From: a virus
Strand: one strand, 5' to 3'
DNA: 31,832 nucleotides
Virus record (IMG/VR): IMGVR_UViG_3300046167_000345
Span: 1 to 31,832 of that record
Made by a program: the position numbers and the translations under genes. Below are positions 1 through 31,832 of this stretch, one piece after another (within the stretch, counting starts at the first letter, position 1; every line of letters begins with the position of its first letter). The notes beneath the pieces are model-generated. The model was given only the letters and a program-made list of their open reading frames with translations. It ran no database searches and was not told where the DNA came from.

Positions 1-1053
1 TTGTGTAGTCATTCCACTACCTTGAACAAATACCCTAAATTGACTTCTGTAATTGTCGATACTTATACCCTCGCTTACATCAGAAGCTGTACCAAGTGTA
101 AAAATATCCCTATTCGCGTCTGTGCTACTACTGCTAGTAGTTTCGTATAAATACTCAAAATCTATAAGCAAAGTGCCTTCTGTTTGTCCTATCAAGTTTT
201 CAATACCACTAGCTATTTCACAACTATCTGCTGTCCTTGTTTCTGCTTCTGTTGTTGTTGGTATGTAGCTTGTTGCATAACCGCCAGAAGTATTACCGCT
301 AGTTTCTGTTTGCCAACCCCAACTATAACAAAAAGCATCACTACTAGTATCTGAACTATCTACGTTACCAGCACTAACTCTAGGGCTTAACATAGGTACA
401 ATAGCCGTATTATCAGATGCGGTTTTTGCTGTTAATTCTATCCTATACCAGCCATTATTATACTTCACTATATTATAACTTCCGTTAGTCATATCACCTG
501 CTGTTGCGTTGTATTCTACGTTTTCAGTAGAAAAAACAAATCTAACATCATATCTATCTGGGTAGTTAGTTTGTAATCTAAAAGCTACCCTGTCGCAATT
601 ACCTTTTTTAATAAAAAAACTAGAACTATAATAATAACCATTAGTGCTTTCATAAATGTCATCTCGTAAATAACTTGCGCTAGTAGTATTTCTTTGTACT
701 TTGTCAGCGGTTAATGTACCGTCTGGTGCGGTTGTTTGGTCTGCGGTTACTGTTGAACCTACCTTCAAATAAGCACTGTTACTTAGTTCCTGTGAGTATA
801 TTTGTTTATTAGTCCTACTAGGCTCTAATAGTAAATGTGGGTCTTGTGGGTTTGTAGGGTCATAGTTAAGTCTTGCTTGGTCGGCTACTACGGTTTCTAT
901 AAGTCCGTCTTTGTTTACTCTTGTAGCTTCTGCATCTACTGTAACCGTAAAGTCTCCATCTCCATTATTAGGCACAACAGAATACAGCTTATCATCTGCT
1001 GCCTTATATCCGCTTGGTATTTGTACTAAACTTGCTTTTTGGTATATACTCAT
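1..1053 (-). CDS. LamG-like tail/fibre protein, N-terminal 351 residues (cut by window edge)
   Basis: The reading frame opens at ATG 1053 and stays open for 351 codons to base 1 with no stop. It begins MSIYQKASLVQIPSGYKAAD and carries the motif GDGDFTVTVDAEATRVNKDG, followed by LLLEPSRTNKQIYS. I recognise this layout from large tail proteins of marine flavobacterial phages, where a carbohydrate-binding or LamG/concanavalin-like beta-sandwich follows. The visible part is rich in Ser, Thr, Asn and Tyr and has no signal peptide or membrane segment, as expected for a virion surface protein. Its start overlaps the tail fibre stop by one base (TAATG). The matching C-terminus is probably the partial gene at the other end of the window. 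A host-binding role is inferred. Confidence 0.8.
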   Translation of the reverse strand, partial: MSIYQKASLVQIPSGYKAADDKLYSVVPNNGDGDFTVTVDAEATRVNKDGLIETVVADQARLNYDPTNPQDPHLLLEPSRTNKQIYSQELSNSAYLKVGSTVTADQTTAPDGTLTADKVQRNTTSASYLRDDIYESTNGYYYSSSFFIKKGNCDRVAFRLQTNYPDRYDVRFVFSTENVEYNATAGDMTNGSYNIVKYNNGWYRIELTAKTASDNTAIVPMLSPRVSAGNVDSSDTSSDAFCYSWGWQTETSGNTSGGYATSYIPTTTEAETRTADSCEIASGIENLIGQTEGTLLIDFEYLYETTSSSSTDANRDIFTLGTASDVSEGISIDNYRSQFRVFVQGSGMTTQ

Positions 1054-2549
1054 TATAATATATTTTGTAAATTCTTAATTATTCCACTAGTGCCTTCTGC
1101 TACACCACCGTCTAAAGTAACTCTTGCACTAAAGTCTATTGCGTTTCCTATTGCGTTTGTGTGTATTGTTTGTGCTGCTTCGTTTATATAACCTGCTCCG
1201 TTTGTTAGTTGGTTATTGTTTGTTGGTATTGTAGGCTTGTTTAGTATTTCTGCATCTCCACTTGTAGCGTTCCAATCAGCATTTACATTAACCTCTGCAC
1301 CTTCTGCAATAGTTCCTAGTTTAGTAGATGAAGTGCTATCAAAACTAATCTTTGCGTTGTTAGTAGTAATATCTGATGCTTGTTGCGCTGTTATGCCCAC
1401 TTTAGCATTGTTAGTAACAATATCAGCAGCCTGCTGTGTCGTTATTCCTACTTTTGCGTTATTAGCCGTAATGTCTGATGCCTGCTGTGTAGTTATACCA
1501 ACTTTAGCTGTGTTTGCTACAATAGCATCTGCCTGTTCAGTTGTTATACCTGTTTTTGCTGTATTAGCTACTATTGCATCTGCTTGACCTGTTGTAATAC
1601 CAACCTTTGCATTATTTGCAGTTATATCGCTTGCTTGTTGTGCGCTTATAGTTGTTGGTTTGTTGAGTATCAAGGCATCTCCACTTGTAGCGTTCCAATT
1701 AGACTGAACATTAACCTCAGCACCTTCCTCTATGCCTGATAGTTTTAAAGCATCTTCTGAAGGATAAGAGTTCTTATCGGTATTATCTACTATTGCGCTA
1801 GCCTGAGCTTCTGTAATACCAGTCTTAGCGGTGTTTGCAGCAACATCGGTATTAGCAGATACTCTATCTTCGGCGTAATACAGATTAGAGCCTTCAGTTA
1901 AATCGCTTGTATCTTTATTTGCCAGCCTTGTATCAAAGTCTGAATTGGCTCTACTAGAAGTGTAGTATTGATTAGTAGTACCTTCGTCAATATTATCTGT
2001 GTCTAAAACAACAGCTCCAGTAGCTCCATTTACACTTGATACTTTGTCGGAGTTATCTACCTTTTCCCAAGCTGTACCATTTGAAACAATCCAATCTCCT
2101 ATTTCGTAATCAATAGTTTCGTAGACTCCTGCATTAGAAACAACATAGTAGTTACCTTTTACAGTAGATGCCGATGGTAATGAGGGGATGTCGGTATCAG
2201 CGTTCCAAGTTCCCTTGTATTCTAGCTGACCTAAAACACTATCGGGTAAGTTAGCGGTAGGCACTTTTGAATTGCTATCTAATGGAGCATATCCGCTTGC
2301 AACACCCTTTTCACTCTTATCCTCTTTGCCTGTCTGTAAATCACTTATAGATGTCGTTCCGTTTGTAACCGTAACACCCTGAATAGTTCCAGTTGCAGTT
2401 ACGTTACCAGAAGTATCTACTGAGACACCTAGAGAATTACCCTCTCCGTCAGTAATCTCCTTAGCTGATTCTGTAACGTTTCCGTTATCTATAATCTTTA
2501 GAAGAGACTGATATGTGTCTTTTATAAAATTACCTGTTAAGCTCGCCAT
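1053..2549 (-). CDS. Tail fibre protein with 17-residue tandem repeats
   Basis: A 498-residue protein with low-complexity, repeat-based fibre architecture. Residues 301-402 hold six tandem 17-residue units of the type ITTQQASDITANNAKVG, with an earlier related unit near 241-257. Two copies of a block reading NWNATSGDALILNKPT or DWNATSGDAEILNKPT (about 284-299 and 425-440) flank the array; such blocks are common in phage fibre shafts. The N-terminal part has fibre-like segments such as GYAPLDSNSKVPTANLPDSV. There are no Cys residues and no membrane segment. The start overlaps the preceding 41-aa gene by 20 bases, and the stop overlaps the LamG-like gene. A receptor-contacting or shaft role is inferred from composition and position next to the LamG-like protein. 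Confidence 0.85.
   Translation of the reverse strand: MASLTGNFIKDTYQSLLKIIDNGNVTESAKEITDGEGNSLGVSVDTSGNVTATGTIQGVTVTNGTTSISDLQTGKEDKSEKGVASGYAPLDSNSKVPTANLPDSVLGQLEYKGTWNADTDIPSLPSASTVKGNYYVVSNAGVYETIDYEIGDWIVSNGTAWEKVDNSDKVSSVNGATGAVVLDTDNIDEGTTNQYYTSSRANSDFDTRLANKDTSDLTEGSNLYYAEDRVSANTDVAANTAKTGITEAQASAIVDNTDKNSYPSEDALKLSGIEEGAEVNVQSNWNATSGDALILNKPTTISAQQASDITANNAKVGITTGQADAIVANTAKTGITTEQADAIVANTAKVGITTQQASDITANNAKVGITTQQAADIVTNNAKVGITAQQASDITTNNAKISFDSTSSTKLGTIAEGAEVNVNADWNATSGDAEILNKPTIPTNNNQLTNGAGYINEAAQTIHTNAIGNAIDFSARVTLDGGVAEGTSGIIKNLQNIL
1344..1649 (-). repeat. Coding tandem repeat, six 51-bp units in the tail fibre gene
   Basis: Six consecutive 17-codon units encode I-[ST]-x3-QA-[SDA]-x-I-x3-N-x-AK-[VT]-G. 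The peptide period is strict while synonymous codons differ between units, so the array is kept at the protein level and is not a recent DNA duplication. It likely forms a repetitive trimeric shaft. Confidence 0.85.
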
Positions 2550-2655
2550 ACTCTTTTAGTGTTTTTGTCTGATTGCTATTCAAACTCTTGTTTAAATAAC
2601 ATTTTAATTTCTTTTCGTTATCCTTCTTAGGCTTATACTTACTTACAACATCCAT
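2530..2655 (-). CDS. Small lysine-rich protein, 41 aa
   Basis: A 41-residue frame starting MDVVSKYKPKKDNEKKLKCY and ending KEYGELNR. It begins inside the last codons of the head connector gene (13-base overlap) and ends inside the first codons of the tail fibre gene (20-base overlap), so it exactly bridges a gap that otherwise has no gene. This tight nesting matches how other short genes are packed in this genome and would favour coupled translation. The protein is basic with one Cys and no membrane segment. I do not recognise the family and assign no function. The alternative is a chance open frame. Confidence 0.5.
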   Translation of the reverse strand: MDVVSKYKPKKDNEKKLKCYLNKSLNSNQTKTLKEYGELNR

Positions 2656-3146
2656 CCGTTAAATAAAGCGTTTTTGTCTGGATATATTTCCTCATTGTTA
2701 TTACTGTAATATTCTGGGAATTTACTATGAGCATTAAAGCTCATATAGTCTATAAACCTCTGTGTGTAATACTCGGCATAATCTCTCTCCTTTGAAATTA
2801 AAGAGTCAACTTCCTCTTTGCTTACGTTTGAACTGTTCTCTGCGCCCTTCTTGTAAACACCACCATTGGCAATAGTATATGCTGCAAACGGTAAGTATTC
2901 AGTCATAGCAAAGTGTATAAGCATTGGCTGTATGTAGTCGTTAACAAGAGTTAGGTAATCTCCAGAAAGAGTATCAGCAATAATGTCTGCGCTGATTTTA
3001 TTATACAAGTCTGTGCCTAAATAATTCTGTATATGAATGTCTTGAGCAATCTTAATAAATTGAATGAATTTATCTGTGTCAATCGAACCGCTTAAAGCAG
3101 TATTGTTAACTAGGTCGCTTCTTTTAATAAATATTGCTGATGGCAT
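2643..3146 (-). CDS. Head-tail connector / head completion protein (DUF6712-like)
   Basis: A 167-residue, mostly helical protein starting MPSAIFIKRSDLVNNTALSG. The motifs DTDKFIQFIKIAQDIHIQNYLGTDLYNKI and the later aromatic stretch YAEYYTQRFIDYM look like the small connector proteins that follow the portal in Bacteroidota phages (DUF6712-type, analogous in position to gp6/gp15 adaptors). It starts one base after the portal stop codon, which supports a role at the portal-neck junction. The assignment rests on motif memory and gene position. There is no catalytic motif. Confidence 0.6.
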   Translation of the reverse strand: MPSAIFIKRSDLVNNTALSGSIDTDKFIQFIKIAQDIHIQNYLGTDLYNKISADIIADTLSGDYLTLVNDYIQPMLIHFAMTEYLPFAAYTIANGGVYKKGAENSSNVSKEEVDSLISKERDYAEYYTQRFIDYMSFNAHSKFPEYYSNNNEEIYPDKNALFNGWML

Positions 3147-3147
3147 T

Positions 3148-4353
3148 TTATTCTACATTTTCAATTTGTTCTTCCACTTTTTCTTTGACTTCCTCTTGTA
3201 TATCCTTTTTAACGCCTGTTTCTTTCTCTACCTCTGCCTCACTAATAGCATTAGTCAAGTCGGTAAATTCAAGGGGCTGTAACGTCTTAAAATAGATATC
3301 AAGCTCTATTCCGTTGTAGTCAAGTATTTTCTCAAGTTCGTCAAGTATAGTAACCTGCATTGGTCTGATTACGGTGTTATCCATAAGCACAGATGCGGTC
3401 TGTAATTCTTCTGCATTGTTACCTAGTCCAGACGTATCTTTAATACCTACAAGCATAGGTGATACAATACGGTGTGATACCATAACCTTACGCATACTTT
3501 CATCTGATAAGAATTGATATTGCTGGTGGGCATCTGATAACTGTACTGGCTCAATGGTTGCTGCAAGCTCCTTGCTATCGTTAAACGCTAGTATGAATCT
3601 ACCTGCATTAGAACTACCGCTAAACTTATTCATTATACTAGTCTCAATAGCATCTCTTTGCTCTGCATCTGGAGTACCATTGTTAAAGTTAATAAGCATA
3701 CTTGGAGAAAGTCCGTTCTGAATATTGTTTATGTGATAGTTGGCAATCTCCTCTTCTAATTCCGCATACTGCAATCCTCCTTGATAATCTACTGGAGAAT
3801 AATACTTGTAACCAGCTCTATAAGGTTTTATGTATAGTATTTCGATTGCTGCGTTAGAGAATCCAAATGCAGGTATCTTTGTTAGCTTATCGCCAGACTT
3901 AGCCTCTGTCCAGTCAGAGTGATAGTAGTATGCCTCTATTTCGCCTTTAGAGTTGCATTTCTCGGCTCTTAACGTTTCTACTGGTATATGTGCTATCTGG
4001 GCAATTTTAGAGCGGTCTTTGGTGTATATAATTTGAAGTGCTGCCTGACCCATCATTTTATAATCGTGCGTTATGCGCTTAATGACGTTCTTGTTAAAAA
4101 GCTCCTTCATTTCTTTATAGTCAGCTTCTTTTTCTTTACTATCCGTAGCATCAAGACCTCTTCCATAAATCATTTCAGATATGCCATTGATAGCAGCGTT
4201 GTTCGTAGGGCTTCCATTGTATCTATCTATTAGATAGTTAAAGTAATCATTATCGTCTCCGTAAGATACCCAATCCTCGTTATAGTATTCCTTTACCTCT
4301 GGTTTAGAGTAAGAGCCTAACTGTACAATATGTATTGTGCTTTCGTCTTTCAT
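3148..4353 (-). CDS. Portal protein
   Basis: A 401-residue protein with a classic portal layout. An N-terminal region includes YNGSPTNNAAINGISEMIYG (about residues 45-64), then a mixed alpha/beta core with GFSNAAIEILYIKPYRAGYKYY, and near residue 300 the conserved-looking VSHRIVSPMLVGIKDTSGLG. The C-terminal 30 residues are a highly charged Glu/Lys tail. Portals form the dodecameric ring at one capsid vertex through which terminase pumps DNA. The start overlaps the 135-aa gene by ATGA and the stop sits next to the connector gene. It is unusual that the portal lies downstream of the major capsid gene and about 17 kb from the terminase instead of beside it. Confidence 0.85.
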   Translation of the reverse strand: MKDESTIHIVQLGSYSKPEVKEYYNEDWVSYGDDNDYFNYLIDRYNGSPTNNAAINGISEMIYGRGLDATDSKEKEADYKEMKELFNKNVIKRITHDYKMMGQAALQIIYTKDRSKIAQIAHIPVETLRAEKCNSKGEIEAYYYHSDWTEAKSGDKLTKIPAFGFSNAAIEILYIKPYRAGYKYYSPVDYQGGLQYAELEEEIANYHINNIQNGLSPSMLINFNNGTPDAEQRDAIETSIMNKFSGSSNAGRFILAFNDSKELAATIEPVQLSDAHQQYQFLSDESMRKVMVSHRIVSPMLVGIKDTSGLGNNAEELQTASVLMDNTVIRPMQVTILDELEKILDYNGIELDIYFKTLQPLEFTDLTNAISEAEVEKETGVKKDIQEEVKEKVEEQIENVE

Positions 4354-4757
4354 AATATAATGTAGCTATCATCGAAGCTATCTTCTTGTGTGTATTTATC
4401 TTTATTGGGATTGTACTTAGGAAAGTCTGTTTGGTCTGTACAAAATACAATATCCCTGTAAATTAACCCATCGTCATCAATAAGCTTTAGTGTGTAGTAA
4501 TCACCTTCCTTTAGGGTGTATTTGTTTGTTATTTGTAGGAATATTTCTCCTTCAGATGAGCCTAAGTCTCCACCTTCCCATTTTATTGCAGCATTTTCAG
4601 GATTTTGCTGGTATACTTGCCATTGAAAATCGCCAGTATAATCAAATACCTGTCTTGTTGACTTGTTTACCAACTCCATTCTCAAAAACCCAACGATAGA
4701 CCTTCTTGATACTATCTTAATGTTTTGATTGTCTGTTGATGTTGTTAATATATGCAT
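4350..4757 (-). CDS. Conserved structural-cluster protein, unknown, 135 aa
   Basis: A 135-residue beta-rich protein, MHILTTSTDNQNIKIVSRRS at the start. It contains an aromatic strand pattern (DFQWQVYQQNPENAAIKWEG) and an acidic end (TQEDSFDDSYIIL). It lies directly before the portal with an ATGA overlap and is the first gene after the terminator at 4797-4825. A TATATTTG element 32 bases upstream may start its transcript. I recognise no domain. Position suggests a head or neck accessory protein, but this is inference only. Confidence 0.7.
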   Translation of the reverse strand: MHILTTSTDNQNIKIVSRRSIVGFLRMELVNKSTRQVFDYTGDFQWQVYQQNPENAAIKWEGGDLGSSEGEIFLQITNKYTLKEGDYYTLKLIDDDGLIYRDIVFCTDQTDFPKYNPNKDKYTQEDSFDDSYIIL

Positions 4758-4788
4758 ATCGAAGTAATAATCAAATTGTTATTTGTTT

Positions 4789-4796
4789 CAAATATA
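4789..4796 (-). promoter_or_regulatory. Possible promoter -7 element (TATATTTG) for the portal block
   Basis: TATATTTG on the minus strand matches the Bacteroidota -7 consensus TAnnTTTG and ends 32 bases before ATG 4757. The -33 position falls inside the terminator hairpin and does not match TTTG, so this would be a weak or activator-dependent promoter, or a chance match. Confidence 0.4.
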
Positions 4797-4825
4797 CAAA
4801 AAAAGGGGCAATTAAGCCCCCTTTT
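4797..4825 (-). terminator. Intrinsic terminator after the tail tube gene
   Basis: On the minus strand, GGGGGC, loop TTAATT, GCCCC, then seven T. It lies 22 bases after the stop of the 189-aa gene and ends the capsid/tube transcript ahead of the portal block. Confidence 0.85.
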
Positions 4826-4846
4826 AGATTTATACTCCTATTAAAT

Positions 4847-5416
4847 TTATGCAGGGAATCCCGGGTCTCTTTGAGTAGACTCAGTAGCTGTTGCATTATC
4901 TAAACCATCAAATGGGTCTGCATCAGTAGCCCCTTCAATAAAGTTGGGCATATATATCTCATTAGCGGTTAATGTAAGCGTATATCCGTTTAAATCTCCC
5001 ATAGCCTGTCCAGTTACCATAGTACCTCCAGTTACGTCAGCACCATTATCTGCACCTACCATAAGAAACTTGTCGTCAAAAGTTTGAACTACAACGTGCG
5101 GTCTGCCATACGTCATAAGCTTTAACTCTTTATTATCTTCTTTAGTTAATTTAGGGAACGTAATGCTCAATACTTGCTCAAAGAAAGTAGTTCCATTTTC
5201 AATAGAAGATGTAATGTTTGTCTCAAGCGAAGAATTTCCTTTTACATCGTATGTGTGATAATCAAAAGCTGCTGTTGCATCTATGTTTGTTATTTCGTCA
5301 TTAGAATCGTATGTCCAACTTCCTGCTGCTCCAAAATCAACAAAGTGTACTTTTTTTATACCACCGACAGCATCCTTACAAGGTCTTAATCTTCCGCCAG
5401 TTAAATTACAAGCCAT
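4847..5416 (-). CDS. Putative major tail tube protein
   Basis: A 189-residue protein starting MACNLTGGRLRPCKDAVGGI. This start, with two Cys and a GGIK motif followed by alternating beta strands, is a pattern I associate with abundant structural proteins of Bacteroidota siphoviruses that behave as tail tube proteins. The beta-rich core (FFEQVLSITFPKLTKEDNKE, RPHVVVQTFDDKFLMVGADN, GDLNGYTLTLTANEIYMPNF) suits a tube fold. It lies right after the major capsid gene and is bounded by a hairpin on each side, as expected for a highly expressed gene. The alternative is a capsid decoration protein. Confidence 0.6.
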   Translation of the reverse strand: MACNLTGGRLRPCKDAVGGIKKVHFVDFGAAGSWTYDSNDEITNIDATAAFDYHTYDVKGNSSLETNITSSIENGTTFFEQVLSITFPKLTKEDNKELKLMTYGRPHVVVQTFDDKFLMVGADNGADVTGGTMVTGQAMGDLNGYTLTLTANEIYMPNFIEGATDADPFDGLDNATATESTQRDPGFPA

Positions 5417-5433
5417 ATCTTTTTCTTTTTAGT

Positions 5434-5460
5434 AAAAGGGGCAGAGTTACCACCCCTTTA
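5434..5460 (-). terminator. Hairpin between major capsid and tube genes (weak terminator or mRNA stabiliser)
   Basis: On the minus strand an AAAGGGG / CCCCTTTT stem encloses an 11-base loop just after the capsid stop at 5474, followed by only four T. It may act as a partial terminator that lowers downstream transcription or as a 3-prime stabilising hairpin. Confidence 0.55.
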
Positions 5461-5473
5461 GATTAAACAATTA

Positions 5474-6454
5474 TTATGCTAACGTTAATAACGCCAAGTC
5501 AGAACCGATTCCGTATTGAACACCAGCAGTATATCGCATAATGATTCTTACGTTTTGGCTTCCGTCAATGTCAGCCATATCGATTAACTTCACTTCGTTA
5601 TGGTCGGCAAGCAATCCTGTACCAAAGTACAAGTTAGAAGCCTCTCCAGCTACGATGTGGTCTGATGGCATCCCTGGAGTTAACTGAACTTTAATTCCTT
5701 CGAAAGAAAGCGCATTACCCATATTATACCATTGTGAACCTTTGCTATCAGTACCAGCAGCACCAAGACCTTGCGCTCCGAATCCACCTAGTGAACGGAT
5801 GTAAGCTTGGTAAGCACCAGTAGGAACGTAGATAGTCAAATCTTCTTTGCCATATACAGCAGAAGGAATAGAATCAACTACATTTCCAAGTAGAGATGCG
5901 ATATTGCCTGATGTGAAAGAAGTTTCAGAATCATTAGCAGCATCGTTAACATCACCGTCAGCAGCCATAAGAACTGTAAGACCGTCAAACTCACCAGCGT
6001 TGGCATTTACACCAGCCCAGATGTTTTGCTCAGTTTTCTCAGCAACTTTAGCCGAAACGTGCCCTAAGATAAAGTCAGAAAATGATGTAGGTAGCTTGTC
6101 AAATGCAGAATATCCCATTTTTACAGCTTCCCAATCAGCTCTGAAGTCTTTCTTACATAGCTCAAGGTTTACTTGGAACTCTTCTGGCTGAAGAATACGC
6201 TCTGTCAATGTAAGCGCATCAGCAGTTGCAGTAAAGTCGCAAGTACCATCAGCGATAAAGTTAGTTGAAGCAACTTTCTTTACCACCTCTTTATATTTAA
6301 CATTAGGCTTAACGGTGATTGCACCATCGGCTAATGTCTTACCGCTTAAAAGCGCAGCAGAGATATATTTCCCTGCAAACTCTCCAGCGTAAGTAGAAGT
6401 AATAGTGTCAACAGAACCATTACCAGCGTATAGATTTACTTTTTTATTACTCAT
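5474..6454 (-). CDS. Major capsid protein
   Basis: A 326-residue protein with HK97-fold style features. The N-terminal segment is followed by an E-loop-like region (KPNVKYKEVVKKVASTNFIA), then PEEFQVNLELCKKDFRADWE, a P-domain-like helix DFILGHVSAKVAEKTEQNIW, an A-domain segment DLTIYVPTGAYQAYIRSLGG, and the closing RIIMRYTAGVQYGIGSDLAL. Length is normal for the family. It directly follows an acidic scaffold gene (2-base gap), the canonical arrangement. It forms the icosahedral shell. It is flanked downstream by a hairpin, consistent with high expression. Confidence 0.85.
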   Translation of the reverse strand: MSNKKVNLYAGNGSVDTITSTYAGEFAGKYISAALLSGKTLADGAITVKPNVKYKEVVKKVASTNFIADGTCDFTATADALTLTERILQPEEFQVNLELCKKDFRADWEAVKMGYSAFDKLPTSFSDFILGHVSAKVAEKTEQNIWAGVNANAGEFDGLTVLMAADGDVNDAANDSETSFTSGNIASLLGNVVDSIPSAVYGKEDLTIYVPTGAYQAYIRSLGGFGAQGLGAAGTDSKGSQWYNMGNALSFEGIKVQLTPGMPSDHIVAGEASNLYFGTGLLADHNEVKLIDMADIDGSQNVRIIMRYTAGVQYGIGSDLALLTLA

Positions 6455-6456
6455 TG

Positions 6457-7017
6457 TTATATTAGTTTAGAAAATACTCGGTCAAGTGTATTAGCAGGGC
6501 GATTCTGACCGAATTTAATCACCTCTTTGTTTTCAGTTTTCTCAGAAGGAGTATGTGCGATTGGCTCGGCTGCTGGTTCAGCAGATAGCTTTTCAACTTG
6601 AGACGAAAGCTCAGCCTTTTCTTGCTCAACTTTATCATACTCAACCATCATATCCTCTTTAATAGACTTAATCATATCTTCAAGTTCTGCGATTTTAGAA
6701 TCGAAGTCCTGTTTAGATACGTAATCTTCCTCTAGCTCTTCTGCCTCATCTTCTTCGGCTTCTGGAGCTTCTTCTTCTTCGGATTCCTCAGCCAACTCAA
6801 CCTCTTCAGTTGATTCAGCATCAAGAGCAGCATCTACTTCTTCAGTAGCAGCTTCCTCAACAGAATCTTCAGACAATGCAACTTCCTCTACTTTTGGAGT
6901 TTCAGTAACTTCTTCGGCTGCAACTTCAATGTTTTCAACCTCTTTAGTTTCTGGCTCGTTAATAGCAGAGAGCTTTTGCATAATATCATTTAGAATGTTT
7001 GTAGCTTTACTCTCCAT
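6457..7017 (-). CDS. Capsid scaffolding protein
   Basis: A 186-residue, extremely acidic protein: residues 20-95 are dominated by Glu with Ala and Val, followed by a predicted coiled coil around residues 97-145 (DFDSKIAELEDMIKSIKEDM). The short C-terminus is basic and hydrophobic (FGQNRPANTLDRVFSKLI). This is the normal build of a scaffold: a flexible acidic body, a coiled coil for oligomerisation and a basic tail that binds capsid subunits. It sits between the prohead protease and the major capsid gene, so it is probably cleaved and removed by that protease. Confidence 0.75.
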   Translation of the reverse strand: MESKATNILNDIMQKLSAINEPETKEVENIEVAAEEVTETPKVEEVALSEDSVEEAATEEVDAALDAESTEEVELAEESEEEEAPEAEEDEAEELEEDYVSKQDFDSKIAELEDMIKSIKEDMMVEYDKVEQEKAELSSQVEKLSAEPAAEPIAHTPSEKTENKEVIKFGQNRPANTLDRVFSKLI

Positions 7018-7080
7018 ATTATGTTAATTAACAGTTATAGTTATAGGTAAATAACAAGTATTAAACAACCTGTTAGATTT

Positions 7081-7221
7081 TCAGGCACTTATTTTTCCTA
7101 TCCCCTGACTTCTAAGAGTGCCATCACAGCATCTCCTAGCATAAGTCTTTCCGTTCTTGCATAAACAACCTCTCTTTGAGTTTGTCGGCACTTGTTGTCC
7201 TACCGTTTCTTTACTTTTCAT
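7081..7221 (-). CDS. Small cysteine-rich protein, 46 aa
   Basis: Starts MKSKETVGQQVPTNSKRG and continues with a compact motif GCLCKNGKTYARRCCDGTLR, then SQGIGKI. The two Cys pairs (C19, C21, C31, C32) could bind a metal or form disulfides. I recall near-identical short proteins (GCLC...CCDG...QGIG) in other Bacteroidota phage structural clusters, so this is likely a real gene of unknown role. Its ATG overlaps the protease stop by ATGA, and the scaffold gene follows, which places it inside the head-assembly block. Confidence 0.75.
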   Translation of the reverse strand: MKSKETVGQQVPTNSKRGCLCKNGKTYARRCCDGTLRSQGIGKISA

Positions 7222-9059
7222 TTCTTACTTGATTTAGGGTGTTTCTTTGGCAATAAGTCGTAGTCAGTAGTATATTTAGCGTTTTGCGGTCTACCGTTCT
7301 TTAAAAGGTATATATAGGCGTTTACTCTAGCTTGCGCCCATTGTTCTGCTGACTTTACATTAGGACTGTGAGATGTCTGGAAAGCACCAACTCCTCGCTG
7401 ATACACAGACTTCAGTTGTCCAACAGTAGTTCCATATCCCTTTTTAGATTTATACTTCTCGTTAAAGTCATTAGCTTTCTTCTGTAACGACTTTAGCACT
7501 CTGTCGGGTACAGTAACTCCCCTTGACTTCCCAGCAGCACCCTTTGGATTGCGATTGCTTCCTCGTTTTGGATTAGGATTTGGAGTATCGGAATTTGGAG
7601 CTTTCTTGCTTCGTTTAATTCTTCCCTTGTCATCATATTCAGCTAATTTATGTTCTTTGCAAGGCATATACCAATCCTTACCCTCAACATTATGTATGTG
7701 AAAACCCTCGCACCCAATATCTTCTGCGATTCTTAACGCTTCTTCTTTTGTATCGTATGCAAGCCTACCGTCTATTTCTTTAGAGGATAAATCAAGTTTA
7801 GATTCGTTTGCGTTAATTTCATCTAGCTTACCTTCTGCCCAGCGAATACCCTCTTCGCCTCCCCAAGCATCCCAAAGCAATCCTCCACAACCTTTGTTGT
7901 ATGGCTCGCCCTTTTTCTTCTCAAATCTATTGTAAGATGCCATTTCTGATATAAGACATCTTGATAGTGGTTTGCCAGCAGAAATTAGTTGGGCAAATTG
8001 CCAAGCCTGTGGTGTTCCGCATCTCGGTTTATTGCTGTCATAGTATGCTAGAGCCCTTTTAGCGTTCTTTTTAGCTGCATCTGGGTAGTCAGAGTATGTT
8101 TTGTCGTATAAACCTAATTCAAGCTCTTCAGACAGCTCTGTGCAGTCGCAGGATAGGTTTAACTCACCTAACTCCCTTAACTTACCTCTACTCCAAGCTA
8201 AACCAGCCTTACCGCCCCATAATAGGTATGAAATTGTGCCACAAGCCTTAGAATCGCCTGCATCATAGTATGTTTCAGCTCTTGATAGGTAGGAATACAT
8301 CCTCTTAATCGTTGACACACTTAGTTTTTCACCTCTACTGAGCTGCTGGGCTCTTATTTTCCCCACAGAGGTGGCGCAACGGTTATTTACCTTTTTGTTT
8401 AGCTCAATACCTCTCTTGGCATTATTTCTAACGCCACTTCCGTAGTCTCCGTATGTCTTTAGGTTTAGTTTTCCAGCTTCAATGCTATCGGCAATCTCCA
8501 AAAGTATTTCAGCAGCATCATTCTCTTTCTGAATCATTGACATAGCAACCTTATCAGTAAAGTAACCCTCTATTGAGAACCCTTTTACCCTGCCTGTCTT
8601 AACGTAGTCCTTCCAAACTTCTTCATTGTTTACTTTCATTGACACCATCCAAGTACCAACAGGCATCTTTAGTCCGTACTTACGAGATTTGTCGTACTGC
8701 TCATCTTCTATTATCCAAGACTCCACAACCGACATTCCTGATAGCTGTGCCTGATGCTCAAGAGTTGACCTGTTTTGGTTCCCCTTCATTAGGAACAGTT
8801 CAGATGCTCTTCTTACCGTATCTTCAGAGAAGTATATATAATACTCATCCTCTTTGTCTCTCCTGTATATTTTCTTATTAGGTATAAGTGCAGCACCCAT
8901 AAGAATACGCTTATCCTTATCAACGTCAGCAAGCTCAACTTTTATTTCTTCTTTTAGAGCTACAAAGTTTTCTTCTATTGCAGGTTGTTCTACAATTGAT
9001 ATGGCATCAATGCCAGAGAACTCCCCCTCTTCGTCTATAAATAATTCTATTACCTTCAT
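7218..9059 (-). CDS. XkdF-like prohead protease fused to a duplicated cysteine-bearing domain and a DUF5824-like C-terminus
   Basis: A 613-residue modular protein. Residues 1-190 look like the XkdF/PBSX-type prohead serine protease: IEQPAIEENFVAL-like start, H102 in STLEHQ, VESWIIED near 112-119 and GFSIEGYF near 160-167, where S162 is the likely nucleophile. Residues 202-298 and 318-413 are two divergent copies of one domain (NAKRGIELNKK / NAKRALAYYDS, then ...CGT... and LLWGGKAGLAW / LLWDAWGGEEG). Residues 431-470 hold a small TKEEALRIAEDIGCEGFHIH...YMPCKEH motif. A basic linker leads to residues 510-605, DUF5824-like (RGVTVPDRVLKSLQKKA, RGVGAFQTSHSPNVKSAEQW). The protease would mature scaffold and capsid. 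The roles of the extra modules are unknown. The protein is about three times the length of a plain protease. Confidence 0.75.
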   Translation of the reverse strand: MKVIELFIDEEGEFSGIDAISIVEQPAIEENFVALKEEIKVELADVDKDKRILMGAALIPNKKIYRRDKEDEYYIYFSEDTVRRASELFLMKGNQNRSTLEHQAQLSGMSVVESWIIEDEQYDKSRKYGLKMPVGTWMVSMKVNNEEVWKDYVKTGRVKGFSIEGYFTDKVAMSMIQKENDAAEILLEIADSIEAGKLNLKTYGDYGSGVRNNAKRGIELNKKVNNRCATSVGKIRAQQLSRGEKLSVSTIKRMYSYLSRAETYYDAGDSKACGTISYLLWGGKAGLAWSRGKLRELGELNLSCDCTELSEELELGLYDKTYSDYPDAAKKNAKRALAYYDSNKPRCGTPQAWQFAQLISAGKPLSRCLISEMASYNRFEKKKGEPYNKGCGGLLWDAWGGEEGIRWAEGKLDEINANESKLDLSSKEIDGRLAYDTKEEALRIAEDIGCEGFHIHNVEGKDWYMPCKEHKLAEYDDKGRIKRSKKAPNSDTPNPNPKRGSNRNPKGAAGKSRGVTVPDRVLKSLQKKANDFNEKYKSKKGYGTTVGQLKSVYQRGVGAFQTSHSPNVKSAEQWAQARVNAYIYLLKNGRPQNAKYTTDYDLLPKKHPKSSKK

Positions 9060-9068
9060 ACTATTGAA

Positions 9069-11342
9069 TTAACCGAATGATGCGGTATTTGTTATATTTC
9101 TATCTAATTCTTGTTGTGTTGAAATGTCTTTTCCTACTACAAATGCTTTTACTGGTTTTGCTTGTTGCTCAGCAACGGTCTCTGCTAATTGCGATGTTTG
9201 AGATGCGCCAACTACATTAAAGTCTGGTGCTTGTATTACATTTCCACCACCAAGTCCACCAGAAGCAGGTTCTTTTCCGGGGATTTTAACAGCCATTATG
9301 TCTTTCACTTGCTTTAAACCCATTGCAAGTGTAGCTGCTGCTTGCGCTATATTCCAAGGTCCATAAGGTTTAGCACCAAGTGCAGAAGTAAACGCCTCTT
9401 TAGTGTTCATTATAGCCATTGCAATAGAAGCAGCTTTACCAACAGTAGAACCTTCTCCAGCAACAGCTACAATAGCGTTTCCAACCTGATTTGCTATTCC
9501 TATTTTTGCATCTTTTTCCGCTTCCGCTAACGCTATTTTCGCTTCCGAGTTTGATGCTTCTGCATTTAATATTTGCTGGTCTATTTCAAGTGTACTCTGA
9601 CCTTCTGCAATTCTAGCATCTCTTATACTATTAAGATTAGCCATTTCACTACTAAACCTGTTTGCTTCAATTTCTTTAGCAACCCCTACTCTGTCTATCT
9701 CAGAGTCTGTGTATGATGACAAAAAGGATTCTTGAGCTGCAAGCCTATCTTCATTTCCTTTCTGAAGTGCCTTACCAAATCCAGCTAAATCCTGTAACTC
9801 TTCTTCTTCAAGAAACCTGTTAATAATGTTGTCATAAGAGTCTCCTATCCTTATAGCTGCATTTGAAAACGACTCCGCACTTTGTTGCATAGCTTGTGCG
9901 GTTTTGGCAATAGCGTCTTGTTTTGCTCTCTCAAACTCTATTGTTATTGTTTTCTTTTCAGCCTCACTTTTTGCCTGTTCTAATTTAGAATCCTTTTGTA
10001 ATTGCAGGTCTTTTATATAGTCATCCCTTCTCTGCTTCTCTTTCTCAACAAACTTTTGTTGTTGTATATCTAATTCATCTAAAGCAAGCTGTTTTTGTAG
10101 TTCTAATTTTTCAAATGCAGTTAACTGCTCATCTTTTAGGTCTTTTTTTCTAGCTTTCTCAATGAATTTGTCATAATCAGTTCTAGCTGACCTCAAGTTC
10201 CTAAACCTTACTTTAGCTTTACCGCCACCGCCACCTCCAGGACCTGCGTCATCCTGAATATCGGTAAACTTAATGAGCTTGTTTATATATTCTCTTTGCT
10301 CTTTTATTTTCTCTGCATTGAAGTTCTTATCTTGTTCAAGGGCTTTTTTGAATTGCTCGTATTTTTTCTTGGCTTTTTTAGCTACCGCAGAATCTTCTCC
10401 ATATTCCTCAACCTCCCTTAAATGCGCTCTTTCTAACGTTTGAACCCTAAGTGTATCTGTTTTAAACTTCTCTGCATTATCAAACTGATACATTTCTTCC
10501 TCAATCTTGAGGTCTATAATTTTACCAGCAGCCTCGTCAATCTTAATTTGGGCTTGCCTAGCAATAGCTTGCTTTATTATTGATTCCCTATAAGCATCAG
10601 TCATCTTTACAGCCTCTTCAGTACCTTTAGATAAATCTCCTAAAGTTAAGCCTGCATCATTTAATTGTTTTACATAATTAGGAAATTCTTTATTCAAAGC
10701 CTTTACAGCATCGTTCTGTTCCTCTTGAGACTTTGTAGAGTCTTGGAGAGTCTTTGTGTATGTTTCAAAAGAACCTGCGCTATCTGTTACAGTTTTAGAA
10801 GCTCCCTTAAACGCATCTTGAAGCTCTGTTGTAAAGCCTAAAAGCCTCTTAAAGAAAGCGAATATTTGAGGTCCGAAAGATATTAGCAACTGGATTGCAA
10901 TTAAGAATCCCCCAGAGCCTATCAATGATTTTCCTAATTCTTTAAATGATTGTGTTACGCCATCATTTGTTTTCACAAACGAACTAAACAATGTTACAAC
11001 CTGCGACAAGTTGTTTGCTATCGCCGTAAAACCATAACTAGCATCAGAAGCTAAACGACCTGTTTCAAGTAAGATCGCGTTGTTAAGACCAGACTGTGTC
11101 CTACCCTGCTTAATTCCTTTAGCCATATCAACAGCAGACTTCGCTGCCAGATTGTTAGCTAACTTCTGGTCGTTTGTTGCTGCGGTTAATTTAGCATACT
11201 CTCTTCCAGCTTCGCTTAACTCAAAATTAAGAGCTTCTTGTGCCTTCTGAACTTTAGTTAACGACTGAGCAACTCCATCAGCACTTTTTTTAGCCTGCTT
11301 ATCGTTAATATTTATCGATATGAGTATCTTTTGTTCAGCCAT
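9069..11342 (-). CDS. Tail tape measure protein
   Basis: A 757-residue protein, the longest in the window. It has helical, Ala/Lys/Gln-rich segments, a hydrophobic stretch at about 144-164 (GGFLIAIQLLISFGPQIFAF), a Gly-rich hinge (PGGGGGG, near 370) followed by long charged coiled coil, and a C-terminal hydrophobic Ala-rich part (GKAASIAMAIMNTKEAFTSA ... IAQAAATLAMGLKQVKDIMA). The segment ETGRLASDASYGFTAIANNL is one I associate with Bacteroidota phage tape measures. The protein sets tail length and enters the host envelope during DNA delivery. Its start overlaps the preceding 53-aa gene by 8 bases. Confidence 0.85.
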   Translation of the reverse strand: MAEQKILISININDKQAKKSADGVAQSLTKVQKAQEALNFELSEAGREYAKLTAATNDQKLANNLAAKSAVDMAKGIKQGRTQSGLNNAILLETGRLASDASYGFTAIANNLSQVVTLFSSFVKTNDGVTQSFKELGKSLIGSGGFLIAIQLLISFGPQIFAFFKRLLGFTTELQDAFKGASKTVTDSAGSFETYTKTLQDSTKSQEEQNDAVKALNKEFPNYVKQLNDAGLTLGDLSKGTEEAVKMTDAYRESIIKQAIARQAQIKIDEAAGKIIDLKIEEEMYQFDNAEKFKTDTLRVQTLERAHLREVEEYGEDSAVAKKAKKKYEQFKKALEQDKNFNAEKIKEQREYINKLIKFTDIQDDAGPGGGGGGKAKVRFRNLRSARTDYDKFIEKARKKDLKDEQLTAFEKLELQKQLALDELDIQQQKFVEKEKQRRDDYIKDLQLQKDSKLEQAKSEAEKKTITIEFERAKQDAIAKTAQAMQQSAESFSNAAIRIGDSYDNIINRFLEEEELQDLAGFGKALQKGNEDRLAAQESFLSSYTDSEIDRVGVAKEIEANRFSSEMANLNSIRDARIAEGQSTLEIDQQILNAEASNSEAKIALAEAEKDAKIGIANQVGNAIVAVAGEGSTVGKAASIAMAIMNTKEAFTSALGAKPYGPWNIAQAAATLAMGLKQVKDIMAVKIPGKEPASGGLGGGNVIQAPDFNVVGASQTSQLAETVAEQQAKPVKAFVVGKDISTQQELDRNITNTASFG

Positions 11343-11496
11343 TCTTGTATGCTTTAGATTGTTTCACTCTTTCTACTTGCTTCTTTACATCATCCCAATT
11401 AGCGCACCCCTTATACATTCCTTTGGCAATATCTATATTGTGAGATATGCCATACCAGTCGGATACTTGCAATAAATCTATAATCTGCTTTATCAT
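11335..11496 (-). CDS. Small protein of unknown function before the tape measure, 53 aa
   Basis: A 53-residue frame, MIKQIIDLLQVSDWYGISHN at the start and KQSKAYKNG at the end. Its ATG overlaps the upstream stop by ATGA and its end overlaps the tape measure start by 8 bases, so it fills the only gap in this part of the cluster. It has two Trp and one Cys and looks soluble. The overlaps at both ends support a real, translationally coupled gene; function is not recognisable. Confidence 0.65.
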   Translation of the reverse strand: MIKQIIDLLQVSDWYGISHNIDIAKGMYKGCANWDDVKKQVERVKQSKAYKNG

Positions 11497-13646
11497 AATA
11501 CGTTTAATAATTCTAATTTAGATTCGCCTGTTTTAAGGTTGGTGTTTATTGAGTTTATAGTAAACACTTTATCTCCAATCTGAAACCTATCATTTAACTC
11601 ATAGTTAAGTAATATACTAGATGGCAAATGTGCTGTTAGTTTGAATATTCTTTTCTTGGGGTTGAAGGCATCTTCTATATAGGTCTTATACCATTTCTTA
11701 AATAACGAGTTTGTCTCTCCATTATAATCAATAAGGTTCCACTCGTCTATTTCATTGTCAAAATTTAGCGTATAAGCTGGGGCAACAGACGAAGTTCCAT
11801 TCTCGTTTGTGTTAGATGGTTTCCAGTAGTTAAAGAGTTCATCGTGGGGTGCGTTCCAGTTTATGCCATTACCAGAGGTAAGACCAGTAATTCTAATTCC
11901 ATAAAATAATGATGGCTTCATAAGAATTGGCTCGTAGTTTGCGGTTGGCTGAGGTTCTGCCTCCGCATCTGGTTTAAAGTTATCGTTTGCGCTATATCCC
12001 CATTGAATTGAGGTTATATCGCCATTATCTTCGTCTATTAACCTTTCAAACTTAAAGTGTTCAAATGGCAATTTAACTTTATATGGCTTTCCCCTATCAA
12101 CATCAGCAGGTCTAAACTCTTCGTCTCCGAAATCGTCATTAAAAGCCTCCTTGTGTTGTTTCATTAAAAGTGTCTTACCTTCCTCATAGCTAAAGTCTAT
12201 CTCGCTAAATGGTATTGTTGACTCTATTTCTGTTTCTGATGAGTCAACATATTCTGTTATATCAAAAAGCTTTGGGTTATCATTATAATAGTCATCTAAT
12301 GATTTAACTATAATTTTACCAAAATTAGTGCTAGACTTGTCATCCTCATAGTAAATTGTAAGGTTAAACATTTTCAATATACCTGTAAAGAAATCTGCAA
12401 CTTTCATTTTTGGGAATTGAGCTGTGGGTATTATTTGACTAAGTGATGAAATAACGCCTCCACAATTCAAATCTTCTGTATCTTCAATTACTTCACTACC
12501 ATCTATTTCGGTATAAAGCACTTCTAATGTTGGTGTAAAACTAAACGACTCTGATGTTTTTAATATGTATTTTACTGGGTATATATCTATATCTAAACTG
12601 GCGTTTATCGAGAAACCGTTAGTTCCAGTTAAATTATCATTAGTTGAAACTAATATATCATTTACATACGTTTCTAAACTGTAAGATATACTTTCAAATC
12701 CTGAATCTGGAGTTATATTTATTGTATATCTAAGAAAGTCAAAATTAGTGTCTCCAATGTAGTTAATTTCAGTTCCATCAGAAGATATAGAAACTAATGT
12801 ATCTCCAGAAACGTGCTGCCAAGCTCCAATTACTTTACTGTTGTCAGCACCGCTAGTACCACCTATTTGACCCTTTTCTCTGGACATCCAAAGATATAGG
12901 TTTGACATTGGAGTTGTGTCAAAAAACCCACTAAACTCAACATCGTATCTATCCTCAATAGCCTCCAATATTCGAGTAACCTTTATTGCTGGCTTTAAGT
13001 CGGTATATTCAAGAGCAACGTCTGGGCTATGTGATTGTTGGTCGAAATAAGATAAGTCTCCCACTATTGTATTAGCGGAGTGATTATCGTCTGAATTAAA
13101 GTAAAGTCTTTTAGTGTGGGATATTAAAGGATATATAATATCTGTTACACTTGCACTTGGTGCGCCAGAAACTAATACACCAGTAGTAAGACCAGTTTTA
13201 ACATCATTACTTCCGTATGGATGTGTCCATTGGTCTAAATAGCTTAATTGTGATAATTCGTCATCACCAAACAGGTCTTTTAGTGTAACGGTATTTCCGA
13301 AGAAGGTAACGTTATAAGCAAATGCCTTGTTATTCTTCATCTTAACGCTATTTAAAAATACCTTTCCATCCCTAAATGGTATATAGTTTATTTCTAAAAC
13401 AGCATCTACTTTTTTTCTAGCATCAAAAGCTCCTTTTGATATAAAGTAATTGTAAAAGTGCTTAAATATTTTATTGTTCTTTTTAGATGCTGGAATCGTA
13501 AATGATTGCGAGAAGTCGGTAAATACTTTAGATATATCCCTTATGTCTTGTATTTTAGACGTAACAGATATAGTTTCATCTTCAAACAAGTCTACCGCCT
13601 GATAAACATTATCGGCATCTTTTATGTAAAGTACAACTTTATTCAT
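11493..13646 (-). CDS. Large tail/baseplate structural protein, 717 aa
   Basis: Begins MNKVVLYIKDADNVYQAVDL and holds the segment FTDFSQSFTIPASKKNNKIF, which I know as a hallmark of a large structural protein in Bacteroidota phages that lies beside the tape measure. The rest is beta-rich with many Asn, Asp and aromatic residues and ends FQIGDKVFTINSINTNLKTG. No membrane segment or enzymatic motif is seen. Location between another tail protein and the tape measure suggests a distal tail or baseplate part. Start and upstream stop overlap by one base (TAATG). Confidence 0.7.
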   Translation of the reverse strand: MNKVVLYIKDADNVYQAVDLFEDETISVTSKIQDIRDISKVFTDFSQSFTIPASKKNNKIFKHFYNYFISKGAFDARKKVDAVLEINYIPFRDGKVFLNSVKMKNNKAFAYNVTFFGNTVTLKDLFGDDELSQLSYLDQWTHPYGSNDVKTGLTTGVLVSGAPSASVTDIIYPLISHTKRLYFNSDDNHSANTIVGDLSYFDQQSHSPDVALEYTDLKPAIKVTRILEAIEDRYDVEFSGFFDTTPMSNLYLWMSREKGQIGGTSGADNSKVIGAWQHVSGDTLVSISSDGTEINYIGDTNFDFLRYTINITPDSGFESISYSLETYVNDILVSTNDNLTGTNGFSINASLDIDIYPVKYILKTSESFSFTPTLEVLYTEIDGSEVIEDTEDLNCGGVISSLSQIIPTAQFPKMKVADFFTGILKMFNLTIYYEDDKSSTNFGKIIVKSLDDYYNDNPKLFDITEYVDSSETEIESTIPFSEIDFSYEEGKTLLMKQHKEAFNDDFGDEEFRPADVDRGKPYKVKLPFEHFKFERLIDEDNGDITSIQWGYSANDNFKPDAEAEPQPTANYEPILMKPSLFYGIRITGLTSGNGINWNAPHDELFNYWKPSNTNENGTSSVAPAYTLNFDNEIDEWNLIDYNGETNSLFKKWYKTYIEDAFNPKKRIFKLTAHLPSSILLNYELNDRFQIGDKVFTINSINTNLKTGESKLELLNVL

Positions 13647-14866
13647 TATCGAATAGTGTTTATTTTATCTGCTGCAACATCAAACTGCATAGTGTATTGT
13701 ACCAACCTATCATTAACCCTTGTCTTTAATTGCAAAGAATTACTCTTTAGTTTTAGTGGCACAATTTTCTCTTCGTCTGTAAGTCTCGTCATCCATATTT
13801 GCTCGGAAAGCATAAGCTGTTTTATATGCTCGTTACAAGACTCATCAATGTAATCTGTATTTAACGTTACGCTTTCTTTGCCAACTAAATTTAAGGTTCT
13901 CTGCTGGTGAGCTGTTTGGTCGTAAGATAAGCTTGTAAAGTCAAACACAGAAGCCTTGTAGTCTTGACTTGTTATATTTATTGACTCATTACTTCTTCTT
14001 GTAAAATACAGGTCTTGTAGTGCGCCATACTTGTTTACAAAGGTAACTCTTATTGGCTCATACTTTGAGCAGTCGAATGTTTTTACTTTTAGTATTTTGG
14101 TTTCGTAATTATATACGGTATCGCCATCTTCGTTTACTTCACTACCAGTGGTATAGTTTACATAAACTTCATCAACCGCACCTATATCAAATGATTCTTC
14201 AAATGCCTCGAGTAATGTGTTGTCCTCAAAAACACCGCCAGCCTCTAATACCCTTTCTTTGTAGCTGTCTGCTTCTGAATTGCTATCAGATGCTATGTAT
14301 TGAATTGTTTCAGATGTTGTTGGGTTTGCTGGGTCTGCGTAATCAATTAGTTTTGAGTAAACAGTTTCTCCGTTTAGCAAAAAGGAAACGCTATTTGTTG
14401 TTTCTGTGCTAACTGGAATGTTTACGCTTCTGTCATTAACCCTGTATATAGTTCCTTCAGACATCATCAGTCCTTCGTCAAAGTCTGGGTTTGCCCCTTC
14501 CTCAAAGTAACCGTAACCTTCTGTGGCTATAAATTGACCTGAAACACTTGGGCTTATTGTTGGAGATGTTATTGTTCCCCCAGTTTCGTTTGTTGCTGTT
14601 ATTACTGGATTTACCCAAACGGTATAGCTGTCGTACTCTCCATCATACTTCGTTTCAATGTAATCTCTTACAAGTTCGCTTATTTCAAAGACAATAATAT
14701 TGTTACCCTCAAGCTCCGATTTCTCTATTGTGTATTTTAGGTCAGCAGCATCAGGACTTGTATCATATACGCCTTCATAAATATATAACTCTAATTTAGC
14801 TGTGTCTAGCGTAGAATCTGACACCTTTATGAAAAACGGACTTCTTGTGTTTATTAGTTTTGCCAT
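13646..14866 (-). CDS. Tail/baseplate-associated structural protein, 406 aa
   Basis: Starts MAKLINTRSPFFIKVSDSTL, then LDTAKLELYIYEGVYD and EISELVRDYIETKYDGEY, giving an immunoglobulin-like beta pattern. I associate the RSPF(F/Y)I start and this length with the gene that normally precedes the 717-aa type protein in Bacteroidota phages. The centre is rich in Asp, Glu, Ser and Thr. A distal tail role is inferred from the neighbours; no catalytic residues are visible. Confidence 0.65.
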   Translation of the reverse strand: MAKLINTRSPFFIKVSDSTLDTAKLELYIYEGVYDTSPDAADLKYTIEKSELEGNNIIVFEISELVRDYIETKYDGEYDSYTVWVNPVITATNETGGTITSPTISPSVSGQFIATEGYGYFEEGANPDFDEGLMMSEGTIYRVNDRSVNIPVSTETTNSVSFLLNGETVYSKLIDYADPANPTTSETIQYIASDSNSEADSYKERVLEAGGVFEDNTLLEAFEESFDIGAVDEVYVNYTTGSEVNEDGDTVYNYETKILKVKTFDCSKYEPIRVTFVNKYGALQDLYFTRRSNESINITSQDYKASVFDFTSLSYDQTAHQQRTLNLVGKESVTLNTDYIDESCNEHIKQLMLSEQIWMTRLTDEEKIVPLKLKSNSLQLKTRVNDRLVQYTMQFDVAADKINTIR

Positions 14867-15424
14867 TTATTTTGTCTTTAAAACGTATGTGTCTCCCTGT
14901 TTTGTATAGCCGACACTTTTTAGTATTTCTTCTAATTTATCTTTAACATCCTTTTTGAGTGGTGCGTTCATTCCATCTAGTATCTCTTCAAAGCCTCTTT
15001 CTACAACTTCTTTTATATAGTTCGTTGGTGCGATACCTCTTAGCGATATAGCCTCCCCTATTTTGTAGGCAACGCTTTTTAAGTTAGATGGTGTTCTGTC
15101 TAGCTCTCTGCCTGTGCTGAAGTCCCTAAGTGTAACTGGCTTTGTTTGCAACCAGTTTATTATAGCTTCTGGTGGAGGTGAGAATGGTGATGTTCCTTCG
15201 TCAACAGCCTGCAAGTAGGAGTTGCCATATAGGTTTATGTCAAGACCGTTATTTTCTACCCTTACATTCAAAGACTCGCCACCTGCACCACTAGAGCGAA
15301 CCTGAGAACTTCCCCCGAATCCCCTTGTTCTTGTGGTTTCATAGGACTCAAGGAAATACTGAACAAGTTTGCTTTCGGCAAATTGCTTTATATAGTCCTC
15401 TGTATTTTTGAATCTAATCTCCAT
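14867..15424 (-). CDS. HK97 gp10-like neck/tail protein (putative)
   Basis: A 185-residue protein with a conserved-looking segment GNSYLQAVDEGTSPFSPPPEAI (about 68-88) and APTNYIKEVVERGFEEILDG near 130-150. The order of a short helix, a beta hairpin and a Pro-rich loop with EGT resembles the HK97 gp10 / minor neck family, which joins the head connector to the tail tube. The next gene upstream looks like a tail completion protein, giving the usual gp10-completion pair, although here the pair follows the tail chaperone. Confidence is moderate because the family is short and divergent. Confidence 0.55.
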   Translation of the reverse strand: MEIRFKNTEDYIKQFAESKLVQYFLESYETTRTRGFGGSSQVRSSGAGGESLNVRVENNGLDINLYGNSYLQAVDEGTSPFSPPPEAIINWLQTKPVTLRDFSTGRELDRTPSNLKSVAYKIGEAISLRGIAPTNYIKEVVERGFEEILDGMNAPLKKDVKDKLEEILKSVGYTKQGDTYVLKTK

Positions 15425-15918
15425 TACCTACAACCGTCTCCTGTTGAATTTATAATTTGCATATTTGAATTGGGTATCTCAATAGACAAGTCTAATGCCC
15501 AACCAGATAATAAGTTCTCAAATCTATCTTCAAATAATGTGGCAGTTGCATCAGAGGTTAATACGTAATCTTCATCGTTTAGCCCACCTCTTCTTAGTGA
15601 GCTTTGCAATCCGTTTATTACCGTAAGCTGTGTGTTTAGTACGTCTGCCCTGTTGTCCAATCCTTTGTATGGAACTGAGGCTGGGTCTAGCTTATCATCC
15701 TTAGAGGCATCTACTATATCCATACATATTACTTGAATAGAGAAATTCATTGTATGCTCTGAGAACGTGACGTTTTGTATGTTAACGTGCGACAATGGAA
15801 ACAGCGTTTGCTTGGCTAAGTCTACGTCAAAGATATTGCCAAAGGTTACTGTGTTTACACTTGGACTACCGTTTAGGTATCTGTAAATCTTGTCCATTAA
15901 ATTATAAAACTCTTTCAT
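15424..15918 (-). CDS. Tail completion/terminator-like protein (putative)
   Basis: A 164-residue protein with VTFGNIFDVDLAKQTLFPLS and FSIQVICMDIVDASKD. The pattern FG-x-I-x-D-V-D-x-x-K-Q-T-x-F-P-L-S-H is one I remember from a conserved Bacteroidota phage tail protein of about this size next to the gp10-like gene. Such small alpha/beta proteins cap the tail tube. Its ATG overlaps the stop of the -1 frame of the upstream tail chaperone by ATGA, which shows that the frameshifted reading continues right up to this gene. Confidence 0.55.
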   Translation of the reverse strand: MKEFYNLMDKIYRYLNGSPSVNTVTFGNIFDVDLAKQTLFPLSHVNIQNVTFSEHTMNFSIQVICMDIVDASKDDKLDPASVPYKGLDNRADVLNTQLTVINGLQSSLRRGGLNDEDYVLTSDATATLFEDRFENLLSGWALDLSIEIPNSNMQIINSTGDGCR

Positions 15919-16178
15919 CGCTTATATGCTTTTTTTATCATCGCTGCTTCTATTTCGTTTTTCTCTTTCTCAAAGGTTAGGAAGTTGAGGCACTTGAATA
16001 CTGGAAGCTCGGTAACTTTATCAAACTTGAGAACGTCTCCTCCAGCGAGTCCGTATATTGATTGGTACCAACCCCATTTTGAGCCAAAGTTTGCTTGAGC
16101 TGATAAGTCTGTTCCTCCGTCAGATTGTTCTGTATATAGCTCGGGATAGCTCTCAACAACTCCTTCCCTAAATCGTAA
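15915..16178 (-). CDS. -1 frame extension of the tail assembly chaperone (gpT-like part of a G-T fusion)
   Basis: If the ribosome slips back one base on the nine-T run at 16185-16177, translation continues in a second frame that is open for 87 codons to TGA 15917-15915. The new C-terminus starts LRFREGVVES and contains FGSKWGWYQSIYGLAGGDVL, then KCLNFLTFEKEKNEIEAAMI. I recognise the KWGWYQSIY...LPVFKCL...KEKNEIEA pattern from Bacteroidota phage tail genes. There is no ATG in this frame before residue 80, so it can only be made by frameshifting. It overlaps the zero-frame product for about 200 bases and fills the 58-base gap to the next gene. The full fusion would be 257 residues. Confidence 0.8.
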   Translation of the reverse strand, partial: LRFREGVVESYPELYTEQSDGGTDLSAQANFGSKWGWYQSIYGLAGGDVLKFDKVTELPVFKCLNFLTFEKEKNEIEAAMIKKAYKR

Positions 16179-16687
16179 AAAAAAACCATAGCACTCATAA
16201 CAACATCTAGTGGCATCTCTTTCATTAAATTAGAGACCTCTTCGCTGGGTTCGTATGGTGCTACGGTGTACTTGTCTTTGTTCTTGAAATTGACTGGTCT
16301 GTAAAGCCCTGCCATAGCTTTGTGCATTCTTTGCCAGTCTGATATATTATCCTCAACATCTATATATGCCCCAAGAGATATATTCTCTAGCTTTGGTTCA
16401 AATCCCATATCGACACCAAGCAAATCAAACCTAGTTATTAAGTTCGGCTTCTCTTCAAATGCCTTGTTGATTATAGTTAATACCTTATCGGCATCTTTAG
16501 CAGGAATGCTTAAAACATCCTTTAGTGAGATGTTACAAAATATCTCAATGGTCTTTAGCGTTAAGAACTCTCCTGCATTATCATCTCCCTCGTTCTCCTC
16601 GACTACTTTCATATATCGCTGATATTGCCCAAGCGTAATGTCTGATAAGGCGGTTGGAACTGATAATTCTAATTCTATGGTTTTCAT
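15977..16687 (-). CDS. Tail assembly chaperone, zero-frame product (gpG-like)
   Basis: A 236-residue protein starting MKTIELELSVPTALSDITLG. The first 170 residues are shared with the frameshifted product; the last 66 (from YDLGKELLRAIPSYIQNNLT) are specific to the normal frame and end FQYSSASTS. Length and placement at the head of the tail cluster fit the gpG/gpGT pair known from lambda and many siphoviruses, where two forms in a fixed ratio coat the tape measure before the tube polymerises. Here the tape measure is five genes downstream instead of adjacent. No host-type promoter lies upstream, only the AT-rich palindrome region. Confidence 0.75.
   Translation of the reverse strand: MKTIELELSVPTALSDITLGQYQRYMKVVEENEGDDNAGEFLTLKTIEIFCNISLKDVLSIPAKDADKVLTIINKAFEEKPNLITRFDLLGVDMGFEPKLENISLGAYIDVEDNISDWQRMHKAMAGLYRPVNFKNKDKYTVAPYEPSEEVSNLMKEMPLDVVMSAMVFFYDLGKELLRAIPSYIQNNLTEEQTYQLKQTLAQNGVGTNQYTDSLEETFSSLIKLPSFQYSSASTS
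16177..16185 (-). promoter_or_regulatory. Programmed -1 ribosomal frameshift slippery site
   Basis: Nine consecutive T on the minus strand, read in the zero frame as GTT TTT TTT TAC. The heptamer T TTT TTT allows both tRNAs to re-pair fully after a one-base backward slip. The -1 frame is open from here to 15915. I did not identify a clear downstream pseudoknot by eye. Confidence 0.75.
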
Positions 16688-16744
16688 ATCTAAATAATAA
16701 TTGCTTTGTTAAGTGTACTTTTTGATTACGCACCTGCCTGTGTG

Positions 16745-16872
16745 GCACATATATATAATATATATCTTAAAGTATATTAAGATGCATAATATCTTAAAAT
16801 GTATTTTAAGAAGGTTATGTATCAGGATGTATTTTAATATGAAGCACTTTATATAAAATATATAATATGTTT
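16745..16872. repeat. AT-rich palindrome region upstream of the tail operon (possible late promoter or origin)
   Basis: A gene-free stretch of about 200 bases, almost pure A/T. It holds an inverted repeat ATCTTAA-N6-TTAAGAT (about 16764-16784) and a perfect palindrome CTTAAAATGTATTTTAAG (about 16791-16808), followed by further ATGTATC/TTTTAATATG words. No TAnnTTTG promoter is present on the minus strand even though the whole tail cluster starts just downstream, so this may be a late promoter read by the phage sigma factor. Similar words occur upstream of the primase gene. Confidence 0.5.
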
Positions 16873-16895
16873 CGTATAATAACATAAGTAACCAG

Positions 16896-17159
16896 TTATG
16901 ATTCATAACCTACTTCTTTAATGTGCCTATCGTAATATGTTAGGTAAACATCCCATAGTTTCTCAGTCAGTTCTTCTTTTTTGTACGTTTGAGGCGATTT
17001 AATGCGTTTTAAGCCATTATCTACTATAATGTGGTACTCATCACCATTTACTTCGGGATATGCTCTTAGAAAGCTTCTAAATGCCCAAGAGATAGCTTTA
17101 CGAGCTTTGTCTGTGTCTTGTAAATACATCGGAATGGGTTTTATCTTACGTTTAGGCAT
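16896..17159 (-). CDS. Conserved-looking small protein of unknown function, 87 aa
   Basis: I place the start at ATG 17159 (MPKRKIKPIPMYLQDTDKAR) and not at the longer in-frame start at 17330, because a promoter (TATATTAG at 17183-17176 with TTG at 17206-17204) would begin transcription near 17169, and the extra upstream codons run through promoter and repeat sequence. The protein has a basic start, a helical centre (ARKAISWAFRSFLRAYPEVN) and a C-terminal helix with many Tyr. It lies alone between a promoter and the tail cluster spacer. Function unknown. Confidence 0.65.
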   Translation of the reverse strand: MPKRKIKPIPMYLQDTDKARKAISWAFRSFLRAYPEVNGDEYHIIVDNGLKRIKSPQTYKKEELTEKLWDVYLTYYDRHIKEVGYES

Positions 17160-17161
17160 AC

Positions 17162-17239
17162 TATTAAATTCATAGCTAATATACGAAAAGGGTATTAGAT
17201 TCACAAGTAAGGGTGTTAAATTCATACCTATTGAATTGA
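17162..17239 (+). repeat. Four spaced copies of the TATTRAATT motif at a promoter
   Basis: Same-orientation copies on the plus strand: TATTAAATTCA 17162-17172, TATTAGATTCA 17193-17203, TGTTAAATTCA 17214-17224, TATTGAATTGA 17229-17239. Two are preceded by GGG. They overlap the start site, the promoter spacer and the region upstream of the -33 element for the 87-aa gene, so they could be operator sites. The rest of the 17160-17465 spacer holds a terminator and no gene that I can support. Confidence 0.6.
17176..17206 (-). promoter_or_regulatory. Promoter for the 87-aa gene
   Basis: Minus strand TTG (17206-17204), 20-base spacer, TATATTAG (17183-17176), one mismatch from TAnnTTTG. The predicted start is about 10 bases before ATG 17159. 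The same TATATTAG form is used at 19127-19120. Confidence 0.55.
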
Positions 17240-17393
17240 ATGGCAGTTGGAAATGATGATGTGAGTAGAGAGTGGAGATATAATACACTACGAGTGGACC
17301 CCCGTCAGAGTCCAATCTATAAAGATACAAATAATTTTCTAACTACACAAATAATATGCGTTAATTTATTGTTAATTCTTTTAGTATGGGTAC

Positions 17394-17424
17394 AAAAAAA
17401 GGGGTGCATAATGCAACCCCCTTT
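17394..17424 (-). terminator. Intrinsic terminator ending the small-gene operon
   Basis: On the minus strand a G-rich arm (GGGGGTTGCAT) pairs with ATGCACCCC, followed by seven T. It is 42 bases after the stop of the 46-aa gene, and ends the operon that begins near 19250. Confidence 0.85.
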
Positions 17425-17465
17425 AAACAAAACAAACTAAAAAAACTATACTTTTACTCCTATTT

Positions 17466-17606
17466 TTATTTTATCCACTTAATCAAACCGTTCTGTTTCA
17501 ACCACTTAACAAAATCTTTGTCCTTTAGGTAGTTTATTTCTTTGCTTTGTTTTGTCTTGCTTTCTTTAATTATTCTCAAATTATTTTCAAATATATTCCT
17601 ATTCAT
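17466..17606 (-). CDS. Small basic protein of unknown function, 46 aa
   Basis: Begins MNRNIFENNLRIIKESKTKQ and ends KWLKQNGLIKWIK. It is strongly basic, Lys and Asn rich, and amphipathic toward the C-terminus. It is the last gene before the terminator at 17394-17424, 10 bases downstream of the 58-aa gene. No family recognised. Confidence 0.55.
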   Translation of the reverse strand: MNRNIFENNLRIIKESKTKQSKEINYLKDKDFVKWLKQNGLIKWIK

Positions 17607-17616
17607 TTTAATTGAT

Positions 17617-17793
17617 TTATCGTTTATACCATTCTTTTGTCGCTCGTTTACTTATGTAAAAATTTCCACCAGACAGACGATATTCTTTTAATAGATATAT
17701 CGCTTCTTTTCTTGTTTCGGCTTCGTCTATCGTTTCAATGCCATAACCAATGCCAGGCGTATAGTTGTTATCAGTGTAGTTTATATAATACAT
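17617..17793 (-). CDS. Small protein of unknown function, 58 aa
   Basis: Begins MYYINYTDNNYTPGIGYGIE, then TIDEAETRKEAIYLLKEYRL, and ends ISKRATKEWYKR. The order of a beta strand, a helix and a final beta strand suggests a compact alpha/beta fold of the kind often seen in short phage early proteins. It is 6 bases downstream of the 273-aa gene in the same operon. No function can be given. Confidence 0.65.
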   Translation of the reverse strand: MYYINYTDNNYTPGIGYGIETIDEAETRKEAIYLLKEYRLSGGNFYISKRATKEWYKR

Positions 17794-17799
17794 TTGTTT

Positions 17800-18621
17800 T
17801 TATATTAAGTTAGATATATGTTGTATCTCTTCTTTGCTTATATTGTGGCAACCAATGCGAAGAAGTTTATCGAATGATATTGTAGTATAGTTTCCTATTC
17901 TTTGCCCTCTCATTATTGCACCACTTTTAAGGAGCTTTAAGTAGCGTTTAGCCTCTTCAATATCTATTTTAACCCCTTGCGAAGTTTCAACGAATTGAGC
18001 ACATTTAGATAGCCTCAAATAATCTTTGCCACCTATACTAAAATAGTCCTTTTTATATTCCCTAAATTTTGTTAGGCTTTCAGTCAATTGCTTTTTTTGC
18101 TTTTCTCGTTTCTTCTTTTCTTCTTCTTTTGCCCAATTGCGTAGATCTTCTATGCTTGTTTCTTCTTGCAACGAATCAACAAATAATAGGAGCTCCTTAT
18201 ATTCTTTGTATTTTCTTAATTCGTTTCTTTTGCGCTCGTTTATATATTCATTGAAGGAATTCCACAAACCATAAATTTGACTAATATACATTTGAGGTTT
18301 TCTAGCTTTAGATAGTTTATACTTTAGGTACATTATCTGTTTATGTACTAAATATATATTTGTTTTTGTTTTGTAGTATCGTTTATATTGAGATGTCGCA
18401 CCAACCAACAAACCTATATGTTTTGCGGTGCTATTTGAATATCCTTTATCGTTTATCAATATAGTTTTATCATCTAAAAAGCGTCCTAATTCATAGTGAT
18501 ACCCATACGAATATATACTGTCCCCCTCAAAAAATATGTTGTTATTTGAGGTGCGTCCTGTTTGTTGTGTCTGTTGCGCAAATGTGTGTACACATTCGCT
18601 ATTGGTGAATACTGTCTTCAT
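17800..18621 (-). CDS. Conserved phage protein of unknown function, 273 aa
   Basis: Starts MKTVFTNSECVHTFAQQTQQ, then NNNIFFEGDSIYSYGYHYEL and INDKGYSNSTAKHIGLLVGA. I remember this block (FTNSE-H-FAQQ, IYSYG-H, N-x-YS-x-ST-x-KH) from an uncharacterised protein found in many phages and mobile elements. Residues about 95-190 form a long, very basic helical region with KKKREKQKK, and the C-terminus holds a possible helix-turn-helix-like segment. It is the largest gene of the early small-gene operon. The pattern suggests a nucleic-acid-binding role, but this is inference. Confidence 0.6.
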   Translation of the reverse strand: MKTVFTNSECVHTFAQQTQQTGRTSNNNIFFEGDSIYSYGYHYELGRFLDDKTILINDKGYSNSTAKHIGLLVGATSQYKRYYKTKTNIYLVHKQIMYLKYKLSKARKPQMYISQIYGLWNSFNEYINERKRNELRKYKEYKELLLFVDSLQEETSIEDLRNWAKEEEKKKREKQKKQLTESLTKFREYKKDYFSIGGKDYLRLSKCAQFVETSQGVKIDIEEAKRYLKLLKSGAIMRGQRIGNYTTISFDKLLRIGCHNISKEEIQHISNLI

Positions 18622-18633
18622 CTTTGTTTTGTT

Positions 18634-18729
18634 TTATTGTGTTAATATAATACGAAGGGCTAAATATAACGGCACAATATATAAAAGTAGGTGTACCGCT
18701 TTTTTTGTTAGTTTGTCAATTGTTTTCAT
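18634..18729 (-). CDS. Very small membrane peptide, 31 aa
   Basis: MKTIDKLTKKAVHLLLYIVP then LYLALRIILTQ: a short basic N-terminus and one hydrophobic segment. It lies between two supported genes of the same operon with small spacers. Too short to assign; it could be a chance frame. Confidence 0.4.
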   Translation of the reverse strand: MKTIDKLTKKAVHLLLYIVPLYLALRIILTQ

Positions 18730-18733
18730 ATTA

Positions 18734-18877
18734 CTAAAAATTAAAAGAAACCTTATCAATGTTTAGTAAAATATACCCTACTCCCAAAACTGTTGCAATG
18801 CTGTAAATTGTTGCAATGATTAGCGCAAAAGTTTCAATCGTTTTCTGTGTTCTGTTGTTTGTGTTGTTTGTTTTCAT
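18734..18877 (-). CDS. Small membrane protein, 47 aa
   Basis: MKTNNTNNRTQKTIETFALI, then IATIYSIATVLGVGYILLNI and a short tail. There is one clear transmembrane segment (about residues 17-40) after a polar, Asn/Thr-rich N-terminus. The start shares MKT with the next two genes. It lies 21 bases after the 66-aa gene, consistent with the operon. Function unknown; small early membrane proteins in phages often alter host envelope functions. Confidence 0.5.
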   Translation of the reverse strand: MKTNNTNNRTQKTIETFALIIATIYSIATVLGVGYILLNIDKVSFNF

Positions 18878-18898
18878 CTTTGTTTTATTTATTGTTTG

Positions 18899-19099
18899 TT
18901 ATTTAATTACTATCTCTAATCCTGTATTAAAGCTATTTAGGTACTCAATACCTTCTTCTAAAGCAAGCCCATACTTAACAGTAGGTTTGCCGTTAAAAGT
19001 ACAATCTATTAAAGGTAGGCTACCAACCTGAAAATGTGTAGTTTCCAATCGAGCATCGTAATCATTTGTTAATTTGTTAAATTTCAAAATTGCTTTCAT
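18899..19099 (-). CDS. Small protein of unknown function, 66 aa
   Basis: MKAILKFNKLTNDYDARLET then PLIDCTFNGKPTVKYGLALE. An alternating pattern suggests a small beta-rich fold with one Cys. It is the first gene after the promoter at 19150-19120, with a 5-prime leader of about 14 bases, and so leads the small-gene operon that ends at the terminator 17394-17424. Confidence 0.65.
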   Translation of the reverse strand: MKAILKFNKLTNDYDARLETTHFQVGSLPLIDCTFNGKPTVKYGLALEEGIEYLNSFNTGLEIVIK

Positions 19100-19119
19100 A
19101 ATGTTTGTTTTTGTTAGTG

Positions 19120-19150
19120 CTAATATACAACAATTCTACAAACTACAAAA
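19120..19150 (-). promoter_or_regulatory. Promoter for the small-gene operon
   Basis: Minus strand TTTTG (19150-19146), 18-base spacer, TATATTAG (19127-19120), followed by ATG 19099. It is close to the Bacteroidota consensus. Confidence 0.6.
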
Positions 19151-19169
19151 GATATTGACATTTTATTTA

Positions 19170-19295
19170 CTATTTGTATAGATTCTAAATAAGCAATACA
19201 ATACATATATACTATACGAACGAGGCGCGCGAATACTACAATAATTTCGGCACATATCCAAATATAGACCTGTTATTTGTATTCAGTCTAAATAA
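19170..19295. promoter_or_regulatory. Twin palindromic operators with an upstream promoter
   Basis: Two 23-bp imperfect palindromes, 19170-19192 and 19273-19295, share the arms TATTTGTAT and CTAAATAA around a variable centre. They lie 103 bases apart. The second sits 6 bases upstream of an exact minus-strand TATATTTG (19266-19259), covering the place of its -33 element, so a bound protein would control that promoter. The first lies upstream of the 19150-19120 promoter. A host metal-dependent or global repressor is one possible binder, but this is a guess. Confidence 0.55.
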
Positions 19296-19301
19296 GGCAT
19301 A

Positions 19302-19415
19302 AGGGCATACCGAGTACAATGCCCTATGCAATTACTACCTATGCAATTACACATATATTGAATTGCTTATATATTGAATTGCTTATATATTGAATTTACT
19401 TTGAGTATGCAATTA
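19302..19415. repeat. Repeat cluster: hairpin, ATGCAATTA direct repeats and a 16-bp tandem repeat
   Basis: From left to right: an inverted repeat AGGGCAT (19302-19308) / ATGCCCT (19319-19325); ATGCAATTAC at 19326 and 19341, and ATGCAATTA at 19407; and ATATATTGAATTGCTT repeated 2.7 times with a 16-base period (19353-19396). AATTGC and GCAATT words therefore face each other across the cluster. With the palindromes this makes about 300 bases (19100-19400) of regulatory-looking DNA with no convincing gene over 20 codons. Confidence 0.65.
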
Positions 19416-19458
19416 AAAACATTCCAAGCAAAACAAAACTTACTCCAATTTCAAACAT
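19396..19458 (-). CDS. Possible 20-aa membrane micropeptide
   Basis: MFEIGVSFVLLGMFLIAYSK: wholly hydrophobic core with a Lys end, ATG to TAA. It follows a similar 19-aa frame after a 4-base gap. It may be real, as pairs of hydrophobic micropeptides, or an accident of T-rich DNA. Confidence 0.25.
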   Translation of the reverse strand: MFEIGVSFVLLGMFLIAYSK

Positions 19459-19462
19459 TCCG

Positions 19463-19522
19463 TTAATTTAAAGTTAAACCAATTATTACTAAAAATAATA
19501 TTCCTGTTATTAAACTAATCAT
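19463..19522 (-). CDS. Possible 19-aa membrane micropeptide
   Basis: MISLITGILFLVIIGLTLN. Its ATG lies inside the last codons of the frameshifted gene upstream (ATGATTAG overlap), like other coupled genes here. Hydrophobic throughout; low confidence because of length. Confidence 0.25.
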   Translation of the reverse strand: MISLITGILFLVIIGLTLN

Positions 19523-19737
19523 CTTCTCTAATATTTAAGTTCTTATATATCCATTCACTTTCAAAGCAAAGTATGTCATTTAATTGAGTTTCTTCAATTC
19601 CTTCTGGGTATAATTCCTCAATAAGAAATTCGAAGTCATCCTCCTTGTTATTGTCAATTATAACTTGTTTAGTGTCTACCTGCACCAGACCAAGCGTCAA
19701 AATCCTCTAGTGTTAATCTATTATTGTATATTTTCAT
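19515..19737 (-). pseudogene. Small phage protein gene apparently split by a -1 frameshift
   Basis: From ATG 19737 the frame reads MKIYNNRLTLEDFDAWSGAG and stops at TAA 19671-19669. In the -1 frame the sequence continues TKQVIIDNNKEDDFEFLIEE then LYPEGIEETQLNDILCFESE to the stop at 19515. I recall an intact phage family with the order F-x-x-W-(S/A)GAK, about 19 residues, LEELYPEG-x-(T/E)ETQLND-x-x-x-FE. Both halves are here, in the right order and at about the right spacing, but in different frames near 19675. The downstream half could only start on its own from a TTG (19700). Either a natural single-base deletion, a sequencing error or a frameshift site. Confidence 0.6.
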
Positions 19738-19767
19738 CTGTATTTATTTATGTGTTAATTTATATGC

Positions 19768-19818
19768 AATGATTATCCTTGTATGCAATGATTATCCTTG
19801 CGTTAATGATTATCCTTG
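19768..19818. repeat. Three tandem AATGATTATCCTTG repeats
   Basis: Perfect 14-bp copies at 19768-19781, 19787-19800 and 19805-19818 (spacing 19 and 18 bases), the first two inside a longer repeat with GTATGC. They lie between the end of the 93-aa gene and the split gene. They look like iterons or clustered binding sites, close to two helical turns apart. Confidence 0.75.
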
Positions 19819-20091
19819 TATCTCCTTATCTATGCTATTTTTGTACATCTGTTGCATTTCTGCATTACCTTGTTTAATAAGGTGTATCCAACTACCTAAA
19901 TCCTTGTAGAGGTTATCTATATTGAACACAAGCATTTTTGTATCGTTAATATCTCCATATTCGACATATAACTCTCCGTCTGACTGATGAAGGGATATAG
20001 ATTCATATATATATGTGGTATCTTTACAAATACGCTCGTTCTCTATTGTCTTGTCAATTTCAGCAATCAAATACTTTGCCAAGTGCATCAT
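19810..20091 (-). CDS. Protein of unknown function, 93 aa
   Basis: MMHLAKYLIAEIDKTIENER, then a beta-rich centre (DGELYVEYGDINDTKMLVFN) and a C-terminal helix with Gln and Met. Its last codons (KEIQG, stop) fall in the first repeat of the AATGATTATCCTTG array, so gene end and repeat overlap. It follows a 30-aa frame with a 32-base overlap. No family recognised. Confidence 0.6.
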   Translation of the reverse strand: MMHLAKYLIAEIDKTIENERICKDTTYIYESISLHQSDGELYVEYGDINDTKMLVFNIDNLYKDLGSWIHLIKQGNAEMQQMYKNSIDKEIQG

Positions 20092-20152
20092 CTTTTATTT
20101 GCTCAATATAATCTTTGCAGTTCTCTAATGTTGTTAATACTTCGTTATTCAT
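20060..20152 (-). CDS. Possible small protein, 30 aa
   Basis: MNNEVLTTLENCKDYIEQIK then DDALGKVFDC, a single acidic helix ending in Cys. Its ATG overlaps the stop of the 169-aa gene (ATGAATAA), and its end overlaps the 93-aa gene by 32 bases. Amphipathic helix and overlap support translation; length keeps confidence low. Confidence 0.4.
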   Translation of the reverse strand: MNNEVLTTLENCKDYIEQIKDDALGKVFDC

Positions 20153-20654
20153 TATTTGTCGTTTTATCTGTTAATCCTATTATGTCATATTCTAATTCGT
20201 AAACATCTTCGTTTACCTCCATTACTTCAATTAAGTAATTACACACCATTCCGAGTAAGATAGCCTTATCATCATCATCATCTTTACTGCGTTCTATTAA
20301 GTCATCAACGCCATTATAGAATGAGTGAAATCCAGACCTACTTTGTAATTGTGGGTTTGCCCATTCCTTAAATTCATCATTTATATATGTCATCAGGTGC
20401 TCAACAACATCAGGCAATACCTTAACCATAATGTTATCGGTGCGATAATTGTAATATCTAGGGCTGTCTAGTCCAACAAAAAACAATTCTATTCCTGTCA
20501 TATCCGTAAACCTATGCACCCAAGCTACACTATATTGAACGAATGTCTTACCCCAATGTACATTATCAATGTCAATGCTTAATGTGTCGCATCTATCTTG
20601 AATGTAGTCATCGTGGAATCCGTAAAATCCCCCAAACTCAATTTGTATTTCCAT
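20145..20654 (-). CDS. Conserved phage protein of unknown function, 169 aa
   Basis: MEIQIEFGGFYGFHDDYIQD, then WVHRFTDMTGIELFFVGLDS and PRYYNYRTDNIMVKVLP. I recall a family of uncharacterised phage proteins with the same order: an F-x-GFY-x-S/G-x-H-D start, and SP-(K/R)-YYN-(F/Y)-x-TD-(R/N)-I in the middle. The C-terminal third is acidic (KDDDDDK). It is a soluble alpha/beta protein with no catalytic motif that I can name. It belongs to the operon driven from the divergent promoter at 20880-20853. Confidence 0.65.
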   Translation of the reverse strand: MEIQIEFGGFYGFHDDYIQDRCDTLSIDIDNVHWGKTFVQYSVAWVHRFTDMTGIELFFVGLDSPRYYNYRTDNIMVKVLPDVVEHLMTYINDEFKEWANPQLQSRSGFHSFYNGVDDLIERSKDDDDDKAILLGMVCNYLIEVMEVNEDVYELEYDIIGLTDKTTNNE

Positions 20655-20660
20655 TTGTAT

Positions 20661-20828
20661 TTATTTTCTTAATTGTTTACTTAATTTATCCACTTTACAT
20701 TCCAACGCATCAATATACTGCATAAACGCTTTAATGTAGTATTGGTCATCTTCTTTTATCTCCTCTAATCTAAAATCAAGAAAATAGTTAAATCCGTCAT
20801 CAACTCTGTCTAATAATTTACTTTCCAT
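20661..20828 (-). CDS. Small acidic coiled-coil protein, 55 aa
   Basis: MESKLLDRVDDGFNYFLDFR, then LEEIKEDDQYYIKAFMQYID and a basic end KLSKQLRK. It is entirely helical and probably a short coiled coil. It is the first gene after the promoter at 20880-20853 (leader about 18 bases), 6 bases ahead of the 169-aa gene. Function unknown. Confidence 0.65.
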   Translation of the reverse strand: MESKLLDRVDDGFNYFLDFRLEEIKEDDQYYIKAFMQYIDALECKVDKLSKQLRK

Positions 20829-20852
20829 TTGTATTTATTTTTATGTTCAATG

Positions 20853-20924
20853 CAAACATACGAAGCCTAATGTTACCCAATGTTAAGCCAATGTTAAGTA
20901 ATTGTAAAATATTTACTATCTTTG
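20853..20924. promoter_or_regulatory. Divergent promoter region with three phased AATGTTA repeats
   Basis: Minus promoter: TTG (20880-20878), 17-base spacer, TATGTTTG (20860-20853), leading to ATG 20828. Plus promoter: TATCTTTG (20917-20924) with no matching -33 element at the usual distance. Between them AATGTTA occurs at 20869-20875, 20879-20885 and 20890-20896, spaced 10 and 11 bases, one DNA turn each. The repeats cover the minus promoter spacer and -33, and lie just upstream of the plus promoter, a good place for a protein that represses one direction and activates the other. Confidence 0.65.
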
Positions 20925-20949
20925 TATAATGATATTTAAAGGCAAATAT

Positions 20950-21342
20950 ATGTATAAATGGAATAAGCAAGGGGATATTGAAGTAATCCCACAAGAACAG
21001 GGTATTGAATTGCCACAGGGGGGTATTGAATTGTCAGAGGAAGAAACCCCTATTAAATTCACAAGGAAGGAGACACCAATCTTTACAGGTGTATTAAATT
21101 ATTTTCCCGATGCAATAAGAGAAATCGCAAAGTGTTCTTATGTTGGACAACAACAACACAATCCAGATAAACCGTTAGCTTGGGATAGAAGCAAGTCAGG
21201 AGACGAATTAGATGCTCTTACTCGGCACTTACTTGAAGCAGGTACTGTTGATACCGATGGCATCAGACACTCCGCTAAAGTAGCTTGGAGGGCGTTAGCT
21301 AACTTACAAAAAGAGATAGAGAATGACGATGAAGCAATTTAA
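20950..21342 (+). CDS. DUF5664 / dATP-dGTP diphosphohydrolase-like protein (MazZ-like)
   Basis: One of the few plus-strand genes. The sequence GVLNYFPDAIREIAKCSYVG, QHNPDKPLAWDRSKSGDELD and TVDTDGIRHSAKVAWRALAN matches the DUF5664 family (dGTP_diPhyd_N) as I know it; these proteins are linked to removal of dATP or dGTP in phages. I choose ATG 20950 over 20929: the -7 box ends at 20924, so transcription would start near 20930 and leave a leader of about 20 bases. The N-terminus has a short repeat (QGIELPQGGIELSEEETPIK) encoded by TATTRAATT words. No purZ-like gene is seen in the window, so a full 2-aminoadenine pathway is not supported. Confidence 0.7.
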   Translation: MYKWNKQGDIEVIPQEQGIELPQGGIELSEEETPIKFTRKETPIFTGVLNYFPDAIREIAKCSYVGQQQHNPDKPLAWDRSKSGDELDALTRHLLEAGTVDTDGIRHSAKVAWRALANLQKEIENDDEAI

Positions 21343-21445
21343 TCAATACCTACGCTCCTGTTTAGACAATGGCTGTAATGAAGTTGTAGTTAAGTTTGAT
21401 AGGCAAGGTATAATATCAGTTGAACCCATAATAGAACAAGAATGA
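21323..21445 (+). CDS. Small protein of unknown function, 40 aa
   Basis: MTMKQFNQYLRSCLDNGCNE, then VVVKFDRQGIISVEPIIEQE. It starts within the last codons of the DUF5664 gene (20-base overlap) and ends with an ATGA overlap to the next small gene, so the three plus-strand genes form a tight operon. Two Cys residues (C13, C18). No family recognised. ATG 21329 is an equally good start. Confidence 0.6.
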   Translation: MTMKQFNQYLRSCLDNGCNEVVVKFDRQGIISVEPIIEQE

Positions 21446-21537
21446 AAAGAATAATATGGACAATTATATGTGTAGCAACAGTAATTATATGGTATGGAAT
21501 ATACCTTATTTTTAACGCAATACGTACATTCCTTTAG
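21442..21537 (+). CDS. Small membrane peptide, 31 aa
   Basis: MKRIIWTIICVATVIIWYGI then YLIFNAIRTFL: two basic residues followed by one transmembrane helix. ATGA overlap with the 40-aa gene. Its last 26 bases overlap the end of the terminase large subunit gene on the other strand, so transcription converges here and no terminator is seen between them. Confidence 0.55.
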   Translation: MKRIIWTIICVATVIIWYGIYLIFNAIRTFL

Positions 21538-22729
21538 GCACAGTACGCTCAAGGGCGTATTGAATTGCATATCTCGAGGCATCGATGCTGTGATTCCAAG
21601 AATCTCTTGGTATACTACCCTTTAACTTCCAAGCATAATTGTTAAACTCTCGTATTAAATTCACAGAGTCCTTATCAACTATTATGTTGTAGTCTTGCAT
21701 AAGTGCAATCCCAGATAATATACTACCCTTCTTTTTAATAGTAGGCGTAATGTTCCTAAGACCTTTAGTCTTTAGCTCCGATATAAGTCGAGGTTCACTA
21801 TTGTCGCATACTATTAGGTTGTTGCCAGCATATCTCCTGCAAAGCTCAAATATATTAGATGTAGACAAGCCAGCCTTGTAGAAGTGTTCTTTTATCCAGA
21901 TAGTCTTTCTAACTTTATCTACGGCAATTTCGCACAAACTTGAGGGATCTACCGAAAATCCGAAATCAAGTCCAAATATCGTATCATACTCATTATTAAA
22001 GTCTCCAACCTCCCAATGAGTAAATACAACTCCTTCTGCTTTCTCAAGCCAACCTCCTAATATCTGGTGCTTATACTTCTCTGGTCTACGCTTTTGCATA
22101 ACCTCAACTTGCTCTACAAATGACGGAGACAAGTGTTGCTTGTTGTCAAGGTAAGTTGTGTGTATATAGCTGACGTTCTCTTTAACGCCATTGTAACCGT
22201 CTGTAATGCCTCTATTCTCAAAGAACCTCTCGTATATCCAATGCTGTTTAGTTGTGGGGTTTAAGATAAGGATACAGCGATTCTGCTTTCCTGTGGCTCG
22301 AACAGAGTAATCTATCTTTTCAAACGATTCCTCGTCTGTAAGTTCCTCTGCTTCATCCAAGACAAATGTCGTAACGCCTTGAATAGACTTGAGTTTGGCT
22401 GTCTGGTCTCCACTCGCAGTCTTGATACCACTAAACAGAATGCTGCTCCCTGTTAGGTTATTTATAATCTCGTTCTTTGTAACGGTAAAGTTTTCTGCAA
22501 TACCCATCAGTTCAAGCTTCTCCAAGAACTCTGGTATAATAGACATAGATGCCGAAGTCATTGTATATCGAGTAAACAGTATACGGTGTCCAGTTTCGTA
22601 AGTAAGCAATACTAAGAATGTGTTTACACCAAAAGACTTACCACTTCCCCTACCACCTGTAATTACAAAGTACCTACTCGGGTCTCTGAACAGAGGATTG
22701 TACTTAGGGTTAAGATTTACTTTCCTCAT
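21512..22729 (-). CDS. terL: Terminase large subunit
   Basis: A 405-residue packaging motor of the PBSX/Terminase_3 type. Walker A is GGRGSGKS at residues 25-32; Walker B is FVLDEAEE with D125-E126; the coupling motif is LNPTT at 156-160. The C-terminal RNase H-like nuclease has D255 in GLDFGFSVDP, D309 in IVCDNSEP and D383 in NHSIDASRYAI. All key residues are present and the length is normal. It packages and cuts phage DNA at the portal. It overlaps the small subunit gene by 20 bases and its 3-prime end overlaps the convergent plus-strand membrane peptide. Confidence 0.95.
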   Translation of the reverse strand: MRKVNLNPKYNPLFRDPSRYFVITGGRGSGKSFGVNTFLVLLTYETGHRILFTRYTMTSASMSIIPEFLEKLELMGIAENFTVTKNEIINNLTGSSILFSGIKTASGDQTAKLKSIQGVTTFVLDEAEELTDEESFEKIDYSVRATGKQNRCILILNPTTKQHWIYERFFENRGITDGYNGVKENVSYIHTTYLDNKQHLSPSFVEQVEVMQKRRPEKYKHQILGGWLEKAEGVVFTHWEVGDFNNEYDTIFGLDFGFSVDPSSLCEIAVDKVRKTIWIKEHFYKAGLSTSNIFELCRRYAGNNLIVCDNSEPRLISELKTKGLRNITPTIKKKGSILSGIALMQDYNIIVDKDSVNLIREFNNYAWKLKGSIPRDSWNHSIDASRYAIQYALERTVPKGMYVLR

Positions 22730-23159
22730 CCTTTATCTCTGTTGCTTCAATATCAATAGTCTCTTCTGGTTGCAAGAAAGATATCACAGGAATGTTTACC
22801 TCTTGCTTTACGTTAATGTCCTTCTGCTCTTTCGGTTTACCATACTTGTATTCCCACAGTAAGCGTAAGTGCGCAAAGGAATCCTTGCTCATCTCAGCAA
22901 GTGCCTCCCAAGCTTTCTTCTCGCTTCCAAAGGCTCTCTTCATTGAACCTAGCGCAAAGTTCTTTATGTCTGCTTCTTTGGCTTTTGGCTTTCTCCCCTG
23001 CCCTCTGGACACTCCCTTTATCGCACCGTTGTTTCTACGCCCATCTGAATACGGAATATGTGGTTTGGTCTCCTTTGGCTCTGGCTTTGGCTTAATCGGT
23101 ATTCCTAATTCAGCTTTCTTCTCGTCTGATATTAGACTTCTCTTCTTTGGTCTTGGCAT
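22710..23159 (-). CDS. Terminase small subunit (putative)
   Basis: A 149-residue, highly basic N-terminus (MPRPKKRSLISDEKKAELGI) leads to GVSRGQGRKPKAKEADIKNF, a pattern I associate with terminase small subunits in Bacteroidota phages, then helices (MKRAFGSEKKAWEALAEMSK) and an acidic tail. It lies immediately before terL with a 20-base overlap, the standard position. It should bind the packaging site on phage DNA. Residual uncertainty is because small subunits are poorly conserved. Confidence 0.7.
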   Translation of the reverse strand: MPRPKKRSLISDEKKAELGIPIKPKPEPKETKPHIPYSDGRRNNGAIKGVSRGQGRKPKAKEADIKNFALGSMKRAFGSEKKAWEALAEMSKDSFAHLRLLWEYKYGKPKEQKDINVKQEVNIPVISFLQPEETIDIEATEIKDEESKS

Positions 23160-23202
23160 ATTTAAATAATAAAGTTCATACCAAAGTGTTTAACTATCTG
23201 AT

Positions 23203-23352
23203 TTACTGGGAGTAGTACCTAGTCATCAATGTATCAATCTGACTATTGTAATACATAATTACATCATCGTTATCCTCTTTTTTCTGTGCCAATGCTAATT
23301 GGTCTTTAAAGTAGGCGTATGCCTTTACAAATGTATTCTTCTTTAGCTTCAT
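23203..23352 (-). CDS. Small protein of unknown function, 49 aa
   Basis: MKLKKNTFVKAYAYFKDQLA then LAQKKEDNDDVIMYYNSQID and TLMTRYYSQ. It is a helical, basic N-terminal half with an acidic centre. It fills the space between the DnaA-like gene (6 bases upstream) and the terminase small subunit (43 bases downstream). No family recognised. Confidence 0.6.
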   Translation of the reverse strand: MKLKKNTFVKAYAYFKDQLALAQKKEDNDDVIMYYNSQIDTLMTRYYSQ

Positions 23353-23358
23353 ATCTTA

Positions 23359-23835
23359 TTAGTATATTGAACCACTTATTCCTTCAGAGGCGTAATAAAC
23401 CTTTGTCTGTTGGTTTCTGGGTCTTATGTTGTCTCTTATAGAATCCTTTAACTCACTCTTCAGCTTTTCAACTTCTGCCTTTAAGTCAGACACCTCTATT
23501 TTAAGTCTAAGGTTCTCTTCCTCAAAATCAATCTCTGGCTCTCCTGCAAGACCGCAAAATTCATTCCGTATTGAATTATACTTATTCCTAAACAACTTGT
23601 CTTGGGCGTAGTCTATTTCAAATTCATTTATCTGATGTAGTACGGTAGCGTGGTTCTGCTTTAACGGTAATGTATTTCCTATGGAGTGAAGCGACATCTG
23701 CTTGTAAAACTCCCTAATCAACTTATAATACATCCTTCTGGCAAACACAACCTCTCTCTTTCTGGTTTTAACACCCATATTAACACCAGTCTTCTCTTCT
23801 ACTAATCTCTTAAGATATTCTATCTCCAATTCCAT
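23359..23835 (-). CDS. DnaA domain IV-like DNA-binding protein with C-terminal coiled coil
   Basis: Residues about 17-72 resemble the DNA-binding domain IV of DnaA: TRKREVVFARRMYYKLIREF, then a short helix and GNTLPLKQNHATVLHQINEF, close to the DnaA signature (GR...HTTVLHA). H62, T64 and V65 hold the positions of the signature. There is no AAA+ domain, so it is not an initiator on its own. Residues 105-135 are a charged coiled coil, and the end is Tyr/Ser rich. It may bind DnaA boxes, either to recruit replication to phage DNA or to compete with the host initiator. It overlaps the 66-aa gene by 26 bases. Confidence 0.65.
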   Translation of the reverse strand: MELEIEYLKRLVEEKTGVNMGVKTRKREVVFARRMYYKLIREFYKQMSLHSIGNTLPLKQNHATVLHQINEFEIDYAQDKLFRNKYNSIRNEFCGLAGEPEIDFEEENLRLKIEVSDLKAEVEKLKSELKDSIRDNIRPRNQQTKVYYASEGISGSIY

Positions 23836-24010
23836 CTAATTCTTTTTTATATTCATTATACGCTTCCATAGCACCTTGTATGCACTCATACTGCTCTGTA
23901 TCTTTAAAGTACTGTATTAAGAGCTGAACCTCGCTTAAGAGCAAGGCTCCGTCTCTCAATGAGAGTAGTACATCCTCTCGGCAATCTTCTTTAACTTGTT
24001 GATACGTCAT
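23810..24010 (-). CDS. Small acidic protein of unknown function, 66 aa
   Basis: MTYQQVKEDCREDVLLSLRD, then GALLLSEVQLLIQYFKDTEQ and a final helix. It is all-helical and acidic with two Cys. It overlaps both neighbours (20 bases with the 44-aa gene, 26 with the DnaA-like gene), so it is probably co-translated with them. Function unknown. Confidence 0.6.
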   Translation of the reverse strand: MTYQQVKEDCREDVLLSLRDGALLLSEVQLLIQYFKDTEQYECIQGAMEAYNEYKKELDGIGDRIS

Positions 24011-24125
24011 CTTTCTTATCTTCTGGCAACTTTTGAATTACTGCTTGAATCATAGCATATAAAGTTGTTACTGCCTTTTCAAGTGTGTTAATTCTCTCTT
24101 GCTGGGTTATTTTCTTTTTTCTCAA
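23991..24125 (-). CDS. Small basic protein with TTG start, 44 aa
   Basis: The frame has no ATG near its start. It opens at TTG 24125-24123, which overlaps the stop of the nuclease gene (TTGA). It reads (M)RKKKITQQERINTLEKAVT, then TLYAMIQAVIQKLPEDKKDD, ending inside the next gene. Basic start then a short amphipathic coiled coil (heptads in ERINTLEKAVTTLYAMI). The stop-start overlap and the exact filling of the gap are the reasons for calling it. Confidence 0.5.
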   Translation of the reverse strand: MRKKKITQQERINTLEKAVTTLYAMIQAVIQKLPEDKKDDVSTS

Positions 24126-24907
24126 AGTATTCCTTTTATAATGTATTCCTCTATATTTTTACCACCTTCAGAAAACCATTCTCTGTAAGTGTTTATTGCG
24201 CTAACAACTAATTCTTCGCCTTGAAAGTAAAACTCCTCACTAACATCGTATACTGCAATATCTTTAGTGTCCTTACATATACACAAGAACTTAAAGTCTT
24301 GGTATTCGACACCGAATAAATTACAGTAAATGAAAACCTGACTGGCGTAACCATACTTTCTAGCATTGTAAGGAAAGCTACCCTCAGCAAGACCTGTTGT
24401 AGTCTTTAGGTCTACGATTCCATTCTTGCCAATAGCATCTGCCTTAGCCCTAAAAGGAATACCGTTAATATTTCCGATAGCTGGCTTCTCGTAATCAAGA
24501 CCCTTTATTAGCATTTCAGCATCGTAATTGCTATATATAGCATCAGCCATTCTCATAGTGTCCTCATACTCTTTCCTCAAGAATGTCATCGGATTGTTAG
24601 CAAACGCCTCTTTGTATATCTTAGTGTTCCTTGTACTGGCATCTACCCAATTAAGGTGTGCAAACTTCTCAGGCTCAAAAACCGCCAAATGTAATAACCA
24701 TCCTATTGTCATAGCACCCGTTCGCTTATTGGCAAACCTTAGCGACTTATCGTATGCTTTAGGTGATTTGTTTAAGAGTTTTACACTACTACTACTCAAG
24801 GCATTCTTGCCTAAGTATTCATAGTAGAACTCATCATTATCCATTTGCTTTAAGATAGAATCTTTATCCCAAAACTTTCCGTCAAGTGTAACTATCTGAT
24901 TACTCAT
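24122..24907 (-). CDS. RecE-like exonuclease, PD-(D/E)XK fold (DUF3799-like)
   Basis: A 261-residue protein with ALSSSSVKLLNKSPKAYDKS at the front (helix before the core), the motif GAMTIGWLLHLAVFEPEKFA (H73), and the nuclease core GIPFRAKADAIGKNGIVDLK, giving D157, D166 and K168, then Y187 and Q190 in KYGYASQVFIYCN. This order (H, D, DxK, YxxQ) is that of exodeoxyribonuclease VIII/Cas4-like and RecB nucleases. It would resect duplex ends 5-prime to 3-prime and pass ssDNA to an annealing protein; the ERF gene at 29645-30214 is the natural partner. It overlaps the neighbouring 79-aa gene by 8 bases. Confidence 0.8.
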   Translation of the reverse strand: MSNQIVTLDGKFWDKDSILKQMDNDEFYYEYLGKNALSSSSVKLLNKSPKAYDKSLRFANKRTGAMTIGWLLHLAVFEPEKFAHLNWVDASTRNTKIYKEAFANNPMTFLRKEYEDTMRMADAIYSNYDAEMLIKGLDYEKPAIGNINGIPFRAKADAIGKNGIVDLKTTTGLAEGSFPYNARKYGYASQVFIYCNLFGVEYQDFKFLCICKDTKDIAVYDVSEEFYFQGEELVVSAINTYREWFSEGGKNIEEYIIKGIL

Positions 24908-25139
24908 CTATCGTTCTTTTAGCTAGTTCTGGTGCTATAAATTGCATTGGATGAAATTCCTCAAACACTTTGTTAAGAGTGTACCTGATGTCCTCTCTAT
25001 TCTTCTTACCTGCCTCTGAGTATCTCCACTCAGCAAGTTCCATCTCTTCTTTGTATTGAATTTCCATTCTATCTATCTGCTCATCAGAAAGAGAACCTCG
25101 TTCTCTCATCTTCTGAAATAACTCATTTGATTTGCTCAT
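24900..25139 (-). CDS. Small protein of unknown function, 79 aa
   Basis: MSKSNELFQKMRERGSLSDE, then QIDRMEIQYKEEMELAEWRY and RYTLNKVFEEFHPMQFIAPE. Helical and charged, with an ATGA-type overlap upstream and an 8-base overlap with the exonuclease gene. The tight coupling to the exonuclease suggests a shared role in recombination, perhaps as an accessory factor, but no family is recognised. Confidence 0.6.
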   Translation of the reverse strand: MSKSNELFQKMRERGSLSDEQIDRMEIQYKEEMELAEWRYSEAGKKNREDIRYTLNKVFEEFHPMQFIAPELAKRTIDE

Positions 25140-25330
25140 TTTATCTGTCTTATTAGTAACTTAATTAACTTTTCTATCTTACTCAAAATCCATCTCAACG
25201 GAGAGTCAAGAACATAGTGTAGTATCATCAGCGCACTCTCAAGCATCCAGAATATGAATACCAGAACGATTACAAATACTAACTTCAGTAAGTTTAAGGG
25301 GGATAATATAAATCTTAATAACTTGTCCAT
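25136..25330 (-). CDS. Small membrane protein, 64 aa
   Basis: MDKLLRFILSPLNLLKLVFV, then IVLVFIFWMLESALMILHYV, then an amphipathic basic helix ending IKLLIRQIK. There is one strong transmembrane segment (about 14-40). It is the first gene of the exonuclease-terminase operon, with a consensus promoter giving a leader of about 10 bases. Role unknown. Confidence 0.65.
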   Translation of the reverse strand: MDKLLRFILSPLNLLKLVFVIVLVFIFWMLESALMILHYVLDSPLRWILSKIEKLIKLLIRQIK

Positions 25331-25347
25331 TTACTTATTATTTTAAG

Positions 25348-25379
25348 CAAATATACAAACTATTTAGTAATTAACAAAA
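25348..25379 (-). promoter_or_regulatory. Consensus Bacteroidota promoter for the exonuclease-terminase operon
   Basis: Minus strand TTTTG (25379-25375), exactly 19 bases, TATATTTG (25355-25348), then ATG 25330. It is the best match to TTTG-N19-TAnnTTTG in the window and lies just after the terminator at 25415-25387. Confidence 0.8.
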
Positions 25380-25386
25380 TATAAAC

Positions 25387-25415
25387 AAAAAAAAAGAGGC
25401 TACCGAAGCAGCCTC
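25387..25415 (-). terminator. Intrinsic terminator after the replication operon
   Basis: Minus strand GAGGCT, 8-base loop with TTCG, AGCCTC, then nine T. The stem is perfect. It ends the replication/sigma operon and insulates the promoter at 25379. Confidence 0.9.
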
Positions 25416-25462
25416 ATATTAACGTAAATCAAAAAATGAAAAAAGATGTTGTTAGTAAACAT
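25387..25462 (-). ncRNA. Candidate short RNA between a promoter and a terminator
   Basis: Minus strand TTG (25497-25495), exactly 19 bases, TATATTTG (25475-25468) predicts a start near 25462. The 75-base transcript would contain an AGATGTT / AACATCT hairpin (25464-25444, the promoter-proximal arm at the start) followed by T-rich sequence, and end at the GAGGCT terminator. No supported gene lies within. A similar arrangement occurs at 30259-30337. It could instead simply be a double terminator with a chance promoter. Confidence 0.4.
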
Positions 25463-25497
25463 CTATGCAAATATAATACTATTTTTTATATATGCAA

Positions 25498-25653
25498 CTA
25501 TTTTTTTGGGTTAAAGTTCTCTTTCCAGATGGTGTAGCAAACTCCCATTCTCTGGTCGGTATCTTTATACTCAGATGCCATCTTAGCGTTACCTATACAG
25601 CGAACTATAAAGTCTTTCTGTTTCTCGTACTTCTTTGGTTTAATAAGTGGCAT
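25498..25653 (-). CDS. Small conserved-looking protein, 51 aa
   Basis: MPLIKPKKYEKQKDFIVRCI, then GNAKMASEYKDTDQRMGVCY and TIWKENFNPKK. The order F-I-x-R-C-x-x-(N/D)-x-x-M-x-x-E-(F/Y)-x-D-x-x-QR-x-x-VCY-x-x-W is one I know from short phage and prophage proteins, often encoded next to or fused with portal or protease genes. C19 and C39 may pair. It overlaps the end of the 139-aa nuclease-like gene by 14 bases and is the last gene before the 25497-25468 promoter and terminator. Confidence 0.7.
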   Translation of the reverse strand: MPLIKPKKYEKQKDFIVRCIGNAKMASEYKDTDQRMGVCYTIWKENFNPKK

Positions 25654-26059
25654 AGTGTTCAAATTTAGCGATAGCCTGTTCCTCTTTAAGTAAGAATATA
25701 TTCTTGTTTTGTTTTTTACTATTCCAGAATGTCTTTTGTGGGCAATACAATGTGCTTTCCTGAAAGTCCTTCATTTTGTTAAGCCAAAACATATAGCCAC
25801 CGTTAGGGTCTGATACAAAGTAAAACTTCTGTATGTCGCTATCAAGCTTCATAAGCTTTCTGTACTTTGCCAATTCAAGCAGTTTAGTGTCGTAATACTT
25901 GTCTCTGAACTTCATCTCTATAACACAATCAAATCCTTTAGGTGTCTTTCCCTTAGCATCGTAAGGTAAGATGCCTTCTCCTGTGTGAACTAAATCCCAC
26001 CCCTTTGAATTAAGGTGGTTAAGAACCTTTTTCTCTAAGGCATATATTTTATCTAACAT
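25640..26059 (-). CDS. Putative PD-(D/E)XK nuclease, 139 aa
   Basis: The core GFDCVIEMKFRDKYYDTKLL gives D44, E48 and K50 in the pattern D-x3-E-x-K, preceded by a Lys/Gly loop; this is the hallmark of a small Holliday junction resolvase or restriction-fold nuclease. The rest has beta strands (KFYFVSDPNGGYMFWLN) and a basic C-terminal part. It shares an 11-base overlap with the 129-aa gene. The nearby VRR-NUC and RecE-like genes make three putative nucleases in the early region. A resolvase role in DNA maturation is a reasonable guess. Confidence 0.55.
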   Translation of the reverse strand: MLDKIYALEKKVLNHLNSKGWDLVHTGEGILPYDAKGKTPKGFDCVIEMKFRDKYYDTKLLELAKYRKLMKLDSDIQKFYFVSDPNGGYMFWLNKMKDFQESTLYCPQKTFWNSKKQNKNIFLLKEEQAIAKFEHYATY

Positions 26060-26438
26060 TGAATTTATTATGTATTTTAAGCAATTTCTGCTTTACTGGC
26101 TTGAAACAACTAGAACAAGATGTCGGTTGTGCCTTATCATTAAATATCCTATTGTAAACAGAATATATCTCTTTAACCATACTACCACTAATGGTGTTCT
26201 TAGACTCGGTAAAGAGCCAATCAATAGTGTCAAGTTCCTCATCAGTAGGTGCGTTATACTTACTGTAAGGAAACAAATCGTTTAGAAGCTCCTGCCTCTT
26301 GTCGCAACCGCAATCCTCTCCCAGAACCGCTTTAGCTAACTTATCAATGCCAGTCCTGCGAAATACCTTCTCAACAGTATCGCCAAGACCTGTTGATTTA
26401 ATCTCCTGTGATTTCTTTTCTGATGACTTCTTTGGCAT
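26049..26438 (-). CDS. Conserved Cys-rich phage protein, 129 aa
   Basis: Begins MPKKSSEKKSQEIKSTGLGD, then TVEKVFRRTGIDKLAKAVLG and EDCGCDKRQELLNDLFPYSK. I recall the pattern S-T-GLGDT-(I/V)EK-x6-TGI-x3-(V/A)-x4-GEDCGCDxR-x-x-x-LN-x-LFPY in many Bacteroidota phages. Cys pairs CGC (about 43-45) and CSSC (about 107-110) could bind zinc. It overlaps the sigma factor gene by 41 bases and so may be co-regulated with it, perhaps as a transcription or DNA accessory factor. Function unproven. Confidence 0.65.
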   Translation of the reverse strand: MPKKSSEKKSQEIKSTGLGDTVEKVFRRTGIDKLAKAVLGEDCGCDKRQELLNDLFPYSKYNAPTDEELDTIDWLFTESKNTISGSMVKEIYSVYNRIFNDKAQPTSCSSCFKPVKQKLLKIHNKFNVR

Positions 26439-26937
26439 TTTTTAATGTATTAAATATACTACTTAAACTTATCTTTGTTGCTCTGGCAATATCCCTCATA
26501 GACATACCCCTATGGTAATAAAGATTAAAGATACCTTTGTCGTACCAATACCAATCCTCAACCAGAGCTTCAACTCTTTTAAATAATTCTTCTTCTTTTT
26601 CTTTTTCTTCGATAGAATCCAAGCTATCCTCACACATTCCCTCAAAATTATCATCCGTAATCTTATCTGTTGGAAATACAATCGGATTCTTTTTGCAACT
26701 TGTGTGTGTATTCGCATAATATAAGTTTCTTAACGTAATGTAAATGTAAAAGGTATTGACCTCTGTGTCGTTATACATAATCTTTTGAGGCTCTTTAACG
26801 TAGTCAAAAATCCTAACAAACATCTCTTGAACAAGCTCCTTAGCCTGCTCACTTGAAATGTTAAAAGACATAGCCATATTATACCAATCATCATATTTAT
26901 TTGCGAGTCTTTTTAACAACTCTTCCTTCGTCAACAT
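26398..26937 (-). CDS. Phage-encoded sigma-70 family (ECF-like) factor
   Basis: A 179-residue protein with both sigma domains. Region 2 spans about 13-78: ISSEQAKELVQEMFVRIFDY and NTFYIYITLRNLYYAN. The acidic linker at 96-122 holds EEKEKEEEL. Region 4 spans about 125-173 with the helix-turn-helix GMSMRDIARATKISLSSIFN and a Lys-rich recognition end. Short phage factors of this type replace or reprogram host RNA polymerase. This fits the absence of TAnnTTTG promoters ahead of the tail operon (16687), so late genes may use a different consensus. It overlaps VRR-NUC and the Cys-rich gene by about 41 bases each. Confidence 0.8.
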   Translation of the reverse strand: MLTKEELLKRLANKYDDWYNMAMSFNISSEQAKELVQEMFVRIFDYVKEPQKIMYNDTEVNTFYIYITLRNLYYANTHTSCKKNPIVFPTDKITDDNFEGMCEDSLDSIEEKEKEEELFKRVEALVEDWYWYDKGIFNLYYHRGMSMRDIARATKISLSSIFNTLKNAKEVIRKEITGD

Positions 26938-27214
26938 AATCTATTAAAGTTAAAATTTGCTCAATCGAATTGCAAACAGCATAATTGCCATTCCACTTCT
27001 CTTGAAATTGCACCTCATCAGGTGTTAACTTCTGCTGACTCTTTGTTTTATTTCCGTCTTTTAACTCAATCATAAAATTACTATTCCTGTAACCTAGTAC
27101 CAAGTCTGGCGCACCTCTACCCAACTGATGAGTATGTAATACTGATACGCCTAAATCTCTTAATTGTTTCACTACTTCTTTTTGGTTTGCATCTACTCTT
27201 GCTTTTTTTCGCAT
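26897..27214 (-). CDS. VRR-NUC domain nuclease
   Basis: A 105-residue protein starting MRKKARVDANQKEVVKQLRD. The core GRGAPDLVLGYRNSNFMIEL gives D37, E50 and, in ELKDG, K52, then KTKSQQKLTPDEVQFQEKWN with Q60 and Q61. The order G-x-PD-(L/I), E-x-K, S-x-x-Q is that of VRR-NUC proteins, small Holliday-junction-type or flap nucleases. It overlaps the primase-helicase gene by 22 bases and the sigma gene by 41. Likely processes replication intermediates. Confidence 0.85.
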   Translation of the reverse strand: MRKKARVDANQKEVVKQLRDLGVSVLHTHQLGRGAPDLVLGYRNSNFMIELKDGNKTKSQQKLTPDEVQFQEKWNGNYAVCNSIEQILTLIDYVDEGRVVKKTRK

Positions 27215-28917
27215 CTTTGAACATCTATATCTTTAAATGGGGTGTACCCTTCAAAGTAATACCTTTGTTCTCTAATGTTAAAATTGATGCCCTCTACGTC
27301 TTGAGGAATACCAACCAGCTTTTGTTTCTTAATCTTCTGTGAGCCAAAGATAACACTTGTATTTGAGAAATCCAAAGCCCTGTGTGGCCTCCATACAAAC
27401 ATCACATTGTCAGCCTTGTCTGAAAACGTACCCCCACCCTTTATTCTATTGACATCAGGCTTGTAATATCTGCCTTGCTCATCTTTCTGTGGTGTAACTT
27501 GATGCGCTACTAGATTTACAGATATCTTATTATCTACTGCAAAGCGTTTCAACTCACTCATAAACCTACTTATATACAAGTCCTCTCTTTCTCCCCTGTA
27601 CATCTTATGCTGTACCGTATTGTATGGGTCAATGATTAAGGAGCGAATACCCTTTGTCTTAACAAGAAACTTTGCCCTGTCAAATATAGAGTCCAAGTTA
27701 AAGTTCTTTCTTGGGTATATTAAGAAGAAGTGCCTCTTGACAAAGTTAATCGCTTCATAATATTCATCCTTAGTCATCTGATTATTCTTGTAGTATGGGT
27801 CAGCACTTTTACCTATGTACATCTCTACAATGTCATTAAAGAAATCTTTCATCGGCATATTCTCAGGACTGAATACTCCAAACTTCCAGCCATCGTGGAA
27901 TGCCTTAATAGTAGCAAGTTGGTTCAAGAATAACGATTTACCCTCATTCTGATAGCCTGTCCAGATATTAACCTCTCCCATTCTCCAAGTCCAAGCATTA
28001 TCCACTTGAGGAATGTAAGTGCTTGAGCCTCGCTCTTGACCGTTCTCAAAACCATCCATCATTGACTCAACAACATCATCAACGTCAAAGATACCCTCTA
28101 CTTTAGGTGCCTCAGCCATTTTAAGGCGATTTCTGAGACTTTCTATACCTTCCTTGACTAAGACCTCATTAGCATCCTTAAACGGTCTTAAATCGACTAT
28201 TTTGCACTTCTCTGCGCCAAAACGTCTAATCAACTCCTGCTGTAAGTTTCTGCCATTGTCATCATTATCAGTAGCAATATAGATAGTAGATGCCTCGTCA
28301 AAAACGTCATAACAGGTTGTTAGGCATTCAAGTTTCTTGTCAATGCTCTTGTCTCCAACATTGGGCGCACCCATATTAACAGAAGTGTGATAAGGAATAC
28401 CAATTACTTCCCAACTCAAAGAATCAATCTCTCCCTCACATATAACAATCTTTGGTTGCCCCTTAACACCATCGTAGTTGTATATGATTGGTTTAGCATC
28501 TTTTGCCTGAGTAAAAAACTTACCGTCAACACCTCGCTTCTTGTAATTAACAAGCTCTCCATCCTTGATGTAAGGGAATACTATATTTCTATCGTTATCA
28601 GAAGAAACTATTTTGTTTCTATCAATAACCTCATCGGTAATGCCCCTATCATTAAGGAACTTACGACCTTTCTTAGATATCTTATTCATATTAGTTTTCT
28701 CTGGTTTTGCGTATTGTCTCATCTGATTGAATTTATTTACTTTCCCTTTCCAAGCGCATTTGTGGCAATTATATACTCCGTCAACAAGGTTGATAGACAT
28801 ACAGGTATCTTTCCAGTTCTGCTTGCCTAAGCTCTTGCATTTTGGGCATTTGACCTTTTGTTGAGTGTCATTTCCCTTCGGTTCTATGCCTAAATCTAAA
28901 AATTCTTGTATAAACAT
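27193..28917 (-). CDS. T7 gp4-like primase-helicase
   Basis: A 574-residue bifunctional protein. The N-terminal zinc finger has C24, C27, C51 and C54 (CPKC...CHKC). The TOPRIM primase domain has E161 in VICEGEIDSL and D217/D219 in IATDNDDNG. The DnaB-like helicase has Walker A GYQNEGKS at 321-328, Walker B with D430 in SLIIDPYN, and H472 in LVAHQVTPQK followed by the arginine region IKGGGTFSDKADNVMFVWR. Full length for the T7-type fused form. It both lays RNA primers and unwinds the fork as a hexamer. No phage DNA polymerase gene is visible in the window, so the host enzyme is probably used. Confidence 0.92.
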   Translation of the reverse strand: MFIQEFLDLGIEPKGNDTQQKVKCPKCKSLGKQNWKDTCMSINLVDGVYNCHKCAWKGKVNKFNQMRQYAKPEKTNMNKISKKGRKFLNDRGITDEVIDRNKIVSSDNDRNIVFPYIKDGELVNYKKRGVDGKFFTQAKDAKPIIYNYDGVKGQPKIVICEGEIDSLSWEVIGIPYHTSVNMGAPNVGDKSIDKKLECLTTCYDVFDEASTIYIATDNDDNGRNLQQELIRRFGAEKCKIVDLRPFKDANEVLVKEGIESLRNRLKMAEAPKVEGIFDVDDVVESMMDGFENGQERGSSTYIPQVDNAWTWRMGEVNIWTGYQNEGKSLFLNQLATIKAFHDGWKFGVFSPENMPMKDFFNDIVEMYIGKSADPYYKNNQMTKDEYYEAINFVKRHFFLIYPRKNFNLDSIFDRAKFLVKTKGIRSLIIDPYNTVQHKMYRGEREDLYISRFMSELKRFAVDNKISVNLVAHQVTPQKDEQGRYYKPDVNRIKGGGTFSDKADNVMFVWRPHRALDFSNTSVIFGSQKIKKQKLVGIPQDVEGINFNIREQRYYFEGYTPFKDIDVQRCEKKQE

Positions 28918-28950
28918 TTGGTAGTCTCGTTTTTATTTTGTTTTTTTTAC

Positions 28951-29043
28951 AACATCTTAATATGTATCATATTAAAATATGTATCATATTAAAATGTATC
29001 TTAATGAATTATAATATGAATCATATTATATAAATAATACATA
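28951..29043. repeat. AT-rich direct and inverted repeats upstream of the primase-helicase (possible origin)
   Basis: A gene-free 126-base spacer (28918-29043). The word ATGTATCATATTAAAAT occurs twice in tandem (about 28963-28996), followed by ATGTATCTTAAT, then the palindrome AATATGAATCATATT (about 29013-29027) and ATATTATGATTCA into the gene end. The minus strand shows no TAnnTTTG. Iterated AT-rich sites next to a primase-helicase gene suggest an origin or initiator-binding region; the winged-helix protein encoded just upstream could bind it. Confidence 0.55.
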
Positions 29044-29331
29044 TTATGATTCAGCAGGATTGTAAGTTGGATTGATAAAAATTCTACGTTGCTTTCCATC
29101 ATAACCAATACTTTTCGTTTCCCTTCTAATACAGGCACTCTCTTCAAGCCTGTTTAAGATTCTATACATTGTTCTATCCTTAACAGATAAAGCCTTGCAA
29201 AGATGCTCATTAGTCGCAAAGCAATAACCTTTTTCTTTTGCCAATGAGGCAATATAAGAAAAGACTGCTTTTTCAATAAAGGTCAATTTACTTAAACCTT
29301 CCATATTAACTTTTATATAATTAGTTTTCAT
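29044..29331 (-). CDS. Winged-helix DNA-binding protein, possibly replication-related
   Basis: A 95-residue protein: FIEKAVFSYIASLAKEKGYC, then ATNEHLCKALSVKDRTMYRI (recognition helix) and LNRLEESACIRRETKSIGYD followed by a beta wing ending RRIFINPTYN. This is a helix_turn_helix_36 / DnaD N-terminal type domain. Such small proteins bind origin iterons or load helicase in phages. It lies just before the repeat spacer and the primase-helicase gene. Its ATG is only 4 bases past the T-run of a terminator, so it is expressed from read-through or is translated from the same operon after partial termination. Confidence 0.7.
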   Translation of the reverse strand: MKTNYIKVNMEGLSKLTFIEKAVFSYIASLAKEKGYCFATNEHLCKALSVKDRTMYRILNRLEESACIRRETKSIGYDGKQRRIFINPTYNPAES

Positions 29332-29335
29332 AGCT

Positions 29336-29362
29336 AAAAAAAAGGGGGTTTTTACACCCCCC
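29336..29362 (-). terminator. Intrinsic terminator between the SSB-like and winged-helix genes
   Basis: Minus strand GGGGGT, short loop, ACCCCC, then eight T, ending 4 bases before ATG 29331. Transcription of the replication genes beyond this point would require read-through or antitermination, as no promoter is visible between it and 29331. Confidence 0.8.
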
Positions 29363-29371
29363 TATGTTTAT

Positions 29372-29641
29372 TTAGAACGGAAAGTCATCATCGACTTTAA
29401 CTGGTTCTGATTTTGGTTTGTTGTTCGAAGTTGGTTGCCATTCATCAATATATACGCTATGCGTTTTACCATATTGGTCTGCTTCTCTCTTCTTAGAAAC
29501 TCCTAGTCTTAAATAACGCTCTCCGTTATATTCACTCCAAAACTCTTTAACTTTGGACTCGGCAATAGAAATATTTACAATTTCCAATCCGTTTGGTGCT
29601 TGTCGACCTGTACCGACATACTTTTTATTGTTCTCTGACAT
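29372..29641 (-). CDS. Single-stranded DNA-binding-like protein, 89 aa
   Basis: MSENNKKYVGTGRQAPNGLE, then IVNISIAESKVKEFWSEYNG and ERYLRLGVSKKREADQYGKT, and an acidic tail ending DDDFPF. The tail mimics the C-terminal DDDIPF tip by which SSB proteins contact replication partners. The body is short for a full OB fold but has the alternating strands (GKTHSVYIDEWQP). It lies directly after the ERF gene (3-base gap), the usual recombination-SSB pair. Confidence 0.65.
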   Translation of the reverse strand: MSENNKKYVGTGRQAPNGLEIVNISIAESKVKEFWSEYNGERYLRLGVSKKREADQYGKTHSVYIDEWQPTSNNKPKSEPVKVDDDFPF

Positions 29642-29644
29642 AAT

Positions 29645-30214
29645 TTATGTATTTAATAATTGTTCTACTCTTTTATTTACTTTATACTTCTTTCTGATAT
29701 CATTCATTGTAAAGCCATCTTTTAAGGCTTCTTTTGCCCTATCAAACGCTTCACCAGACTCAGGTAACCACTTTTTATCATCTATAATCTCTTTTACCTT
29801 ACTCGTATTAAGATTTGTGGAATTGTGATTGTTAGTCGAATCGGCATCCTTTGTGTCATCTATTAAGAATAAACCATTTAGGGCATACTTTCTAGCGTAA
29901 GATGAACTACTACCAAAGCATTGTGCCACATCCATACCCTTTCTATTAGGGTCAATACCTGCTTGTGCTGAAACCTCAATAACACCTTCAATGTCCTTGA
30001 ATTGTGCTGTTGATTCAACAAAAGAAAGTCCATTGTCCAACTCTATAACCTTGTCAGAAATAGTTAAGACAACTTTGTGTTCTACTAGTAGAGGCTTTAC
30101 TGCTTCCAGTATATCCTCACAATTACGGTACTTATACTTACCGAAACTATTATATTGATTTTTTGGTGCTTTCAGTCTCCCCTGAATATCCACCAGTTTT
30201 TCATATATATTCAT
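29645..30214 (-). CDS. ERF-family single-strand annealing recombinase
   Basis: I choose ATG 30214 (MNIYEKLVDIQGRLKAPKNQ) over the upstream in-frame ATG 30340 because the extra 42 residues cross a terminator (30292-30259) and a promoter, and the consensus box at 30226-30219 is only 5 bases from this ATG. The 189-residue product has YNSFGKYKYRNCEDILEAVK and DVAQCFGSSSSYARKYALNG, the signature of ERF proteins. These form rings that anneal complementary ssDNA and work with a 5-prime exonuclease; here the RecE-like gene lies at 24122-24907. It begins the replication operon. Confidence 0.85.
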   Translation of the reverse strand: MNIYEKLVDIQGRLKAPKNQYNSFGKYKYRNCEDILEAVKPLLVEHKVVLTISDKVIELDNGLSFVESTAQFKDIEGVIEVSAQAGIDPNRKGMDVAQCFGSSSSYARKYALNGLFLIDDTKDADSTNNHNSTNLNTSKVKEIIDDKKWLPESGEAFDRAKEALKDGFTMNDIRKKYKVNKRVEQLLNT

Positions 30215-30218
30215 AGGG

Positions 30219-30250
30219 CAAATGTACAAACTCCAACTGACACTACCAAA
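30219..30250 (-). promoter_or_regulatory. Promoter for the ERF/replication operon
   Basis: Minus strand TTTG (30250-30247), 20-base spacer, TACATTTG (30226-30219). ATG 30214 is 5 bases on, so the message would be nearly leaderless; this decides the ERF start. Confidence 0.65.
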
Positions 30251-30258
30251 CAAAAGCG

Positions 30259-30292
30259 AAAAAAAAGAGGTCGCTTTTATACGACCCCTCTC
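30259..30292 (-). terminator. Intrinsic terminator after the lysis operon
   Basis: Minus strand AGAGG(GG)TCG arm pairs with CGACCTCT with a two-base bulge, followed by eight T. It separates the lysis genes from the ERF promoter. Confidence 0.85.
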
Positions 30293-30337
30293 GACTGAAA
30301 CAAAATAAAAAACAAATGAAAACAGGGATAACCTGAA
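30259..30337 (-). ncRNA. Candidate short RNA between an operator-bearing promoter and a terminator
   Basis: An exact TATATTTG (30350-30343) predicts a start near 30337, and the terminator at 30292-30259 would end the transcript after about 78 bases. The RNA has a small CAGG/CCTG hairpin near its start and a T-rich middle, similar in layout to the 25387-25462 candidate. The only open frame there (from ATG near 30340) runs through the terminator and is unlikely to be a protein. Confidence 0.4.
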
Positions 30338-30342
30338 CATTA

Positions 30343-30383
30343 CAAATATACCCTATTAAATTCATAAAGGGGTATTAAATTCA
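30343..30383 (-). promoter_or_regulatory. Promoter -7 box with two TGAATTTAATA operator copies
   Basis: TATATTTG (30350-30343) with TGAATTTAATA at 30364-30354 and 30383-30373 on the same strand, 19 bases apart. The second copy sits where a -33 element would be, and no TTTG is there. This suggests a regulator-controlled promoter. The same 11-mer family occurs at the 87-aa gene promoter. Confidence 0.5.
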
Positions 30384-30392
30384 CAGAAGTTA

Positions 30393-30518
30393 TTAACGAC
30401 CTTGCCCTCTGTATTTTTTCTTATATCCTTTTTGACCTACTGATGCGTTTTTTGAGTGAACGTTAGGTCTTTTACTCCTAGAGTCTGGAGTATATGCGTT
30501 AATTATCTTCTTTGCCAT
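30393..30518 (-). CDS. Small basic protein with KKYRGQGR C-terminus, 41 aa
   Basis: MAKKIINAYTPDSRSKRPNV then HSKNASVGQKGYKKKYRGQG with a final R. I recall very similar short, Lys/Arg/Gly/Ser-rich proteins ending K(Y/K)RGQG(R/K) in many Bacteroidota phages. I start at ATG 30518; the open frame extends to 30761 but that part is a shadow of the holin gene. It overlaps the holin stop by 20 bases. Its high charge suggests nucleic acid binding. Role unknown; last gene before the terminator. Confidence 0.75.
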   Translation of the reverse strand: MAKKIINAYTPDSRSKRPNVHSKNASVGQKGYKKKYRGQGR

Positions 30519-30900
30519 TCTTTTTACTTTTTTCCCAAGTTCTTCCAACAAAGTACGCACCATATACGGTAATGAGCAGTGTTTGAAAAATAGGGATATA
30601 TTCTTTCTGTATGCTAAACTCTCCAATGTTTCCATCGGTAAATGCCAATAAGGTAAACATAACCGTAAGAAATACCAAAGTAAGCGGTCTAATGTTTTTC
30701 GACAGCCAGCTATCGCTTTGCATATCATATCTCCAGCGTTCCGTAACTTGTTGTTGTGCATCTTTATCAGCTTCTTCTAATAGTTCTTGAATACGTTGCT
30801 TGGCTTGTAAGCGTTCTTCGTCAGTGGTCGTAAGCTTATCTATAACGCCACCAATATCCTTTATTAAACCGCCTGTAATTAGTTGTAGTAACTTTTTCAT
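30499..30900 (-). CDS. Holin (3-TM family-like)
   Basis: A 133-residue protein: an N-terminal amphipathic segment (MKKLLQLITGGLIKDIGGVI), a charged coiled helix (DEERLQAKQRIQELLEEADK), the motif WRYDMQSDSWLSKNIRPLTL, then hydrophobic helices VFLTVMFTLLAFTDGNIG and IPIFQTLLITVYGAYFVGRT, and a basic end. The SWLSKNIRP-L and final YGAYFVGRTWEK pattern is that of the holin of three-TM type (gene-transfer release family). It makes lesions in the inner membrane so that the endolysin can reach the wall. It lies directly after the M15 peptidase gene (adjacent, one base overlap). Confidence 0.8.
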   Translation of the reverse strand: MKKLLQLITGGLIKDIGGVIDKLTTTDEERLQAKQRIQELLEEADKDAQQQVTERWRYDMQSDSWLSKNIRPLTLVFLTVMFTLLAFTDGNIGEFSIQKEYIPIFQTLLITVYGAYFVGRTWEKSKKNGKEDN

Positions 30901-31256
30901 TAGTAAGTCCAGATTACATCGGCATCCTTGTCAGAGTCTATATCTATATGTATGAAATTATCGGCAATACCAATACGATTTATACCAACCTCAAATAAGG
31001 CGTTTATTAGCTTAAACCTCATTCTTGAGTTCCTTATTGCTATGTCTACTGCTAAACCCTTTAAATGACTGCTAGAACTAACACCGTTAACCTTTTCATT
31101 GTGAGCTGGAGTTCTGAAGCCAGAAGTAATTATTATTGGCTCTCCAACAATTTCTCTTACCCTGTCTAGCTTTTTTAATAATAGCTTATCCATCATTTGA
31201 CCGCTACCCTGTACGTCAGGACTGTCAAACTCTTCATAATTAAAGTATTTTAACAT
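30900..31256 (-). CDS. Endolysin, peptidase M15 (D-Ala-D-Ala carboxypeptidase-like)
   Basis: A 118-residue protein with ITSGFRTPAHNEKVNGVSSS, then SHLKGLAVDIAI and NFIHIDIDSDKDADVIWTY. The Zn ligands are H64 and D71 in S-x-HLKG-x-AVD and H103 in HIDID. This is the full catalytic set of the M15A (VanY/lambda endolysin-like) family, at normal length for a single-domain lysin. It cuts peptidoglycan peptide cross-links. It has no signal peptide, so it relies on the holin next door. Confidence 0.9.
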   Translation of the reverse strand: MLKYFNYEEFDSPDVQGSGQMMDKLLLKKLDRVREIVGEPIIITSGFRTPAHNEKVNGVSSSSHLKGLAVDIAIRNSRMRFKLINALFEVGINRIGIADNFIHIDIDSDKDADVIWTY

Positions 31257-31283
31257 AAGCCACAGTTAAAACAAATAACGCAA

Positions 31284-31448
31284 TTATTCATCTTTATTTC
31301 TTTTTTTTAACTCGTACCACTTTTGGACAGTATAGCCAATAGTAACTACTAATAAAAGTATCTTTAGGCTATCTTCTAATATATCCATTGTACTAACTGT
31401 AATAGCTGATAAATTTAATACGTAAAGTTTAAACGAGTTTAAGTCCAT
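31284..31448 (-). CDS. Small membrane protein of the lysis block, 54 aa
   Basis: MDLNSFKLYVLNLSAITVST, then MDILEDSLKILLLVVTIGYT and VQKWYELKKRNKDE. One or two hydrophobic segments (about 8-20 and 28-41), a Trp-Tyr at the membrane edge and a basic cytoplasmic tail. I recall small proteins with this SI(G/A)YT-x-x-KWYEL ending in Bacteroidota phage lysis blocks. It may be an accessory holin or spanin-like part. It begins 2 bases before the 106-aa gene stop, and the M15 gene follows 27 bases later. Confidence 0.65.
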   Translation of the reverse strand: MDLNSFKLYVLNLSAITVSTMDILEDSLKILLLVVTIGYTVQKWYELKKRNKDE

Positions 31449-31450
31449 AA

Positions 31451-31771
31451 TTAAAAGTTTCTACCTAAAAAGGTGTGTGAACCATTACCTTCTACTGTAA
31501 TTTCGTAAGAAGCCCAACCGTAAGGGCTGCTGTCTAAATCTTGCCAAAGTACATCTACACTATATTTATCAGATGCAACTCCTTCTGTTTCTATTTCGCC
31601 TTGTTCATCGTATATAGGCTCTTCAATCCATAAGTAACCTAGATGTACAATAGTATGCCCACCGTCTAAATAACTTTGTTCTGTTAATTCATCAGTTGTA
31701 TGTGGCAAAGCAGCTATTTTTTGATGTGCTTGCTCCCTTGAGTTAAACTCGTATTTCTTAAATAATTCCAT
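31451..31771 (-). CDS. Unknown protein between tail LamG-like gene and lysis block, 106 aa
   Basis: MELFKKYEFNSREQAHQKIA, then TIVHLGYLWIEEPIYDEQGE and ITVEGNGSHTFLGRNF. An alpha/beta protein with many acidic residues. It follows the LamG-like gene with a TAATG overlap. Proteins of this kind beside tail fibre genes may be fibre chaperones or structural accessories, but I do not recognise the family with confidence. Confidence 0.6.
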   Translation of the reverse strand: MELFKKYEFNSREQAHQKIAALPHTTDELTEQSYLDGGHTIVHLGYLWIEEPIYDEQGEIETEGVASDKYSVDVLWQDLDSSPYGWASYEITVEGNGSHTFLGRNF

Positions 31772-31832
31772 TAGCTTGTAAGTGTTTGTAATTCGCTGTC
31801 TGATAGTGCTTCGTTAAATACCATTAGTTGAT
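31771..31832 (-). CDS. C-terminal 19 residues of a LamG-like tail protein (partial)
   Basis: The minus strand begins, from the window edge, with two bases of a codon and then QLMVFNEALSDSELQTLTS and a stop (TAA 31773-31771). This is typical of the last strand and tail of LamG/concanavalin-like domains (x-x-VFN-x-ALSD-x-E-(L/I)). Read on the same strand, this is what the truncated protein at 1-1053 would be expected to end with. Direct joining of the two window ends does not keep the frame, so a number of bases (3n+1) is missing between them. Confidence 0.7.
   Translation of the reverse strand, partial: QLMVFNEALSDSELQTLTS

Follow-up and report, generated by a model that had tools for sequence, protein, structure and literature searches.

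How does a phage gene come to be read in two frames, and is the DNA that lies open in both of them coding twice? Tail chaperone frameshifting is the textbook case of ribosomal recoding. We asked these questions of a candidate tail-assembly gene from a marine Bacteroidota phage that has not been cultivated; the gene changes frame where nine T's stand in a row. It lies in a 31,832-nt stretch of DNA (the window; positions 1 to 31,832 of IMG/VR record IMGVR_UViG_3300046167_000345). Our reading, to which we assign a probability of roughly 0.55, is that it encodes a lambda G/GT-type tail assembly chaperone, with a minority fusion product made by slippage, most likely of the ribosome, at this run.

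Two reading frames meet at a run of nine T's

The site lies on the minus strand, where the codons GTT TTT TTT TAC, correct to the base as the initial annotation gave them, occupy positions 16186-16175 (first GTT, 16186-16184). The run of nine T's (T9; 16177..16185), at which the frame changes, holds the heptamer T TTT TTT (16184-16178) in the zero-frame register. The sequence GGTTTTTTTTTACG occurs once in the window and in none of 100 shuffles, and T9 is the sole nine-base A/T run within any gene of the window. The window has a second nine-base A/T run, at 25387-25395, which is intergenic.

The zero-frame ORF (15977..16687, minus strand) encodes 236 residues, with an N-terminal putative chaperone domain followed by a tail of 66 sense codons beyond the two Phe codons of the site (example tail peptide, AIPSYIQNNLTEEQTYQLK). 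The -1 frame (15918..16178, minus strand) is open for 87 codons, from TTA (16178-16176) to CGA (15920-15918), and encodes the second domain of the fusion, KWGWYQSIY...FEKEK; at the junction, VFF is followed by LRFR. Its stop codon, TGA (15917-15915), overlaps the ATG of the next gene (15918-15916) as ATGA (15915..15918, minus strand). The overlap read in both frames (15980..16177, minus strand) covers the 66 zero-frame codons, about 200 bases, over which the zero frame is free of stops and its residue-level signal is weak. The -1 frame offers no ATG, GTG or TTG until an ATG that lies 80 codons past the shift, and an independent start of this ORF in the window is ruled out because no usable start codon is available. 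The extents of both frames, the ATGA overlap and the lack of an ATG before residue 80, all previously noted from the letters of the DNA, hold in full, and the last extends to GTG and TTG.

The frame relation is conserved in all relatives

A first scan of IMG/VR with the zero-frame protein as query returned 177 relatives, 80 of which were analyzed; the protein is homologous over its full length in IMG/VR contigs. All 80 carry the T TTT TTT heptamer at the equivalent codon, and all except one have a -1 frame that stays open for 84-91 codons. The exception (L045, around 3467-3580) carries one nonsense codon within the KWGWY motif of an otherwise intact -1 frame, and it is either a dead copy or an assembly error; it is the only relative in which a stop breaks the -1 frame. 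Searching again with a fusion profile, and adding three metagenome-assembled Bacteroidota contigs and a pair of cultured Nonlabens phages, enlarged the set to 164 relatives. The C-terminal domain lies in the -1 frame in 164/164 and is fused in one frame in 0.

Deeper scans brought the set to 183 distinct sequences, which form 57 clusters below 70% identity. All 183 keep the -1 relation and none is fused in a single frame. The run comprises nine T's in 166 relatives and ten in 17, never seven or eight, and none has a run of another length that would join the frames outright. Runs of nine or ten occur in three registers, and an X XXY YYZ heptamer in the zero-frame register, T TTT TTT inside T9 or T10, is present in 183/183. 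The two Phe codons of the site are always TTT and never the synonymous TTC, and the codon before them always ends in T; codon usage alone would keep such site codons in only ~0.19 of lineages each. Conservation of the -1 relation, the run and both open frames is apparent from these comparisons. Flavobacterium phage 6H, considered as an outgroup, was set aside; it gave a weak fold match, and no long T run was seen near its own candidate gene.

The -1 domain is under purifying selection

No part of the fusion is better conserved than the -1 domain, with its motif FF[LF]xF...KWGWYQS[IV]Y...FEKEK. Substitution patterns clearly indicate purifying selection on this domain, with omega of 0.32 in the near clade and 0.52 in the far clade in OLGenie-like counts (bootstrap P(≥1) of 0.000 and 0.003, respectively), and they bear out the initial description of the segment as conserved-looking. 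When the zero-frame protein was fixed and its codons were resampled, the -1 frame stayed open in 0-2% of trials per lineage. With the two parts of the fusion folded apart, AlphaFold gave the -1 domain alone a pLDDT of only 67.

Architecture and position point to a probable tail assembly chaperone

The gene most likely encodes a chaperone for tail assembly similar in type to lambda G/GT, an assignment that is well founded in architecture and position, if short of proof. The zero-frame protein matches PHROG 32199 (E=6e-24), a PHROG of unknown function, with weak matches to PHROG 166 'tail protein' in 5/50 members; sequence searches of the PDB, Pfam and NCBIfam returned no family of named function. 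A fold search of the PDB with the zero-frame model gave no match. In BFVD the model matched many uncharacterized tailed-phage proteins and, weakly, one annotated tail assembly chaperone (prob 0.90, E 0.13). The chaperone label proposed at the outset thus draws on where the gene lies, on its architecture and on one weak match in structure, but not on a sequence family of known function.

The surrounding genes lie on the same strand. The next gene (15424..15918, minus strand; 164 aa; PHROG 30964, unknown function) is, from its position, a probable tail completion or terminator gene. The candidate chaperone gene is downstream of that for the terminase large subunit (21512..22729, minus strand; PF04466, E=3e-34) and upstream of probable tail, protease, capsid and portal genes. 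A 757-aa protein (9069..11342, minus strand) without a named family is the probable tape measure by its length, its A/K/E/Q/L-rich composition and one TM-like window. Its gene is five genes downstream of the candidate chaperone gene and not adjacent to it; we count this distance, together with the lack of a PDB or named-family relative, against the chaperone reading.

The gene order is unusual in its own right. Across positions 1053-22729, the terminase, tail, protease, probable scaffold, capsid and portal genes follow on one strand, with the consequence that the head genes except the terminase come after the tail genes. The protease (7218-9059) is a 613-aa XkdF-like (S78) protein with a DUF5824 match and a long C-terminal extension, which contains two related ~80-residue segments with conserved Ala, Lys, Trp and Cys positions.

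Ribosome or RNA polymerase at the run

In the account that we favor, most translation would stay in the zero frame and yield the 236-aa protein, composed of a chaperone domain of ~170 aa and the 66-aa tail. A minority of reading events would shift to -1 at T9 and yield a 257-aa fusion with the KWGWY...FEKEK domain, which presumably recruits the tail tube protein. We infer the chaperone function, the ratio of the products and the molecular step. By analogy with studied systems, tandem slippage of two tRNA-Phe on U_UUU_UUU is the single step that we consider most likely, by a modest preference. Such -1 ribosomal frameshifting is widely conserved among tail chaperones (PMC5009743), and it was measured at 6-7% in an HK97-like tail chaperone (PMC3711429).

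Two features of the site count against the ribosomal account. RNAalifold on 35 aligned sites predicted no pairs, so the usual ribosomal stimulator, a conserved RNA structure 3' of the site, appears to be missing; a conserved stem or pseudoknot past the site was accordingly rejected, as single-sequence folds were not consistently stronger there than in the rest of the gene. Ribosomal slippage requires seven T's, and the length of the run appears to be conserved beyond those seven.

Because the run seems locked in length, shifting its register yet staying at nine or more, insertion by RNA polymerase is a serious rival. The polymerase would add one U on T9, the resulting ten-U mRNA would be read normally into the -1 frame, and run length would set the product ratio, as in Shigella mxiE. 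One inserted U gives a protein identical to the -1 ribosomal slippage product. Of the programmed -1 ribosomal frameshift in the initial annotation, it is therefore the conserved -1 transition giving a fusion that stands, with the ribosomal step as one of two candidates. On nine A or T, slippage by bacterial RNA polymerase is efficient (PMC5009743), and in many bacterial genomes selection against such runs becomes visible at this length (PMC1088944). The restriction of the run to nine or ten T's in 183/183 relatives argues for this rival, as does the fact that it neither needs an RNA structure nor is one found. Closure of the +1 frame within two codons, seen in 137/164 relatives, also speaks in its favor.

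Further evidence for the polymerase comes from sites at which the run has moved. One relative (L177; GGT TTT TTT TTG) is without the 5' T and has one extra on the 3' side; a clade of three (L201/L224/L250; TTT TTT TTT CTG) is without the 3' T and has one extra on the 5' side; both keep nine. By a hand estimate from how often such extensions occur among the 57 clusters, the joint chance of this register compensation is ~0.005; common descent with T10 relatives makes the true value larger. The compensation rests on these two lineages, however, one of which is a single locus and the other part of a clade in which T10 already occurs. Moreover, the flanking T's are largely explicable by amino acids, with a hydrophobic residue (V/L/I/F; NTT) before the site and a -1-frame Leu or Phe (TTN) after it.

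Long runs are otherwise avoided in these phages. In genes of the related loci, whose phages are AT-rich, A runs occur at 0.97 (A6), 0.74 (A7), 0.57 (A8) and 0.20 (A≥9) of the synonymous-shuffle expectation; A runs alone were used, as the T≥9 shuffle counts were probably contaminated by chaperone ORFs slipping past the filter. Such avoidance would suit a polymerase that slips on long runs, but replication slippage would also produce it.

Because the tail chaperones studied so far rely on ribosomal shifting, we place the ribosomal step somewhat ahead; polymerase insertion is a credible contender that falls a little short of even odds. Both kinds of slippage may act on the same run. We regard as speculative, and would sooner expect to see fail, the bolder proposal that the whole Bacteroidota phage clade relies on polymerase slippage at a length-locked T9 or T10, in place of ribosomal frameshifting, to set its tail-chaperone ratio, with ~50-80 codons of the unslipped transcript under selection as a second reading. 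We found no report in the open-access literature of transcriptional slippage in a tail chaperone or of a frameshift in the family of the window phage.

The zero-frame tail is kept open

In the clade of the window phage, the zero frame runs on for 46-81 codons after the site before it stops, which would lengthen the short product. We counted stops in the first 50 zero-frame codons of 30 lineages that share less than 62% identity. These codons contain 1 stop, against ~73 expected if the -1 protein is held constant, and the +1 control frame shows no such deficit (154 stops against ~163 expected). The near absence of stops and the lack of a deficit in the control show that the openness of the zero frame is selected. 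When codons were resampled under a fixed -1 protein, 18/19 test lineages retained a zero frame of the observed length in 0.2-8% of trials; the exception is L075, at 40%.

The residues themselves tell less. Zero-frame residue similarity is above the null, but the +1 control is likewise in excess past codon 17, and over codons 18-64 the zero frame rises above the null by a margin scarcely larger than that of the control. We therefore dropped the idea of strong residue-level selection over the whole tail and limited the claim to openness and the first part. Over the first 17 codons, zero-frame similarity is higher than in the control (z of 11.9 versus 9.7 in 30 lineages and 8.1 versus 4.6 in 8 lineages). 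Constraint at -1-synonymous sites is also uneven, with a divergence (dNS) of 0.13 in the first half of the overlap and 0.43 in the second half in the near clade. AlphaFold, given 50 sequences of the zero-frame protein, assigned a pLDDT mostly of 82-96 to residues 11-170 and of 70-78 to residues 171-200, where the helix continues, and below 50 beyond residue 205.

From these comparisons, residue-level selection on the zero frame appears weak beyond the first ~17-34 codons. The first ~17-34 tail residues probably matter as a helix and the remainder mainly by not stopping. The initial proposal that about 200 bases code in two frames is thus supported for the -1 frame and for the openness of the zero frame, and only weakly for zero-frame residues.

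Alternatively, the tail may be functionless as protein, with the -1 frame as the sole real coding sequence in the overlap and openness serving to keep unshifted ribosomes moving, which would avoid premature termination or lost coupling to the next gene. The small margin of codons 18-64 over the control, the low pLDDT after residue 205 and the Nonlabens-clade phages, which stop after 15-25 codons, are all compatible with this explanation. The near absence of stops, the low dNS in the first half of the overlap and the excess in the first 17 codons argue against it, and we consider it possible but rather doubtful. In the sister Nonlabens-like clade the T9 site is shared but the zero frame runs only 15-25 codons past it, so the long overlap is lineage-specific. 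Our results suggest that the long overlap belongs to the larger clade, is in part functional as protein and is dispensable for the frame change as such.

The frame arrangement is neither chance nor sequencing error. It is more than chance because it combines the sole in-gene nine-base A/T run of the window with recurrence in 183 distinct relatives. Homopolymers are prone to sequencing error, but a misread run in a genome whose frames are really joined is ruled out, to near certainty, by the same run and frame relation in these 183 sequences from many assemblies, including two cultured phages sequenced separately.

Comparison with known recoding systems

The closest functional parallel is lambda gpG/gpGT, which likewise pairs a short zero-frame product with a -1 fusion carrying a second domain, in a tail gene cluster and with a second frame that has no start codon. 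Unlike lambda, the window gene has a pure T9 run kept in every relative, and the two have no detectable sequence homology. A conserved tail frameshift of dsDNA phages was reportedly described by Xu, Hendrix and Duda in 2004. The distance from site to stop averages 26 nt in the annotated SEA-PHAGES cases (PMC10885494), in contrast to the ~200-nt overlap of the window gene. As had been remarked from the sequence, the overlap is much longer than the tail of lambda gpT, but this length is confined to one lineage. A prediction tool that expects the stop shortly after the site would be prone to overlook such fusions.

Shigella mxiE and Thermus dnaX resemble the window gene in their run of nine and in the choice of product by a base change at the run, where an insertion yields the frame needed here. 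They are not phage tail genes, and slippage was shown there by RNA analysis; for the window gene it is proposed from the DNA.

Among the relatives found, only the Nonlabens (Persicivirga) phages P12024L and P12024S (Inhavirus) are in culture. Both of their domains are homologous to those of the window gene (34-35% identity), their site, CTT TTT TTT TAT, also has nine T's, and P12024L shares the gene order of the window. They differ in that their zero frame ends ~25 codons past the site, on TAATG. In P12024L (JQ823123; L082, 5558-6252), this TAATG joins the zero-frame stop to an overlapping ATG of the -1 frame, and reinitiation there could be a further source of the second domain in the Nonlabens phages. 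GenBank lists P12024L_40 and _41 as two hypothetical proteins with no frameshift annotated, an annotation that misses the fusion.

Frameshifted tail chaperones are already known as a kind; the long overlap and the universal T9 or T10 set the clade of the window phage apart. This clade has no recognized stimulator, its run never departs from nine or ten T's, and its long overlap is selected; it offers a natural test of whether RNA polymerase can take over from the ribosome at a step known from lambda and its like.
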